In this document: positions 1 to 64,000 of the stretch, in pieces
Position numbering within the stretch: the first letter of the stretch is position 1
How the letters are laid out: each line of letters starts with the position of its first letter
Notes under the pieces: generated by a model
What the model was told of the DNA's origin: nothing
Seen by the model: the letters and a program-made list of their open reading frames with translations, nothing else
Databases searched by the model: none
Assembly (NCBI RefSeq): GCF_027213785.1
Contig: NZ_JAPWGO010000012.1
Location: forward strand, 1-64,000
DNA: 64,000 nucleotides
Direction: 5' to 3'
Source of the DNA: Limimaricola sp. G21655-S1
Lineage (GTDB): Bacteria; Pseudomonadota; Alphaproteobacteria; Rhodobacterales; Rhodobacteraceae
Program-made: the position numbers and the translations under genes

Positions 1-53
1 GCGTAGAGCGCCGCATCGGCGTGGCGCATCAGCGTTTCGGCCTCGGTCGCCGG
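1..53 (-). CDS. Partial GGDEF-domain protein (diguanylate cyclase), fragment
   Basis: On the minus strand, positions 50 down to 3 read ATEAETLMRHADAALY. This matches the end of the GGDEF domain, whose conserved close is roughly LLrrADaALYrAK. The gene would continue to the left of the window. Its upstream (N-terminal) part should lie at about 54 and beyond, but that sequence is G/C homopolymer and cannot encode the rest of the domain, so the gene is either broken or mis-sequenced here. GGDEF domains make cyclic di-GMP, and the same fold is also found as inactive receptors. Only 16 residues support the call. Confidence 0.45.
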
Positions 54-180
54 GGGGGCCGGGGGCCGCCCCCCCGCGCCCCCCCCCCCCCCCCGGGGGG
101 CAAAAATCCCCCCCTCCGTGGCTCACCCCCGGGGCCCCCCCGGGGGGACGGGCGCCCCCGGGGCCGCCCTTCCCGTATCC
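51..180. other. G/C homopolymer tract, probable sequence artefact
   Basis: The stretch consists almost entirely of runs of C and G, including about 18 consecutive C near position 80-100. It has no codon structure and interrupts the GGDEF reading frame. Nothing like it occurs elsewhere in the window. A low-quality contig end is the simplest explanation; a real G-tract is possible but unlikely. Confidence 0.6.
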
Positions 181-219
181 GCCGGTCCGAACGATACCTA
201 TCCGGTACAGGTTACGGCA

Positions 220-253
220 CGAAGAAAGGCGCGGGCCCTTGCGGACCCGCGCC
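220..253 (-). terminator. Rho-independent terminator for the Hsp20 gene
   Basis: The arms GGCGCGGG (228-235) and CCCGCGCC (246-253) pair around a short loop. Read on the minus strand, the stem is followed by TTTCTTCG at 227-220. It lies about 80 bases downstream of the Hsp20 stop codon. Confidence 0.65.
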
Positions 254-333
254 CTCGCGCGGTGGCGGTCACGACCGGCGCCTCACCTGCCGACCGCGTC
301 GCGCACGGCCGGCTGGAGTGCCCGACCGTATCC

Positions 334-807
334 TCAGTTGACCGATTTCTCCTCGATCAGGTTCGCGTCCTGCGGCTTCTGGCTCGAGATCTCGATGCGG
401 CGCGGCTTCAGCGCTTCGGGCACCTCGCGCACGAGGTCGATATGCAGCATGCCGTCGAGATGGCTGGCGCCCGTCACCTTCACGTGGTCGGCGAGGTGGA
501 AGCGGCGCTCGAAGGCGCGCGTCGCGATACCGCGATGCAGGAAGGTGCGGCCCTCCTGATCGTCCTCGGCCTTGCGCGCGGTCACGATCAGGGCGTTCTC
601 GCGGACCTCGACGGCGAGGTCGTCGGCACCAAAGCCGGCAACGGCGATCGAGATGCGCCATGCGCTCTCGTCGGTCTTCTCGATGTTGTAAGGCGGGTAG
701 TTGTTCTGCGCGGTCTCGCCGGCAAGCACGCGGTCCATCAGGTCGGCAACCTGATCGAAGCCCACGGTGGCGCGGTAGAGCGGGGCAAGATCGAACGTAC
801 GCATCAT
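334..807 (-). CDS. Small heat-shock protein, Hsp20/IbpA family
   Basis: This 157-residue alpha-crystallin-type chaperone would hold unfolded proteins during heat or oxidative stress in the cytoplasm. The N-terminus (MMRTFDLAPLYRATVGFD) is typical of the IbpA/HspH class. The middle has the crystallin beta-sandwich (IEKTDESAWRISIAVAGF, then NALIVTARKAED), and the C-terminal strand AFERRFHLADHVKVTGASHL ends with the family's DGMLHIDL. The start is the ATGATG pair at 807/804, 6-9 bases after AGAGG; an ATG at 813 sits too close to that ribosome site. The gene is monocistronic, with a terminator behind it and a heat-shock-like promoter element in front. Confidence 0.93.
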   Translation of the reverse strand: MMRTFDLAPLYRATVGFDQVADLMDRVLAGETAQNNYPPYNIEKTDESAWRISIAVAGFGADDLAVEVRENALIVTARKAEDDQEGRTFLHRGIATRAFERRFHLADHVKVTGASHLDGMLHIDLVREVPEALKPRRIEISSQKPQDANLIEEKSVN

Positions 808-902
808 GGTCATCCTCTGTCTCAAAGCGATAACGTCGTGATGGCCCTCCCGACGGGGGACGGGCCGGAGATCCGGAGCCCTGTCTGGCGCTCCGTAACC
901 GC

Positions 903-932
903 AATGTGGGTAGGGATTTTCGGGCTTTCAAG
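903..932 (-). promoter_or_regulatory. Possible RpoH (sigma-32) promoter of the Hsp20 gene
   Basis: On the minus strand CTTGAAA (932-926) matches the sigma-32 -35 box. It is followed about 15 bases later by CCCACATT (910-903), a partial match to the -10 box CCCCATNT. The site lies roughly 95 bases before the Hsp20 start and points at it. The -10 match is imperfect. Confidence 0.45.
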
Positions 933-950
933 AGCCCCGCGACCGCGATC

Positions 951-1769
951 TCAGGGGCGGATGAAGCGGGCGCCGATCTCGGTTCTCTGGCCGGCGCCGA
1001 CCACCCGGACCTGACCCGTGGACAGGCCGCCGAAGGCGCCGGTGCCGCTCTCCATGCGGGCCCGCAGATCGGGCAGGGGCCGGTCGAGCGCGACGCCGAT
1101 GGCAACGTTGCGACCATCCATCTCGGCCTTGGCCGAGATCACCGAGACGATCCGCGCCCTGCCGCCCTCGAAGCTGAAGACGGGCGAACCCGAGGAGCCG
1201 TAATCGACGTCGCAGCCCATCACCAGAAGGCCGTTCTCCTCGCCCAGCACGTCGCAGGTCTCCTGCAGCGAGGGTGCCTCGGCGCGGTCATGGGCGTAGG
1301 AGACCACGCCGACCTCGGCGCCCGCGACGACCCCCTCCAACGTCTCGAACGGAGTGATGCGGGCCGAGCGGATCGGCTGCGCGAGTTCGAGAAGCGCCAC
1401 GTCCTCGGCGCTGGCCGCGCCGGATCCGGTGCCGACGAAGGCGTAGCCCTCGGGGGCCAGCGCCCGGCGCACCGAGCGGTAGGCCAGCGCCCGGCCGCCC
1501 CGCATCCCGGCCTTGAACTCGATCTCGGACGGATCGATCCGATCGCCGCTGTCGCGGTCGTAAAGACAATGCGCGGCGGTGAGGACGAGGTCGGGCGCGA
1601 TCAGCGCCCCCGTGCAGAAGCCGCGGCCCCCGAGATCGAGACGCCCCACAGCCTCCCAGCCGCGCGCGTCATCGCCCGTCACCATCTCGACGAGATCGTG
1701 ACGATCCGCGCGCACCGGCAGCGACAGCGCCACCAGAACCAGCAAGGCGACCGCGATGGCCTGCCGCAT
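951..1769 (-). CDS. Secreted trypsin-like serine protease (S1 family)
   Basis: This is a 272-residue protein. It begins with a clear Sec signal peptide (MRQAIAVALLVLVALSLPVRA, residues 1-21). The chymotrypsin-fold triad is visible: His67 in LTAAHC, Asp123 in AEDVALLEL, and Ser193 in GSSGSP, where the usual GDSGGP has Ser in place of Asp and of the second Gly. The Asp-to-Ser change at 192 is a departure from the standard motif, so substrate specificity is uncertain. The start is fixed by GGAGG about six bases upstream of the ATG at 1769. It lies 82 bases downstream of glcF in the same direction and may be read through from it. It is probably periplasmic. Confidence 0.88.
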   Translation of the reverse strand: MRQAIAVALLVLVALSLPVRADRHDLVEMVTGDDARGWEAVGRLDLGGRGFCTGALIAPDLVLTAAHCLYDRDSGDRIDPSEIEFKAGMRGGRALAYRSVRRALAPEGYAFVGTGSGAASAEDVALLELAQPIRSARITPFETLEGVVAGAEVGVVSYAHDRAEAPSLQETCDVLGEENGLLVMGCDVDYGSSGSPVFSFEGGRARIVSVISAKAEMDGRNVAIGVALDRPLPDLRARMESGTGAFGGLSTGQVRVVGAGQRTEIGARFIRP

Positions 1770-1851
1770 CTGCCCTCCTTCGGGTCGCCGGGCAGGGAGC
1801 ACCCGGTTCGCAGGCGAGACTAGGCCAGACGGCGATGGCTTCAAAGGGCAA

Positions 1852-3141
1852 TCAAGCCGATTGTTTCGAAATCGCGGGAGGTTGCGGCCCGCCGGTCGCC
1901 CAGTCGAGAAGCTGCACGGAATGCACCACCGGCACACCGGTGCCGCGGCCGATCTGCATCATGCAACCGATGTTGCCGGCGGCGATCACCTGCGGCTTCA
2001 GCACCTCCAGCGTCTCGACCTTGCGGTCGCGCAATTCGGCGGAAATCTCGGGCTGCATCAGATTGTAGGTGCCGGCCGAGCCGCAGCACAGGTGGCTGTC
2101 GGCCGGCTCGAGCACCTCGAACCCGGCCTGTTTCAACAGGTTCTTCGGCCCGGCCTTCAGCTTCTGGCCATGCTGCAGCGAGCAGGCGGCGTGGTAGGCC
2201 ACGCGCATCGGCGCGACCTTCGCCTTCTCGGGCAGGCCCAGCTCGGCCACGATCTCCGACACGTCGCGGCACAGCCCGCCGATCCGCGCGCCCTCGGCCT
2301 CCATCTCATGGCCCGCGAACATGTGGCCGTAATCCTTCATCGTGGTGCCGCAGCCCGAGGTGTTGATCACCACGGCGTCGAGCCCCTCGATCGAGGCCAT
2401 CGAGCGGATCAGCTTGGCTGCGGTGCCGCGCGCCTCGTCGTGCTTGCCCATATGCTCGGTCAGCGCGCCGCAGCAGCCGACGCCCTCGGGGATCACCACC
2501 TCGCAGCCCAGCCGGGTGAGCAGCCGGATCGTCGCATCGTTGATCTCGGTGTCGAGCGCGCGCTGGGCGCAGCCGATCGACAGCCCGACGCGCATCCGCC
2601 GCTCGCCCATGGCGGGGAACACCTGCGGGTCGTCGTTGCGCGACACCGGGGGGATCTTCGCGGGCGCCATCTCCAGCATCGCGCGCAGCCGGCGGTCGGG
2701 CATCAGCCCCTTGAACGGTTTGCCGAGTTTCGCGGCCAGAAGCGCCAGCCGGAACCGGCCCGGATAGGGCAGGATCCGCGCCAGCACCCAGCGCAGGAAA
2801 CGGTCCATCACCGGCCGTTCGTAGTTCTTCTCGATATAGCCGCGGGCCTGGTCGATCAGGTGGCCGTAATGCACGCCCGACGGACATGTGGTCATGCAGG
2901 CGAGGCAGCCGAGGCAGCGGTCGAGATGGGTGACGGTCTTGTCGTCGGGGACGCGCTCGTTCTCGAGCATGTCCTTGATCAGGTAGATCCGGCCGCGCGG
3001 GCTGTCCAGCTCGTCGCCCAGCACCTGATAGGTCGGGCAGGTCGCCGTGCAGAAGCCGCAATGCACGCAGGATCGCAGGATCGCGTTGGCCTCGGCGATC
3101 TTCGGATCGCGCAGCTGCTCGGGGGTGAAACTGGTCTGCAT
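1852..3141 (-). CDS. glcF: Glycolate oxidase iron-sulfur subunit GlcF
   Basis: This 429-residue protein carries electrons from the flavin subunits of glycolate oxidase to the respiratory chain. The N-terminus holds two 4Fe-4S motifs, CVHCGFCTATCP (about residues 25-36) and CLGCLACMTTCP (about 76-87). Two CCG (DUF3483/heterodisulfide-reductase-like) domains follow, with the cysteine pairs GVGCCGALTEH and SHLCCGSAGTYN. The length is normal for GlcF. It is the last gene of glcD-glcE-glcF, 10 bases after glcE. The product is expected to sit at the cytoplasmic face of the membrane with GlcD and GlcE and to oxidise glycolate to glyoxylate. Confidence 0.96.
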   Translation of the reverse strand: MQTSFTPEQLRDPKIAEANAILRSCVHCGFCTATCPTYQVLGDELDSPRGRIYLIKDMLENERVPDDKTVTHLDRCLGCLACMTTCPSGVHYGHLIDQARGYIEKNYERPVMDRFLRWVLARILPYPGRFRLALLAAKLGKPFKGLMPDRRLRAMLEMAPAKIPPVSRNDDPQVFPAMGERRMRVGLSIGCAQRALDTEINDATIRLLTRLGCEVVIPEGVGCCGALTEHMGKHDEARGTAAKLIRSMASIEGLDAVVINTSGCGTTMKDYGHMFAGHEMEAEGARIGGLCRDVSEIVAELGLPEKAKVAPMRVAYHAACSLQHGQKLKAGPKNLLKQAGFEVLEPADSHLCCGSAGTYNLMQPEISAELRDRKVETLEVLKPQVIAAGNIGCMMQIGRGTGVPVVHSVQLLDWATGGPQPPAISKQSA

Positions 3142-3151
3142 GTGGTCTCCG

Positions 3152-4261
3152 TCAGGCGGCGAGGATGCCGCGCGGGTCGAATGTCTCGCGCAGGCCGCGG
3201 GTCAGCGCCTGCACCGCCAGCGGCTCGGGCTGCAGCGTGTGCAGCTTCGCGTGGGTTTCCGGGGCGGCGCGCACCAGCGTCGCATGGCCGTCATAGCGGC
3301 CGAGCCGCTCCCGCAGGTCGTCTCCCTCCGCGCAGCGCAGCCAGATCAGACCGCCGCCCCAGTCGTAGAGGACCTGCTCGGCCCCGGCGCGGGCCACGAG
3401 ATCGGCGGCCTGGCTGGGGCGTACCGAGACGCGCCAGACATCGCCGGCGGTACCGTGGAAGGGGGCGACGTCGCGGATGCCGCGCCAATCGGCGCGCACC
3501 GCCTCGCGGTCGGCCTCGACCTCCCAGGCGCCGTGCGATGCCAGCCGTTCGGCCAGCGCCCGGCAACGATACTCGACCGAGGGAGCAAAGCCCTCGATCC
3601 GCAGCACCGTGCGCGCCCCGCCTTGGGCCTGTGGGTCATGCGCGGCGCCCGACACCTCGAAGGGCGTGCCAAGCGCCTCGGACATCGCCCGTACCGCCGT
3701 GGCATCGTCGAGACCGCGGATCACGAGGCTGGCGGCGGTTTCGGTCCCCGGCAGCACCTTGAGCGCGACCTCGGTGATCACGCCCAGCGCGCCGCGGCTT
3801 CCCGCGACGAGGCGGGCGAGATCGTAGCCGGTGACGTTCTTCATCACCCGACCGCCATTCTTGACCACCGTGCCCTCGCCATCGACGAAGCGCAGCCCTA
3901 GCAGGTGGTCGCGCGCCGCACCGACCTGCATCCGGCGCGGACCCGACACGTTGGCCGCGACGACGCCGCCGATGGTCGGGGCGCCGGTGGTGCCAAGCAG
4001 CGCGCGGTGATCCATCGGCTCGAAGGCGAGCCGCTGGTTGGCCTTGGCCAGCGCCGCGTCGATCTCCTCGACCGGCGTGCCCGCCTGTGCCACCAGCGTC
4101 AACGCCGCCGGGTCGTGCAGGGTGATGCCCGACAGGGCCGCGGTGGAGAGCGGCGTGCCATCGGGCAGCGGCCCGCGCGTGCCGCCGCCGCGCACCGAGA
4201 GCGGACCGGTCGCATCGCGCAGCGCTTCGGCCAGCTCGGCCTCTGATCCGGGGCGGATCAT
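3152..4261 (-). CDS. glcE: Glycolate oxidase FAD-binding subunit GlcE
   Basis: This 369-residue FAD_binding_4 (PCMH-type) protein is the second flavin-binding-type subunit of the GlcDEF complex. The flavin fold is marked by LSVRGGGTRGPLPDG near the N-terminus and by TIGGVVAANVSGPRR and GGRVMKNVTGYDLARL further in. The last of these is the GlcE signature region. The start is the ATG at 4261, whose A overlaps the glcD stop codon (ATGA); a longer reading frame upstream of it would run back into glcD. Translational coupling to glcD is therefore likely. The protein is shorter than GlcD because it lacks the full C-terminal cap domain. Confidence 0.95.
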   Translation of the reverse strand: MIRPGSEAELAEALRDATGPLSVRGGGTRGPLPDGTPLSTAALSGITLHDPAALTLVAQAGTPVEEIDAALAKANQRLAFEPMDHRALLGTTGAPTIGGVVAANVSGPRRMQVGAARDHLLGLRFVDGEGTVVKNGGRVMKNVTGYDLARLVAGSRGALGVITEVALKVLPGTETAASLVIRGLDDATAVRAMSEALGTPFEVSGAAHDPQAQGGARTVLRIEGFAPSVEYRCRALAERLASHGAWEVEADREAVRADWRGIRDVAPFHGTAGDVWRVSVRPSQAADLVARAGAEQVLYDWGGGLIWLRCAEGDDLRERLGRYDGHATLVRAAPETHAKLHTLQPEPLAVQALTRGLRETFDPRGILAA

Positions 4262-5688
4262 GCCCGGCGTCCTTCGCTGGCCGCCAGCGGAAACACCTTG
4301 GCGGGGTTCAGCAGCCATTTGGGGTCGAACACGTCCTTCACCTTCATCTGCGCCTCGAGATCCTCCGGTTCGAACTGCACCGTCATCAGATCGCGCTTTT
4401 CCACGCCGACCCCGTGCTCACCGGTCAGGCAGCCGCCCACCTCGACGCAGAGCCGCAGGATGTCGGCGCCCATCTCCTCGCATTTCTCCAGATCGCCTTC
4501 CTTGTTCGCGTCGAACAGGATCAGCGGATGCATGTTGCCGTCGCCGGCGTGGAACACGTTGGCGACGCCGAGCCCGTACTGGTCGCTCAGCTCGCCGATG
4601 CGCTTGAGCACCTCGGGCAGGGCAGAGACCGGGATCGTGCCGTCGAGGCACATGTAGTCGTTGATCTGGCCCATCGCGCCGAAGGCGGATTTGCGCCCCA
4701 GCCAGATCCGCGCCGCCTCGTCGCCGTCCTGCGCCGCGCGGATCTCGACGGGGTCGTGGTCGCGGGCGATCTTCAGGATGGTTTCGAGCTGGTGGTTGAT
4801 CTCATCGGCCGAGCCCTCGACCTCGACGATCAAGAGCGCCTCGCAATCGGGGTAGCCCGCCTTGGCGAAGGCCTCGCAGGCGCGGATGCAGGGACGGTCC
4901 ATGTATTCGATGGCCACCGGCAGAACGCCCGCCTTGATGATGTCGGCGACGCAGGCGCCCGCCGCTTCGGCGCTGTCATAGCCCATGAGTACCGGGAGCG
5001 CGCCCTCGGGCTTGGGCAGGATGCGCAGCGTCGCCTCGGTGACGACGCCGAGCTGTCCCTCGGAGCCGCAGATCACGCCCAGAAGGTCGAGCCCGCCCGC
5101 ATCCATATGCGCGCCACCGATCTCGACCACGGTGCCGTCCATCTGCACCATGGTGACGCCGAGCAGGTTGTTGGTGGTCACCCCGTATTTCAGGCAATGC
5201 GCGCCGCCGGAATTCATCGCGATGTTGCCCGCGATGGCGCAGGCGAGCTGCGAGGAGGGGTCGGGGGCATAGAAGAAGCCCAGCTCCTCCACCGCGCCGG
5301 TGACGCTCAGATTCGTGCGCCCGGTCTGCACCCGGATGATCCGGTCCATGGTGTCGGTCTCGAGCACCCGGTTCATCCGCGACACGCCCAGGATCACGGA
5401 ATCGGCGGTCGGCAACGCGCCCCCCGCGAGCGAGGTGCCGGAGCCGCGCGGCACCACCGGCACGTTCTCCTCGTGACAGATCCTGAGCGCCGCCGAGACC
5501 TCCTCGGTGGTCGAGGGCAGCACCACGCAAAGCGGCGGGCAGCGATAGGCGGTGAGCGCGTCGCATTCATAGGCGCGGGTTTCGGAGGGATCATGAATCA
5601 CGCCCCTCTCGCCCAGCGCCTCGGTCAGGCGCTGCACGACCTGTGCCTTCCGGGCCATGATGCGGGCGTCGGGAGATGGCATCTGCAT
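4258..5688 (-). CDS. glcD: Glycolate oxidase catalytic subunit GlcD
   Basis: This 476-residue FAD-linked oxidase oxidises glycolate (and often D-lactate) to glyoxylate. The PCMH FAD domain shows VVPRGSGTSLAGGALP and the motif QLACAIAGNIAMNSGGAHCLKYG. The C-terminal FAD-oxidase domain has NVFHAGDGNMHPLI and GGCLTGEHGVGVEKR, which contain family active-site histidines. The start ATG at 5688 is eight bases after GGAGG; an in-frame TTG at 5703 would overlap that ribosome site. It is the first gene of glcDEF and is divergent from a DUF599 gene, so the promoter lies in 5689-5793. No glc regulator is next to it. Confidence 0.96.
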   Translation of the reverse strand: MQMPSPDARIMARKAQVVQRLTEALGERGVIHDPSETRAYECDALTAYRCPPLCVVLPSTTEEVSAALRICHEENVPVVPRGSGTSLAGGALPTADSVILGVSRMNRVLETDTMDRIIRVQTGRTNLSVTGAVEELGFFYAPDPSSQLACAIAGNIAMNSGGAHCLKYGVTTNNLLGVTMVQMDGTVVEIGGAHMDAGGLDLLGVICGSEGQLGVVTEATLRILPKPEGALPVLMGYDSAEAAGACVADIIKAGVLPVAIEYMDRPCIRACEAFAKAGYPDCEALLIVEVEGSADEINHQLETILKIARDHDPVEIRAAQDGDEAARIWLGRKSAFGAMGQINDYMCLDGTIPVSALPEVLKRIGELSDQYGLGVANVFHAGDGNMHPLILFDANKEGDLEKCEEMGADILRLCVEVGGCLTGEHGVGVEKRDLMTVQFEPEDLEAQMKVKDVFDPKWLLNPAKVFPLAASEGRRA

Positions 5689-5793
5689 GGCTCGCGCCTC
5701 CAATCACGCAAGGGGTCTTTCCGGGATTGGTAAGGAAATATAACCAAAATCGCCCCATGGCAAGCGCGTAGCAGCGCGGCTAGGTTGCGCGGC

Positions 5794-6486
5794 ATGGATC
5801 CGCTTGCCAGCCTGCCGCATCTCACCTTGTTCGATACCCTCGGGCTCGCGTTCCTGGTGGTGGGCTACTGGCTCATCGGCTGGCGCATCGAGCATCCGGG
5901 CCGGCGCCCCTCGGTGACGGTGCTGATGGCCGAGCACCGGCGTGAGTGGATGCGCGAATTCGTGTTGCGCGGAAACCGGATCTTCGACGCGACGATCATG
6001 GGCAGCTTGCGGCAGGGCACCTCCTTCTTCGCCTCGACCTGCCTACTGGCGGTGGGTGGCGTGCTGGCGCTGATCGGCAATACCGAGCCATTGCAGGGCG
6101 TGGCAGAGGGCTTCGGCCAGGAACGCCAGCCGGACGTGCTATGGCAGATCAAGCTGCTGCCGGTGGCGCTGTTGCTGACGCATGCCTTCCTGAAATTCGT
6201 CTGGGCCCATCGGATCTTCGGCTATTGCTCGGTGCTGATGGCCTCGGTGCCCAACGCCGCCGAGGACCCGCGCGCTTTGCCGGGCGCGATGCAGGCGGCG
6301 GAGCTGAATATCCGCGCGGCGTGGAACTTCAATCGCGGCCTCAGGGCCATGTATTTCGCGCTCGGCGCGCTGGCCTGGTTGCTCGGCGGCTGGGCGCTGA
6401 TCCTTGCGATGGCGGCGGTGTTGTGGGTGTTGTGGAGCCGGGAGTTCGCCTCGGTTCCGCGCGCGGTGCTTCTGGAACAAAGCTGA
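5794..6486 (+). CDS. DUF599 family inner-membrane protein
   Basis: This 230-residue membrane protein has about four transmembrane segments: residues ~13-30 (LGLAFLVVGYWLIGW), ~75-95 (STCLLAVGGVLALIG), ~115-135 (LLPVALLLTHAFLKFVW) and ~180-215. The pattern of HRREWM, then NFNRGLRAMYFALG, is typical of the DUF599 family, which has no proven function. The start is the ATG at 5794. It is divergent from glcD and convergent with the next gene; a strong intergenic inverted repeat follows its stop codon. Confidence 0.85.
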   Translation: MDPLASLPHLTLFDTLGLAFLVVGYWLIGWRIEHPGRRPSVTVLMAEHRREWMREFVLRGNRIFDATIMGSLRQGTSFFASTCLLAVGGVLALIGNTEPLQGVAEGFGQERQPDVLWQIKLLPVALLLTHAFLKFVWAHRIFGYCSVLMASVPNAAEDPRALPGAMQAAELNIRAAWNFNRGLRAMYFALGALAWLLGGWALILAMAAVLWVLWSREFASVPRAVLLEQS

Positions 6487-6523
6487 GGGGGCCGCCGCCT
6501 CCGCCGCTGCGCGGCCCCCCGGC

Positions 6524-6585
6524 GCGTATTCGAGAAAGATGAAGCGGAGGGCATGCCAGCCCCGTTCATCTTTCTTCAAATACGC
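6524..6585. repeat. Intergenic inverted repeat, GCGTATT...AAAGATGAA family, copy 1
   Basis: The left arm at 6524-6543 runs from GCGTATT to AAAGATGAA. The right arm at 6565-6585 is its near-exact reverse complement (TTCATCTTT...AAATACGC). It sits between convergent genes ending at 6486 and 6604 and could act as a bidirectional terminator. Two more members occur at 16691-16777 and 21508-21571. Confidence 0.8.
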
Positions 6586-6603
6586 AAAGCCCGAATTTTC
6601 CGA

Positions 6604-8679
6604 CTATCGCCGCGCCTCGCGCAGCCATGCGCCCAGCATCAGCGCCGCCGCCAGCAGCAGCAATGCCCAGGCAGGAACGAGCGGGATCACCGTGAGATCG
6701 AGCGTGCGGTAGGCGCCGCGCGGCGTCAGCCCGATCCAGCCGCGCCCCGCGGCCGGTCGACCGGGGCGCACGTCGCGCAGCGCCGGCATTCCGTCCTCCA
6801 TCGCCACGATGCCGCCGCGCGCTTCCGACACGGTATCCTCCAGCGCCACGGCGCTGGCGATGGTGTCCTCGAACTCGCGCGGCGCGGCCGGGCCGAGCGC
6901 GATCACCGCCTCCTGCTCGCCTTCCGACAGGCGGTAGAGCCCCATGCGCGGCGCGCCCCACAGCGCCTCGAAACGACCCGGCTCGACCTCCTCGAGCTCG
7001 ACCTCGGTTTCGCTGCCATCCGGGGCGGTCACGGTGACGGGGCCGACCTCATCGGCGAGCGAGCGGCGCACGATACGCATGACGAGCCCCGAGGGCTCCG
7101 CCCAGAGCGCCTCTTCCTCGAGCTCGGGCTCCTTCATCATCCAGTGCGCGAGACGGCGCAGCAGGTCGAGCTGCGGGCCGCCGCCGTCATAGCCGCGCCC
7201 CCAGAGCCAGACCTGGTCCGAGGCCAGAAGCGCGACGCGACCCTCGCCGACCCGATCGAGCGCCAGAAGCGGCCGTTCTCCCGGTCCGGTCAGGGCGATG
7301 GTGGCGCTCAGGGTCGGCTCGATCTCGATCTGACGGAACCAGCGGCCCCAATCGGGGGTGAGCGGATCGGCCCCGGCCTCGAGCCACGGATCGGCGAGGC
7401 CGGAGGTGACGGGATGGCGCGCTCCCAGATCGGTCAATTCCGGGCGAAAGGCGCGCTCGACCACGCGGGCGCTGGGCATGCCGGGCAGGACGAAGCCCAG
7501 CGGGCTGCGAAAGATGCTGTCGGCACCCGCATATTCCGGCCCGGCGGTGACCAGCACCGCGCCGCCCTCTTCGACGTAGCGGGCGACGTTGGCGAAGTAG
7601 TCGGAGGGCAGGATGCCGCGCCTGCGGTAGCGGTCGAAGACGATCAGGTCGAACTCGTCGATCTTCTCGATGAACAGCTCGCGGGTCGGAAAGGCGATCA
7701 GCGACAACTCCTCGACCGGCACCCCGTCCTGTTTCTCGGGCGGGCGCAGGATGGTGAAATGCACCAGATCGACCGAGGGGTCGGACTTCAGAAGGTTGCG
7801 CCAGGTCCGTTCGCCGGCATAGGGCTCGCCCGAAACCAGAAGCACGCGCAGCCGGTCCCGCACGCCGTTGATCTGCACGACGCTTTCGTTGTTGCGCGCG
7901 GTCAGCTCGCCCTCGACCTCCGGCGTGGCGAATTGCAGCACGTTCATGCCGCCATGCGGCAGCGCGACGGGAAGCCGGATGTCACGCCCGAGGGGCACTT
8001 CGAAACGCATCGGCTCGCCGCCGTCGATGGCGATGGTGAGCGGCACAGGCCCGGCGCTCCGTGGCGCCGCGCCGCTATCCTCGACCCGCAGGGTCAGCTC
8101 CACTTCCTCGCCGAGAATCGCGAAGGCCGGGGCGTTGCGCACCACGACGCGGCGGTCCCAGTCGCTGTCGCGCCCCGACAGCAGCACATGGGCGGGGGCA
8201 GGCAGGTCGGGCGCACGGGCGGCGTCGTGCAGCCGTCCGTCGGTCAGCATGACGATGCCCGCGACCCGGCCCGCGGGCTCCTCGGCCAAGGCCTCGGAGA
8301 GCGCGGTCATCAGCTTGGTGCCGCCATCCTCCGGCGCGTCGCCGAGGCGCACCACGCGCAACTCGGTGTTCTCGCGTACGGCGATCCGGCCCTGCAATGC
8401 CTCGAGCGCGGCCTCGGTCTGTTCGGCCCGATCCGACAGGGTCTGGCTCGCGCTTTCGTCCACGACGGCGATCACGATGTCCGAGAGCGGCTGGCGCTCC
8501 TCGCGCCGTAGCGCCGGGTTGGCCAGACCCGCCAGCAGAGCGAGCCCGGCGAGCGCCCGCAGCCACCAGCCCGGCAGGCCGCGCCAAAGCGCCAGCGCGA
8601 CCACGAGAACGGTCAGCGCCGCCAGCGCCCAAAGCGCGGGCCATGGCAGCAGCGGGTCGAAGATCACCGTGCCGTTCAC
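6604..8679 (-). CDS. Membrane protein with vWA/glutamine-amidotransferase-like domain, last gene of moxR operon
   Basis: This 691-residue protein has two N-terminal membrane helices (ALWALAALTVLVVALALW and LRALAGLALLAGLA). A vWA-like region follows, beginning SDIVIAVVDESASQTLSD, whose DxSxS looks like a degenerate MIDAS motif. The centre has a class-I glutamine-amidotransferase-like fold (DLIVFDRYRRRGILPSDYF, then GGAVLVTAGPEYAG) without an obvious catalytic Cys. One C-terminal helix (VPAWALLLLAAALMLGAWL) closes it. The start is GTG at 8679, sharing GTGA with the preceding stop. Proteins of this layout end moxR/DUF58/BatA operons in alphaproteobacteria; the function is unproven, with an envelope role inferred. 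Confidence 0.85.
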   Translation of the reverse strand: MNGTVIFDPLLPWPALWALAALTVLVVALALWRGLPGWWLRALAGLALLAGLANPALRREERQPLSDIVIAVVDESASQTLSDRAEQTEAALEALQGRIAVRENTELRVVRLGDAPEDGGTKLMTALSEALAEEPAGRVAGIVMLTDGRLHDAARAPDLPAPAHVLLSGRDSDWDRRVVVRNAPAFAILGEEVELTLRVEDSGAAPRSAGPVPLTIAIDGGEPMRFEVPLGRDIRLPVALPHGGMNVLQFATPEVEGELTARNNESVVQINGVRDRLRVLLVSGEPYAGERTWRNLLKSDPSVDLVHFTILRPPEKQDGVPVEELSLIAFPTRELFIEKIDEFDLIVFDRYRRRGILPSDYFANVARYVEEGGAVLVTAGPEYAGADSIFRSPLGFVLPGMPSARVVERAFRPELTDLGARHPVTSGLADPWLEAGADPLTPDWGRWFRQIEIEPTLSATIALTGPGERPLLALDRVGEGRVALLASDQVWLWGRGYDGGGPQLDLLRRLAHWMMKEPELEEEALWAEPSGLVMRIVRRSLADEVGPVTVTAPDGSETEVELEEVEPGRFEALWGAPRMGLYRLSEGEQEAVIALGPAAPREFEDTIASAVALEDTVSEARGGIVAMEDGMPALRDVRPGRPAAGRGWIGLTPRGAYRTLDLTVIPLVPAWALLLLAAALMLGAWLREARR

Positions 8680-11507
8680 TGGCCAAGCCTCTCGAGCAGC
8701 GCCGGCACGTGGACCTGGTCGGATTTGTAGTTGCCGGTGAGCACATGCATCACGAGGTTCACCCCGAAGCGATAGGCCATCTCGCGCTGGCGCTCGCCCG
8801 CCATGCCGCGCCCGACCGGGTAGAGCGGCATGCCGATCTCGTCCATCGCCCAGGCCGAGGCCCAGTCATTGCCACCGATCACCACCGGGGTCACGTTGTC
8901 GTTGAGGTTGCGAAACGGCATTCCAGGGGTCGGCTCTTCGTCCGGCGCCGCCTCGACCCAGACGTCGCGGCCCTGATGGCGGCCCGGAAAATCCTGCAGC
9001 AGGTAGAAGGTGCGCGTGAGCACGTGGTCCTCGGGCACCGGCGAGAGCGGCGGCACGTCGAGAGGGCGGGCGATGGCCTGCAGGCGGCGGCCCTCGGGCG
9101 TGGTCGCGCCGAGCCCCGCGATCCCGGCGTCGCGCGTGTCGAAGACGATCATGCCGCCGCCGCGCAGATAGGCGTTGAGCTTGTCATAGGCCGCCCCGGA
9201 GGGGATCGGCGTCGCGGCGGTGATCGGCCAGTAGAGCAGGGGGAAGAAGGCCAGCTCGTCGGTCTCGGGATCGACCGCCATCGGGGCGGCGGGCTCGACC
9301 GAGGTGCGCTGCCACAGCGTTCGGCCGAGCCCTTCGAGCCCGGCTCGGGCGATATCGTCCACCGCCGGATCGCCGGACAGGATATGCCCCAGCACGACGG
9401 AACCGGTAGCGGCCTGGGCAAAGTCCTCGGCCTGCGGGTCCATCGGTGGTTCGGCGGCGACGGAGCCGGATGGAGGCGTGTTGACCGGCGGCGCAGAGGG
9501 GACGGTGCCCTCCTGTGCCTCGGCCGGCGGGACCGGCGCCAGCAGCAGCGCCAGCACCACGGAGGCGGCCCGCAGGCCGCGCAGTCGGCCACCGACCAGC
9601 AGCGAGGCGACGGCGTCGATGGCCATCAACGCCACGGCCAGCGCCAGCAGCAGCCCGCCGAGCGGCCGTTCCGCCGGACGGTCGAGCCCCTCGACCGCGA
9701 TGCTGGCGGGCCAGCGGGCCGGCGCGAGCGTGGTGTCGGCACGGGTGACGTTGAGTGCGTAGCGCCCGGCCTCGCCCTCGTAGAGGCCCGGCGGCAATTC
9801 GGGACCCAGATCGCCTGTCGCGAGATCCTCGCCCGCCACGGCGGCGCGGGTGTCGGTCCCGGTCAGGCGGCCCTCGGCGTCCATTACCTCGACCGGCTGC
9901 CAGGTCGTCCCCGCGAGATCCGCGGCGGCGTCCGCATCGGCCCGGGCCGAGATGGCGAGCCGCTCGAGCATCGACACGAACAGCCCCGACAGCGGCAGCG
10001 AGGACCACTCGGCATTGGCGGTGACATGCATCAGCACCACCTGACCGTCGCCGAGTGCTTTGCGGGTAACCAGCGGCGTGCCATCCGAAAGCTGGGCGAT
10101 GACGCGGGCGGCCAGATCGGGGCCGGGCTGGGCCATGACCTGCGCGCGCACGGTCACGTCGTCGGGCACGGCGAGGCCTTGAAACGGGCTGTCGGCCGCG
10201 AAGGGGGCGATGGTCTTGGGCTCGCCCCAGCTCATGCTGCCGCCGACCGAGCGGCCACCGGTGCGCAGCCGCACCGGCATCAGGGGATCGTCGCCGTCGC
10301 GGCCCGCATCCGAGGCGGCGAGCCTGGGCCCGGCGAAGCGCAGCAGCAGCCCGCCATCTTCCACCCATGCCTGCAGCGCCTCGGCCTCGGCGGGCGGCAG
10401 GCTGCCGGCATCGGCGAGGACGATCACGTCCGGATTGGCGGGGATCAGCGCCGGCAGGTCGCCCGAGACGAGATCGGCCTGCGGCTCCAGCGCCACGCGC
10501 AGGTAATGCAGCGGCGACATCAGCTCAGTGGATTCGCGCGACTCGCGGCTTTCGACGAGGCCGATCTCGCGCCGCCGGAGCGCATCGTCGGTGAGCGCCA
10601 CTGCGGCGGCGGAGCGCGCGCCATCGATCTCGAAGCGGGTGACGCGGTTGCGCAGCTCCGGCGGCAGCGACAGATCGGCCCGCGCCACCGCATCGCCGGG
10701 CGCGAAGTCGAGCGTGGCGGCGGCGAGGCGGCGCTCGATCCCGGCCGGGTCGAGACCATGCGCGGCGACGGTCACGCTCTCGGCGCCGCCGCTTGGCGTG
10801 CGCACGGCCTCCAGAGCGATGGCGGTGCCGTCGAGTTGTGGCGGCCGTAACGCCGCGATCCGGCGCGGGGTCTGGATCACCCGGACCGGGCCATGCGCTT
10901 CGAGCGCGGTCAGAAGGGTGTCGCGGCTGTCACGGGCGAGGCCGTCGGAGAGCCAGACCGTCTCGAACCGCCCCTCCAGCGTTTCGGCCCAGTCATCGAG
11001 CGCGGCCGGATCGGGCTGCCATGGCCGCGGCGCGAGGCCGGGCAGGCTGGACAGCACCGCTTCGGCGGGGTCGAAGCGCGTCTCGGGCGGCGGATCGGTC
11101 AGCGCCACCAAGGCGGCGGGGCGACCGGCGCGGCGCGCCTCGCCCAGCAGCGCTTCGATCCGGGCCCCGCGGGCCGGCCAGTCACGCGCATCGGCCCATG
11201 TGGCATCGGCGAGGATCAGCAGCGGACCGCTACCCGGCGCGGCGCGCTCGGACGGGTTCAGCACCGGCCCCGCGAAGCCGATGATCGCGGCGGCGACGGC
11301 AAGGATGCGCAGCAGCAGGAGCCACCAAGGCGTGCGGTCGGACTGGCTTTCGCGGTCGTCGAGACCCAGGAGCAGCACGACGCCCGGAAAACGGCGGCGC
11401 AGCGGCGCGGGCGGCACGGCGCGCAGGATCAGCCACAGCACCGGCAACAGCACCAGCCCCGCCAACAGCCAGGGCGAGAGGAAACCGACGGGGCCGAGGC
11501 TCCACAT
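8676..11507 (-). CDS. BatA N-terminal domain / DUF4159 membrane protein
   Basis: This protein is 943 residues long. Residues 1-90 form the BatA-type double membrane anchor (LLAGLVLLPVLWLILRAVPP, the PLRRRFPG signature, then WWLLLLRILAVAAAIIGFAGP). A vWA-like and GATase-like middle follows, then a further helix around residues 640-690. The C-terminal ~200 residues are DUF4159 (FPLLYWPITAATPIP, GGGMIVFDTRD, RTFYLLQDFPGR). The start ATG at 11507 overlaps the DUF58 stop (TGATG); an upstream start would lie inside DUF58. It is translationally coupled on both sides. The family accompanies MoxR ATPases and is thought to act in envelope stress or metalloenzyme assembly, but this is not established. 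Confidence 0.9.
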   Translation of the reverse strand: MWSLGPVGFLSPWLLAGLVLLPVLWLILRAVPPAPLRRRFPGVVLLLGLDDRESQSDRTPWWLLLLRILAVAAAIIGFAGPVLNPSERAAPGSGPLLILADATWADARDWPARGARIEALLGEARRAGRPAALVALTDPPPETRFDPAEAVLSSLPGLAPRPWQPDPAALDDWAETLEGRFETVWLSDGLARDSRDTLLTALEAHGPVRVIQTPRRIAALRPPQLDGTAIALEAVRTPSGGAESVTVAAHGLDPAGIERRLAAATLDFAPGDAVARADLSLPPELRNRVTRFEIDGARSAAAVALTDDALRRREIGLVESRESRESTELMSPLHYLRVALEPQADLVSGDLPALIPANPDVIVLADAGSLPPAEAEALQAWVEDGGLLLRFAGPRLAASDAGRDGDDPLMPVRLRTGGRSVGGSMSWGEPKTIAPFAADSPFQGLAVPDDVTVRAQVMAQPGPDLAARVIAQLSDGTPLVTRKALGDGQVVLMHVTANAEWSSLPLSGLFVSMLERLAISARADADAAADLAGTTWQPVEVMDAEGRLTGTDTRAAVAGEDLATGDLGPELPPGLYEGEAGRYALNVTRADTTLAPARWPASIAVEGLDRPAERPLGGLLLALAVALMAIDAVASLLVGGRLRGLRAASVVLALLLAPVPPAEAQEGTVPSAPPVNTPPSGSVAAEPPMDPQAEDFAQAATGSVVLGHILSGDPAVDDIARAGLEGLGRTLWQRTSVEPAAPMAVDPETDELAFFPLLYWPITAATPIPSGAAYDKLNAYLRGGGMIVFDTRDAGIAGLGATTPEGRRLQAIARPLDVPPLSPVPEDHVLTRTFYLLQDFPGRHQGRDVWVEAAPDEEPTPGMPFRNLNDNVTPVVIGGNDWASAWAMDEIGMPLYPVGRGMAGERQREMAYRFGVNLVMHVLTGNYKSDQVHVPALLERLGQ

Positions 11508-12397
11508 CAGCGCCGCTCCAGCGCGGCATAGAGCCACAGCAGCGCCGAGGCGGCGCTGTCGGATGTGCGGTGGGTCGAGAATTGCCAGCCGGTGGCGCGG
11601 GCCAGATCGGCCAGCCGGTCGCGACGCTCGGCCAGCCGCTGGAGATAGCGGTCGCGCAGATCGCCGGCCTTCAGGGTCTCGTGGCGCAGCGCGCCCGACA
11701 TGCTCTCGAAAATGGTGCGGCCATCATAGGGAAACGCCTCTTCGGCGGGGTCGAGCACCTGCAGGAGCGCCCCGCGCACGCCACGGTCTGCCGCGGCGGT
11801 GAGCATCGTCTCGACCGGCTCGACCGGCCCGAGGAAATCCGAGACCAGCACCGCCCGGCTTTGCGGCGCGAGGCCTTTCGCCTCGGGAGCACCGTGATCC
11901 TCGGCCGTGTCCTGCGACAGGAGTTGCGCCAGCCGCGACAGCTGTCCGCGACCACGGCGCGGCGGCAGCCGCGCATCGGCGAGGCCCACCCGCTCGCCGC
12001 CCCGGGTCAGCACCACCGCGATGGCCAGCGCGATGAGCCGGGCGCGGTCGCCCTTGGGAGGCAGCTTCGGCGTTGAGGCAAAGCCCATCGAGGCACCGTC
12101 ATCGACCCAGAGCGCGACGCTCTGCGCGATCTGCCACTCCTTCTCCTGCACGAAGGCCTGATCGGCCCGGCCCGAGCGGCGCCAGTCGATGGCGCGCGCG
12201 GTGTCGTGCGGCTGCGCCGCGCGGTATTGCCAGAAATTGCTGCCCGCGCCGGCCCGCCTGCGGCCATGCTCGCCCATCAGCACGGTCTGGGCCAGCTGCT
12301 CGGCCTCGGCCAGGAGCGGCGGCAGCGGACTCGCGAGATCCTCGGCCCGGCCGCGCAGGCCGAGCGGGGCCGTGGTCGTGGCGGGGCTGGCGCTCAC
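11507..12397 (-). CDS. DUF58 domain-containing protein
   Basis: This 296-residue protein starts at GTG 12397, which overlaps the moxR stop (GTGA). The DUF58 signature region is visible as [22 protein letters not shown] near residue 60. It is followed by a vWA-like core ([16 protein letters not shown], with a DxxxS resembling a MIDAS motif) and [15 protein letters not shown]58 proteins are partners of MoxR AAA+ ATPases. A longer reading frame upstream runs through moxR in another frame and is not real. The gene is coupled to moxR above and to the BatA/DUF4159 gene below. Confidence 0.92.
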
Positions 12398-13410
12398 GCG
12401 GCCGCCTCGGCCCGCGTCACCCTCTCCGCCACGCTCTCGATCAATGCGGGCAGGTTTTCGCCCCGCGCCCGGGCGGCAAAGCCCAGCGCCATGCGGTGCT
12501 CCAGCACCGGCACCGCCAGCCGCGCCACGTCCTGCGGCCCCGGCGCGAGGCGGCCGTCGAGCAGCGCCTCGGCGCGCACCGCGAGCATCAGGGCCTGCGC
12601 CGCGCGCGGTCCCGGCCCCCAGCTCACCGATTGCCGCAACTCCGGCAGCGCCTCGGGCTCGTCCGGGCGGCAGGCGCGCACCAAGTCGAGGATCAGCTCC
12701 ATCACGCCTTCGCCCACCGGCATGCGGCGCAGCAGGCGCTGTGCCTCCAGCAGCTCCTGCGCGGTGAAGACCGGCTCGGCCTCGGCCTCCTCGATGCCGG
12801 TGGTGGCCAGAAGGATCGCGCGTTCGGTGTCGCGGGTCGGGTAGGGCACGTCGATCTGGAACAGGAACCGGTCGAGCTGCGCCTCGGGCAGCGGGTAGGT
12901 GCCCTCCTGCTCCAGCGGGTTCTGCGTGGCGAGGACGTGGAACGGACGGCCCAGCGGTCGGTGTTGCCCGGCGATCGTCACCTCGCGCTCCTGCATCGCC
13001 TGAAGGAGCGCCGACTGGGTGCGGGGCGAGGCGCGGTTGATCTCGTCGGCCATCAGCAGCTGGCAGAACACCGGGCCTTCGATGAAGCGGAAGGCGCGGG
13101 AGCCGTCGGCACCGGTCTCGAGCACCTCCGAGCCGAGGATGTCGGCCGGCATCAGGTCGGGGGTGAACTGGATCCGGCTCTCCACGAGCCCCATCACCGT
13201 CGAGAGCGCGTCGACAAGCCGGGTCTTGCCCAGCCCCGGCAGGCCGACCAGCAGCGCATGGCCGCCGCATAGCAGCGCCGAGAGCGTCAGCTCGACCACG
13301 CGTTCCTGCCCGACGAAGCGCCGCGCCACGCTGTCGCGGGCCTGCGCGAGACGGTCGCCGAGGCGCTCGATTTCGGCAAGAAGATCGGCGTCGCTCACCT
13401 GCTCTGGCAT
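12394..13410 (-). CDS. MoxR-family AAA+ ATPase
   Basis: This 338-residue AAA+ ATPase is the first gene of the four-gene operon. The Walker A motif is GLPGLGKT, Walker B is [10 protein letters not shown], sensor 1 is [20 protein letters not shown], and the arginine-rich region [12 protein letters not shown] follows. MoxR ATPases act as chaperones that mature or insert metal into partner proteins, usually ones carrying vWA domains such as those encoded downstream. The start chosen is the ATG at 13410 with GGGAG upstream; an ATG at 13437 is possible but has a weaker ribosome site. It is divergent from the DUF1285 gene, so the two promoters share about 60 bases. Confidence 0.95.
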
Positions 13411-13469
13411 GACAGCACTCCCGTCCTGGTCTAGCATTGCAGTCCCAGCAGATACCGTGGCGGGTCCGG

Positions 13470-14057
13470 ATGGCAAACACAAAGAACAGTGAGACGACCG
13501 AGGCGCCTTCGGCGGAAAACCTCGCATCGGCGGCGAGCCGCGCCGGCGCGCGCGGCCCGGCGCCGGTGCATTTGTGGGATCCGCCCTACTGCGGCGATCT
13601 CGACATGCGGATCGCGCGCGACGGCACCTGGTTTCATGAGGGCACGCCGATCGGCCGCGAGCGCATGGTCAAGCTCTTCGCCTCGATCCTCAAGCGCGAG
13701 GGCGACGGGCACTACCTCGTCACCCCGGTCGAAAAGGTGGGCATCACCGTCGACGACGCGCCCTTCGTCGCGGTTGACGTCGCGCGGGAGGGGGAGGGGC
13801 TGCGCTTTACCACCAATCTCGACGAGACGGCGGTGGCGGGGCCCGAGCATCCGATCCGGGTGGTCCGCGACCCGGAAACGGGGGAGCCCGCGCCCTATAT
13901 CGAGATCCGGTCGGGGCTGGAGGCGTTGATCGACCGCAAGAGCTTCTACCGGCTGGTGGAGCTGGGCGAAACCGCGCCGCATGAGGGCGAGGACTGGTTC
14001 GGCGTACGGTCGAACGGCATCTTCTTCCCGATCATCCCGGCGGCGGAACTTCCCTGA
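13470..14057 (+). CDS. DUF1285 domain protein
   Basis: This 195-residue soluble protein has the family blocks HLWDPPYCGDLDMRIARDG, TPIGRERMVKLFASIL, YLVTPVEKVGI and DAPFVAVDV. These make the call secure, but the function of DUF1285 is unknown; structures show a two-domain ligand-binding-like fold. The start is the ATG at 13470, where the conserved family region and a normal-length N-terminus begin. It is divergent from moxR and stands alone, with a GC-rich hairpin directly after its stop. Confidence 0.9.
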   Translation: MANTKNSETTEAPSAENLASAASRAGARGPAPVHLWDPPYCGDLDMRIARDGTWFHEGTPIGRERMVKLFASILKREGDGHYLVTPVEKVGITVDDAPFVAVDVAREGEGLRFTTNLDETAVAGPEHPIRVVRDPETGEPAPYIEIRSGLEALIDRKSFYRLVELGETAPHEGEDWFGVRSNGIFFPIIPAAELP

Positions 14058-14068
14058 CGTGATGGCAC

Positions 14069-14095
14069 GCGGAAGCCCGGAGACCGGGCTTCCGC
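14069..14095 (+). terminator. GC-rich stem-loop after DUF1285 gene
   Basis: GCGGAAGCCCGG (14069-14080) pairs perfectly with CCGGGCTTCCGC (14084-14095), a 12-bp stem with a 3-base loop. No T-run follows, so termination is inferred from its position 12 bases behind the stop codon. Confidence 0.5.
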
Positions 14096-14228
14096 GCCAC
14101 GCGTTACCAAGGTCACTCGTCAAGACGACGCCACGGGGCCGCATCGGGCGTCATCTCGTATCATGCCGAAGAACTACGACATTGACGCGACGGCAATGTG
14201 CGGCGGGAGCGCCCCTTCGCTAAAGTTT

Positions 14229-14261
14229 GGGCATCCGCGCGAGGAAGTGGCACGGATGCCC
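14229..14261 (-). terminator. Stem-loop after gabD
   Basis: GGGCATCCG (14229-14237) and CGGATGCCC (14253-14261) form a 9-bp stem. On the minus strand it is followed by AAACTTTAG. It lies 48 bases downstream of the gabD stop. The region 14096-14309 holds nothing else recognisable. Confidence 0.5.
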
Positions 14262-14309
14262 GGCAAGCAGGCGCCATCTGCACGTCGCCATGCCGTCTTC
14301 TCGGACGGA

Positions 14310-15788
14310 TCAGATCGAGCTGCAGATGTATTTCATCTCCAGATAGTCGTCGATTCCATGCCGCGAGCCCTCGCGGCCCAGCCCCGATTGCTTGACCCCG
14401 CCGAAGGGCGCGACCTCGGTCGAGATGATGCCGGTGTTCACCCCGACGATACCGTATTCCAGCGCCTCGGCCACCTTGGTCACGCGGCTCAGATCCTTGG
14501 CGTAGAAATACGAGGCGAGGCCGAAGATCGTGTCGTTCGCCATTTCGATCACCTCATCCTCGTCCTCGAAGGCGAAAAGCGGCGCGAAGGGACCGAAGGT
14601 TTCCTCATGGGCGACCTTCATCCCCTGTTTCGCCCCGGTGACGACGGTGGGCTGGAAGAACTGGCCGCCGAGATCATGCGCCTCGCCGCCGGTGAGCAGC
14701 GTCGCGCCGTGATCGAGCGCGTCCTTCAGGTGATCGCGCACCTTGTCGATGGCCGAAGCCTCGATCAGCGGTCCGAGATCGGTGCCGTCGGAGAGCCCGT
14801 CGCCCACGCGCAGCTTCTCGACCGCGACCTTCAGGCGCTTGGCGAACTCGTCATAGACGCCCGTCTGCACGTAGATCCGGTTGGCGCAGACGCAGGTCTG
14901 GCCGTTGTTGCGGAACTTGCACTGGATCGCGCCCTCGACCGCCGCGTCGAGATCGGCGTCGTCGAACACGATGAAGGGCGCGTTGCCGCCCAGCTCCATG
15001 GAGCATTTCATGACCTGGTCGGCGGCCTGCCGCAGCAGCGTCCGGCCCACCTCGGTCGAGCCGGTGAAGGTCAGCTTGCGCACCTTAGGGTTCTCGCAGA
15101 ACTCCTTTCCCACCTCCGAGGAGGAAGTCGAGGTGACCACCGAGAACACGCCCTCGGGCACGCCGGCCTCCTCGGCCAGCACCGCCATGGCGAGCGCCGA
15201 GAGCGGGGTGAGCGAGGCGGGGCGGATCACGAAAGAGCAACCGGCGGCCAGCGCCGGGGCGACCTTGCGCGCGATCATCGCGTTGGGGAAGTTCCATGGC
15301 GTGATCCCGGCGGCCACCCCGATCGGCTGGCGGATCACGGTGATCCGCTTGTCGGGCATGTGGCCGGGGATGGTCTCGCCATAGACCCGCTTGGCCTCCT
15401 CGCCGAACCACTCGACGAAGCTGGCGCCATAGGCGACCTCGCCCCGGCTCTCGGCCAGGGGCTTGCCCTGCTCTGCGGTCATCAGGATCGCCAGATCCTC
15501 CTGATGCTCCATCATCAGGTCGTACCAGCGGCGCAGGATCTTGGCGCGGTCCTTGCCGGTCCGGGCGGCCCAGGGCTTTTGCGCCTTATGGGCGATGTCG
15601 ATGGCCTGCGCGATCTCGTCCCGGCTCAGATCGGCGATCGAGGCGAGGACGTCGCCGCGCGCCGGGTTGGTGACGTCGAAGGTCCTGCCGTCCTTGGCGG
15701 CGACCCACTTGCCGCCGAGAAAGGCACGGTCGCGGACGAGGTCGGGGCGGCGGAGCAGTGACTTGATGTCGGTGCGGTCGTCGAGCAT
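14310..15788 (-). CDS. gabD: Succinate-semialdehyde dehydrogenase (NADP+), GabD type
   Basis: This 492-residue aldehyde dehydrogenase oxidises succinate semialdehyde to succinate, the last step of the GABA shunt, and so feeds the TCA cycle. The general base Glu265 (CSMELGGNAP) and nucleophile Cys299 (NNGQTCVCANR, with the double-Cys pattern of GabD) are present. The cofactor motif reads TPWNFPNAMIARK. In the segment FVIRPASLTPLSAL, Arg189 stands where aldehyde dehydrogenases usually have Lys (KPA), a residue that contacts the adenosine ribose. The start ATG at 15788 follows GGAGG. No gabT is adjacent. The gene is divergent from an alpha/beta hydrolase. Confidence 0.93.
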   Translation of the reverse strand: MLDDRTDIKSLLRRPDLVRDRAFLGGKWVAAKDGRTFDVTNPARGDVLASIADLSRDEIAQAIDIAHKAQKPWAARTGKDRAKILRRWYDLMMEHQEDLAILMTAEQGKPLAESRGEVAYGASFVEWFGEEAKRVYGETIPGHMPDKRITVIRQPIGVAAGITPWNFPNAMIARKVAPALAAGCSFVIRPASLTPLSALAMAVLAEEAGVPEGVFSVVTSTSSSEVGKEFCENPKVRKLTFTGSTEVGRTLLRQAADQVMKCSMELGGNAPFIVFDDADLDAAVEGAIQCKFRNNGQTCVCANRIYVQTGVYDEFAKRLKVAVEKLRVGDGLSDGTDLGPLIEASAIDKVRDHLKDALDHGATLLTGGEAHDLGGQFFQPTVVTGAKQGMKVAHEETFGPFAPLFAFEDEDEVIEMANDTIFGLASYFYAKDLSRVTKVAEALEYGIVGVNTGIISTEVAPFGGVKQSGLGREGSRHGIDDYLEMKYICSSI

Positions 15789-15867
15789 GACTTTTCCTCC
15801 AGGAGTTCGGGCGCATCCTTCACCGCGAGGGTAGGGCGGGTCCAGCCCCCTGACAGGGAGGAACGAA

Positions 15868-16677
15868 ATGACCGAGAACCGCATCGCGGCGCATGGGCAG
15901 AGCCGTGCCGAGATCGACGAGGCCTATGCCAATGCCAGCCACATCCCCGGCGGCATGGAATACCCCGCGCGCTGGGCCGCCGCCGCCGCTGCCTTCCGCG
16001 AGGCGCACCCGCCCCGCGAGATCGCCTATGGTGACGGGGCGCGGCAAAGGCTCGACCTGTTTCGGCCCGAAGGCGAGGCGAAGGGCGCGATGGTCTTCGT
16101 GCATGGCGGTTTCTGGAAGGCGTTCGACAAGAGCGCCTGGTCGCATCTGGCGGCGGGCGCATTGGCGCGGGGCTGGGCCGTGGCGATGCCCTCATACACG
16201 CTGGCGCCCGAGGCGCGGATCGGCGCGATGACGCGCGAGATCGAGGCTGCCATCGGCGCGGTGGCCGATGCCGTGCCGGGGCCGCTCAGGCTCACCGGGC
16301 ATTCGGCGGGTGGGCATCTGGTGGCGCGGATGGCCTGTGCCGATCTCACCCCCGCTTGGCGCGACCGGGTGGTGCGGATCGTGCCGATCTCGCCCTTGTC
16401 GGATCTGCGCCCGCTCATGGGGGCCACGATGAACGAGGATCTGCGGCTCGATGAGGAGGAGGCCATGGCCGAGAGCCCGGCATTGCTGGATCAGGTCGAT
16501 CTGCCGATGACGGTCTGGGTCGGCGCGGCCGAACGTCCCGCCTTCATCGATCAGGCGCGCTGGCTCGCCGAGCGGCGCGACTGCGAATTGGTCGAGGCAC
16601 CGGACCGGCACCATTTCGACGTGATCGAGGAGCTGGCCGACCCTGCGGCTCCGCTGGTGGACCGGCTGATGCGCTAG
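15868..16677 (+). CDS. Alpha/beta hydrolase, HGGxW (BNA7/arylformamidase-like) group
   Basis: This 269-residue hydrolase has the oxyanion motif HGGFWKAF and the nucleophile elbow GHSAGGHLVAR. A late Asp precedes the catalytic His in DRHHFDVIEEL. The HGGxW motif with this size fits the eukaryote-type kynurenine formamidase group (BNA7/AFMID), which hydrolyses N-formylkynurenine in tryptophan breakdown, but other esterases share it. No other tryptophan-degradation gene is nearby, so the substrate is left open. The start is at ATG 15868. It is convergent with the P1 peptidase gene. Confidence 0.85.
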   Translation: MTENRIAAHGQSRAEIDEAYANASHIPGGMEYPARWAAAAAAFREAHPPREIAYGDGARQRLDLFRPEGEAKGAMVFVHGGFWKAFDKSAWSHLAAGALARGWAVAMPSYTLAPEARIGAMTREIEAAIGAVADAVPGPLRLTGHSAGGHLVARMACADLTPAWRDRVVRIVPISPLSDLRPLMGATMNEDLRLDEEEAMAESPALLDQVDLPMTVWVGAAERPAFIDQARWLAERRDCELVEAPDRHHFDVIEELADPAAPLVDRLMR

Positions 16678-16690
16678 GCGCGTCGCCTCG

Positions 16691-16777
16691 TTCATCTTTC
16701 CGAAAATACGCATCGCTCCACCCGCCACCATGCGCTTCGCATCGGAGCCGGGATTCGCGCGATTGAACAAAGATGAA
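16691..16777. repeat. Intergenic inverted repeat, GCGTATT...AAAGATGAA family, copy 2 (diverged)
   Basis: The left arm, 16691-16711, runs from TTCATCTTT to AATACGC. The right arm, 16757-16777, begins GCG and ends AAAGATGAA. Only the AAAGATGAA end and the GCG tip are conserved between the arms, so this copy is more decayed than the other two. Like them it lies between convergent genes (stops at 16677 and 16783). Confidence 0.65.
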
Positions 16778-16782
16778 GGAGG

Positions 16783-17766
16783 TCAGGGCCCGAACCGCTC
16801 CTGCCAGCAGGGTTGCGGGCCGCCCGGGGCGGCGTGGAACACGGCGCGGGCGATGGCGCGGGCAAGGCAGGTCGCCGCGGCATGACCGATCCAGAGCGCG
16901 TCGCCGACCGGGTCCGCGAGCGGGCGGGCCCCCGTGGCGGCGGCAAAGACCAGATCGCCGTCGAGCGGCGTGTGCGCGGGCAGAAGCGCCCGGGCGATCC
17001 CGTCCTGCGCCGCCACCGCCATGCGGCGGCAACCGGGTTTGTCGAGCGCGGCATCGGTGGCGACGATGGCGATGGTGGTGCTCTCCCCCGCGCGCGCCAG
17101 CTTGGTGGGCGGCGGCCCGCCGGGCGGCATCGCGAAACCGCGTCCGCCGAACTCGGCGCCGATCTCCCAGGGCGCGGCCCAGAACTCCGCACCGCCGCCG
17201 ATCGTGGCCGACCCGACCGGGTTCACCGCCACCAGCGCGCCGACCATGTGGCCGCTTTCCAGCATCAGCGAGGCCGTACCGATGCCACCGCGCAGCGTCG
17301 CGGTGGTGGCGCCGTATCCCGCGCCGTGGCTGCCCAGCGCCACATTTTCGCCCGCCGCTTCGAAAGCCGCGCGGCCCAGAGCGGCATAGGGGTTGGCGCT
17401 CCAGCCCTTGTCGCCACCATTGCCGAGGTCGAACAGGATCGCGGCGGGGACGATCGGCACGCGCTGCCCCGCCGCCTCGAAGCCGCGCCCGGCGGCGCGC
17501 AGCGCCTCGGCCACGCCCGAGGCCGCGTCGAGGCCGAAGGCCGAGCCGCCCGACAGTACTAGCGCATCGACGGCCTGCACCAGCCGGTCCGGCGCGAGCA
17601 GATCGGTCTCCCGTGTGCCCGGCGCGCCGCCCATCACATCGACCGAGGCGGTGAAGGGCGCAGCGCCAGTCAGCACCGTGACGCCCGAGCGCAGCGCCGC
17701 ATCCTGCGACTGGCCGACCAGAAGACCGTCAACATCGGTGATGGCATTGCGCGGACCCGGCCTCAT
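16783..17766 (-). CDS. P1 family (S58, DmpA-like) peptidase
   Basis: This 327-residue protein belongs to the S58 self-cleaving aminopeptidases. The opening MRPGPRNAITDVDGLLVGQ, the segment LSGGSAFGLDAASGV and the self-processing region AGESTTIAIVATDAALD are diagnostic. By analogy with DmpA, cleavage before the Ser/Thr of STTI would create the beta-subunit nucleophile. Such enzymes remove N-terminal D- or L-residues or beta-amino acids; which applies here cannot be read from the sequence. It starts at ATG 17766 and has no operon partner. Confidence 0.9.
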   Translation of the reverse strand: MRPGPRNAITDVDGLLVGQSQDAALRSGVTVLTGAAPFTASVDVMGGAPGTRETDLLAPDRLVQAVDALVLSGGSAFGLDAASGVAEALRAAGRGFEAAGQRVPIVPAAILFDLGNGGDKGWSANPYAALGRAAFEAAGENVALGSHGAGYGATTATLRGGIGTASLMLESGHMVGALVAVNPVGSATIGGGAEFWAAPWEIGAEFGGRGFAMPPGGPPPTKLARAGESTTIAIVATDAALDKPGCRRMAVAAQDGIARALLPAHTPLDGDLVFAAATGARPLADPVGDALWIGHAAATCLARAIARAVFHAAPGGPQPCWQERFGP

Positions 17767-17976
17767 CGCGCCGCGCTCAAGCAGAATTTACCCCGCTTCG
17801 TGGCAGGGCCATTCGTACCATGGAGCCTGTCGTGGGACCAAGGTTCTGGCGAAATTGACATATTCCTCCCCCTCGTTCCGATTGCCTCACCCCGGGCGGT
17901 GCGCGAACCGGCCTCATTGCGGTTCCGGCCCGTGATGATAGGTTGCCGCGAAACCTTGCGTCAAAGGCTGTCATTG

Positions 17977-18822
17977 ATGATGTCCCATTCTTCCGCGCTG
18001 ACGCGCCGCCGTCTGCTGACCGGCGCGGCCGCGCTGACCGTGCTTCCCGCCTGCGCCGCGCAGGTCCCGTCCTCCTCCATCGCCACCAGCTCCGAGCAGG
18101 AGATCGGTGGCGTGCCGTTGAGCCAGATCGTCGATGGCTACGGGCTGATCGAGGATGCGGGCTACCGCCTGCCGCCGGTGCCGCCGAAATACCTTCAGGG
18201 TATGAATCGCCGCGCCTATGTGCCCTATCGGGGCTATGAGCCCGCCGGCACGATCGAGGCCGACCTGCACGCCAAGCTGCTCTACTGGATCGAGCCGGGT
18301 GGCATGGCCTGGCGCTTTCCCGTCGGCGTCGGCCGGCAGGGCCTGTCGATGAGCTACGACACCACGATCAAGCGCAAGGAGCAGTGGCCGAGCTGGACCC
18401 CGACCCAGAACATGCTGCGCCGCGAGCCGGAGATCTACGGCGAGTACCGCAATGGCGTTCCGGGCGGTCTCGCCAACCCGCTGGGCGCGCGCGCGCTCTA
18501 CCTCTACCAGGGCAACCGCGACACCTATTACCGGATCCACGGCACCAACGACCTCGCCTCGATCGGCAATTCGGGCTCGGCCGGCTGCATCCGCATGTTC
18601 AATCACGACGTGATCTTCCTGTTCCCCAAGGTGCCGCTCGGCACCAAGGTGGTGATCCGCGATTACGAGGATTCGGTCGCGATCGAGGGGGCAGCCGTGG
18701 CGAACCGGGGCAGCGAGCTGCCGCCGACCTACGTGCCGCCCGAGGAGCTCTACACGGCCGCCGCCGAGAGCGGCCCGCCGCAGTTCGGCACCGCCACGAA
18801 CGTCGAGAGCTTCGGCTACTGA
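17977..18822 (+). CDS. L,D-transpeptidase (YkuD domain), Tat-exported, possibly a lipoprotein
   Basis: This 281-residue enzyme cross-links peptidoglycan or attaches proteins to it in the periplasm. The YkuD site is clear: His188 in YRIHGTND and Cys204 in SGSAGCIRM. The N-terminus reads SALTRRRLLTGAAALTVLPAC, a twin-arginine signal followed by a lipobox-like Cys26. The Pro at position -2 makes lipidation uncertain. Two adjacent ATG codons (17977, 17980) follow AAAGG, and the first is used here. The C-terminal ~70 residues after the catalytic domain are an extension. A small frameshifted membrane gene begins one base after the stop. Confidence 0.93.
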   Translation: MMSHSSALTRRRLLTGAAALTVLPACAAQVPSSSIATSSEQEIGGVPLSQIVDGYGLIEDAGYRLPPVPPKYLQGMNRRAYVPYRGYEPAGTIEADLHAKLLYWIEPGGMAWRFPVGVGRQGLSMSYDTTIKRKEQWPSWTPTQNMLRREPEIYGEYRNGVPGGLANPLGARALYLYQGNRDTYYRIHGTNDLASIGNSGSAGCIRMFNHDVIFLFPKVPLGTKVVIRDYEDSVAIEGAAVANRGSELPPTYVPPEELYTAAAESGPPQFGTATNVESFGY

Positions 18823-18823
18823 G

Positions 18824-19155
18824 ATGTGGTGGGGCCTCGTCCTGCCGGCGCTGGGCCTCGGCCTCGCCGGCTGGGCGGTGCCTTTGCTTCTGGCGCGGGT
18901 CTGGCCCGAAGGGGGGGGCCTCTGATCTGGCTCGGGCTGACGGCGACGGTCTTGATGCTGCTCCTGTCGATGGCGCTGTTTCTCGGCCTCTACATGGCGC
19001 AGGGCGTGCCTCTGGCCACGCTGGCGCGGCCCGGACCCGGCGCGCTGGCGCTGCACCTGCTTCGGCTCGGCATGGGGGCGGCGCTGATCTGGGGGCCGGT
19101 GCTGGTGCTGACCATCGCGAGCTTGCCACGGCGCTGGCGACGCGCGACATGGTAG
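18824..19155 (+). pseudogene. Small membrane protein interrupted by a frameshift in a G8 tract
   Basis: The ATG at 18824, one base after the L,D-transpeptidase stop, opens a hydrophobic frame (MWWGLVLPALGLGLAGWAVP, then LLLARVWPE). It ends at TGA 18923, just behind eight consecutive G at 18911-18918. The neighbouring frame continues directly from that tract as PLIWLGLTATVLMLLLSMAL and on to 19155 with two or three more membrane helices. One extra G (G9) or two fewer (G6) would fuse both parts into one protein of about 110 residues. A sequencing error, a real pseudogene, or slippage at the G tract are all possible. The family is not recognised. Confidence 0.7.
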
Positions 19156-19201
19156 ATCACGGGGCGCGGGGCCGAATGTGCCGGGGCCCGACAGGAGAGG
19201 G

Positions 19202-19849
19202 ATGAACGCGATGCGCTGGGTCGGCTGGATCTTTTGGGGGGTGGTGCTGGCGCTCGTCGCCGCGCTGCTGCACTACAACCTGCCGCGTCGCGAGATCGTC
19301 CGCATCACCGGCGTCGAGATCAAGCTCGAGCGGATCGATCCGAACTCGGTGTTCTGGGCCGCCTCCGAGAACGTCACCACCACCACCGGGCTCGTGGAGC
19401 GCGACGTGCGCTTCATCGACACGGTACGCGCCGATGGCGGCGTCATGGTGTTTCGCAACGAGGACACGGGCGGCGGCTGGCCGCCCTATTTCAAGTTCGA
19501 CAGCGCCAACCTGCAAGCCGAGGCGCGCAACCTCGTCTCCACAGCCGGCGATCCGCAATGGGTCGCGGTCCGTTATTACGGCTGGCGGCTGCCATTGCTC
19601 TCGGTCTACCCGAACGCGCTGTCGGTCCGGCCCGTCGAGGGGCCCGATACCCGGTTGATCCCCTGGTTCAACATCGTCTTCCTGACGGTGCTGCTCGCCG
19701 TGGTCTGGGCCGTCGGCGTGCGGCTGCGGCGCTGGTCGCGCCGACATGTCTCGCCATGGCTCGACCGGGGCGACCGACGTGTCGCGATCTGGACCGATGC
19801 GATTCGCCGCCGCCGCGATGCCCGCGCGGGACGCCGCGACGACAGCTAG
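19202..19849 (+). CDS. DUF1523 family membrane protein
   Basis: This 215-residue protein has an N-terminal helix (GWIFWGVVLALVAALLHYNL) and a C-terminal helix (WFNIVFLTVLLAVVWAVGV) around a soluble domain of ~130 residues. The conserved DUF1523 text is visible (RREIVRITGVEIKL, then VRFIDTV, FRNEDTGWPPYFKFDSANLQ in broken form). It is probably anchored in the inner membrane with the domain in the periplasm; the function is unknown. The start ATG at 19202 follows AGGAGAGGG closely; the ATG at 19211 has better spacing and is an alternative. Its stop shares CTAG with the convergent AraC gene. Confidence 0.87.
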   Translation: MNAMRWVGWIFWGVVLALVAALLHYNLPRREIVRITGVEIKLERIDPNSVFWAASENVTTTTGLVERDVRFIDTVRADGGVMVFRNEDTGGGWPPYFKFDSANLQAEARNLVSTAGDPQWVAVRYYGWRLPLLSVYPNALSVRPVEGPDTRLIPWFNIVFLTVLLAVVWAVGVRLRRWSRRHVSPWLDRGDRRVAIWTDAIRRRRDARAGRRDDS

Positions 19850-20694
19850 CCGGGTTGCACCACGTCGCGCTGGCGAGCGCGGCGGAAGCGCTGCGGCGTC
19901 TCGCCATGCGCCTGGCGGAACAGCTTGTGGAAATGCGACAGGTTCGGGACGCCGCATTCGGCGGCAATCTCGGCAAGGCTGTCGGCGCTCCCCAGGAGCC
20001 GCCGCGCCGCGTAATCCATGCGCTGCGCGTTGATCCAGTCCGAGGGCGACATGTCGAGAAAGCGCCGCATCGAGCGGCTGACATGCGGATGCGCCTTGCC
20101 CGCGACGCGGGCAAAGCCCGAGGCCCCGTCCTGAAACACCTCCGGCGCGCGCGAGGCGGCGCAGGCGCGCGCCAGCCAGTCGGGGGCGCCGCCGGGCAGC
20201 GGCGCGGCCTCCTCGGCCAGCCCGCACAGCAAGGGCAGCAAGAAGGCCTCGGCGCCGAGCCGGTCGCGCCGGCCCCGCTCGAGCCGCAGTGCGGCGCGGT
20301 TCAGCTCGGCCATCTGGCGGCTGTCGCGCGACAGCCGCAGCGGCGCCTTGGCGCCGGTCCAGAACAGCCGTCCCGCAAGGTCGGGATACCGCTGTCCGAG
20401 TTCTGCGATCAGCTCGGGATGCAGCGTCACCGAGACCAGCAGCGCATCGGCGCCGCGACCCTGCAGCCCGTGCGAATGGCCCGGCGCCACGAAGATCACG
20501 TCGCCCTCGACCAGATCCTCGCGCCCCTCGGGCAAATGGTGCCGCACCCGCCCGTTCTGCACCCAGGCCAGTTCGAAGAAGTCGTGCCCGTGCAGCACCG
20601 GCCGTCCCGTGCCGAGCATGGCGCGGGTCAGCGCCGCGCAGGCGCCGGGCGGCAGGATGTCCTCATGCGACAGGATCAGCGGAGCGGGTTGCAT
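19846..20694 (-). CDS. AraC-family transcriptional regulator with cupin sensor
   Basis: This 282-residue regulator has an N-terminal cupin (HGHDFFELAWVQNG, GDVIFVAPGHSHGL) that would bind a small ligand. Its C-terminal AraC double helix-turn-helix reads SPSDWINAQRMDYAARRLL, then SLAEIAAECGVPNLSHFHKLF and the family tail GETPQRFRRA. Regulators of this layout often control sugar or sugar-acid genes. No obvious target is adjacent: it is convergent with DUF1523 and divergent from rpe. The ligand is unknown. Confidence 0.92.
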   Translation of the reverse strand: MQPAPLILSHEDILPPGACAALTRAMLGTGRPVLHGHDFFELAWVQNGRVRHHLPEGREDLVEGDVIFVAPGHSHGLQGRGADALLVSVTLHPELIAELGQRYPDLAGRLFWTGAKAPLRLSRDSRQMAELNRAALRLERGRRDRLGAEAFLLPLLCGLAEEAAPLPGGAPDWLARACAASRAPEVFQDGASGFARVAGKAHPHVSRSMRRFLDMSPSDWINAQRMDYAARRLLGSADSLAEIAAECGVPNLSHFHKLFRQAHGETPQRFRRARQRDVVQPG

Positions 20695-20807
20695 GACGCC
20701 ACGTTAGCAGGAGTTTCTGCGGATGCGAAAGGCCGGTTGCGCGCCGCGCGTGACGTGCGCGCGATTTCGCGCTAGGGCATGGCGCGACTGCACAGGGAGC
20801 CCCGCCG

Positions 20808-21494
20808 ATGACCGCCTTCGACCGCAATCTCAAGATCGCCCCCTCGATCCTCTCCGCCGATTTCGCCGCCTTCGGCGCCGAGGTGCGCGCCATCGAGGCG
20901 CAGGGCGCCGATTGGGTCCATGTCGACGTGATGGACGGGCATTTCGTGCCCAACATCACTTTCGGGCCGCAGCTGGTGCGGGCGATCCGGCCGCATGTGA
21001 CGACGGTGATGGACGTGCATCTGATGATCGCGCCGGTCGATCCCTATATCGACGCCTTCGCCGATGCGGGCGCCGACATCCTCACCGCCCATGTCGAGGC
21101 GGGGCCGCATATCCACCGCACGCTTCAGGCGATCCGCGGCGCCGGGATGAAGGCCGGCGTGGCGCTCAACCCGGGCACGCCGGCCGAGGCGGTGGCGCCG
21201 CTTCTCGACGACGTGGATCTGGTGCTGGCGATGACCGTCAACCCGGGCTTCGGCGGGCAGAAATTCCTGCATTCGATGCTCGACAAGATCGCGACCCTGC
21301 GCGCGATGATCGGCGACCGCGAGATCCATCTCGAGGTCGATGGCGGCGTCGACACCGCCACCGCGCCGCTGGTGGCGCGGGCAGGTGCCGACGCGCTGGT
21401 CGCGGGCTCGGCGGTGTTCCGGGGCGGCTCGGTCGAGACGGCCTCGGTCTATGGTGAGAACATCGCCGCGATTCGCGCCGCGGCGCAGGGCTGA
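20808..21494 (+). CDS. rpe: Ribulose-phosphate 3-epimerase
   Basis: This 228-residue TIM-barrel enzyme interconverts D-ribulose 5-phosphate and D-xylulose 5-phosphate in the pentose phosphate pathway. Catalytic and metal-binding blocks are intact: [45 protein letters not shown] and HLEVDGGVD. The length is normal. AGGGAG precedes the ATG at 20808. It is monocistronic, followed by an inverted repeat shared with the convergent uronate dehydrogenase gene. Confidence 0.97.
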
Positions 21495-21507
21495 GGCGGC
21501 GCGCCAT

Positions 21508-21571
21508 GCGTATTTGACGAAAGACGAAGGGGACGGTCGCGCCATCCCCTTCGTCTTTCTCCCGAATACGC
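21508..21571. repeat. Intergenic inverted repeat, GCGTATT...AAAGACGAA family, copy 3
   Basis: The left arm (21508-21533) begins GCGTATTTG and ends AAAGACGAAGGGGA. The right arm (21545-21571) is its near-perfect reverse complement. The changed base (AAAGACGAA instead of AAAGATGAA) is altered in both arms, so pairing is kept. It lies between the convergent stops of rpe (21494) and udh (21616). Confidence 0.8.
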
Positions 21572-21615
21572 GGATGCCCTCGTTTCCGCTGGCGCGAGGG
21601 CGGGGTCGTGCGTCC

Positions 21616-22449
21616 TCAGTCGCCCGCGCTCATCCTCCGGATCGCCTCGACCCCGCTTTCTCCGAGCGGCACCACCGCGAAGGGCCCGCCGAGGCAGCGC
21701 TGCGCCCGGTCGGACGGGTCCGGCGTCTTCGTAGGCGGCAGCAGCCGGTCGGCCCAGTCCTCGGCATTGTCCTGCGGGTGGTAGCCGAGGAACGAGACCT
21801 TGTGGTTCGACACCGGCGCGCGGCTGTTGGCCGAGACGCCCCAAGCCACGGTGAAGCCGGTAACCGGCGTCGTCACGGAGGCCTCGACCAGTCGCACCAG
21901 ATCGCCATGGCTCAGCCATGTGTGCAGCGCCCGGGCGTTCTGCGGCTCGGGCGTGCAGGAAAAGATACGCAGGCAGACCGCCTCGAGACCGCGCTTTTCC
22001 CAGAACATCCGGCCCATGTCCTCGGCGAAGCATTTCGACAGGCCGTAGAAGCTGTCGGGCTTGTGCGGCACGTCGGTATCGTGGCCGGCCATCGTCTCCT
22101 GCAGCCCAACCGCGTGCACCGAGGAGGCATAGACCACGCGCCGCGCGCCGGCACGATGCGCCGCCTCCCAGACCGTGTAGGCGCCGATGTAGTTCGGGCC
22201 GAGCAACTCCTCGAAGGGCCGCTCGTCGGGGATCGCGCCGAAATGCACGACCATCTCGGCGTCCCGCATCAGCGTCTCGATCGCGGGGAGATCGACGAGA
22301 TCGGCCTGCACGAAGCGCTCGTTCGGCAGGAGCTCGGCCGGAGCCTCGGCGATGTCGGTCGAGAGCAACTCGTCCGCGAGCTTCGAGAGCGGTTCGCGCA
22401 GCTTCGAGCCGAGAGCGCCGCAGGCGCCGGTGAGGACGATCTTCTTCAT
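21616..22449 (-). CDS. udh: Uronate dehydrogenase (NAD+), SDR-type
   Basis: This 277-residue extended short-chain dehydrogenase closely follows the known uronate dehydrogenases, which oxidise D-galacturonate or D-glucuronate to the aldarolactone. Matching blocks are the NAD motif LTGACGALGSKLR, VVHFGAIPDERPFEELLGPN, YASSVHAVG, the catalytic Tyr-Lys in DSFYGLSKCFAEDMGRMFWEK, and CLRIFSCTPEPQNAR with HTWLSHGDLVRLVEA. The product would enter the hexuronate oxidative pathway. It is 22 bases downstream of an FAD oxidoreductase and beyond it the mal genes. No aldarate dehydratase is in the window. Confidence 0.88.
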   Translation of the reverse strand: MKKIVLTGACGALGSKLREPLSKLADELLSTDIAEAPAELLPNERFVQADLVDLPAIETLMRDAEMVVHFGAIPDERPFEELLGPNYIGAYTVWEAAHRAGARRVVYASSVHAVGLQETMAGHDTDVPHKPDSFYGLSKCFAEDMGRMFWEKRGLEAVCLRIFSCTPEPQNARALHTWLSHGDLVRLVEASVTTPVTGFTVAWGVSANSRAPVSNHKVSFLGYHPQDNAEDWADRLLPPTKTPDPSDRAQRCLGGPFAVVPLGESGVEAIRRMSAGD

Positions 22450-22471
22450 GGGAGTCTCCTTGGTCGTCGGG

Positions 22472-23659
22472 TCAGATCACCGCCGCTTCGGTGAGCGCCC
22501 GGCCCTCGACGAGGCGTGCCACCGAGAGCGGTGCAAGGTCGAGGCTGCGCCAGGCCCCGTGGATGATGTGCTCGGCGATGCCGCGCCCCACCGCCGGGGC
22601 CTGTTGCAGCCCGTGGCCGGAAAAGCCGTTGGCGAAGAACAGGTTCGCGACCGCCGGATGCGGGCCCAGCAGCGCGTTCTGATCGAGCGTGTTGTAGGCG
22701 TAGTGACCGACCCACGAATTGCGCAGCTTCACCCGCTCGAAGGCGGGGATGCGGGCGGCCAGCGCCGGCCAGACGCGGTCCTCCCAGATCGCGTGGTCCA
22801 TGGCGAAATCACCGGCGTCGCAGGCGCCGTCCGTCTCGGGCGGGCAGCCCGCCATGTAGAGCGCGCCGTCCGAGCGATAATGGATGCCGCAGGGATCGAC
22901 GGTCAGCGGCAGCTTGCGCGGCAGCCTGTCTTCGGCCTCGAAGATGAAGGTATAGCGCTTGCGCGGCTCGACCGGGATGGCGATGCCGGCCATCGCTGCC
23001 ACCCGCGCCGCACGCGGCCCGGCGGCGTTCACGACTTGGCCGCAGGCGACGGCGCTGCCGTCGGACAGCTCGACATGGGTGACGCGATCGCCCTCCAGCC
23101 GCAGCCCGGTGGCCTCGGCGCGGATTTCCTCGACGCCCATGCGCCGCGCCCGGCGGCGGAACTCCGAGAACATGGTGCCGCCGTCGAAGCAGCCTTCCTC
23201 GCCGGGATTGTGGCTTCCGAGCAGGATGTCGTCCCACGCCATGAAGGGAAAGGCCGTACGCAGCTGCGCCGGTGACAGCAGCCGCGTGCCAGCGCCCATC
23301 CGCGCCTGCAGCGCCTGCGCCGCACGCAGCCTGTCGGCCGAGGCCTGATCGGCGGCGAGATAGAGATAACCGAAATCGTCGAGGTGGATGTCGGGCGCGT
23401 CCTCGCCCGCGTAATCCCGAAAAGCGCGAATGAACTCCAGCCCGAAGCGGCTGATCGCGACGTTCACCTCGGTACCGAACTGCATGCGGATGCAGGAATT
23501 GGTGTGGCTGGTCGAAGCGAACTCGAAGGAGGGATCGCGCTCGACCACGAGGATGCGACCGTCGAATCCCGGATCGCGCGCGAGCCACCATGCCACGGCG
23601 CTGCCGATCATCGCGCCGCCGATGATCACCACGTCATATGAGGAATGCGCCGCTGCCAT
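22472..23659 (-). CDS. FAD-dependent oxidoreductase (DAO/FOXRED1-like)
   Basis: This 395-residue DAO-family flavoprotein starts with the FAD-binding Rossmann motif VVIIGGAMIGSAVAWWLA and continues with the substrate domain of the DadA/SoxB superfamily (SFEFASTSHTNSCIRMQFG). Its C-terminal flavin contact is FFANGFSGHGLQQAPAVG. Family members oxidise amines or secondary amino acids such as sarcosine and dimethylglycine; the layout with YNTLDQNALLGPHP resembles FOXRED1. The substrate cannot be fixed. It sits between malG and udh on the same strand, but a strong terminator separates it from malG. Confidence 0.85.
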   Translation of the reverse strand: MAAAHSSYDVVIIGGAMIGSAVAWWLARDPGFDGRILVVERDPSFEFASTSHTNSCIRMQFGTEVNVAISRFGLEFIRAFRDYAGEDAPDIHLDDFGYLYLAADQASADRLRAAQALQARMGAGTRLLSPAQLRTAFPFMAWDDILLGSHNPGEEGCFDGGTMFSEFRRRARRMGVEEIRAEATGLRLEGDRVTHVELSDGSAVACGQVVNAAGPRAARVAAMAGIAIPVEPRKRYTFIFEAEDRLPRKLPLTVDPCGIHYRSDGALYMAGCPPETDGACDAGDFAMDHAIWEDRVWPALAARIPAFERVKLRNSWVGHYAYNTLDQNALLGPHPAVANLFFANGFSGHGLQQAPAVGRGIAEHIIHGAWRSLDLAPLSVARLVEGRALTEAAVI

Positions 23660-23679
23660 GGGGTGACGCTAGGCCGCTC

Positions 23680-23717
23680 GGAAGACAAAAGAAAGGGGCC
23701 GCTGCGGGCCCCTTTCT
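23680..23717 (-). terminator. Rho-independent terminator after malG
   Basis: AGAAAGGGGCC (23690-23700) pairs with GGCCCCTTTCT (23707-23717), an 11-bp perfect stem. On the minus strand the stem is followed by TTTTGTCTTC (23689-23680). It lies 20 bases behind malG and should limit read-through into the oxidoreductase gene. Confidence 0.8.
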
Positions 23718-23736
23718 CCGAAGCTCGGCGGAGGCC

Positions 23737-24627
23737 TCAGCCCTTGACCGCCCCCTCCGAGAGTCCCGAGACGAGGTAGCGCTGGGCGATCAGGAACACG
23801 ATGGTGATCGGCAGGCCCGAGAGGATCGCGGCGGCGGCGAAATCGCCCCAGAGATACTTGAACTCGTTGAGATAGAGCCGCGAGCCGACCGCCAGAGTCA
23901 TCTGGTCCTCGGAGCGGATCAGCACGCTGGCGATGGGGTAGTCGTTGATCACGCCGATGAAGCTCAGCACGAAGACCACCGCCATGATCGGCACCGCAAG
24001 CGGCAGGAAGATGTAGCGGAAGGTCTGCCACGCGCTCGCGCCGTCGATCTCGGCGGCCTTGTCGAGCGCGGTGTCGACGCTGTCGAAATAGCCCTTGATG
24101 GTCCAGATATGCAGCGTGATCTGGCTCAGATAGACGAGGATCAGCGCGAGGTGGCTGTTGATCCCGAGCGCGGGCGTCACCTCGCCCAGCGCGTCGAAGA
24201 TCGCGAAGATCGCCACCAGCGCCAGCGTCGTCGGGAACATCTGGATCAGGAACAGCCCGTCGAGCAGGCCCTGCTTGCCACGGATGCGGATCCGGCTGAA
24301 GGCATAGGCCGAGATGGTCGAGAGCGCGAGCACGCCCGCGGAGGCGATCAGCCCGATCTTGATCGAGTTCCACATCCACAGGAGCACCGGGTAGGGCGGC
24401 GCGACCACCGTGCCGTCGGCGCGGGTGTAGTCGAGCCCGAAGGCGAGGTACCAGTGCTCCAACGTCGGGTTCTCGGGCCAGAGCGATCCGGTGGCAAAGT
24501 TGCCCTCCCGGAAGCTGATCGAGACGATCATGAAGAATGGGAACAGGATCAGCGCCAGAAAGATCAGCATGAAGCCATGCGCGGCGATCTTCTTGATCCT
24601 CAGGTCGCGCGGGCGTTCGACGATCAT
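23737..24627 (-). CDS. malG: Maltose-type ABC transporter permease MalG
   Basis: This 296-residue inner-membrane permease has six predicted helices. Its EAA loop reads KAAEIDGASAWQTFRYIFLPLAVP, the site that docks on MalK. Segments such as FPTTLALVAIFAIF and FVLSFIGVINDYPIAS match E. coli MalG closely. The start ATG at 24627 overlaps the malF stop (ATGA), so the two are translationally coupled. It works with MalE, MalF and MalK to import maltose or maltodextrins. Confidence 0.95.
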   Translation of the reverse strand: MIVERPRDLRIKKIAAHGFMLIFLALILFPFFMIVSISFREGNFATGSLWPENPTLEHWYLAFGLDYTRADGTVVAPPYPVLLWMWNSIKIGLIASAGVLALSTISAYAFSRIRIRGKQGLLDGLFLIQMFPTTLALVAIFAIFDALGEVTPALGINSHLALILVYLSQITLHIWTIKGYFDSVDTALDKAAEIDGASAWQTFRYIFLPLAVPIMAVVFVLSFIGVINDYPIASVLIRSEDQMTLAVGSRLYLNEFKYLWGDFAAAAILSGLPITIVFLIAQRYLVSGLSEGAVKG

Positions 24628-26168
24628 CGGCCGGACCTCTTGGCTGCGGCGCGGCGCATGGCCACGAAGTTGGCATATGAGATGGCGGCCACGACGAGGA
24701 AGATCAGCAGCGTGATCGCCCCCGCGAGGCCGAATTGCTGGCCCGAATCCTGAAAGGCGAGGCGGTAGGTGAAACTCGCGAGAATGTCGGTCTCGCCCGC
24801 CGGGATCACCGTGCCGGGGATGTCGGGCCCGCCGCGCGTCAGCAGCAGGATCAGTACGAGGTTGTTGAAGTTGAAGGCGAAGGCCGCGATCAGCAGCGGC
24901 AGGAAGGGCGGGATGATCTGCGGAAGGGTGATGGTGAAGAACACCCGCAGGCTGGATGCCCCTTCGAGGGCGGCGGCCTTCTTGTGGTCCTGCGGCACCG
25001 CCTGCAGGAAGCCCATGGCGAGCAGCATCATGTAGGGATAGCCGAGCCAGATATTGACGAAGAGGATCATCACCCGGGCGAGATTGCCGTCGGTGAACCA
25101 GTCGGGGCGGATGCCGAACAGCGCCTCGAGGATCAGGTTGATCTCTCCGAAATTCTGGTTGAACAGCCCGCGAAACACGAGGATCGAGATGAAGCCCGGC
25201 ACCGCGTAGGGCAGGATCAGCAGGATCCGGTACAGCGTCTTGAAACGCAGATGCTCCCACTGGAGGATCACCGCCAGCAACAGCCCCACGGCGAAGACGC
25301 CCGCCACCGACAGCGCCGCGAAGGCGAAGGTCCAGGCGAAGATCGAGAGCATCGGGCCGCGTACGCCCTTGGATTCGAGGATGCGCTGAAAATTGTCGAA
25401 GCCGACGCCCACGCGCCAGCCCGGCGGCACCGGCTCGCCATCCGGCGTCTCGAAGAAACCGGTGTCGTGATTAGCGGTGAGGACGAGCCCGTCCGAGCTG
25501 CGGGTCAGCATGTCCTCGCCGCTGCGCACGAAGTCGGGCGTGACGCTGGCGAAGGTCCTGAGCCCGGCATTGCGCAGGTCGATCTCGTCGGGGGTGGTCA
25601 GCGTCAGGCTCTGCAGACCCGCGCGCAGCTTGATCGCTTCTCGGGGGCTGAGCAGGTCGAGCGGCGGCTCGGCAGGCGCAAGCGTCACCGCCTCCTCCTC
25701 GACCGCCAGCGTCACCGGCTCGGAGAGGAGCCCGCTTTCGGGCAGCCAGATGCGGTAGCCGTCGCCATCGCGGGCCACCGTGAAAGGCTGTTCGGTCTCG
25801 GGATCAACCGTGCCGCGCGAGGTCAGCACCTCGATCGTCCGCTCGTAGGACAGCAGGTTGAACGAGGAGTAGTTCGTGAAGCCGAGCCAGATCGTATAGG
25901 CGACCGGGAAGGCGATGAAGACCAGCACCGCCGCGACGCCGGGGAAGATGAAACGCGCGCCGTAGAAGCGGTTGGCACCGAAGATCACCACGAATCCAGT
26001 GGCCACCGCGAGCAGGATCGCGCCGAAGAGCGGCTGCGCGATCTGGTAGAGGAAGAAGGCGCCGTAGAGCATCGCCACGCCCAGCACCGCCACGACGGCC
26101 AGGCGCAGCCAAGGCCAGGTTTCGATATGCGTCTCGGACGGGCCGGGGCCCGCATCGGCGATGGTCAT
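24624..26168 (-). CDS. malF: Maltose-type ABC transporter permease MalF
   Basis: At 514 residues this has the same length as E. coli MalF. It includes the large periplasmic P2 loop (about residues 95-270) that only true MalF proteins carry. Shared blocks include AFTNYSS-like GFTNYSSFNLL, FKTLYRILLILPYAVPGFIS, FRGLFNQNFGEINL, WLGYPYMM and the EAA loop KKAAALEGASSLRVFFTITLPQ. The start ATG at 26168 follows GGGAGG. It sits between malE (after a stem-loop) and malG (overlapping). The resemblance argues for maltose or maltodextrin as substrate rather than a generic sugar. Confidence 0.95.
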   Translation of the reverse strand: MTIADAGPGPSETHIETWPWLRLAVVAVLGVAMLYGAFFLYQIAQPLFGAILLAVATGFVVIFGANRFYGARFIFPGVAAVLVFIAFPVAYTIWLGFTNYSSFNLLSYERTIEVLTSRGTVDPETEQPFTVARDGDGYRIWLPESGLLSEPVTLAVEEEAVTLAPAEPPLDLLSPREAIKLRAGLQSLTLTTPDEIDLRNAGLRTFASVTPDFVRSGEDMLTRSSDGLVLTANHDTGFFETPDGEPVPPGWRVGVGFDNFQRILESKGVRGPMLSIFAWTFAFAALSVAGVFAVGLLLAVILQWEHLRFKTLYRILLILPYAVPGFISILVFRGLFNQNFGEINLILEALFGIRPDWFTDGNLARVMILFVNIWLGYPYMMLLAMGFLQAVPQDHKKAAALEGASSLRVFFTITLPQIIPPFLPLLIAAFAFNFNNLVLILLLTRGGPDIPGTVIPAGETDILASFTYRLAFQDSGQQFGLAGAITLLIFLVVAAISYANFVAMRRAAAKRSGR

Positions 26169-26239
26169 GTCGGTGATCCCTCCCGGAGCACGCCGCGTCC
26201 TTGGCCCTTGGGCTGCCCCGGCGGCGACGGGGCAGGGGG

Positions 26240-26262
26240 CCGGGGCGACGATGCCGCCCCGG
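26240..26262 (-). other. GC-rich mRNA stem-loop between malE and malF
   Basis: CCGGGGCG (26240-26247) pairs with CGCCCCGG (26255-26262) in the malE-malF gap. No T-run follows on the minus strand. Stem-loops in this position in other binding-protein operons protect the upstream mRNA, giving more MalE than MalFG; that role is inferred. Confidence 0.5.
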
Positions 26263-26271
26263 GCTTGGCGC

Positions 26272-27438
26272 TTATTCGCCCTTGATCCGGGCGGCGGCGT
26301 CGTCGAGCGCCGCCTGCGGCTCCTGCGCGCCGTTGGTGATATTGGTCAGCGCCGGCTGCATCGCGGCCCAGAACGCGCCCATCTCGGGGTTCGAGGGCAT
26401 CGGGATGCCGTCCTTGGCGACGTCGAGCATGGCGCTCACCTTCTCGTCGTCCTGCGCCGCGGCGGCCGACTGGTCGGCCAGCGCACCCAGCGCACCGCTC
26501 TCGTTCCAGACGCTCAGCCCCTCGTCGGTGAGCAGGTAGCTTTCGATGAACTCCTGCGCGAGGTCGAGATTGGGCGAGGCGGCGTTCAGGGCCAGCGCCT
26601 GCACCCCAAGGAAGGGCGGGGCCAGCTCGCCATCGACCTTGGGCAGCGGCGCCACGCCGAAATCGATGCCCGATCCGGCGAGGTTGGCCCAGGCCCACGG
26701 CCCGTTGATGACCATGGCGACCTCGCCATTGTTCATCGCGCCTTCCATGACGCCGTAATCGACGCCCTTGGGCATGACGCCGTCCTCGATCAGCGAGGCC
26801 AGCACCTCGGCGCCCTCGACCGCGCCCTCGGTGTTCACGCCCGAGGTCGCACCGTCATAGGAGCCTTCGACCTTCTGGAAGGCGAAGCCGCCGTTGGCCG
26901 CGAGCATCGGGAAGGTGAAATAGGTGTTGTTGTAGTCCCACAGGATCGGCGCCACGCCCTCGGGCAGCTCCATCGCCGCAATCTCCGAGAAATCGGCGGG
27001 CGGGGTGTCGACGTATTCCTTGTTGTAGATCAGGTGCGCGGCCTCGACCGCGACCGGGTAGCCCCATGTGGCGCCGTCGAAGGTCACGGCCTCCATCGCG
27101 GCGGGCAGGATGCCGTCGGTGAAATCGGCGCCGGGGGTCACGGGGGCGATGATGCCGCCCGTGGCCCATTCGCCGAGACGGTCATGCGCGTGCATCACGA
27201 TGTCCGGCCCGTCACCGGTGGCGGCGGCCTGCTGGAACTTCTCGGGCAGCGGCTCGACCACGGCCACCTCGACCGGCACGCCGAACTCCTCCTCGAAGGT
27301 CTTGCCGATCTCGCGCAGCGCGTCGGGGGCGCGGTTGTCGCCGGTCCAGATCAGCAGCTTGCCATCCTCGAAGGCCAGCGCCGGCGCGGCCGACAGCATC
27401 AACAGCGCCACGGCGCCGAGGGTCTTGGTCTTGGTCAT
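26272..27438 (-). CDS. malE: Maltose/maltodextrin-binding protein MalE
   Basis: This 388-residue periplasmic solute-binding protein has a signal peptide ending LSAAPALA. The body matches E. coli MalE in order: EDGKLLIWTGD, FQQAAATGDGPDIVMHAHDR, GYPVAVEAAHLIYNKE, YFTFPMLAANGGFAF, MVINGPWAWANL and AASPNLDLAQEFIESYLLTD. Aromatic residues of the sugar cleft (the W of GPWAW and the F/Y/W of YFTF) are kept. GGGAGG precedes the ATG at 27438. It is the first gene of malEFG, divergent from the lacI-type regulator, with palindromic operator candidates between. Confidence 0.96.
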   Translation of the reverse strand: MTKTKTLGAVALLMLSAAPALAFEDGKLLIWTGDNRAPDALREIGKTFEEEFGVPVEVAVVEPLPEKFQQAAATGDGPDIVMHAHDRLGEWATGGIIAPVTPGADFTDGILPAAMEAVTFDGATWGYPVAVEAAHLIYNKEYVDTPPADFSEIAAMELPEGVAPILWDYNNTYFTFPMLAANGGFAFQKVEGSYDGATSGVNTEGAVEGAEVLASLIEDGVMPKGVDYGVMEGAMNNGEVAMVINGPWAWANLAGSGIDFGVAPLPKVDGELAPPFLGVQALALNAASPNLDLAQEFIESYLLTDEGLSVWNESGALGALADQSAAAAQDDEKVSAMLDVAKDGIPMPSNPEMGAFWAAMQPALTNITNGAQEPQAALDDAAARIKGE

Positions 27439-27517
27439 GTCATCCTCCCAGATCGTCCCGCCGCCGGGTCCTCCCCACGGCGCGATTCGCGGCACGATAG
27501 CAAAGCGGCCGGTTTTC

Positions 27518-27531
27518 TCAAACCGCTTTGA
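27518..27531. promoter_or_regulatory. Candidate LacI-family operator, malE side
   Basis: TCAAACCGCTTTGA is a 14-base palindrome with one mismatched pair around a central CG, the standard form of a LacI-family operator. It lies 80 bases before malE and 101 before the divergent regulator gene. CAAAGCGG at 27501-27508 is also complementary to its right half. Confidence 0.55.
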
Positions 27532-27594
27532 GGCTGACGGCGGGACACCGAGCTTTTCGTTGCAATTGCGGGGGCGCGAGGCATAGATTGCCGC

Positions 27595-27608
27595 TGCAAG
27601 CGCTTTGA
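27595..27608. promoter_or_regulatory. Candidate LacI-family operator, regulator side
   Basis: TGCAAGCGCTTTGA has a perfect AAGCGCTT core and the same right half (CGCTTTGA) as the site at 27518-27531. It lies 24 bases before the regulator start, so it could autorepress the regulator-malK unit. Confidence 0.55.
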
Positions 27609-27631
27609 ACGGCCGGGGGAGGGGTCGCGGC

Positions 27632-28687
27632 ATGGCGACTCTCAAGGACATCTCCACCGAGCTCGGTCTCTCGGTCGCCACGGTGAGCCGGGCGCTCAAC
27701 GGCTTTCCGGAGGTCGGCGCCCGGACCCGGGCCCGGGTGCAGGAGGCGGCGACGCGGCTGGGCTACCGGCCCAACCGCTCGGCGCAGCGGCTGGCGACCG
27801 GCCGCTCGGGCGTGGTCGGCATGATCGTCAAGCTGCGCGCCGACATGTCGGCCGACCAGACCTTCTTCGACGTGCTGACCACGCTGACTGCCGAGTTGGC
27901 GGCGCGCGATCTCGACCTCGTGCTCTCGGTCGATCAGGGCAACGACCCGGTCGCGCCCTACGAGCGGATGCTGGAGCGCGACCTGCTCGACGGCTTCGTG
28001 CTGAACGCGCCGGTGCCGAACGATCCGCGGCCGGGCTTTCTGCGTGCGCGCGGCGTGCCCTTCGTGATGCACGGCCAGGCCCATGCCGCGCCGGATTACG
28101 CCTTCTTCGGCATCGACAATCGCGCCGTCTGCGCCGACGCGGTCGAGCTGCTTGCCAGCCTCGGCCATGCCCGGATTGCGCTGATCAACGGCGAGGCGCG
28201 CTTCGCCTTTGCCGAGGATCGCGAGCAGGGATTTCGTGCCGCCATGGCGGTGGAGGGGCTGGCGGTGCCCGATGGCTTCGTCGCGGGTGGCGCGCCGACC
28301 GAGAGCACCGGCTACACGCAGGCGCTGGCGTGGCTCTCGGGACGAGCCGGGCCGCGGCCCACCGCGATTCTCTGCGCCACCACCCCGGTGGCACAGGGCG
28401 TGCTGCGCGCGGCGCGCGATCTCGGGCTTTCGATGCCGGGGGACCTTTCGGTCATCGCGCATGACGACGCGCTGCCCGGCATCCGGCCCGCGCATTTCAA
28501 CCCGGCCCTGACCGTGACCCACGCGCCGCTGCGCGACGCCTGCGCACCGCTGGCGCAGATGCTCGTCGACCATCTGAACGGCGCGCCGCCCGCGCGCCTG
28601 CAAACCGTGAACCGGGCCGGGCTGATCGTCCGGGCCTCGACCGGCCCCGTCCCGAAGGGAGAGGAGAGACCATGGCAGACCCCGTGA
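27632..28687 (+). CDS. LacI-family repressor of the maltose-type locus
   Basis: This 351-residue regulator begins with the LacI helix-turn-helix MATLKDISTELGLSVATVSR and the hinge helix region RPNRSAQRLATGRSG. The rest is a periplasmic-binding-protein-like sensor domain ending FNPALTVTHAPLRDACAPLA. The start ATG at 27632 gives the canonical LacI N-terminus; the earlier in-frame start at 27605 adds arginine-glycine filler. It replaces MalT as the likely controller of this locus. It overlaps malK by 16 bases and is divergent from malEFG, with two matching palindromes between them. Confidence 0.93.
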   Translation: MATLKDISTELGLSVATVSRALNGFPEVGARTRARVQEAATRLGYRPNRSAQRLATGRSGVVGMIVKLRADMSADQTFFDVLTTLTAELAARDLDLVLSVDQGNDPVAPYERMLERDLLDGFVLNAPVPNDPRPGFLRARGVPFVMHGQAHAAPDYAFFGIDNRAVCADAVELLASLGHARIALINGEARFAFAEDREQGFRAAMAVEGLAVPDGFVAGGAPTESTGYTQALAWLSGRAGPRPTAILCATTPVAQGVLRAARDLGLSMPGDLSVIAHDDALPGIRPAHFNPALTVTHAPLRDACAPLAQMLVDHLNGAPPARLQTVNRAGLIVRASTGPVPKGEERPWQTP

Positions 28688-29781
28688 CCAGCGCGCTGCG
28701 CGCCGACCGGCTCAAGAAGAGCTATGGCGGCGTCGAGGTGCTGCATTCGATCGATATCGACATGAAGCCGGGCGAATTCCTCGTCCTCGTCGGCCCGTCC
28801 GGCTGCGGCAAGTCCACGCTGCTCAACTGCATCGCCGGGCTCGAGGAGATCTCGGGCGGCGCGCTTGAGATCGGGGGGCGCGACGTGACGCACGAGCCGC
28901 CAAAGGACCGCGACATCGCCATGGTGTTCCAGTCCTACGCGCTCTACCCGACGATGAACGTGGCCGAGAACATCGGCTTCGGCATGAAGGTGCGCAAGGT
29001 CCCCAAGGCCGAGGCGCAGCGCAAGATCGAGGAGGTCGCGAAGCTCCTGCGGATCGACCACCTGCTCGACCGCAAGCCTTCCCAGCTCTCGGGTGGCCAG
29101 CGCCAGCGCGTCGCGATGGGCCGGGCGCTGGTGCGCGATCCCAAGCTGTTTCTGTTCGACGAGCCGCTGTCGAACCTCGATGCCAAGCTGCGCGTCGAGA
29201 TGCGCGCCGAGATCAAGCGCATCCACAAGACCACCCATGCCTCGATCGTCTATGTCACCCACGACCAGATCGAGGCGATGACGCTGGCCAGCCGGATCGT
29301 CGTGCTCAAGGGCGGTGTGGTGCAGCAGATCGGCACGCCGCAGGAGATCTACGACACGCCCGCCAATACCTTCGTCGCGGATTTCATGGGCTCGCCACCG
29401 ATGAACCTCGTACCCGCCCGCGTCACAGAAACCGGCCTCGACATCGACGGCACCCCGCTCGCCATGGGGCCGGGTTGGCGCGCGGCCGATCTGCCGGCGC
29501 GGGTGACGCTCGGCATCCGGCCCGAGCATCTGAGCCGGGCCACCGGCACCCCCGACCTCGTGGTCGCGCCGAAGATGATCGAGAACACCGGCGCCGAGGC
29601 CTATGTCAATTTCGTGCTCGGTGGCGAAACCATCACCGCGCGGCTGCCGGGCCGGATCCCCGAGGACGCCACCGACCATGTCGATCTCGCGGTGGCGCGA
29701 GAGGGGCTGTGCCTGTTCGACATCGAGACCGGCACCCGGATCGAGCGGGCGCCGGCGCTCAGTGCAGCCGTCGCCGGCTGA
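28672..29781 (+). CDS. malK: Sugar ABC transporter ATP-binding protein MalK/UgpC type
   Basis: This 369-residue ATPase of the CUT1 family shows Walker A GPSGCGKST, the Q-loop MVFQSYALYP, the signature LSGGQRQRVAMGRAL, Walker B LFLFDEPLSNLDAKLR and the H-loop VTHDQ. A C-terminal TOBE/regulatory domain follows from about residue 235 (DFMGSPPMNLVPA, GIRPEHL). It powers MalFG. It is transcribed away from malEFG, behind and overlapping the LacI gene, so the locus needs both divergent transcripts for function. Confidence 0.94.
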   Translation: MADPVTSALRADRLKKSYGGVEVLHSIDIDMKPGEFLVLVGPSGCGKSTLLNCIAGLEEISGGALEIGGRDVTHEPPKDRDIAMVFQSYALYPTMNVAENIGFGMKVRKVPKAEAQRKIEEVAKLLRIDHLLDRKPSQLSGGQRQRVAMGRALVRDPKLFLFDEPLSNLDAKLRVEMRAEIKRIHKTTHASIVYVTHDQIEAMTLASRIVVLKGGVVQQIGTPQEIYDTPANTFVADFMGSPPMNLVPARVTETGLDIDGTPLAMGPGWRAADLPARVTLGIRPEHLSRATGTPDLVVAPKMIENTGAEAYVNFVLGGETITARLPGRIPEDATDHVDLAVAREGLCLFDIETGTRIERAPALSAAVAG

Positions 29782-30235
29782 TCCCGGCGCGGCGCAGGCC
29801 GAGGCCCAGCGCCTCGGCCAGATGGGCGGCCTCCGCCGCGGCCTCCGGCCGCAGGAACGCCATGGCGAGCATCATCGCCTCTTCCCGCGCGGCTTCGGAG
29901 CCATGGCCGATCAGCCGCGCGAACCAGGCTTCATCGGCACCGAGACAGGCGCAGTCGGCGGCGTGGCGCATCAGCGGCCGACGTCCCGTCGTGGCGCAGA
30001 GCCGCGCCAGCGCGTCGAGCGCGCGCGCCGCCGCACCGGCCGAGCCGGGGTCGAGATCGGGGGCGAGCCGGGCGGCCACGGCCTCGAAGCCGGCATCGCA
30101 CCACAGCCTGAGCAGCCGCACGGCGCGCGCCTCGACCGCGCCGAGATCGTCGAGACGCCCCACCGGCGCACCGCCGATGGGACTGCGGGGACGGGAATCG
30201 TCGGAAGGAAAATCTTGGGGAAAGTCGCGGGGCAT
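29759..30235 (-). CDS. Conserved hypothetical protein (158 aa)
   Basis: This 158-residue protein is rich in Ala, Arg and Leu and predicted all-helical, with no signal peptide or membrane helix. It has a Cys pair and charged end (RHAADCACLGADEAWFARLIGHG). I do not recognise a family. The ATG at 30235 starts MPRDFPQDF. Its 3' end overlaps the convergent malK by 23 bases. A zinc- or cluster-binding role from the Cys residues would be a guess. Confidence 0.65.
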   Translation of the reverse strand: MPRDFPQDFPSDDSRPRSPIGGAPVGRLDDLGAVEARAVRLLRLWCDAGFEAVAARLAPDLDPGSAGAAARALDALARLCATTGRRPLMRHAADCACLGADEAWFARLIGHGSEAAREEAMMLAMAFLRPEAAAEAAHLAEALGLGLRRAGISRRRLH

Positions 30236-30327
30236 GACGGGCCTCGATGGTCCTGAACGCGTCCGGCTTGCGACGGCTGGTCCGTCGTGGCTGAGCCATA
30301 CCTGACAATAAATGTCGTGTATGTCAA

Positions 30328-30990
30328 TCACCCCTTCAGCAGCCGCAGCCCCTGGGTCACATCGGTCCGCACCGCCAGCCGCAGTCCCGGCTCGTCCCCG
30401 GCCCTGAGCGCCGCGAGGATCAGCTTGTGATGATAGGGCGGCTCGGTGCGGCGCAGTCGCCCGTAAAGCGCCCGCATGGTGGGGCCGAGCTGCAGCCAGA
30501 CGGTCTCGGTCATGGCGAGGATCGCGGGCGACTGGGCCCGCAGGTAGAGCGTGCGGTGAAATTCGAGATTCATGCGGATATAGCCGGTGGCGTCGTGCCG
30601 GGCGACCATCTGGCTGACCCCGGCATTGATCGCTTCGAGCCGGTCGATCAGCGCGAAATGCGCCCGTGGCAGCGCCCGCGAGGCCAGTTCCGGCTCGAGC
30701 ATGGCGCGCAGCGCTGCCAGTTCCTCGATCCGCTCGTTGGTGAGTGCCGGCGTCGCGACGCGGCCCGAGGAGGAGAGCGACAGCGCGCCCTCGGCCACCA
30801 GCCGCCGCACCGCTTCGCGGGCGGGGGTCATCGACACCTCGAACAGCTTGCCGATGCCGCGCAGCGTCAGCGATTCACCGGGGGCGATCTCGCCATGCAT
30901 GATGCGGGTTCTGAGCGAGCGATACACCCGGTCATGCGCCGCCCCGGCGGGGTCGGGGGCGCGGGGGGTGGCGACGGCGGGCGGGATCAC
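30328..30990 (-). CDS. GntR-family regulator with FCD domain
   Basis: This 220-residue regulator has a winged-helix domain (HDRVYRSLRTRIMHGEIAPG, then LRGIGKLFEVSMTPAREAVRRL). A C-terminal all-helical FCD ligand domain follows, with the metal-binding Asp/His pattern (NLEFHRTLYLRA, PYHHKLILAALRAGD). FadR-type GntR proteins usually sense organic acids. The start is GTG at 30990, overlapping the upstream metalloprotease stop (GTGA). No target is obvious in the neighbourhood. Confidence 0.9.
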   Translation of the reverse strand: MIPPAVATPRAPDPAGAAHDRVYRSLRTRIMHGEIAPGESLTLRGIGKLFEVSMTPAREAVRRLVAEGALSLSSSGRVATPALTNERIEELAALRAMLEPELASRALPRAHFALIDRLEAINAGVSQMVARHDATGYIRMNLEFHRTLYLRAQSPAILAMTETVWLQLGPTMRALYGRLRRTEPPYHHKLILAALRAGDEPGLRLAVRTDVTQGLRLLKG

Positions 30991-31697
30991 GCGGTGGCTC
31001 CGGCGGGGGCGGTGAAATCGATCCGCTGCAGCGCGTCGCCATGCAGACGCAGCCAGTCGCGCGCGGCGCGATGCTGCGGGAACAGCTGCTCGCACACCGC
31101 CCAGAAGGCGGGCGAGTGGTTCATCTCGGCCAGATGCGCGACCTCGTGGGCGGCGACGTAGTCGCCGATCTCGGGCGGCGCCATGACCAGCCGCCAGGAC
31201 AGCATGATGTCGCCCTTCGAGCTGCACGATCCCCAGCGCGAGCGGGTGTCGCGAAAGCTCAGCCGCCCGGTACGGCGGCCCAGCGCGGCGGCGTGGCGGT
31301 CCACGGCGGCCGAAAGGCGATCGCGGGCGCGGGCCTTGAGGAAGGCCATCGCCCGCGCCGGGGCGCGCGCCGCGTCATCGGGCAGGAGCAGCACCCGCCC
31401 CTCGAGCCGTGGGCTGCGCAGGGCGGCGGGCCGCAGCGCGATTTCCTCGCCCAGATAGGGCAGCGAGCCGCCCAGCCGCACCGCGCGTGGCGGCGCCACC
31501 CGTTCGAGATGACCGCGCACCCAGGCCTCGCGTTCGCGCAGGAAGGCCAGCGCCTCGCGCTCGGGCGTGCGGCGGGGCAGCGTCAGCGTCACCCGCCCGT
31601 CGCGATGCGAGACCCGAAGCGTGATTCGCCCCGCCCGATCCGAGCGGCGCAGCGCCACCGTTAGGGGCGGGTTGCCCGGCAGCACGTGTTCACCCAT
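30987..31697 (-). CDS. YgjP-like M48-type metallopeptidase (DUF45)
   Basis: This 236-residue protein carries the zinc-binding motif AAHEVAHLAEMNHSPAFW (HExxH with a downstream His). It also has the DUF45/YgjP signature SFRDTRSRWGSCSSKGDIMLSWRL. Cytoplasmic; the physiological substrate of the family is unknown. It starts at ATG 31697, divergent from the TIGR02300 gene, and is coupled through GTGA to the GntR gene. Confidence 0.92.
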   Translation of the reverse strand: MGEHVLPGNPPLTVALRRSDRAGRITLRVSHRDGRVTLTLPRRTPEREALAFLREREAWVRGHLERVAPPRAVRLGGSLPYLGEEIALRPAALRSPRLEGRVLLLPDDAARAPARAMAFLKARARDRLSAAVDRHAAALGRRTGRLSFRDTRSRWGSCSSKGDIMLSWRLVMAPPEIGDYVAAHEVAHLAEMNHSPAFWAVCEQLFPQHRAARDWLRLHGDALQRIDFTAPAGATA

Positions 31698-31845
31698 ATC
31701 CCGCTTGCCTCCCTCCGCCCAAAGGCTTTGACAGCCTGCCGCGCTTATGGCAGGGGAGCGCGATCCGCCGCAAGGCCGAGGCGCGTTTCGCGCCCGGGCC
31801 GGCGCGCCCGCCGATCATCGTCGCACGGAACTGGAAGGACAGCCC

Positions 31846-32178
31846 ATGCCGAAGGAAGAATGGGGAACCAAGCGCATCTGCCCGACCACGGGCAAGCGCT
31901 TCTATGACCTGAACGCAAACCCGATCATCAGCCCCTATACCGGGCAGGTGGTCACGCTCGACACCGGCAAGCACCGCACCATGGTGGCGGATGCCGAGGA
32001 CGCGCAGACCAAGAAGATGAAGAAGTCCTCGGAGGATGACGAGGAGCTGCTGCTCGACGACGACGACAGCGACGATGACGACGTCGATCTGGGCGATGAC
32101 GTGCTCGATGATGACGACGACAGCGATGACGTGTCGCTCGACGAGCTGGCCGATGTTCCGGCCGAGGACGACGAGTAA
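31846..32178 (+). CDS. TIGR02300 family acidic protein
   Basis: This 110-residue protein starts MPKEEWGTKRICPTTGKRFYDLN, the hallmark of TIGR02300 (the FYDLN motif), with a possible zinc-ribbon Cys. The second half is almost only Asp and Glu with a few Ser, so it is disordered and strongly acidic. The family is restricted to alphaproteobacteria and has no known function. The start at 31846 follows a GGAAGGAC-like ribosome site. A tRNA-Ala gene follows about 110 bases later. Confidence 0.93.
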   Translation: MPKEEWGTKRICPTTGKRFYDLNANPIISPYTGQVVTLDTGKHRTMVADAEDAQTKKMKKSSEDDEELLLDDDDSDDDDVDLGDDVLDDDDDSDDVSLDELADVPAEDDE

Positions 32179-32289
32179 GATTTTTCGGCCCGGGCGCGTG
32201 TTTTCCGCTTGCACCCGCCCGGCGCCACCCTTAGAGAGCGGCACACGGGCAGCGACGCTGACCGACACGGCGGAAACGCCGGACATGAT

Positions 32290-32365
<76 letters not shown>

Positions 32366-32812
32366 TCATCCTCCAGACGCCTTTATATTAGCTATGCGGA
32401 TCGAACCTGATCCGAACATGCTTCATTTGCCCTGAGCGGTCCCGACGGGCCCTCGAGCGTGCAAACGGCCTATCTCCGCTTCTTCGTAGTGCCGCCCGGC
32501 AGGATAATCACACGTTCCGCGCCGCGTGCGTCCGCCCCGGTCTGCCGTAAGCCCATGACCGCGGGTTCGGGGGCTGCCACCCCATACGCAGGCCGTCCCG
32601 TTGCGCTTTTACAACCATCAGGCATGTTTTCGCGGCCGGGGGGCATAGCCGCTAAGTGGTACTTGTTCGGCAAAGTTCGGCTAGGTCGAACGGCGTTTCG
32701 CGGCGCGAAACCGCCTTTTCTCCCCCGTACCGCCTCACCGGCTTCGCAATTCGCATGATCCTGCATAGGGCAACCGGCGCAAACCGGTACCGATCAAGGA
32801 TCACCACTACAC
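32366..32812 (+). other. Non-coding stretch between tRNA-Ala and the CAP-domain gene
   Basis: No reading frame here shows family similarity or a credible ribosome site. Visible structure is limited to short hairpins: CGGATC/GATCCG at about 32398-32415 and GTTTCGC/GCGAAAC at about 32694-32710. The second could belong to the leader of the downstream gene. The region probably holds that gene's promoter. Confidence 0.6.
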
Positions 32813-33682
32813 ATGTCTATCGCGAACGACCTCGAACGGCAGATGCTGTCGCTGATCAACGAAGAGCGGAGCACGCTCGGTCTCAGCTCCCTCAAGCTCG
32901 AACTCAACCTGAACGACTCGAGCGAGGATCACAGCAATTGGATGCTGCAGAGCGATACCTTCTCCCATACCGGCCAGGGCGGCTCGAGCGCGACCGACCG
33001 CATGCGCGCCGCCGATTTCGACTTCTCCGGAAGCTGGGCCTCGGGCGAGAACCTCGCCTGGCAGTCCGAGCGCGGCGCCTCCGGGCTCTCCGATGACGTG
33101 GTCGATCTGCACGAATCGCTGATGAACAGCCCGGGCCACCGCGCCAACATCCTGAACCCCGACTTCGAATATGTCGGCATCGGGATCGAGCGCGGCGATT
33201 TCAAGGGTTGGGATGGTGTCATGGTCACCCAGAACTTTGCCCGCACCGGCGGACAGGTTGATCTGGATAATGGCGCTTCGACGACACCCTCGGACACCTC
33301 GGCGCCCCAGAACACGCCGGTCGCTCAGGACACCGCACCGGTCGTTACCGTGGACGATGTGACGCTCGGCAAGGCGAAGGGCGGCTATCGGACCCGTCTC
33401 GACAAGCATCTCGAGGTTGCCGACACCGATGGCGACGCGATCAAGTGGTTCGAACTGCGCGACACCGCGGGGCGCGACAACTTCATCTTCAAGGGCCAGG
33501 GCCGGATCGATGCCGATGACGGGGTTCGGATCGCCGCCGACGATCTCGACATGATCCGGCTGCGGGTCAATCGCCGTCTCGGCGAGACAGAACTCGAGGT
33601 GCGGGCCTCCGACGGGCAGGACTCCGGCGAGTGGGAGGTTTTCACCCTCACCACGCTGAGCGCCGAGGACTGGCTCGCCTGA
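32813..33682 (+). CDS. CAP-domain (SCP/PR1-like) protein without a signal peptide
   Basis: This 289-residue protein has a CAP domain in residues ~8-145: LINEERSTLGLSSLKL, HSNWMLQSDTFSHTG, GENLAW and HRANILNPDFEYVGIGI. The two conserved His (SHTG, GHRAN) and Glu (GEN) are in place. A Thr/Pro/Ala linker follows, then a ~110-residue beta-rich acidic domain with ADTDGDAIKWFELRDT. There is no N-terminal signal. In this group such proteins often leave through type I secretion using an uncleaved C-terminal signal, which fits the acidic tail ending AEDWLA, but no T1SS genes are nearby. Confidence 0.85.
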   Translation: MSIANDLERQMLSLINEERSTLGLSSLKLELNLNDSSEDHSNWMLQSDTFSHTGQGGSSATDRMRAADFDFSGSWASGENLAWQSERGASGLSDDVVDLHESLMNSPGHRANILNPDFEYVGIGIERGDFKGWDGVMVTQNFARTGGQVDLDNGASTTPSDTSAPQNTPVAQDTAPVVTVDDVTLGKAKGGYRTRLDKHLEVADTDGDAIKWFELRDTAGRDNFIFKGQGRIDADDGVRIAADDLDMIRLRVNRRLGETELEVRASDGQDSGEWEVFTLTTLSAEDWLA

Positions 33683-33711
33683 TCGAGGCTGCGCCCAGCT
33701 CGGAGAACTTC

Positions 33712-33744
33712 GACGGCCGCCTCCGGGCGGCCGTCTCTCGTTTT
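33712..33744 (+). terminator. Rho-independent terminator after the CAP-domain gene
   Basis: GACGGCCGCC (33712-33721) pairs with GGCGGCCGTC (33726-33735) and is followed by TCTCGTTTT. It lies 29 bases after the stop and just before the convergent lpd gene end. Confidence 0.8.
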
Positions 33745-33760
33745 GCGGCAGCCGTGGCGA

Positions 33761-35149
33761 TCAGGCGTGGATCGCGCCGTCGCCCAGTGCCAGCGCCGCC
33801 TCGCGCACGCCCTCGCTATAGGTGGGGTGGGCGTGGCAGGTGCGGGCCAGATCCTCGGCGGCGGCGCCGAACTCCATCGCCACGCAAACCTCGTGGATCA
33901 GGTCGCCGGCCATCGGGCCGATGATATGCGCGCCGAGGATCCGGTCGGTCTTTTTGTCGGCGAGGATCTTCACGAAGCCCTCGGCCGAGAAGTTGGCCTT
34001 TGCCCGCGCGTTGCCGAGGAACGGGAACTTGCCGACCTTGTAGCCGCGGCCTTCCTCCTTGAGCTGCTCCTCGGTCTTGCCGACGGTCGCCACCTCGGGG
34101 TGGGTGTAGACGACGCCGGGGATCACCTCGTAATTCACGTGGCCCTTCTGGCCCGCGAGGATCTCGGCGATCGCCACGCCCTCATCCTCGGCCTTGTGCG
34201 CGAGCATCAGCCCGGGCACCGCGTCGCCGATCGCATAGACGCCGTCGACGCTGGTCTTGAAATGATCGTCGATCTTGATCTGACCGCGATCGGTCATCTC
34301 GACGCCGAGCTCTTCGAGACCCAGCCCTTCGACATAGGGCTTGCGACCGGTGGCCACGAGCACGCAATCGGCCGTCAGGCTTTCCTCGCTGTCGTCCTTG
34401 CGGCTCTTCCAGGTCACGGTGGCCTTCTCGCCCTCGACCGCGACACCCTGGACCGCCGAACCCAACACGAACTTCAGCCCCTGCTTGGTCAGGATCTTCT
34501 GGAAGTTGCGAGCGACTTCGGCATCCATGCCCGGCGTGATCGCGTCGAGATACTCGACCACGGTGACCTCGCTGCCGAGACGGCGATAGACCGAGCCCAG
34601 CTCCAGCCCGATCACGCCGGCGCCGATCACCACCATCTTCTCGGGGATGCGGCCCAGCTCCAGCGCGCCGGTCGAGGTCACGACGACCTTCTCGTCGATC
34701 TCGACATTGGGGATCGAGGAGGGGACGGAGCCCGAGGCGATGACGATGTGCTTGGCCTCGTGGGTCTCGTCGCCGACCTTGACCTTGCCCGCCTCGGGGA
34801 TCGAGCCCCAGCCCTTGAGCCAGTCGATCTTGTTCTTCTTGAACAGGAATTCGATGCCGCCAGTGTTCTGGCCGACGCTGTCGCGCTTGTAGGCGAGCAT
34901 CTGGTCCCAATCCACCGTCGGCGTCTCGGCCTTCAGGCCCATCTTGGCGAAGTTGTGCTCGGCCTCGTGCAGCGCGTGGGTGGCGTGCAGCAGCGCCTTG
35001 GAGGGGATGCAACCCACGTTGAGGCAGGTGCCGCCCAGCGTCTCGCGCCCCTCGACCACCGCGGTCTTGAGGCCGAGCTGGGCCGCCTTGATGGCGCAGA
35101 CATAGCCGCCGGGGCCGGCGCCGATGACGATGAGATCGTAGGATGCCAT
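33761..35149 (-). CDS. lpdA: Dihydrolipoyl dehydrogenase (E3)
   Basis: This 462-residue flavoenzyme reoxidises the lipoyl groups of 2-oxoacid dehydrogenases with NAD+. The FAD motif [13 protein letters not shown], the redox disulfide Cys42-Cys47 ([13 protein letters not shown]), the NAD motif [15 protein letters not shown] and the C-terminal active-site His in [13 protein letters not shown] are all present. It is the last gene of the minus-strand 2-oxoglutarate dehydrogenase cluster, separated from sucB by a small ORF and two MAPEG genes. It is therefore most likely the E3 of that complex. Confidence 0.96.
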
Positions 35150-35168
35150 GGAAAACTCCTGTGGGGTG

Positions 35169-35582
35169 TCAGACGAGGGCGAGGCCGATCATCGCGATGG
35201 TGGCGCAGAACCCCACCAGCCAGATCAGCGACCGCCAGGGCCGGAGCCCGAAATAATAGGCGGGGACGTAGAGCACCCGCGCCGCGAGATAGGTCCAGGC
35301 CAGCAGGCCCGACAGACCAGTGGTCTTGTCGCCGAGGATCAGCACGACGACGGCGAGGGTGAACAGGATCAACCCCTCGAAATGGTTGTTCAGCGCCCGA
35401 TAGAGCCGCCCGGTGCGCGGGCTGGCCAAGGCTTCGAGCGGCGCGCCGAGCCGCTGCGGATCGCGCGGCCCGAGCGTGCGGCCAAAGCCCAGCTCGCGGT
35501 TGGCGCGCACCGACAGCCAGACATATTGCCCGGCCTGCAGCAGCCCGGCCAAGGCCAGAACCTGAAGCTCGGGGGCCGTCAT
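35169..35582 (-). CDS. MAPEG family membrane protein (copy 2)
   Basis: This 137-residue protein has four predicted membrane helices and the MAPEG pattern [17 protein letters not shown], then [22 protein letters not shown] and [20 protein letters not shown] proteins are glutathione- or eicosanoid-related membrane enzymes, and bacterial ones of this type are uncharacterised. The ATG at 35582 gives the conserved start of the first helix. It lies 16 bases after another MAPEG gene and 19 before lpd, so it is cotranscribed with the TCA genes. Confidence 0.87.
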
Positions 35583-35598
35583 CGCGGCCCCAGCGACG

Positions 35599-35985
35599 TT
35601 AGAGGGCGGCGGCGTAGAGATAGAGCGTCGCGAAGAAGCCCAGACCCCAGACGGCGGTGCGCGCCCAGGGAATGCCGGCCGGGTAGAGCAGCGCATAGGC
35701 CAGCCGTGCGATCAGGAAGACCTGCGCCGCCAGCAGCGTGCCGCCGCCAAAGCCCTCGCGCACCGCCAGGATCAGCACGGCGGGCGCGAAGAGCGTCATC
35801 GCGGTGACCGAGTTGGCGACGCAGCGCTCCATCCGCCCGGCCACGCCGGTCAGCCGGGGCATGTCGTCGCGCGGTCGCGCCAGCATCGGCAGGCCGACCT
35901 GCGATATGGCGTAGAGCACCTGCACGAGGATCAGCGCGAGCACCAGAAGCCCGTAGATTGCCAAGATATTGAGTTCGCTGGACAT
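35599..35985 (-). CDS. MAPEG family membrane protein (copy 1)
   Basis: This 128-residue, four-helix protein is related to the next gene downstream. MAPEG features are VLYAISQVGLPMLARPRDDMP, GRMERCVANSVTAMTLFAPAVL and FLIARLAYALLYPAGIPW. GGGAGGGG precedes the ATG at 35985. The adjacent pair looks like an old tandem duplication. Its place between sucB and lpd suggests cotranscription, not necessarily a shared function. Confidence 0.85.
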   Translation of the reverse strand: MSSELNILAIYGLLVLALILVQVLYAISQVGLPMLARPRDDMPRLTGVAGRMERCVANSVTAMTLFAPAVLILAVREGFGGGTLLAAQVFLIARLAYALLYPAGIPWARTAVWGLGFFATLYLYAAAL

Positions 35986-36068
35986 GAAACCCCTCCCACA
36001 ACCGATCTGCACGCGGCGAGTGTAACACGATCGCGTGCGGCAAGTGCTCGGAAGAGGCAGGGGCCATG

Positions 36069-36311
36069 TCAGGCGGTCTCGAGAAAGGTGCAGGTCATCG
36101 CGCCGCCAAAGCCCTGCTCCTTGGCGATCCACGCCTCGGCGCGCTTGCGGTCGTTGACCTCGAACAGCACCAGCACGGTGGAGCCGTGATCGGCGTCGCG
36201 CCAGATCTGCAGCTGGCTCAGGCCGGCCTGCATCCGCTCTTCGTAATCATCGTCGAAGGCGGCCTTCCATGAGGCGAAATCGGGGGTGTCGATCTGACAG
36301 AGCATCTGCAT
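36069..36311 (-). CDS. Small conserved hypothetical protein (80 aa)
   Basis: This 80-residue soluble protein begins MQMLCQIDTPDFASWKAAFD and includes GLSQLQIWRDADHGSTVLVLFEVND and ERAEAWIAKEQG-like text. The alternating strand and helix pattern resembles a dimeric alpha/beta-barrel (antibiotic-monooxygenase-like) fold, but no named family is certain. It follows sucB across a hairpin and precedes the MAPEG genes. Confidence 0.75.
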   Translation of the reverse strand: MQMLCQIDTPDFASWKAAFDDDYEERMQAGLSQLQIWRDADHGSTVLVLFEVNDRKRAEAWIAKEQGFGGAMTCTFLETA

Positions 36312-36334
36312 GGCACGGGCCTTCGTTGTAGAAT

Positions 36335-36359
36335 GGGGCCGGGCTCAACGCCCGGCCCC
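36335..36359 (-). terminator. Stem-loop after sucB
   Basis: GGGGCCGGGC (36335-36344) pairs perfectly with GCCCGGCCCC (36350-36359). On the minus strand it is followed by ATTCTAC, a poor T-tract. It may be a partial terminator or an mRNA-stabilising element between sucB and the genes leading to lpd. Confidence 0.5.
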
Positions 36360-36368
36360 CTCACATGT

Positions 36369-37613
36369 TCACAGATCCATCAACAGCCGGCGCGGATCCT
36401 CGAGCGCTTCCTTGACGCGCACGAGGAAGGTCACGGCGCCCTTGCCGTCGACGATGCGGTGATCGTAGCTCAGCGCCAGATACATCATCGGCCGGATCTC
36501 GACCTTGCCGTTGATCGCCATCGGGCGGTCCTGGATCTTGTGCATGCCGAGGATGCCCGACTGCGGCGGGTTCAGGATCGGCGAGGACATCAGCGAGCCG
36601 TAGACGCCACCGTTGGAGATGGTGAAGGAACCGCCCTGCATGTCGGCCATGCTGAGCTTGCCGTCGCGCGCCTTCACGCCCATCTCGGCGATCGACTTCT
36701 CGATCTCGGCAAAGCCCATGCTGTCGGCGTTGCGGATCACCGGCACCACGAGGCCGGTGGGGGTGCCCACCGCGATGCCCATGTGGACGTAGTTCTTGTA
36801 GACCACGTGATCGCCGTCGATCTCGGCGTTGACGTCCGGGACCTCCTTGAGCGCGTGCACGCAGGCCTTGGTGAAGAAGGACATGAAGCCGAGCTTCACG
36901 CCGTGCTTCTTCTCGAACAGCGCCTTGTACTCGTTGCGCAGCTCCATCACCGCGGTCATGTCCACCTCGTTGTAGGTGGTCAGCATCGCGGCGGTGTTCT
37001 GCGCCTCCTTGAGGCGGCGGGCGATGGTCTGGCGCAGACGGGTCATCTTGACCCGCTCCTCGCGGTCGGCGTCGTCCGACGACACCGGGCCGCGCGCGGC
37101 GGGTTTGGAGGTTTCGGCGGGCTTGGGCGCGTTGAGCGCCTTCAGCACGTCTTCCTTCATCACCCGGCCATCCTTGCCGGTGCCCTTGACGTCGCCTTCC
37201 TTGAGGTCGTTCTCGGCCATCAGCTTCTTGGCCGAGGGCGCGTCCTCGGTGTCACCCTTGGCTTCGCCCTTCTCCGCGGGCTCGCCCTTGGGGTCGCCCG
37301 AGACATTGGTCGCCGCCTGCTGCTCCTTGGGGCCATCCTCGGCCGGCGCCTCGGGCTCGGACTTGGCGGGCGCGTCGCCCTCGCTCACCTGGGCGAGCAG
37401 CGCGTCGACGCCGACGGTGTCGCCTTCGGCCGCGACGATCTCCGACAGCGTGCCGGCGACGGGCGAGGGCACCTCGACCGTGACCTTGTCGGTTTCCAGC
37501 TCGCACAGCATCTCGTCCACCGCGACGGCGTCGCCCGGCTTCTTGAACCAGGTGGCGACGGTCGCCTCGGTGACGCTTTCGCCCAGGGTGGGGACGCGGA
37601 CTTCGGTGCTCAT
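36369..37613 (-). CDS. sucB: Dihydrolipoyllysine succinyltransferase (E2 of 2-oxoglutarate dehydrogenase)
   Basis: This 414-residue protein has one lipoyl domain with Lys43 in [12 protein letters not shown] Pro/Ala/Glu-rich linker covers ~80-120 and a peripheral subunit-binding domain ~125-160 ([20 protein letters not shown]). The catalytic acyltransferase core has [14 protein letters not shown] near the C-terminus. The core text ([28 protein letters not shown] in part) identifies E2o rather than pyruvate E2. It starts at ATG 37613, two bases after the sucA stop. Confidence 0.96.
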
Positions 37614-37615
37614 TC

Positions 37616-40579
37616 TCAGTTTCCTTCGATGCTCAGCGCTTCGTTCACCAGCGCTTGCTGTTGGGTCTTGTGCTGGCTGGCGAGGCCGGTCGCGGGCGAG
37701 GCGCTCGCATGGCGGCCGACATAGGTGGGGCGCTTATGCGCGGCGTCGATCCGGCTCAGCACCCATTCGATGTTGGGCTCGATGAAGTTCCAGGCGCCCT
37801 GGTTCTTGGGCTCTTCCTGGCACCAGACCATCTCGGCGCCCTTGAACCGCTCCAGCTCCTTCACGAGGCTCAACGCCGGGAAGGGATAGAACTGCTCGAT
37901 CCGCATCAGGTAGACATCGTCCAGCCCGCGCGCGTCGCGCTCTTCCAGAAGGTCGTAATAGACCTTGCCCGAGCACATTACGACGCGCTTGATCTCGCTG
38001 TCGGGCTTGAGCTGGGTGTCGCTGTGGCCCTTCTCGGCGTCGTCCCACAGCACGCGGTGGAAGGACGAACCGGTGGTGAAATCCTCCGCGTCCGAGATCG
38101 CCATCTTGTGGCGCAGCAGCGATTTCGGCGTCATCAGCACCAGCGGCTTGCGGAAGGTGCGGTGCAGCTGCCGGCGCAGGATGTGGAAGTAGTTCGCCGG
38201 GGTCGAGCAGTTGGCGACGATCCAGTTGTCCTGGCCGCACATCTGCAGGAACCGCTCGAGCCGCGCCGAGGAGTGCTCGGGGCCCTGGCCCTCGTAGCCA
38301 TGCGGCAGCAGCATCACGAGGCCCGACATGCGCAGCCACTTCGATTCACCCGAGGAGATGAACTGGTCGAACATGATCTGCGCGCCGTTGGCGAAATCGC
38401 CGAACTGCGCTTCCCACATCACCAGCGCGTTGGGCTCGGCCAGCGTGTAGCCGTATTCGAAACCCAGCACCGCGTATTCGGAGAGCATCGAGTCGATGAC
38501 CTCGTAACGCGCCTGTCCGTCGCGGATGTTGTTGAGCGGGTAGTAGCGCTCCTCGTTCTCCTGGTTGATGAAGGCCGAGTGGCGCTGCGAGAAGGTGCCG
38601 CGGGTGCTGTCCTGGCCCGAGAGCCGGACCGGGTAGCCCTCGGTCAGCAGCGAGCCGAAGGCCAGCGCCTCGGCCGTGGCCCAGTCGAAGCCCTTGCCGG
38701 TCTCGAACATCTGCCCCTTGGCGTCGAGCAGGCGCGAGACGGTGCGGTGCAACGGGAAGCCCTCGGGCGCGCGGGTGATGGCGCGGCCGATCTCGGTCAT
38801 CGTCTTCTCGTCGATCGCGGTCTGGCCGCGCTGGTAGCTTTCGTGGTCGCGCCGGTCGAGATGGCTCCAGCGCCCGTCGAGCCAGTCGGCCTTGTTCGGG
38901 CGGTAGGTCTTGCCGGCCTCGAACTCCTCGCCCAGCATCGCCTGGAACTGCGCCTTCATGTCCTCGATCTCGCCCTCGGGGATCAGCCCGTCGCGGACGA
39001 GCCGCTCGGTATAGAGCGTGAGCGTGGTCTTCTGGTTCTTGATCTTCTTGTACATCACCGGGTTGGTGAACATGGGCTCGTCGCCCTCGTTGTGACCGAA
39101 GCGGCGGTAGCAGAAGATGTCGATGACGACGTCCTTGTGGAACTTCTGCCGGAACTCGGTCGCCACCTTGGCGGCGTGCACCACGGCCTCCGGGTCGTCG
39201 CCGTTGACGTGGAAGATCGGCGCCTCGACCATCAGCGCAATGTCGGTGGGGTAGGGCGAGGAGCGCGAGAAATGCGGCGCGGTGGTGAAGCCGATCTGGT
39301 TGTTCACGACGATGTGGATCGTGCCGCCGGTGCGGTGACCGACGAGGCCCGACAGGCCGAAGCCCTCGGCCACGACGCCCTGTCCCGCGAAGGCCGCGTC
39401 GCCATGCAGCAGGATCGGGATCACCTGGGTGCGGTCGGTGTCGCCGAGCTGGCTCTGCTTGGCGCGCGCTTTGCCGAGCACCACCGGGTTCACCGCTTCG
39501 AGGTGGGAGGGGTTCGCGGTCAGCGACAGGTGCACCTTGTTGCCGTCGAACTCGCGGTCCGAGGAGGCGCCGAGGTGGTACTTCACGTCGCCCGATCCAT
39601 CGACCTCCTCGGGCTTGAAGCTGCCGCCCTGGAATTCGTGGAAGATCGCCCGGTAGGGTTTCTGCATGACGTTGGCGAGCACCGAGAGGCGACCGCGATG
39701 CGGCATGCCGATCACGATGTCCTTCACGCCGAGCTGGCCGCCGCGCTTGATGATCTGCTCCATCGCCGGGATCAGCGCCTCGCCGCCGTCGAGGCCGAAG
39801 CGCTTGGTGCCCATGTACTTGACATGCAGGAATTTCTCGAAGCCCTCGGCCTCGACCAGCTTGTTCAGGATCGCCTTGCGGCCTTCCTTGGTGAACTGGA
39901 TCTCCTTGCCGTAGCCCTCGATCCGCTCCTTGAGCCAAGCCGACTGCTCGGGATCGGAGATGTGCATGTATTGCAGCGCGAAGGTGCCGCAATAGGTGCG
40001 CTTCACCAGCGCCAGGATCTCGTTCATCGTCGCGATCTCGAGGCCGAGCACGTTGTCGATGAAGATCGGCCGGTCCATGTCGGCCTTGGTGAAACCGTAA
40101 TTCGCGGGGTCCAGCTCGGGATGCGGCGTCTGCTCGCGCAGGCCCAGCGGATCGAGATCGGCGGCGAGATGGCCGCGGATCCGGTAGGCGCGGATGATCA
40201 TCAGCGCACGGATGCTGTCGAGCACGGCGGCGCGCAGCTGCTGCTCGGACAGGCCCACGCCCTTCTCGGCGGCCTTGGCGGCAATCTTGTCGCGCGCGCC
40301 CTTGGCTTCGGCAGGCGCGGCCCACTGCCCGTCGAGCGCGGCCGTCAGGTCGTCATTGGGCTGCATCGGCCAATCGGCGCGGGCCCAGGACGGGCCGGCG
40401 GCCTCGGCGCGGGCATCCGAGCCGCTGTCGCCGAGGCTGCGGAAGAACTCCTGCCAGGCCTCGTCGACGCTCGACGGGTTCTCGGCATAGCGCGCGTGAA
40501 GCTGTTCGATGTAGTCGGCGTTCGTGCCCTGCAGGAAGGAAGAGGCGTGGAACACGTCGTTGGGGCTTTGCTCGGTCAT
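37616..40579 (-). CDS. sucA: 2-oxoglutarate dehydrogenase E1 component
   Basis: This 987-residue thiamine-diphosphate enzyme decarboxylates 2-oxoglutarate and transfers the succinyl group to E2. Recognisable blocks are the N-terminal [49 protein letters not shown] with the ThDP region [10 protein letters not shown], and [12 protein letters not shown]. The C-terminal half has [34 protein letters not shown] and the tail [14 protein letters not shown]. The start ATG at 40579 follows AAGGA; an in-frame extension upstream lacks the family N-terminus. A hairpin lies between it and sucD. Confidence 0.97.
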
Positions 40580-40654
40580 GGCAGGATCCTTGATCCTCGG
40601 GGCAAAAACTGGGGATGCGCCGGGCCCAGATAGGGCGCGCGGCGCGGATGTCAT

Positions 40655-40682
40655 GCGAAGGGGGCGGCGCGGCCCCCTTCGC
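40655..40682 (-). other. Perfect 11-bp stem-loop between sucD and sucA
   Basis: GCGAAGGGGGC (40655-40665) pairs with GCCCCCTTCGC (40672-40682) around a 6-base loop. No T-run follows on the minus strand. It lies seven bases after the sucD stop in a 110-base gap, the largest inside the suc cluster. It may be an attenuator, processing site or 3'-end stabiliser that sets sucCD against sucAB levels; this is inference. Confidence 0.55.
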
Positions 40683-40689
40683 GAGGGGT

Positions 40690-41571
40690 TCAGCCGATCG
40701 CCTTGAGCACGGCTTCGCCGAGCGAGGCGGGGCTGTCGGCGACCACGATCCCGGCGGATTTCATCGCCTCGATCTTGCTCTCCGCGTCGCCCTGGCCGCC
40801 CGAGACGATCGCGCCCGCGTGGCCCATGCGGCGGCCCGGAGGGGCGGTGCGCCCGGCGATGAAGCCGGCGGTCGGCTTCCAGCGGCCGCGCTTCTTCTCG
40901 TCGGCCAGGAACTGCGCCGCCTCTTCCTCGGCGGTGCCGCCGATCTCGCCGATCATGATGATCGACTGGGTCTCGTCATCGGCGAGGAACATCTCGAGGA
41001 TGTCGATATGCTCCGAGCCCTTGATCGGGTCGCCGCCGATGCCCACGGCCGTCGACTGGCCGAGGCCCGAATCCGAGGTCTGCTTGACCGCCTCGTAGGT
41101 CAGCGTGCCCGAGCGGGACACGACGCCCACCGAGCCGCGCTTGTGGATGTGGCCGGGCATGATGCCGATCTTGCAGGCGTCGGGCGTGATGACACCGGGG
41201 CAGTTCGGCCCGATCAGCCGGGTCTTGGAGTTCAGAAGCGCCCGCTTGACCTTCATCATGTCGAGCACCGGGATGCCCTCGGTGATGCAGATCACCAGCT
41301 CCATCTCGGCGTCGATCGCCTCCATGATGCTGTCGGCCGCGAAGGGCGGCGGCACGTAGATGACGCTCGCATTGGCTTCGGTCTTGGCCTTGGCCTCGTG
41401 CACGCTGTCGAACACGGGCAGGTCGAGATGGGTCTGGCCGCCCTTGCCCGGGGTGACGCCGCCGACCATCTTGGTGCCGTAGGCGATCGCCTGCTCGGTG
41501 TGGAACGTGCCCTGCGAGCCGGTCAGGCCCTGACAGATGACCTTGGTGTTTTCGTCGACGAGAATCGCCAT
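40690..41571 (-). CDS. sucD: Succinyl-CoA synthetase alpha subunit
   Basis: This 293-residue subunit binds CoA and carries the phosphorylated histidine. It has the CoA-binding Rossmann start [21 protein letters not shown], the block [20 protein letters not shown], and the active-site segment [15 protein letters not shown] with the phospho-His. The start at 41571 is five bases after the sucC stop. Together with SucC it converts succinyl-CoA to succinate with formation of ATP or GTP. Confidence 0.97.
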
Positions 41572-41576
41572 TGCTG

Positions 41577-42770
41577 TTACCCCTTCACCGCTTTGACGAT
41601 CTTCTCGGCGGCGTCGGACAGGTTGTCCGCCGCGATCACGTCGAGACCGGAATTGTTGATGATCTCCTTGCCCTGATCGACATTCGTCCCTTCGAGACGC
41701 ACGACCAGCGGCACCTGCAGACCGACTTCCTTGACCGCCGCGATCACGCCCTCGGCGATGACGTCGCAGCGCATGATGCCGCCGAAGATGTTGACCAGGA
41801 TGCCTTTGACGTTCTGGTCGGAGGTGATGATCTTGAAGGCCTCGGTGACCTTCTCCTTGGTCGCGCCGCCGCCCACGTCGAGGAAGTTGGCCGGTTCCGC
41901 GCCCTTGAGCTTGATGATGTCCATCGTCGCCATGGCGAGGCCCGCGCCGTTCACCATGCAGCCGATCTCGCCGTCGAGCGCGATGTAGTTCAGGTCGTAT
42001 TTCGAGGCGGCCAGCTCCTTGCTGTCCTCCTCGGTCTCGTCGCGCAGCGCGGCGATGTCGTCGTGGCGGTAGATCGCGTTGCCGTCGAAGCCCATCTTGG
42101 CGTCGAGGCATTTCAGGTCGCCCTTGTCGGTGACGATCAGCGGGTTGATCTCCAGCATCTCCATGTCCTTCTCGACGAAGAGACGATAGAGCGTGTCCAT
42201 CAGCTTGACGCACTGCTTGACCTGCTGGCCCTTGAGGCCGAGGGCAAAGGCGATGCGGCGGCCGTGATAGGGCTGGTAGCCGGTGGCCGGATCGACCGAG
42301 AAGCTCAGGATCTTCTCGGGCGTCTTCTCGGCGACCTCCTCGATATCCATGCCGCCCTCGGTCGAGCAGACGAAGGAGATGCGCGAGGTGGCGCGATCGA
42401 CCAGCAGCGCGAGATAGAGTTCGGTCTCGATCTCAGAGCCGTCCTCGATGTAGATGCGGTTGACCTGCTTGCCCGCCGGGCCGGTCTGGTGCGTGACCAG
42501 CGTGCGGCCGAGCATCTTCTTGGCTTCCTCGGCCGCCTCCTCGACGGAGCGGGCCAGGCGGACGCCGCCCTTCTCGCCGGCATCGGCCTCCTTGAAGCTG
42601 CCCTTGCCGCGGCCGCCTGCGTGGATCTGCGCCTTCACCACCCAAAGCGGGCCGTCGAGTTCGCCAGCCGCGGTTTTCGCCTCTTCGGCGCGCATGACGG
42701 GTCGCCCGTCCGAGACGGGCGCGCCGTAGCTGCGCAGAAGGGCCTTGGCCTGATATTCGTGGATGTTCAT
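41577..42770 (-). CDS. sucC: Succinyl-CoA synthetase beta subunit
   Basis: This 397-residue ATP-grasp protein begins [19 protein letters not shown]. It has the nucleotide-binding segment [15 protein letters not shown], and the C-terminal CoA-ligase part [20 protein letters not shown] then [15 protein letters not shown]. The length is normal. It is the first gene of the sucCDAB-lpd cluster; the paired GTGATCAC operator lies 95-129 bases upstream of its start. An in-frame extension to 42875 would run into that operator and is rejected. Confidence 0.97.
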
Positions 42771-42864
42771 GGACCGGTCCTCGGTTGCCGTGATTTGGCC
42801 CCTTGAACCATATCGAAACCTACAAAAGAACCGGTTTGTCGGATCGCGGCCCATAAATGCGACC

Positions 42865-42899
42865 AACGTGATCACAAGAAAAAATCATGTGATCACGTT
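42865..42899. promoter_or_regulatory. Paired GTGATCAC operator upstream of sucC
   Basis: Two identical octamers, GTGATCAC at 42868-42875 and 42889-42896, lie 21 bp apart centre to centre. Flanking AAC/GTT bases extend the arms to 11 bp. The 13-base spacer is A-rich. The same arrangement with another spacer occurs before sdhC (48686-48718). Each octamer is itself palindromic, so two protein dimers on one face of the helix fit best. The rest of the 42771-43091 gap shows only a small hairpin at 42927-42942. Confidence 0.7.
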
Positions 42900-43091
42900 T
42901 GGAACGGGCATGATCGTTATGTTCAGGGTGCGTCTTCGCACCGGCAAAAACCCGCCTGCGCAATATCCGAAAAGAACCTGCAGGAGAGGTCATTGGGCCT
43001 CCTCTGCCGGCAGAAGATTCGGAGTCCCGCCGATACAGGCTACATCTGTGCGCGCTTCGAAAGGTGACCAGCAGTCTCCGTATCGGATCGT

Positions 43092-43937
43092 TCAGATGAC
43101 CCGGCGCTTGAGGTTGCCCAGAAAGCTGCGCCAGCCCGTACGGTGCGGCGTCGGCGCGACCGGCGTGCCACCGGTGACCGGGGCGTAGTGGGTCAGCGTC
43201 TGGTCGTTGTCGAGGAACTCCGCCAGCTTGGCGATCTGCGGCGGGGCCAGAACCTCATCCGCCGAAAAGGGGCGGAGCGGATCGCCTGCGGGCTTCTGGT
43301 GCAGCTTGGGTTCGTGAAGCAGGCGCGGCGCCGTGTAGCCGTTGCCGTTCAGCATGAAGGGGCGGAAGAACATGACGTTGTATTCCACCGGCAGCACATG
43401 CAGCCGAAGGTCGCCCTCGTAGAGCAGCACCCGCAGCGCCGGTTGATCGAATTTCTGGGTGCCGTCATGCACCATGGCATGCCAGTCCTCGAGAAAGCGG
43501 TCGGTCGCGGGGTTGCGCCGGATCGCCATCACACCGCCATTCATCTGCGGAAAGGCTGGCGGCACCGGATGGCCCGGATACTGTTCGCGGTTTCGGTAGT
43601 CGTTGCGCCGCTGACTCGCCGTCACGGCGACGTCGAAGCGGTCGAGAATGTCGAATACGTCGTCGAGCGGCGCCAGCGTGACGATGTCGGCATCGAGATA
43701 GATGGTCCGCGCGAATCTCGATCGCTGCAGGGATTCCATCTTGGGGCGGCGGGACACCTGTTCGAGAAGGTGAACCCTGTCGAAGACCTCGTCTTCGAGG
43801 GGCGCATCGGTGAAGAGGTCGATCTTCGCCGAGGGCATGACCCCCCTGAGGTTGCGCGCCGCGCGCCGGGCGAGGGTGACGTAGTCCTTGCCGGTCACCG
43901 CGAAAACGAAACCGCGGTCGAGGTCTTGATCCGTCAT
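43092..43937 (-). CDS. Nucleotide-diphospho-sugar transferase-like glycosyltransferase
   Basis: This 281-residue protein resembles GT-A fold transferases. Its N-terminal strand is GFVFAVTGKDYVTLARRAARNL, a DxD motif appears in ARTIYLDADIVTLAPLDDVFD, and an acceptor-side block reads PPAFPQMNGGVMAIRRNPAT. The C-terminal ~40 residues (TPHRTGWRSFLGNLKRRVI) are basic and might touch the membrane. Donor and acceptor are unknown. It lies 57 bases after mdh on the same strand, but no polysaccharide genes surround it. Confidence 0.75.
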   Translation of the reverse strand: MTDQDLDRGFVFAVTGKDYVTLARRAARNLRGVMPSAKIDLFTDAPLEDEVFDRVHLLEQVSRRPKMESLQRSRFARTIYLDADIVTLAPLDDVFDILDRFDVAVTASQRRNDYRNREQYPGHPVPPAFPQMNGGVMAIRRNPATDRFLEDWHAMVHDGTQKFDQPALRVLLYEGDLRLHVLPVEYNVMFFRPFMLNGNGYTAPRLLHEPKLHQKPAGDPLRPFSADEVLAPPQIAKLAEFLDNDQTLTHYAPVTGGTPVAPTPHRTGWRSFLGNLKRRVI

Positions 43938-43994
43938 CTGCGCCGGGGTCCTTGCTGGGACGGGCCCGGTATGGCCCGCCCCGAAGGCCTACGA

Positions 43995-46350
<2,356 letters not shown>

Positions 46351-46482
46351 CGTTCCAGAACCTTTCGTCCTTCCGGGTTCCGCGCCGATCCGGTTCGGAT
46401 GCGCTACCCGTCACGAAGGTTGAACACGTGGTGTGGACACGGGTTGCATGGCTGGAACGAATTTTTTTCACTCTGGGCGCGG

Positions 46483-46533
46483 GTGGCTGAAACCGGCGCA
46501 ACCCCGAGGGCAAAACAAGCTGTTTTCAGCCAC
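46483..46533. repeat. Inverted repeat with 10-bp arms
   Basis: GTGGCTGAAA (46483-46492) and TTTCAGCCAC (46524-46533) are exact inverted copies 31 bases apart. They lie immediately behind the small secreted-protein gene and upstream of the PRC-barrel gene. No T-run follows on the minus strand, so it may be an operator or a weak terminator. Confidence 0.45.
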
Positions 46534-46839
46534 TCAGGCCTCGGGATCCGTCAGGGTGGGGTGCTCTTCGAGCGGCTCGTATGCCTGCCCTGCCGCCAGA
46601 AGGCAGCTTTGCCCGTCGGCGCGGGTCACCAGCAGCGTCCAGCTGCCCGTGTCGTCCGAGGCGAAAACCTCGACCACCTGATTCGCACCGTCGAGCGCGA
46701 TGGCCTTCCGGCTCTCTCCGTAGCGTTCCGCCAGCTGCGCCACGATCGCGTCATGCGCACCGCAGCGTGGCATCGCGGCCGCAGGAAGAACGAGCGCGCA
46801 GAGCGGCAGCGAGAATAGCATCGTCCGGATCGGGTCCAT
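46534..46839 (-). CDS. Small secreted hypothetical protein
   Basis: This 101-residue protein has a signal peptide (IRTMLFSLPLCALVLPAAAM) and two Cys in the mature part (PRCGAHDAIVAQLAERYGE and DGQSCLLAAGQAYEPL). They could form a disulfide in the periplasm. The stretch ERYGESRKAIALD followed by SWTLLVTRADGQSC is seen in many uncharacterised exported alphaproteobacterial proteins. The start ATG at 46839 follows GGAGACACC. The function is unknown. Confidence 0.7.
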   Translation of the reverse strand: MDPIRTMLFSLPLCALVLPAAAMPRCGAHDAIVAQLAERYGESRKAIALDGANQVVEVFASDDTGSWTLLVTRADGQSCLLAAGQAYEPLEEHPTLTDPEA

Positions 46840-46980
46840 GGGTGTCTCCTCGGTATCGGGCAGCCTTTCGGTCACCGGACAGCCTGCCGCCTTCCGGCGA
46901 AAATGCCGTTAACGGTGCCCCCGTTGCGCCCGGGGTCGCGGCGCTGCACTCTCCGGGTGGTCCATTCCAGGAGGCCTGCC

Positions 46981-47820
46981 TTGCCGATCCGCTCCCTTCT
47001 CTACGTGCCCGCCTCGAATGCCCGCGCGCTGGAAAAATCGCGCTCCCTGACATGCGACGGCTTGATCATCGATCTCGAGGATGCGGTCGCGCCGCAGGCG
47101 AAGGCGGCCGCGCGTGCGGCGCTGCCCGCCGCTCTGGAGGGGGGCGGGAGCCGTAACCGGCTGCGGCTGGTGCGGATCAACGCGCTGTCGACCCCTTGGG
47201 GCCAAGACGATCTCGTCGCGCTGGGCGGTCTCGGCTGTGACGGGGTTGCGGTACCCAAGGTCTCCGACCCTGCCGATCTCGACGCTGTGGCCGCGAGCTG
47301 CGATCTGCCGCTATGGGCGATGATCGAGACGGCGCGCGGGGTGCTGTCGGCGCCCGCGATCTGCGGGCATCCCCGCCTCGCCGGGGTGATCATGGGGACC
47401 AACGATCTCGCGCGCGAACTGGGCGCGAGATCGCGCGCCGATCGGATGCCGCTCTGGACCGCGCTGCAGGGCGTGCTGCTCGCGGCGCGTGCCGCCGGGG
47501 TGCCGGCGATCGACGGCGTGTGCAACGCGCTCGACGAGCCCGAGCGCTTCGCCGCCGAATGCACGCAGGGGCGCGACATGGGCTTCGATGGCAAGAGCCT
47601 GATCCACCCGGCCCAGATCGCCGCCGCCAACGCGGCCTTCGCGCCGAGCGCCGAGGAGATCGACCTGGCGCGGCGCCGCATCGCGGGCTTCGAGGCCGCG
47701 CAGGCGGCAGGGCAGGGGGTGGCGGTGGTCGATGGCGAGATCGTCGAGGCGCTGCACGTGGAAACCGCCCGCAGGACCTTGGCGCTCGCCGAGCGGATCG
47801 CAGCGGGAGCGGACGCATGA
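46981..47820 (+). CDS. HpcH/HpaI-family CoA-ester lyase (malyl-CoA lyase/thioesterase or citrate lyase beta type)
   Basis: This 279-residue TIM-barrel protein has the family start PIRSLLYVPASNARALEKS, the catalytic block GLIIDLEDAVAPQAK with Mg-binding Glu and Asp, VPKVSDPADL, and the lid segment GFDGKSLIHPAQIAAAN. The start is TTG at 46981, six bases after AGGAGG; upstream ATG frames lack the family N-terminus. In Rhodobacter, related proteins include Mcl1 (malyl/methylmalyl-CoA lyase) and Mcl2 (malyl-CoA thioesterase) of the ethylmalonyl-CoA pathway; the short length favours the Mcl2/CitE group. It is coupled to nnrU. Confidence 0.85.
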   Translation: MPIRSLLYVPASNARALEKSRSLTCDGLIIDLEDAVAPQAKAAARAALPAALEGGGSRNRLRLVRINALSTPWGQDDLVALGGLGCDGVAVPKVSDPADLDAVAASCDLPLWAMIETARGVLSAPAICGHPRLAGVIMGTNDLARELGARSRADRMPLWTALQGVLLAARAAGVPAIDGVCNALDEPERFAAECTQGRDMGFDGKSLIHPAQIAAANAAFAPSAEEIDLARRRIAGFEAAQAAGQGVAVVDGEIVEALHVETARRTLALAERIAAGADA

Positions 47821-48368
47821 CGGCGCTTGTCCTCGGGCTTGCGCTGTGGAGCGCGGCGCATCTGATGCCGCGCCTCGCGCCCGGGCTGCATGCCCGGCTG
47901 GGCGGCTCCGCGCGCGGGGTCGTGGCGGGGCTGGTGTTGCTCGGGCTGCTGTTGATGATCTTCGGATACGGCGCCTGGGACGCGGCCCATCACCACGCGC
48001 CCGCCTCGTGGACGCGCCACCTCAACAACCTGATGATGCTGGTCGCCGTCTATCTCTTCGCCGCCTCGGGGCTGAAGACCCGCGCCGCCACCGCGCTGCG
48101 CCATCCACAGCTTCTCGCGGTGACGCTCTGGGCGGGGGCGCATCTGCTGGCCAATGGCGACTGGGCCTCCTTCGTGCTGTTCGGAGGGCTCGGGCTCTGG
48201 GCCGTGACCGAGATGGCGCTGCTCGACGCCCGCGCGCCCGTCCCGCAATTCGCGCCTTCCACCACGGCGCGCGAGGTGCGGGCCGTGATCGGCGGGGTGG
48301 TGGTTTTCATCCTGATCGGGCTGGTGCATGGCTGGATCGGACCCAACCCATTCGGAGCCATTTCATGA
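47817..48368 (+). CDS. NnrU family membrane protein
   Basis: This 183-residue integral membrane protein has five or six helices. The NnrU-like text is clear: LALWSAAHLMPRL, LVLLGLLLMIFGYGAWD, HLNNLMMLVAVYLFAASG and HPQLLAVTLWAGAHLLANGDWAS in parts. NnrU was first linked to nitric-oxide reduction in Rhodobacter, but homologues occur without denitrification genes, and none are present here. The ATG at 47817 overlaps the lyase stop (ATGA), and its own stop overlaps the next start, so three genes form a tight unit. Confidence 0.88.
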   Translation: MTALVLGLALWSAAHLMPRLAPGLHARLGGSARGVVAGLVLLGLLLMIFGYGAWDAAHHHAPASWTRHLNNLMMLVAVYLFAASGLKTRAATALRHPQLLAVTLWAGAHLLANGDWASFVLFGGLGLWAVTEMALLDARAPVPQFAPSTTAREVRAVIGGVVVFILIGLVHGWIGPNPFGAIS

Positions 48369-48568
48369 AGATCTACCGCTTTCTCACCGGGGACGACACC
48401 TCGGCCTTCTGCCACAAGGTGACCGAGGCCCTGTCGAAGGGCTGGGAACTCTATGGCGAGCCCAGCTACGCCTATGACGCCGCCAATGGCGTGATGCGCT
48501 GCGGGCAGGCCGTCACCAAGGAGGCGGATGTCGACTATTCCACGGATCTCAAGCTCGGCCAACTCTGA
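48365..48568 (+). CDS. DUF1737 family small protein
   Basis: This 67-residue protein starts MKIYRFLTGDDTSAFCHKVT and contains KGWELYGEPSYAYD, typical of DUF1737, a short family of unknown function. The ATG overlaps the nnrU stop. It closes the lyase-nnrU-DUF1737 unit. Between its stop and sdhC lie 289 bases that hold the GTGATCAC pair. Confidence 0.88.
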   Translation: MKIYRFLTGDDTSAFCHKVTEALSKGWELYGEPSYAYDAANGVMRCGQAVTKEADVDYSTDLKLGQL

Positions 48569-48685
48569 GCCGGCCTCGAGCCCGCCCCGGGACGAGGCGG
48601 ATCGCCGCAGAGGCTGGGCAGGGGAATCGCGGCCTCTAAATGAGGCGCATGTCGGTCATTCGCAGCGCAACCCGCATGGAAGATC

Positions 48686-48718
48686 CCGTGATCACAGTCT
48701 TGAGGACTGTGATCACGG
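48686..48718. promoter_or_regulatory. Paired GTGATCAC operator upstream of sdhC
   Basis: The octamer GTGATCAC occurs at 48688-48695 and 48709-48716, 21 bp centre to centre. Perfect symmetry extends to 14-bp arms (CCGTGATCACAGTC and its complement) around TTGAG. Spacing is identical to the pair before sucC although the spacer sequence differs. It lies 140-172 bases before sdhC. Read as RNA it would also fold into a strong hairpin, so a terminator role for the upstream DUF1737 unit is the alternative; no T-run follows. Confidence 0.7.
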
Positions 48719-48857
48719 CCGGCATTTTCCCGCCTGATTTGCCGAATTTCCCACGGGTTTCAGCGAAGGCATGGGTGACAGACGGCCCAAAATCGCTAGG
48801 GATAAGCCAGCCGGGGCCGCCCGAGGGCCGGCCCGCACGCCAGATAAGGACGACGCC

Positions 48858-49241
48858 ATGGCCGACGTGAACCGGGGCAACCGCCCGCTTTCGCCCCATA
48901 TGACGATCTACAGATGGCCGATCACCGCGATCACCTCGATCCTGACCCGGATCACCGGCAACGCGATGATCGTCGCCGCCGCCTTGATCGTCTGGTGGTT
49001 CGCCGCCGCCGCTGCCGGGCCCGAAAGCTTTGCCACCGCCGACGGTTTCCTGCGCAGTTGGTTCGGCGATCTGGTGCTGTTCTTCTCGGTTCTCGGCCTG
49101 TGGTACCACACGCTCGCGGGCATCCGGCACCTGATCTGGGACGAGGTGAAGATGCTCGAGATCGACAAGGCCGAGCTGCTGAGCCAGATCATCCTGATCG
49201 TCTCGGTCCTGCTGACCATCTTCACCGTCGTCGTTCTCTGA
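48858..49241 (+). CDS. sdhC: Succinate dehydrogenase cytochrome b556 subunit
   Basis: This 127-residue membrane anchor has three helices. The SdhC signature NRPLSPHMTIYRWPITAITSI opens the protein, and the haem-ligand block WYHTLAGIRHLIWDE lies in helix 2. The start ATG at 48858 follows AAGGA; upstream in-frame sequence is not family-like. It is the first gene of the sdh operon and with SdhD forms the quinone and haem b site. Confidence 0.96.
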   Translation: MADVNRGNRPLSPHMTIYRWPITAITSILTRITGNAMIVAAALIVWWFAAAAAGPESFATADGFLRSWFGDLVLFFSVLGLWYHTLAGIRHLIWDEVKMLEIDKAELLSQIILIVSVLLTIFTVVVL

Positions 49242-49252
49242 AGGGGCACCCA

Positions 49253-49624
49253 ATGGCTTATCTGACCGATCGCAAGCGCGCGCACGGCCTCGGGGCGTCG
49301 CATTCCGGAACCCGGCAGCACTGGCGCATGAGCATGTCCTCGGTGGCGCTGGCGCTGCTGATCCCGCTCTTCGTCTTCACCTTCGGCGCCGTGCTGGGCG
49401 GCACCTATGAAGAGGTGGTGATCTACTACCAGCGGCCGATCCCGGCGGCGATCGCCGTCCTGACCTTCCTCGTCGGCTTCTGGCACTTCCGGGCCGGCGC
49501 CCAGATCATGATCGAGGATTACGCGCAGGGCCTGACCCGCAAGGCGCTGATCATCGGCGTGACCTGTCTTTCCTATGCTCTGGCCGCGATCGGCGTTCTC
49601 GCCCTGATCCGCCTCGCCCTCTGA
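49253..49624 (+). CDS. sdhD: Succinate dehydrogenase hydrophobic membrane anchor
   Basis: This 123-residue protein has three helices ([58 protein letters not shown]). The text [17 protein letters not shown] and [16 protein letters not shown] is standard for alphaproteobacterial SdhD, including a His that can ligate haem. It starts 11 bases after sdhC, and sdhA follows 13 bases later. Confidence 0.95.
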
Positions 49625-49637
49625 TCGGAGACCCCTG

Positions 49638-51443
49638 ATGGCAGCCTACGAATACGAGACCCACGAATACGACGTGGTGGTGGTCGGCGCCGGCGGCGCG
49701 GGCCTGCGTGCCACGCTCGGCATGGCCGAGCAGGGCCTGCGCACCGCCTGCATCTCCAAGGTCTTTCCGACCCGCTCGCATACCGTCGCGGCGCAGGGCG
49801 GCATCGCCGCCAGCTTGGGCAACATGGGCCCCGACAGCTGGCAGTGGCACATGTACGACACGGTGAAGGGCTCCGACTGGCTCGGCGACACCGATGCCAT
49901 GGAGTACCTCGCCCGCGAGGCCCCGAAGGCGGTCTACGAGCTGGAGCATTACGGCGTGCCCTTCTCGCGCACCGAGGAGGGCCGGATCTACCAGCGCCCC
50001 TTCGGCGGCCACACCACCGAGTTCGGCGAGGGCCCGCCGGTGCAGCGCACCTGTGCCGCCGCCGACCGGACCGGCCACGCGATCCTGCACACGCTCTACG
50101 GTCAAAGCCTCAAGCAGAAGGCCGAGTTCTACATCGAGTATTTCGCCATCGACCTGCTGATGGACGATGACGGCACCTGCCGTGGCGTTCTGGCGTGGAA
50201 GCTTGATGACGGCACGATGCATGTCTTCGCCGCCAAGACCGTGGTTCTGGCCACCGGCGGCTATGGCCGCGCCTATTTCTCCGCCACCTCGGCGCATACC
50301 TGCACCGGCGATGGCGGCGGCATGGTGGCGCGGGCCGGGCTGCCGCTGCAGGACATGGAGTTCGTGCAGTTCCACCCGACCGGCATCTACGGCGCGGGCT
50401 GCCTGATCACCGAAGGCGCGCGTGGCGAGGGCGGCTACCTCACCAACTCCGAGGGCGAGCGCTTCATGGAGCGCTACGCGCCGACCTACAAGGATCTCGC
50501 CTCTCGCGACGTGGTCTCGCGCTGCATGACCATGGAGATCCGCGAAGGCCGGGGCGTCGGCAAGGATGGCGACCACATCCATCTGCACCTCAACCACCTG
50601 CCGCCCGAGACCCTGGCCGAGCGTCTGCCCGGCATCTCGGAATCGGCGCGGATTTTCGCCGGCGTGGATCTCACCAAGGAGCCGATCCCGGTGCTGCCGA
50701 CCGTGCATTACAACATGGGCGGCATCCCCACGAACTACTGGGGCGAGGTGCTGAACCCGACGGCCGAGAACCCCGACGCGGTGACCCCGGGTCTGATGGC
50801 GGTGGGCGAGGCGGGCTGCGCCAGCGTGCATGGCGCCAACCGGCTCGGCTCCAACTCGCTGATCGACCTCGTGGTGTTCGGCCGCGCCGCGGCGATCCGG
50901 GCGCGCGAGGTGGTCGATCCCGCGACCTCCGTGAAGGCCCCGGCCAAGGCGTCGATCGAGAAGGCCTTCGACCGCTTCGACGGTCTACGCCACGCCAAGG
51001 GCGGCGTGCCGACGGCCGAGCTGCGGCTTGAGATGCAGCGCAACATGCAGGCCGACGCGGCGGTGTTCCGCACCGACAAGACCCTCGCAGAAGGCATGCA
51101 GAAGATGCAGGCCACGGCGGCGAAGATGGACGACATCCATGTTACCGACCGCAGCCTCGTGTGGAACTCGGACCTGATGGAGACGCTGGAGCTGGCCAAC
51201 CTGATGCCGAACGCGCTGGCCACCATCACCGCCGCCGAGGCACGCAAGGAAAGCCGCGGCGCCCATGCGCACGAGGATTATCCCGACCGCGACGACGAGA
51301 ACTGGCGCAAGCACTCCCTCGCCTGGATCGAGGGCAACACCGCGCGGCTCGACTATCGCCCGGTGCATCTCGATCCGCTGACCAAGGCCGAAGAGGGTGG
51401 TATCGATCTCAAGAAGATCGCGCCCAAGGCGCGGGTCTACTGA
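49638..51443 (+). CDS. sdhA: Succinate dehydrogenase flavoprotein subunit
   Basis: This 601-residue catalytic subunit oxidises succinate to fumarate. The FAD motif is [21 protein letters not shown], with covalent FAD on the His in [18 protein letters not shown]. Substrate and proton-relay residues lie in [34 protein letters not shown]-type text and [18 protein letters not shown]. The C-terminus ends [15 protein letters not shown]. The length is normal. Its stop overlaps the start of a small lipoprotein gene inserted before sdhB. Confidence 0.98.
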
Positions 51444-51730
51444 TGCGCGCGGCGCTCTTCCTGGCGCTGCCGCTGCTGGCCGGGGCCTGTACGCAGGCCC
51501 CGCTCTCGCCACTCGACGCGGCGCGGGTCTGCGAGGAGCGCGCGCGCGCCGCGCAGGGCCCCACCGGCAGCGTCAGCGTCGGCGCCAGCTCGCGCAGCGG
51601 CCTGTCCTCGGGCATCTCGATCGGGGTGACCGACGACTACCTGCGCGGTCGTGACCCCTACGCGGTCTACGAGGATTGCGTCGTGGCCCGCAGCGGTCAG
51701 GCGCCGGTGCGGCCGCCGCGCCTCAGATGA
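51443..51730 (+). CDS. Small putative lipoprotein encoded between sdhA and sdhB
   Basis: This 95-residue protein has a short signal ([16 protein letters not shown]) with a lipobox-like end at Cys16. It then shows a Cys pair ([10 protein letters not shown] and [11 protein letters not shown]), a Ser/Gly-rich middle and a Pro/Arg tail. The ATG at 51443 overlaps the sdhA stop (TGATG), so translation is coupled. No family is recognised. Its place inside the sdh operon makes a link with complex II or the envelope plausible, but nothing in the sequence proves it. Confidence 0.82.
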
Positions 51731-51794
51731 TCCAGATCCATGCGACGACGACCGGGGGCACGACCCCCGGCGCTTTCCCCAAGGAGACCTGACC

Positions 51795-52574
51795 ATGGTC
51801 CAGCTCACCCTTCCGAAGAACAGCCGCATCACCCATGGCAAGACCTGGCCCAAGCCCGAGGGCGCGACCAACTTGCGCAAGGTGCAGATCTATCGCTGGA
51901 ACCCCGATGACGGGAAGAACCCGCGCGTCGATACCTATTTCGTCGATGTCGACAGCTGCGGACCGATGATTCTCGACGCCCTGATCAAGATTAAGAGCGA
52001 GATCGACCCGACCCTGACCTTCCGCCGCTCCTGCCGCGAGGGGATCTGCGGCTCCTGCGCGATGAACATCGACGGAATCAACACGCTGGCCTGCACCTAT
52101 GGCCTCGACGAGGTGAAGGGCGACATCAAGATCTACCCGTTGCCGCACATGCCGGTGGTCAAGGACCTGATCCCCGACCTGACCCATTTCTACGCCCAGC
52201 ACGCGAGCATCAAGCCGTGGCTGGAGACCGAGACCAACACCCCGGCCAAGGAATGGCGCCAGTCGATCGAGGACCGCAAGAAGCTCGACGGGCTCTACGA
52301 GTGCATCATGTGCGCGTCGTGCTCGACGGCTTGCCCCTCTTACTGGTGGAACGGCGATCGCTATCTCGGGCCGGCGGCGCTGCTGCATGCCTATCGCTGG
52401 ATCGTCGACAGCCGCGACGAGGCCACGGGCGAGCGGCTCGACGATCTCGAGGACGAGTTCAAGCTCTACCGCTGCCACACCATCATGAACTGCGCCAAGA
52501 CCTGCCCCAAGGGGCTGAACCCCGCGAAGGCGATCCAGTCTATCAAGCACATGATGGTCGAGCGCGCCGTATGA
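51795..52574 (+). CDS. sdhB: Succinate dehydrogenase iron-sulfur subunit
   Basis: This 259-residue subunit carries electrons from FAD to quinone. The 2Fe-2S ligands are in [19 protein letters not shown] and the following NTLAC. The 4Fe-4S ligands are in [13 protein letters not shown], and the 3Fe-4S ligands in [23 protein letters not shown] precedes the ATG at 51795. The stop overlaps the DUF1989 start. Confidence 0.98.
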
Positions 52575-53416
52575 CGCAGCGGCCGCCCGACGCCGATGCG
52601 CGCCGGGCGGCGTCCCCGGTTCTCGTCTATCCTGACGGGAGCCTGAGTCCGCCGCCGATGCACCTCTACGCCCGCGCCGCCGCGACGGCGCGGCCGGTGT
52701 CGGAGGTGATCGTGCCGCCGCGCGACGCGGCCGCGATCGAGGTCCCGGCGGGTTCGATCCTGCGGCTGGGCTGCCCGGAGGGGCCCCAGGTGGGGGATCT
52801 GAACCTCTTCGCCCGCGGCGGCCTCTGCGAGCGCTTTTTCTCCGGCAAGACCCGCGCCCTGCACGGCACCCATGTGAGTACCGGCGACCGGCTCTGGTCC
52901 TGCTTCCCGTATCTGCGCCCGATGGCCACGATCATCGCCGACAGCCTCGATTGGTACGGCATCGACGCCGATGGCGCCTCGGTGCATGACGTGATCGGCA
53001 CGCGCTGCGATCCCTATACGCAACACCTGCTCTCGGGTGAGGATTACGACCGCTGCTGCCACTCCAATCTGACCCGCGCCTTGGCGACGCATGCGGGGCT
53101 GTCGCTGGCCGAAGCGGAGCGCCATGTGCATGATGTGCTGAACGTCTTCATGTGCACCGGCTTCACCCGCAATACCGGGCGCTATTTCATGAAGGCGAGC
53201 CCGGTCAGGGCGGGGGACCACCTCGACCTCTTTGCCGAGATCGATCTGCTGGCGGTGATGAGCGCCTGCCCGGGCGGTGATTGCGGGGCCGGGCATTCGA
53301 GCGACCGCGCAGCCTGCTACCCGCTCTCCATGACCGTGCTACAGCCGGAGCCGGGTGTGCTGAGCGGGTGGGAGAGCCCGCCGCGCAACGGCTATGCGGG
53401 CGGGCACGGGGCCTAG
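52571..53416 (+). CDS. DUF1989 (urea carboxylase-associated) family protein
   Basis: This 281-residue soluble protein contains the DUF1989 blocks [62 protein letters not shown] and the closing [12 protein letters not shown]. Conserved Cys and His suggest a metal site. Family members are found near urea carboxylase and amino-acid degradation genes, some acting as carboxyguanidine deiminase subunits. Here it is attached to sdhB through an ATGA overlap, with no urea genes. Its stop shares CTAG with the convergent deoD. Confidence 0.87.
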
Positions 53417-54117
53417 GTGAAGGCCGCCTCCAACGCGATCTCGACCATGTCGCCGAAGCTCTGTTCGCGTTCGATCGCCGGCAGGTCCTCGCCGGTGACG
53501 AGATGGTCCGAGACGGTCAGCACGGCGAGGGCGCGACGCCCGTGGCGCGCGGCGAGGGTGTAGAGTTCCGCCGCCTCCATCTCGACCGCGAGGATGCCGT
53601 GCCGCACCATCTGCTCGTGCAGGTCGGGGCGCTCGTCATAGAAGGTGTCCGAGGAATAGATCCCGCCCACATGCACCGGCGTGCCGCGACGCGCGGCCGC
53701 GTCATGCGCCGCGCGCAGCAGCGCGTAATCGGCATGCGGCGCGTAATGAATTTCGCGCAGCATCGCGCGCGACGGATTTCCGACGCTGGAGGCGGTCATC
53801 GCGAGCACCACGTCGCGAACCGCGATATCCGCCTGCATCGCGCCGCAGGAGCCGATGCGAATGAGCGTCCGGGCGTCGTATTCCCGGATCAGCTCGTTCG
53901 CATAGATCGAAAGGGAGGGCATTCCCATGCCCGACCCTTGAATCGTGACCTCGTTTCCGCGCCATTTCCCGGTAAAGCCGAGCATGCCGCGAACCTCGTT
54001 GATGCAGCGCGGCGCATCGAGAAAGCGCTCCGCGGCCCATTTGGCGCGCAGCGGATCGCCCGGCATCAACACGGTCGATGCGATGTCCCCCGGTTCCGCT
54101 CCGATATGCGTGCTCAT
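53413..54117 (-). CDS. deoD: Purine nucleoside phosphorylase, DeoD type
   Basis: This 234-residue hexameric-type phosphorylase cleaves purine (deoxy)nucleosides to base and (deoxy)ribose 1-phosphate. Blocks are [23 protein letters not shown] in part, the phosphate site [19 protein letters not shown], the Glu-Met-Glu ribose motif [11 protein letters not shown] and the catalytic Asp in [11 protein letters not shown]. The start ATG at 54117 follows GAGG; an ATG 15 bases earlier is possible. A second, unrelated-family phosphorylase lies at 61472-62275. Confidence 0.94.
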
Positions 54118-54145
54118 ATGCGCCTCGCTCATTACGATGGGTCAG

Positions 54146-54165
54146 GCCGGGTCCTGCGACCCGGC
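54146..54165 (-). terminator. Stem-loop after the H-NS-like gene
   Basis: GCCGGGTC (54146-54153) pairs with GACCCGGC (54158-54165) around a 4-base loop. It lies nine bases behind the stop of the H-NS-like gene and 28 before the deoD start. No T-run follows. Confidence 0.5.
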
Positions 54166-54174
54166 GTCGATAAA

Positions 54175-54495
54175 TCAGATTTCGAAATCCGACAGGGGCC
54201 GGCCGGCCGCTTCCGCCTCGTTGATCCAGCGCGGCTTGCGGCCACGGCCCGACCAGGTCTGGGTCGGATCTTCGGGGTTGCGGTACTTCGCGGGATTCTT
54301 CGTCTTGGATTTCCGGCCCTTGCCGGCGGCGTCGGCCAGCTCGGCCAGCGAAAACCCGTGCTCGGCCGCGGCCCGCTCGGCAGCCTCGAGGGCGGCTTTA
54401 CGCTCCCGCTGGGAAACGGTCGACAAAGCTTCGTCGATATCCTTCCGAAGCTTCTCGAGTTCCTTGCGGGACATTTCGTGCAGGTTATGCGCCAT
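54175..54495 (-). CDS. H-NS family DNA-binding protein (HvrA-like)
   Basis: This 106-residue protein has an N-terminal coiled-coil oligomerisation region (residues ~7-45, MSRKELEKLRKDIDEALS). A basic linker follows, then the H-NS C-terminal DNA-binding core KYRNPEDPTQTWSGRGRKPRW. In Rhodobacter the homologue HvrA modulates photosynthesis and nitrogen-fixation genes; here it may be a general nucleoid regulator that silences AT-rich DNA. The 104 bases upstream are markedly AT-rich for this genome, which suits autoregulation. Confidence 0.93.
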   Translation of the reverse strand: MAHNLHEMSRKELEKLRKDIDEALSTVSQRERKAALEAAERAAAEHGFSLAELADAAGKGRKSKTKNPAKYRNPEDPTQTWSGRGRKPRWINEAEAAGRPLSDFEI

Positions 54496-54599
54496 GGTTT
54501 CTCTTTCCGTATTAGAGCGATGTTTTCATCACTGCTCATTGTAGTGAATATTGGAAAGCTGCGAGATGGCTAAAAGTTCAGGCGAACCAGTATTTTGTA

Positions 54600-56117
54600 T
54601 CAGGATGTATCGGATTTTCGCAACGTCACGAGCTCGGCCAAGTCATTCAGAAAGGCCTGAGCCGATATTTCGCCGGCCACTCTGAGGTGAACCTCCTTCG
54701 GAAATTCATCTTTTGTGGCGTATTTGCAATCGAAGCCCAGGAGGCAGAGCATCGGGATCATGCCGAAACCGGCTTGTCTCAATGCGTCGATGCTTTCGAT
54801 CGCCATTTCGACCGATTGCGGCGAATGGATGGCGAAGATCACCACATGCGGCCGGTCGCGCGATACCGCTGCGGCGATATCGCCGGGCAAACGGCGCGGC
54901 CCGGGATCGCGCAATTCGACGCCGCAATCCTGTGCCGCGCGCAGCAGAGGCAGCCCGGCGGGTGGCCGCGCATCGAGGCCGGGGCGAACCACGAGAACGG
55001 TAACCGGACGGGCAAGACCACGGGCGGCCTGCTCAATCGACGCGCAGGCATCGTCCAGATCGCCAAGGTTCGTGACGGCGGGGATCTCGTGAACGAGCAG
55101 CGGTTCGGCCGCGGGCAGGGCGTCGGCGAGCACGCGGGCCCATTCGCCCGTCGTCACACCCGCCTTGGCGCAGGCCACCGAGGGGCCCATGATGTTGATG
55201 CCGCGCTTGGCCGCCTCGCGCAGGGCCAGAAGCGATTTCTGCACCGCGTTGCCGTCACGCTCGCGCCGCCACCGCGCCAGCGCTTCTGTCCGGTCCTCCG
55301 GCACAGCCCCGGGAGGGCGAGGCGTGACCGACAGGGAAGGGCAGATCGCCTCGCGCTCGACCCGTTCGAGTGCCTCTCGCAGCTCGGCCGCGCCAATCGC
55401 ATTCTCGATCCGAGCGGGGGCTTCGGCATCGCTTCGATAAAGAACGAGGTCATCGCGGCGGGCGAAATCCGGCCCGTGTCGCTCGACCAGCAGATCGTGC
55501 CACAGCGCGGCGAGGGTCGCGCCGGCAGCGCGATGCCGCGCGCTATCGCCGGGCATCACGAACTCGACGCCTTGGGCGGCCGCACGCAGATGCTCCGGTT
55601 TCTCGCGCCGTGCCGATGCTGCGAGCAGTGCCAGCCCCGATCGCAGGGCCATGGCCATCGCGGTGACCGGATCGCCCTGCGGCGACACCTGCAGCCGCGC
55701 GCCCTGCAGATCCGGCAGAACCCGGCGGGCCCATGACAAGGTGTCCGCCCCGAGGTCCAGGGCGGCGGCGGTCGACCAGCGCGGGGCCGCCGGGGACTGC
55801 GCGTCGGCGATCACGTCGTTGCACAGCGCGCCGCGCAGCGTCGCGCCTGCCGCGCCCCGGTTCTCGGTCAGTGCCACCAGCATCGCCAGCATCCACGGGC
55901 CGGTCGCGTCGGACATGATCTCGACCTGTCCTGCATCGCCATCCGGCAAGAGCGCGGCAAGGTCACCCAGATGCGAGAGAGCGGGGCCATCGACCGCTGC
56001 CATCCCTTTCGCGAGGGGGTGATCGGAATCGAAACCCGCTCGGCTCGGCAAATCGGGCCGCAGCGTCAGGACGGCGGCATCGGATGGCCGGGGCGGCTGG
56101 CGGCGGTGATCGGTCAT
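54600..56117 (-). CDS. Degenerate methylmalonyl-CoA-mutase-like protein, probably non-catalytic
   Basis: This 505-residue protein follows the mutase plan in shortened form. DLPSRAGFDSDHP (22-34) matches the mutase's DLPTHRGYDSDNP. The block around 68-103 (MLAMLVALTENRGAAGATLRGALCNDVI in broken form) matches its LPILALYV...GTIQNDI region, and INIMGPSVACAKAGVTTGEWA (308-327, in parts) its late barrel segment. The C-terminal ~130 residues resemble the B12-binding Rossmann domain. In the DxHxxG cobalamin motif the His is replaced: GLDARP puts Arg384 there. The SGYH active-site segment is also missing. Full mutases have 650-720 residues. The start ATG at 56117 is preferred over upstream alternatives. 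Confidence 0.72.
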   Translation of the reverse strand: MTDHRRQPPRPSDAAVLTLRPDLPSRAGFDSDHPLAKGMAAVDGPALSHLGDLAALLPDGDAGQVEIMSDATGPWMLAMLVALTENRGAAGATLRGALCNDVIADAQSPAAPRWSTAAALDLGADTLSWARRVLPDLQGARLQVSPQGDPVTAMAMALRSGLALLAASARREKPEHLRAAAQGVEFVMPGDSARHRAAGATLAALWHDLLVERHGPDFARRDDLVLYRSDAEAPARIENAIGAAELREALERVEREAICPSLSVTPRPPGAVPEDRTEALARWRRERDGNAVQKSLLALREAAKRGINIMGPSVACAKAGVTTGEWARVLADALPAAEPLLVHEIPAVTNLGDLDDACASIEQAARGLARPVTVLVVRPGLDARPPAGLPLLRAAQDCGVELRDPGPRRLPGDIAAAVSRDRPHVVIFAIHSPQSVEMAIESIDALRQAGFGMIPMLCLLGFDCKYATKDEFPKEVHLRVAGEISAQAFLNDLAELVTLRKSDTS

Positions 56118-56440
56118 GGCAATCGTCCGGTTCGCGGGGGTGGGGCCGGACATGCCATGCCCGGGAAACCGGCGCTTCCGCCGGTACCCCACCACTGAAA
56201 TTGGCCCGCATTCTGCGGAGCTTCATGATGAGCTTTCCGCAAGGAGGCGTCCAGACCGGCCCAAAGGAAACACCCCGGACGGGCCATCCGGCCACGGTTT
56301 CGGCGGTATGCGGGGTGATGACAAGCGCGGCGCCCAGGCGTGATCGAAACGCATCGCTCCCCCGCCCGAAGGCGTGCCGCCCCCCCCGGGCGCGATCCTG
56401 GACGCTACCGTTCCGCGCCGGATTGCGGCAGGGTCGCCCC
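56118..56440. promoter_or_regulatory. Divergent intergenic region between the mutase-like and PlsB-like genes
   Basis: These 323 bases separate two divergent genes and must hold both promoters. I see no convincing gene in it. A frame from 56225 (ATGATGAGC) continues into the PlsB-like gene but has composition unlike a protein N-terminus. Confidence 0.5.
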
Positions 56441-57856
56441 ATGTTCAGATCCGTCGAGATCCCGCTCTGGCTGCTGGTGCTGATCGTGCTTTTCGCCACG
56501 GTCACCTTTGCCTCGCATTTCCTGTTTCCCTCGGTGCGCTGGTTCTTTCGCAAGCGGATGGAGCGGGCGGTGGCACGGCTCAACACGCGGCTCGCGCGCC
56601 CGATCGAGCCGTTCAAGCTGGCGCGGCGCCACGACATGATCCAGCGGCTGATCTACGATCCCGCCGTGGCGCAGGCGGTGGTCGAACACGCGCAAAGCCA
56701 CGGCGTACCCGAGAACGTGGCCTTCGAACTGGCCGGCGACTACGCCCGCGAGATCGTGCCCTCCTTTTCCGCCACCGCCTATTTCACCTTCGGCACGCGG
56801 CTGGCGAAGTGGCTCAGCCGTGCACTCTACCGGATCCGGCTGGGGGCCTTCGATCGCGACGCGCTCGACGCGATCGATCCGGGCGCGGCGGTGGTGTTCG
56901 TCATGAACCACCGCTCCAACATGGATTACGTCCTCGTCACTTGGCTGGCCGCGCGCACCTCGGCGCTCTCCTACGCTGTGGGTGAATGGGCGCGGGTCTG
57001 GCCGCTGTCACCGGTGATCCGGGCGATGGGGGCCTATTTCATCCGGCGGCGCGACCGCGGTGCCCTCTATCGCCGGGTGCTGCAGCGCTACGTGCAGATG
57101 GCGACCGCCGGGGGCGTCACGCAGGCGATCTTTCCCGAAGGCGGGCTCAGCCTGACCGGTCGCATGGCCACGCCCAAGACCGGTCTTCTGGGGCATATCG
57201 TCGAGGATTACGGCAATCACGGGCGCGACGTGATCTTCGTGCCCGTGGCGCTCAACTACGACCGGGTGCTCGAGGACCGGGTGCTGATCGGCGCGGCGGC
57301 GGCGGGAAACCGACGCTTCCGCGTGCCGCCCTCGCGGCTCGTGGGCGCGGTGCTGGCGCATCTGTGGCAACGTATCTCCGGCCGGTTCAGGAGCTTCGGC
57401 ACCGCCTCGGTGGGCTTCGGCCGCCCGCTTTCGCTGGCCGAGTTCCTGGGCGGCGCGACGCCCGGACCGCAGGACACGGCGCGGCTCGCGCACGAGATGA
57501 AGACACGGATCGAGGAGGTGATGCCGGTGCTGCCGGTGCCGCTGGTCGCTGGCATCCTGCTCGATGTCGCGCCGTTGCCCCCCGAACGGATCGAGATCCG
57601 GGTCGCGGCCCGGCTCGGCATGCTGCATGCGCGCGGCGTGGCGCTGCCGCGCCGCGACGCCAAGCGGATCACCGCCGATGCGCTGGAGATCCTTCGGAAG
57701 CGGGGGCTGCTGCGCGAGGGGGGCGAGGGGCTGCGCCCGGCGCCGGGGGCCGAGCCGCTGCTGCGCTTCTACGCGGATTCGGTGGCGCACCACTTCGCAC
57801 CCGCGCGGCTTGCGGCACCTGTTCCGGCCGCTATTCCCCTGCCGCCTGCGCGCTGA
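56441..57856 (+). CDS. PlsB-like glycerol-3-phosphate/lysophospholipid acyltransferase
   Basis: This 471-residue protein has an N-terminal membrane helix (PLWLLVLIVLFATVTFASHFLF). The acyltransferase motifs follow: block I VFVMNHRSNMDYVLV (HX4D), block II AYFIRRRDRGALYRRVL (with the Arg), block III AIFPEGGLSLTG and block IV IFVPVALNYDRV. These are the PlsB/PlsC superfamily motifs, and the HRSNMDY form and size fit the PlsB side. It would acylate glycerol 3-phosphate or a related acceptor at the inner membrane. Its last 26 bases overlap the convergent helicase gene. Confidence 0.88.
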   Translation: MFRSVEIPLWLLVLIVLFATVTFASHFLFPSVRWFFRKRMERAVARLNTRLARPIEPFKLARRHDMIQRLIYDPAVAQAVVEHAQSHGVPENVAFELAGDYAREIVPSFSATAYFTFGTRLAKWLSRALYRIRLGAFDRDALDAIDPGAAVVFVMNHRSNMDYVLVTWLAARTSALSYAVGEWARVWPLSPVIRAMGAYFIRRRDRGALYRRVLQRYVQMATAGGVTQAIFPEGGLSLTGRMATPKTGLLGHIVEDYGNHGRDVIFVPVALNYDRVLEDRVLIGAAAAGNRRFRVPPSRLVGAVLAHLWQRISGRFRSFGTASVGFGRPLSLAEFLGGATPGPQDTARLAHEMKTRIEEVMPVLPVPLVAGILLDVAPLPPERIEIRVAARLGMLHARGVALPRRDAKRITADALEILRKRGLLREGGEGLRPAPGAEPLLRFYADSVAHHFAPARLAAPVPAAIPLPPAR

Positions 57857-59363
57857 GCTCGAAGGGCGCGGCCGGGGCGACGAGGTCGTCGGTGTTCAGG
57901 CTGTCGCTCGGCTTGGCCAACATCGAGCGCACCACCCAGCGCAGCTCGCGCTCGGCGCGGGTGATCGCGACATAGGCCAGCCGCTTCCATAGCGGCTGCC
58001 CGGCCTCGACCCGGCCCATGCGCGAAGCGATCTCGATGTCGGGAGCAAAGACCTGCACCGTGTCCCACTGGGACCCTTGGGCCTTGTGGATCGTCACCGC
58101 CGCGCCGTGCAGGAAGGTGGCCCCCATCCGCGCGGCATAGGGGATGAAGGGCTCGGCGTCGCCCTCCTGCTCGATCCGCACGATCGAGGCGGCCGAGAGC
58201 TGCGGCTCAGGCGCGCCCATCACATGCAGCCGCGAGAAGCCCGGCTTGCGACCGGGACCCATATAGACCACCTGCGCGCCCTTGATCAGGCCGCGCGCCT
58301 CGAGGTCGAGCCGCTTCTTGCGATGCTTCAAGGGCAGCTCGATGCCGTCGCAGATCAGCGGCTCGCCGGGCAGCAGATCGCCCTCGGGCGCGCCATAGGC
58401 GGCGCGGAAGGCGTGGATCAGGCGAATCCGCGTGGCATTGCGCCAGACCAGCACCGGCGAGCGCGCCATCAGCTCGGCCTCGACCCGCCGCGCCATGACG
58501 ACGCGCTCGTCGCGGTTCGCGGCCTCCTGCACCAGCCGCTCGAAGGCGTAGAAATCGACCTGCGGATCGGCCAGCGCATGGGCAAGGTCGAGGATCGGGT
58601 TGTCGGCGTCCTGCCGGTGAATCCGGTGCAGGACGTGCTTGTCCTTGTCGGGCATCGCGTCGAACACCATGCCGCCCGAGGATTGCACGGGCGGCAGCTG
58701 CGCCGGGTCGCCGAACAGCACCAGAGTCGGGAAGATCTCCTTGAGGTCCTCGACCTGCTTTTCGTCGAGCATCGAGCTTTCGTCGATGAAGCCGATGTCG
58801 AGCGGCTCCTCGCGACGCTTCCAGCCGGTGATGAAATCCGAACCCCTGAGCCCGGCCGCGGCCAGCGCCGCGGGCACCGAGCCGTGGGTGGCAAAGGCAC
58901 TGGCGGCGCGGGCCAGCGCCTCCTCGGACAGCCCCTCGATGTTGGGACGCTCGCCTTCGCCCGCGAGCCATTCGGCGATCTTCTCGTATTCCGGATCATA
59001 GACGGGGGTGTAGAGGATGCGGTGGATCGTCGTCGCGGGCACGCCGCGATTGCGCAGCACGCTCGCCGCCTTGTTGGTCGGTGCGAGGATCGCCAGCGTG
59101 CGGCGGTCCTTCTTCTTGCGGCCCTCCCAGTCGCCCGAAACGATGTCGACGCCGGCCTCCTTGAGCTTTCGCGTCAGCTCGGCGAGCAGGAGCGTCTTGC
59201 CCGAGCCGGCCTTGCCGATGACGGCGATGGCGCGGCGCGCTTCCGAGGCGGGGGCGCTCAGCAGCTCGTCGTCGAGATCGATGCCGGTGAGGCGCAGGAG
59301 CTGCGTCACGGCATCCCAGGCTTCGGCCTGGTCGGAGGAGAACGTCACGGCGGGAAGTGTCAT
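57831..59363 (-). CDS. RecD-like ATP-dependent DNA helicase (superfamily 1)
   Basis: This 510-residue helicase has Walker A GKAGSGKT (50-57), motif Ia ILAPTNKAASVL, Walker B FIDESSML, motif III LFGDPAQLPPV, and the late motifs AVTIHKAQGSQWDTV and YVAITRAERELRWV. The layout corresponds to the motor part of RecD/RecD2 without RecD2's long N-terminus. A role in recombination or repair is inferred. It starts at ATG 59363 with a small conserved gene 50 bases upstream. Confidence 0.92.
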   Translation of the reverse strand: MTLPAVTFSSDQAEAWDAVTQLLRLTGIDLDDELLSAPASEARRAIAVIGKAGSGKTLLLAELTRKLKEAGVDIVSGDWEGRKKKDRRTLAILAPTNKAASVLRNRGVPATTIHRILYTPVYDPEYEKIAEWLAGEGERPNIEGLSEEALARAASAFATHGSVPAALAAAGLRGSDFITGWKRREEPLDIGFIDESSMLDEKQVEDLKEIFPTLVLFGDPAQLPPVQSSGGMVFDAMPDKDKHVLHRIHRQDADNPILDLAHALADPQVDFYAFERLVQEAANRDERVVMARRVEAELMARSPVLVWRNATRIRLIHAFRAAYGAPEGDLLPGEPLICDGIELPLKHRKKRLDLEARGLIKGAQVVYMGPGRKPGFSRLHVMGAPEPQLSAASIVRIEQEGDAEPFIPYAARMGATFLHGAAVTIHKAQGSQWDTVQVFAPDIEIASRMGRVEAGQPLWKRLAYVAITRAERELRWVVRSMLAKPSDSLNTDDLVAPAAPFELSAQAAGE

Positions 59364-59413
59364 GGCGCGACCCTATCCCCGCGCCGCAGCGGGGGCCAGA
59401 GGCGGGGCTGCGC

Positions 59414-59596
59414 CTATTCGGCACGCCGCGACAGCAACAGCGGCGGCTCGCCGCGCTCCGTTCGCTGCGCGGCGGCCAGTTCATGCGCGGCCTGACCCGC
59501 GGCGAGTGACAACCTATTGGCGAGTTGGGGCAGCCCGTTGCAGCGGGCGTAGGTTTCAAGATCGCTCAATACCTCGAACATCCAGCGATGAGACAT
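59414..59596 (-). CDS. Small conserved hypothetical protein (60 aa)
   Basis: This 60-residue predicted-helical protein (MSHRWMFEVLSDLETYARCN, then GLPQLANRLSLAAGQAAHEL) is preceded by a good ribosome site (GAGGAG, seven bases before the ATG). It lies 50 bases upstream of the helicase on the same strand. Similar short proteins beginning with 'VLxDLxxYAxxNGLPxLA' are common in Rhodobacteraceae to my knowledge; the function is unknown. The 100 bases between it and the next gene contain its promoter. Confidence 0.72.
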   Translation of the reverse strand: MSHRWMFEVLSDLETYARCNGLPQLANRLSLAAGQAAHELAAAQRTERGEPPLLLSRRAE

Positions 59597-59696
59597 CGGT
59601 GCTCCTCTTGGCCTGTGTGCAATTCCCCCAAATGCCAGGCTAGCATGAGGATACGGTCACCGGGGAGCCGCCGAATAGCCGGGATTTTAACGGGTC

Positions 59697-60461
59697 TCAG
59701 CGCCGCCAGCCGGCGAAGGCGGCCGAGGCCGCCCAACCCGCCATGATTGCCAAGGCCAGCGACATCAGCCCGTAAAGCGCAGCCCGCTCCTGGGCGAAAT
59801 TGTAGAGCCAGCGTTCGATGCCGACCTTCTGCACGCCGATCACCGTTTCGTAGCTGTCGACCACCGCGCCCTCGCGCGTGAGGAATATCCGCGTGGTGTA
59901 ATTGCCCTCGACGAGGTTGGCGGGGAGCGCCAGCGAGGTGCGGAACAGGGTCTCCTCCTCGAGGTCGACGGCGCCCTCCTGCAGCCGGTAGACATCGGCG
60001 TCCTCGCGGATCCGCACCAGCGCCGAGACGTAATCCCCGGCGCCGGCGATGCGGTTGCCCACGGCGCGGATCGCGCGCGGGATCGAGATCGCGTGACGCA
60101 GGTCCTCGGTGGCGGTCAGCACCTGCGCCAGGGGCGCGGTGGTGGCCACCGCGTAGAAGGAGGGTGCGGCATCCACCTCGAAGGCCTCGGTGTTGGTCCA
60201 GATCCCGGCGCGGCGTTCCTTGCGCCGTACCATGGCCGGGGCGAGCGGGCCGGAGACCGTCACGATCACCTGCAACGGCGCCGCGTTCGGGGGCGGCGGC
60301 GCCTCGCGCCGCACCGCGCCGAAGATCAGGATCTCGGAGCCGTCGAAGGTGGCGGTGATCGCCACCTCGTCGCGGCTCAGCCCGAGCACGATCTCCTCGG
60401 CGCGGGCGGGCTGGGCGGCGGGCATGGCAAGCGCGACGAGCAGGATGGCGAGCCGGATCAT
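59697..60461 (-). CDS. TIGR02186 family transmembrane protein
   Basis: This 254-residue protein has a signal peptide (MIRLAILLVALAMPAAQPARA) and a beta-rich periplasmic domain (EEIVLGLSRDEVAITATFDG, VIVTVSGPLAPAMVRRKER, FYAVATTAPL, LPANLVEGNYTTRIFL). A C-terminal membrane helix (ALYGLMSLALAIMAGWAASA) closes it. The TIGR02186 family regularly sits beside TSUP transporters in alphaproteobacteria, as here, where the start ATG at 60461 overlaps the TSUP stop. It is likely an accessory of the exporter. Confidence 0.88.
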   Translation of the reverse strand: MIRLAILLVALAMPAAQPARAEEIVLGLSRDEVAITATFDGSEILIFGAVRREAPPPPNAAPLQVIVTVSGPLAPAMVRRKERRAGIWTNTEAFEVDAAPSFYAVATTAPLAQVLTATEDLRHAISIPRAIRAVGNRIAGAGDYVSALVRIREDADVYRLQEGAVDLEEETLFRTSLALPANLVEGNYTTRIFLTREGAVVDSYETVIGVQKVGIERWLYNFAQERAALYGLMSLALAIMAGWAASAAFAGWRR

Positions 60462-61375
60462 GCGGCGTCCACCAGCTCGATCTCGTAGAGCTCGGCCGGC
60501 CGCAGCACGAGGCCGAGCGCCAGTTGGCCGCAGACCGCGAGCACCAGAAGCGCCAGCAGGATGCGCAGCTGTTCGGCGCGCATCCGCGCGCCGATGCGGC
60601 TGCCGAGCTGCGCGCCGACCACGCCGCCCGCGATCAGCAGCAGCGCCAGGGCGATATCCACCGTCTGGTTGGTGATGGCGTGCAGCATGGTGGTGAAGGC
60701 GGTGACGAAGATGATCTGGAACAGCGAGGTGCCGATCACCACCTTGGTCGGCATGCCGAGCAGGTAGATCATCGCCGGCACCATGACGAAGCCGCCGCCC
60801 ACGCCCATGATCGCCGCCAGTACCCCGACCGCAAGCCCCACGAGCAGTGGCGGGATCATCGAGATATAGAGGCCCGAGACGCGGAACTTCATCTTCAGCG
60901 GCAAGGCGTGGACCCAGTTGTGCCGGCGCCGCTTGGGCCGGGCGCCGGGGCGGCGCGACTTCACCAGCGCGTTCACGCTCTCGACGAACATCATCGCGCC
61001 GACGGTGCCAAGGAAGATCACGTAGCTCAGCTCGACCAGCAGGTCGACCTGGCCCCGCGCCCGCAGCCAGTTGAAGACCACCATGCCCAAGGCCGATCCC
61101 GCGAGCCCGCCCGCGAGCAGCACCGAGCCCATCGCGATGTCGACGGTGCGTCGTCGCAGATGCCCCAGCAGTGCCGAGAAGGAGGAGGCGACGATCTGGT
61201 TGGGGGAGGTGGCGACCGCGACCGCCGGGGGGATGCCCGCGAAGAACAGCAGCGGCGTGATCAGGAAACCGCCGCCGACACCGAACATGCCCGACAGCAC
61301 GCCCACCAGCCCGCCGAGGCCGAGGATCAGGAAGATATTGACCGAAACCTCGGCGATGGGGAGGTAGAGCTGCAT
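60458..61375 (-). CDS. TSUP/TauE-SafE family anion exporter
   Basis: This 305-residue, eight-helix transporter shows the two TSUP half-repeats: GGLVGVLSGMFGVGGGFLITPLLFF in the first half and LAVGVLAAIMGVGGGFVMVPAMIYL in the second (given here in parts of the full motif). Family members export sulfite, sulfoacetate or similar anions. The basic loop near residues 140-155 (SRRPGARPKRRRHN) lies in the cytoplasm. It is coupled by ATGA to the TIGR02186 gene; no sulfonate-degradation gene is in the window, so the substrate is uncertain. Confidence 0.9.
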   Translation of the reverse strand: MQLYLPIAEVSVNIFLILGLGGLVGVLSGMFGVGGGFLITPLLFFAGIPPAVAVATSPNQIVASSFSALLGHLRRRTVDIAMGSVLLAGGLAGSALGMVVFNWLRARGQVDLLVELSYVIFLGTVGAMMFVESVNALVKSRRPGARPKRRRHNWVHALPLKMKFRVSGLYISMIPPLLVGLAVGVLAAIMGVGGGFVMVPAMIYLLGMPTKVVIGTSLFQIIFVTAFTTMLHAITNQTVDIALALLLIAGGVVGAQLGSRIGARMRAEQLRILLALLVLAVCGQLALGLVLRPAELYEIELVDAA

Positions 61376-61410
61376 GATCGACCCCTTGCGGTAGGTCGAT
61401 TAAGGCAGCC

Positions 61411-61439
61411 CCCGCCGGGTTTTCCAAGCCCCGGCAGGG
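61411..61439 (-). terminator. Stem-loop after the purine nucleoside phosphorylase gene
   Basis: GCCGGG (61414-61419) pairs with CCCGGC (61430-61435), extended by CCC/GGG after one mismatch. It lies between the phosphorylase stop (61472) and the TSUP start (61375). On the minus strand it is not followed by a clear T-run. Confidence 0.35.
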
Positions 61440-61471
61440 AAGAATGCCGCGATGCGGCGGCGGCGCTTCGC

Positions 61472-62275
61472 TCAGCCTGCGTCGCGCAGCATCCGGCGCA
61501 GAACCTGCTCGAGCTTGGCCGCGCCCAGCGGCGCCATCGCCTTGGTGTGCTCATGGCCGATCGCCTCGTCGGACATGCCGGCGGCCATGTTGGTGATCGC
61601 CGAAACGGCCATCGTCTTGAGCCCGAGGAAGCGGGCGAGGATCACCTCCGGCACGGTCGACATGCCGGTCGCGTCGACGCCCAGCGTGCGCATCGCGCGG
61701 ATCTCGGCCGGGGTCTCGAAGGAGGGGCCAGAATACCAGGCATAGACGCCCTCGTGCAGATCCACCCCCTCGGCCTCGGCCGCCGCGCGCAGCTTCGCAC
61801 GCAGTTCCGGGTCGTGGGCGTCGCCCATCGGCACGAAGCGGGCATCGGTCTTTTCGCCGATCAGCGGGTTCAGCCCCGAGAAATTGACATGATCCGACAG
61901 CGCCATGATCGAGCCGGTGGGCATGTCGGCGCGCAGGCTCCCGGCGGCGTTGGTCAGGATCACCGCCTCGGCGCCGAGCGCCTTGAGCACCTCGAGCGGC
62001 AGCCGCATCTCGTTGGGATTGCCGTTCTCGTAGTAATGCGCCCGGCCCCCGAACACCGCGACGCGCTGCCCCTCGAGGTTCCCCACGGCGAGCACCGGGT
62101 TGTGGCCCGACACGCCCGCATGCGGGAAGCCCGCGAGCTTGTCATAGGGGATGGCGACGCCGTCGACGGCACCGGCGATATGGCCGAGGCCGGAGCCGAG
62201 GATCAGCCCGTATTTGACCGGTTCCTGCCCGGCCTGGGCCCGGATCAGGCCCGCGAGTTCAACGCTCTTTGACAT
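61472..62275 (-). CDS. Purine nucleoside phosphorylase, trimeric (PNP/XapA) family
   Basis: This 267-residue enzyme belongs to the low-molecular-mass PNP family. It has the glycine loop YGLILGSGLGHIAG, phosphate and ribose residues in GHNPVLAVG and GRAHYYENG, and VILTNAAGSLRADMPTGSIM. Later come the purine-site Glu-Thr segment SGPSFETPAEIRAM, MSTVPEVILARFLG and ITNMAAG, whose Asn favours 6-oxopurines (guanosine, inosine). Its start overlaps the upstream nucleoside permease by 17 bases, so uptake and cleavage of nucleosides are linked. Confidence 0.93.
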   Translation of the reverse strand: MSKSVELAGLIRAQAGQEPVKYGLILGSGLGHIAGAVDGVAIPYDKLAGFPHAGVSGHNPVLAVGNLEGQRVAVFGGRAHYYENGNPNEMRLPLEVLKALGAEAVILTNAAGSLRADMPTGSIMALSDHVNFSGLNPLIGEKTDARFVPMGDAHDPELRAKLRAAAEAEGVDLHEGVYAWYSGPSFETPAEIRAMRTLGVDATGMSTVPEVILARFLGLKTMAVSAITNMAAGMSDEAIGHEHTKAMAPLGAAKLEQVLRRMLRDAG

Positions 62276-63230
62276 AGGGTTCGCCTCCGGCGCGGGGCGG
62301 GATTGCGCGGCCGACGAAGCCCGCGAGGATCACCACCGTGAGAATGTAGGGAAGGGCGTCGAGCAGCTGCACGCCCACTTCGAAGCCGAGCGTGCTCTCG
62401 ATCACGTCCGGGCGCAGCGCCAGAGCCTGCAGGAAGCCGAACAGCAGGCAGGCGCCGAGCGCGTACCACGGCCGCCACTTGGCGAAGATCAGCGCGGCGA
62501 GCGCGATATAGCCGCGCCCGGCCGTCATGTCCTTGACGAAGCCCGCCTGCAGGCCGGTCGAGAGATAGGCACCGGCGAGGCCGGTGAGCAGGCCGCAGAT
62601 CGCCACGGCGGCAAAGCGCAGCCCCACCACCGAGATGCCGGCGGTATCGACGGCGGCGGGGTTCTCGCCCACCGCACGCAGCCGCAGGCCGAAGCGGGTC
62701 CGGAACAGCACCCACCAGGTCACCGGCACCGCCAGCAGGCCGATATAGACCAGCAGCGAATGCCCGGAGATCAGCTCGGCATAGATCGGGCCGATGAACG
62801 GAATGTCGCCGCGCATCTCGCCGGCCAGCGGCAGGTCGATCGTCTCGAAGCGGGCGCTGCCCGACAGCTGCGGCGTGCGGCCGCCCTGGCCGAACCAGCT
62901 TTGGGCGATCACCACGGTGAGGCCGGCGGCGAGGAAGTTGATCGCGACGCCGGAGATCAGCTGGTTGCCGCGGAAGGTGATCGAGGCGAGGCCGTGGATG
63001 CCCGAGAGCATCAGCGCCGCGCCGATGCCCGCCGCGGTGCCGATCAGCACCGAGCCGGTGACGGCGGCAACGGCGGCGGTGAGGAAGGCCGAGGCCAGCA
63101 TCTTGCCTTCGAGGCCGATGTCGAAGATGCCCGCGCGCTCGGAGAACAGCCCGGCGAGACAGGCCAGCAGCAGCGGCGTGGCAAGCCGGATGGTGGTGTC
63201 GAGCACCTGAAGAAGGGTCAGGAAATCCAT
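62259..63230 (-). CDS. Nucleoside-type ABC transporter permease (BPD_transp_2), second subunit
   Basis: This 323-residue permease has eight to ten helices. It has the family blocks SERAGIFDIGLEGKMLASAF, ITFRGNQLISGVAINFLAAG, the loop FRTRFGLRLRAVGENPAAVDTAG that contacts the ATPase, and RGYIALAALIFAKWRP. It is closest to the YufQ/NupC/BmpC class that imports purine nucleosides with a BMP-family lipoprotein. It begins four bases after the upstream permease and overlaps the PNP gene. Confidence 0.92.
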   Translation of the reverse strand: MDFLTLLQVLDTTIRLATPLLLACLAGLFSERAGIFDIGLEGKMLASAFLTAAVAAVTGSVLIGTAAGIGAALMLSGIHGLASITFRGNQLISGVAINFLAAGLTVVIAQSWFGQGGRTPQLSGSARFETIDLPLAGEMRGDIPFIGPIYAELISGHSLLVYIGLLAVPVTWWVLFRTRFGLRLRAVGENPAAVDTAGISVVGLRFAAVAICGLLTGLAGAYLSTGLQAGFVKDMTAGRGYIALAALIFAKWRPWYALGACLLFGFLQALALRPDVIESTLGFEVGVQLLDALPYILTVVILAGFVGRAIPPRAGGEPYVKER

Positions 63231-63234
63231 GGGC

Positions 63235-64000
63235 TCACTCCGCCGGTTCGGTCTTGCGGGCGGGCTTCGGCGCCGGCCTCAGCCTCAGGAACATCGCCTC
63301 GAGCGGCATCCGCACCATGTTGTCGAGCGCGCCGGTGAACAGGATCACGAGCGCCTGGATCACCACGATCAGCTCGCGCGGGATCGAGGTCCAGAGCGCC
63401 AGCTCGGCGCCGCCTTGGTAGAGAAAGCCGAAGAGCAGCGCCGCGAGCAGCACGCCGAAGGGATGGCTGCGGCCCATCAGCGCCACCGCGATGCCGATGA
63501 AACCTGCCCCCTCGACAGCGTTGAGCACCAGCCGCTCGGCCTCGCCCATGACGTTGTTGATCGCCATCATGCCCGCCAGACCACCGGACATCAGCATGGT
63601 CACGACGATGATCCGGGTGGGCGAGATGCCCGCGTATTTCGCGGCCGATTCAGACTGGCCGAAGGCGCGGATCTCGTAGCCGAGCCGGGTGCGCCAGATC
63701 AGCGCCCAGACCGCGACACAGGCCAAGAGCGCCACGAAGAACGACACGTTGACCGGCGCGCCGCGGAACAGTGCCGTCTCGGCGGTCGAGAACATGTCTT
63801 GGAAGGTCGGCAGATGCGTGGCCTCGGGGAATCGGCCCGTCGCGGGCTCCATCGAGCCCGAGGGCTTGAGCGCGCCGATCAGTAGGTAGTTCAGTAGCGC
63901 CGCGGCGATGAAGTTGAACATGATCGTCGTGATCACGATGTGGCTGCCGCGCTTGGCCTGCAGCCAGGCCGGGATCAGCGCCCAAGCCGCGCCGAACAGC
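63235..64000 (-). CDS. Nucleoside-type ABC transporter permease, first subunit (partial)
   Basis: The gene runs off the right end of the window, so the N-terminus is missing; about 255 residues are present. The visible frame begins AAWALIPAWLQAKRGSHIVI and continues TTIMFNFIAAALLNYLLIGAL, both typical of YufP/NupB. The loop IWRTRLGYEIRAFGQSESAAKYAGI (given in part) is the ATPase contact, and AFIGIAVALMGRSHPFGV-type text follows. The C-terminus is Lys/Pro/Ala-rich (LRPAPKPARKTEPAE). An ATPase and a binding protein are expected just beyond the window. Confidence 0.9.
   Translation of the reverse strand, partial: LFGAAWALIPAWLQAKRGSHIVITTIMFNFIAAALLNYLLIGALKPSGSMEPATGRFPEATHLPTFQDMFSTAETALFRGAPVNVSFFVALLACVAVWALIWRTRLGYEIRAFGQSESAAKYAGISPTRIIVVTMLMSGGLAGMMAINNVMGEAERLVLNAVEGAGFIGIAVALMGRSHPFGVLLAALLFGFLYQGGAELALWTSIPRELIVVIQALVILFTGALDNMVRMPLEAMFLRLRPAPKPARKTEPAE

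Follow-up and report, generated by a model that had tools for sequence, protein, structure and literature searches.

Two operons of the lower tricarboxylic acid (TCA) cycle, sucCDAB and sdhCDAB, are each preceded by a pair of GTGATCAC octamers. The regulator of these sites is very probably a GntR/FCD protein of the AkgR type (protein A), two dimers of which would activate both operons from upstream. Both pairs and the gene for A lie in the window, which is the whole 64,000-nucleotide stretch of DNA analyzed here.

Octamer pairs before sucC and sdhC

The initial annotation of the window had reported two GTGATCAC octamers before sucC and two before sdhC, and the observation was confirmed as real, with all four octamers being exact (Table 1). 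The distance between the gene start and the near end of its pair is 98 bp for sucC and 142 bp for sdhC. When up to three mismatches were allowed, five pairs with a 13-base spacer (N13) were found in the window compared to 0.28 expected, and only those before sucC and sdhC were exact. In the whole genome (4.23 Mb), exact GTGATCAC-N13-GTGATCAC occurs twice, both times in the window. Since the 4.23 Mb contain 106 single octamers, chance alone would give 0.003 exact N13 pairs, and the objection that the paired motif might occur at random genome-wide fails.

Table 1. Coordinates of the features in the window
Feature	Coordinates	Strand	Basis
Operator pair before sucC	GTGATCAC octamers 42868-42875 and 42889-42896 (span 42868..42896)	.	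13-base spacer; exact; conserved before sucC in relatives
Operator pair before sdhC	GTGATCAC octamers 48688-48695 and 48709-48716 (span 48688..48716)	.	13-base spacer; exact; conserved before sdhC in relatives
sucC, first gene of sucCDAB operon	41577..42770	-	ORF; Pfam ATP-grasp_2/Ligase_CoA
sucD	start 41571	-	ORF; name read from sequence
sucA	37616-40579	-	ORF; name read from sequence
sucB	36369-37613	-	ORF; name read from sequence
lpd, further down from sucB	33761-35149		ORF; name read from sequence
Predicted sdhC promoter	48775..48802	+	-35 GTGACA 48775-48780, -10 TAGGGA 48797-48802 (weak match)
sdhC, first gene of sdh operon	48858..49241	+	ORF; Pfam Sdh_cyt
sdhA	49638-51443	+	ORF; name read from sequence
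sdhB	51795-52574	+	ORF; name read from sequence
GntR/FCD regulator gene (A, locus L061), GTG start, 220 aa, putative octamer binder, AkgR-type	30328..30990	-	PF00392 and PF07729; self-site in orthologues; co-occurrence

Two other reading frames of the window are recorded here as side observations. An ORF at 43092-43937 (minus strand), between mdh and sucC, resembles nucleotide-diphospho-sugar transferases (PF03407). Another at 45118-46350 (minus strand), PRC-barrel-like by eye, contains a long internal run of repeats between two similar halves.

Conservation and target genes

A panel of 61 genomes, 37 of them from the same family (own genome included), was searched with the pattern GTGATCACN{0,30}GTGATCAC. 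A pair with a spacing of 0 to 30 was present in 34 of the 61 genomes and in 31 of the 37 same-family genomes, mostly as two pairs each. The places were classified using the SucC, SdhC, and SdhA proteins of the window as queries. Of the 63 places, 54 had the N13 spacing, and all of these were located before sucC (28) or sdhC (26). Two more with N12 were before sucC and seven with other spacings were elsewhere, giving 56 of 63 at sucC or sdhC. A scan of named genomes yielded, among the matches listed, 85 places in 80 loci, 39 before sucC and 32 before sdhC (71 of 85) and 14 before neither. Among these matches, 10 of the 14 came from other bacterial or archaeal groups, three were near the end of the locus, where the target gene was possibly cut off, and the last (L157) was a Rhodobacteraceae site of a different kind. 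A Pseudomonas locus of the named scan (L152) was rejected as a chance pair inside a transporter gene; its genome has only weak homologues of the window protein. The six family genomes lacking an exact pair (G011, G015, G021, G024, G028, and G036) had only scattered matches with one or two mismatches, and G021 had none.

The presence of pairs before sucC and sdhC in most same-family genomes examined supports the proposal of the initial annotation that the lower TCA operons share a regulator, and it disposes of the worry that the motif might be absent before the orthologues of relatives. The wider list of candidate targets was recovered in part: suc and sdh were found, whereas mdh, acn, icd, and glt did not appear among the paired sites, all 54 N13 pairs of the panel being at suc or sdh. 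When 14 chosen family genomes were searched with TTGTGATCACA, 11 had a match, with 44 distinct sites after rows were collapsed; the own genome had none. Thirty-two of the 44 were at suc, sdh, or the regulator's own start, and no gene recurred among the remaining 12, which were inspected by eye. Therefore, no wide TCA regulon was found in these 14 genomes. A single TTGTGATCACA before lpd in G018 (L375, G018:C1:117491) is perhaps a further target.

Site anatomy

The alignment of 125 unique N13 sites (67 sucC and 58 sdhC, among the matches listed) gave the consensus TTTGTGATCACA-N11-TGTGATCACAAA, in which the flanks alone are informative because the sites were selected for perfect octamers. The outer flanks were mostly TTT/AAA, the base after the first octamer was mostly A, and the base before the second was mostly T. 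Each octamer is therefore predicted to be the core of a longer palindrome. The window's own two pairs deviate from this consensus in their outer flanks. The spacers had been described as unrelated and free. They are not entirely so, given the preferences at the two bases that adjoin the octamers. Complementarity between facing spacer columns was near shuffled levels in three of five cases and slightly raised in two (columns 9-19 and 11-17; P of 0.02 each with both sets together, 0.03 and 0.006 in the sdhC set alone). It was clearly raised over shuffles in the three nearest outer flank columns, as explained by an operator with dyad symmetry.

Promoter region and helical phasing

Between the pair and the gene, A/T-rich columns recur about 10 bp apart in both the sucC and the sdhC sets. 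Over offsets 29 to 107, none of 2,000 rolled controls reached the observed power. Over offsets 33 to 74, where operator flank and promoter boxes are excluded, none of 1,000 controls did, and the best periods were 9.8 and 10.3. Of the 58 N13 sdhC sites, 40 have the sequence GTGAC, a likely -35 element, beginning at offset 86-89 (counted from the first octamer), 12 have it elsewhere, and six lack it. The 12 displaced copies begin at 65, 76, 97, 97, 98, 98, 98, 99, 107, 109, 109, and 109. Eleven of the 12 deviate by no more than 1 nt from 87 ± a multiple of 11, which none of 200,000 random draws matched, and after reduction to nine lineages (by hand, with no tree and with related sites averaged) all nine fit 11-bp steps (1 of 200,000 draws), but these figures are not true probabilities because the 11-bp step was picked post hoc and the sites are related by descent. 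No convincing -35/-10 pair was found for the sucC promoter in the window's genus.

The GntR/FCD regulator

Protein A carries an N-terminal GntR helix-turn-helix domain (PF00392) and a C-terminal FCD domain (PF07729), both scoring above the curated cut-offs; the own genome encodes 16 FCD-domain GntR proteins. An orthologue of A (at least 63% identity) was present in 29 of the 31 family genomes with the pair and in none of the six without it (Fisher P of 1.2e-5, ignoring relatedness). Two genomes have the pair and no orthologue at this threshold (G001 and G026), and both assemblies consist of more than 200 contigs. Among the FCD proteins of five pair-bearing genomes, counterparts of A were found in four (not in G026).

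The strongest link of A to the octamer is A's own promoter. Of the 29 panel orthologues, all but the partial G034 copy (28) were examined, together with those of G061, G190, and Paracoccus denitrificans, for a total of 31. A perfect octamer was located at the regulator's own start (-150 to +10) in 14 of these 31, compared to 1 of 30 orthologues of L053, a PdhR-like GntR/FCD protein of the same genome. In 11 of the 14, TTGACN was found by script exactly 12 bp before this octamer, and in a twelfth (L355) a second TTGAC could be seen by eye 12 bp ahead of it. The predicted operator would therefore cover the regulator's -10 region. An octamer at the start is lacking in the other 17 orthologues. 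These include the seven of the window's genus, which have lost the self-site; four of them retain GTGATCCC at the start codon. In the window, GTGATCCC at 30983-30990 lies at the GTG start codon of A and is a one-mismatch match, and many relatives have a perfect octamer there. In A and its octamer-linked relatives the recognition helix follows the pattern S-x-[MT]-P-x-R, as it also does in the paralogue L063 and in the octamer-less relative L315.

Some side observations concern the other GntR/FCD proteins. L063 (own genome C66:29549-29914) is 39% identical to A and is encoded beside a glutamine-synthetase-like ORF; similar neighborhoods are found in G148 and on two Rhodobacterales plasmids. L053 is conserved in most of the family panel and is near sdh in some genomes.

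Homologues outside the family

Pairs with N11-16 spacing were found in 4 of 237 genomes of the class outside the family (G050, G183, G148, and G239). In G183 and G148 the gene next to the pair encodes a homologue of A (E up to 1e-22); in G050 such a homologue is encoded about 2.5 kb from the pair. In G239 the pair is inside an ORF far from the A homologue, and this genome was counted as the one miss of the four. Since G050 and G183 share a genus, the three octamer-linked genomes represent two families. In G183 the pair separates the regulator from a TonB-receptor-like gene, and in G148 from an aldehyde dehydrogenase gene; in G050 it is 84 bp before a TonB-receptor-like gene, with the regulator at that gene's far end (all names read from sequence). 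The regulators of these three genomes and of a Caballeronia plasmid score higher against L063 than against A, and they are therefore evidence for a predicted octamer-binding subfamily and not for A alone. Pairs with other spacings were found in G040 (N4), in G052 (N10), and, as a second pair, in G050 (N24); no A homologue at E 1e-22 was found in G040 or G052.

Outside the family, an octamer was located within 1.5 kb of an A-like gene in 6 of 26 loci, with eight octamers in total, three of them in one locus, and 20 of the 26 had none. The commonest of eleven control palindromes of the same composition had four copies around the same 26 loci, compared to these eight. Among nine plasmid loci with an A-like gene, three (Shinella, Caballeronia, and Comamonadaceae) had the octamer upstream of the regulator at a distance of no more than about 120 bp, two had it elsewhere, and four lacked it. 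On the Caballeronia plasmid, the A-like regulator, which shares 34% identity with A and 27% with L053, is followed by SDR, keto-acid cleavage, and lactonase-family genes, and the octamer is at -28 of its annotated start.

Alternative explanations

The strongest competitor for the role of binder is L053 (own genome C154:28421-29191), which would then be the true RSP_0981/AkgR. Orthologues of L053 (at least 58% identity) are present in 29 of the 31 genomes with the pair (Fisher P of 0.003, ignoring relatedness), and its counterparts were found in all five pair-bearing genomes scanned for FCD proteins. In G019, G023, and G033, the coordinates place L053 to the sdh side of suc, which fits the tag number RSP_0981. 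In contrast, the gene for A is on the lpd side of suc in the window and in several relatives; since the RSP_0981 tag is above the sdh tags RSP_0974-6, A may not be the counterpart of RSP_0981. In one of the 30 L053 orthologues (L266), an octamer precedes the start by 127 bp. However, at the 58% threshold L053 is also present in two of the six pair-less genomes and is absent from the pair-bearing G025 and G030. Octamers around its 30 orthologues are near the genome average (4 in 112 kb; 1 in 29 kb for the first 8 A loci), and no L053 homologue at E 1e-15 was found in the stretches around the pairs of G050, G183, and G148. Its recognition helix is SRPSLREA, like that of PdhR, and its identity to the regulator of the deoxyribonate-like cluster is lower than that of A (27% versus 34%). 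Taken together, a role of L053 at the pairs is rather improbable. The two other GntR/FCD candidates of the own genome, L063 and L051, are very unlikely. Although L063 outscores A with the regulators of G148, G183, G050, and Caballeronia, the FCD proteins of the five pair-bearing genomes include no counterpart of it above 37%. L051 does have counterparts in all five, but no octamer is found within 1.5 kb of either gene. A site known by another motif was also considered. FNR recognizes TTGAT-N4-ATCAA and PdhR recognizes TGGT-N3-ACCA. In the accessible part of PMC11323563, control of sdh and 2-oxoglutarate dehydrogenase in Rhodobacter sphaeroides is ascribed to CceR, and its site pattern is given as [AGT]GTT-N6-8-AAC[ACT] in the accessible part of PMC4344238. 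None of these three motifs has a match in the two upstream regions, which makes such an assignment highly improbable.

If A is the binder, it could repress suc and sdh instead of activating them. FCD regulators are often repressors, and an octamer placed over the regulator's own promoter suggests repression. However, a long distance separates the pairs from the predicted -35 downstream of them, with which they are in helical phase, and AkgR is termed a transcriptional activator in the accessible text of PMC6365646; repression at the pairs therefore seems unlikely. An RNA hairpin or attenuator formed by two inverted octamers would be compatible with the ability of palindromes to pair, with the self-complementary sdhC spacer of the window, and with the excess complementarity in spacer columns 9-19 and 11-17 and in the outer flanks. 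Yet the predicted sdhC promoter is downstream of the pair, the other three inner columns match shuffles, the window's sucC spacer is not self-complementary, and the outer-flank excess fits operator symmetry equally well. Compensatory changes are not visible in the octamers because the sites were selected for perfect ones. The initial annotation had favored a protein operator over a hairpin, and the fixed spacing, the position before sucC and sdhC, the small amount of spacer covariation, and the linked regulator family agree with it. A hairpin is thus barely plausible, and a shared protein regulator with two dimers two turns apart is well supported. Finally, although the octamer is not rare, coincidental repeats can be discounted almost entirely given the expectation of 0.003 exact N13 pairs and the conservation of both position and spacing in relatives.

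Proposed mechanism

We suggest that each octamer, as a palindrome core, is bound by one dimer of the winged-helix/FCD protein A, and that two dimers would sit on one face of the DNA, two helical turns apart. At sdhC the pair would be far upstream of the promoter, at about -96 and -117 as computed from the predicted -10. From there, the dimers may activate sucCDAB and sdhCDAB, a role taken from the AkgR literature, probably by contacting RNA polymerase across A/T-phased and perhaps curved DNA. The single octamer over the regulator's own promoter in many relatives would repress, leading to probable autorepression. A more general operator grammar based on copy number and phase is conceivable and is offered tentatively. 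A single octamer over the own -10 would repress, and a pair at whole turns, joined by phased A/T tracts, would activate, with the subfamily having carried paired octamers to unrelated targets (TonB-receptor-like and aldehyde dehydrogenase genes) in other alphaproteobacteria.

This reading would tie a strongly conserved lower-TCA promoter architecture of Rhodobacterales to one regulator gene, and it would provide a strict rule for upstream activation by GntR/FCD proteins: two dimers, 21 bp, and whole-turn phasing to the -35. With such a strict operator rule, regulon prediction should be straightforward in new genomes of the widespread Rhodobacterales.

Comparison with known systems

We take AkgR to be RSP_0981 (Imam et al. 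2015 mBio abstract). The initial annotation knew of no named alphaproteobacterial regulator for this site, which turned out to be wrong: the accessible text of PMC6365646 reports GTGATCAC as the motif of AkgR, a GntR-family transcriptional activator of R. sphaeroides, and the same octamer makes up the window operators. In the accessible part of PMC4344238, the GntR-family RSP_0981 is the predicted regulator of sucCD (RSP_0967-6), sdh (RSP_0974-6), and 2-oxoglutarate dehydrogenase (RSP_0965-62), the operons that carry the pairs here. A is of the GntR family as well, and its tie to the window site is genomic. Apart from Imam 2015 mBio, the AkgR literature found, in its accessible parts, describes no 21-bp pair, promoter phasing, or regulator self-site, whereas the window family has these. 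Searches on the octamer with GntR, on TGTGATCACA, and on sdh and sucC operators gave no title on the paired architecture among the matches listed. The TTTGTGATCACA-N11-TGTGATCACAAA consensus, the phased A/T tracts, and the whole-turn shifts of the sdhC -35 were not found in print. Should RSP_0981 turn out to be L053, A would share this site with it and would itself be undescribed.

Other systems share some of these features. According to the accessible text of PMC6365646, the GntR-like PS417_07240 of a Pseudomonas deoxyribonate cluster and its homologues are preceded by a conserved GTGATCAC, and PS417_07240 is 32% identical to AkgR; the presumed counterpart of PS417_07240 in Caballeronia has a similar value with A (34%). 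The likeness extends to the octamer before the regulator's own start and to the Caballeronia cluster, which has similar gene content and an A-like regulator. PS417_07240 differs in being, as far as that text goes, a local catabolic regulator with a single octamer described. The PdhR/LldR/GlcC group has GntR and FCD domains as does A, but A scores only 19.5 bits against the NF007001 cut-off of 330, compared to 201.4 bits for the L053 protein. CceR resembles the proposed regulator in its reported control of TCA genes including sdh in R. sphaeroides (accessible part of PMC11323563), but it belongs to the LacI family and has another motif. Most likely, the pairs of the window are part of the lower-TCA control already described for AkgR.
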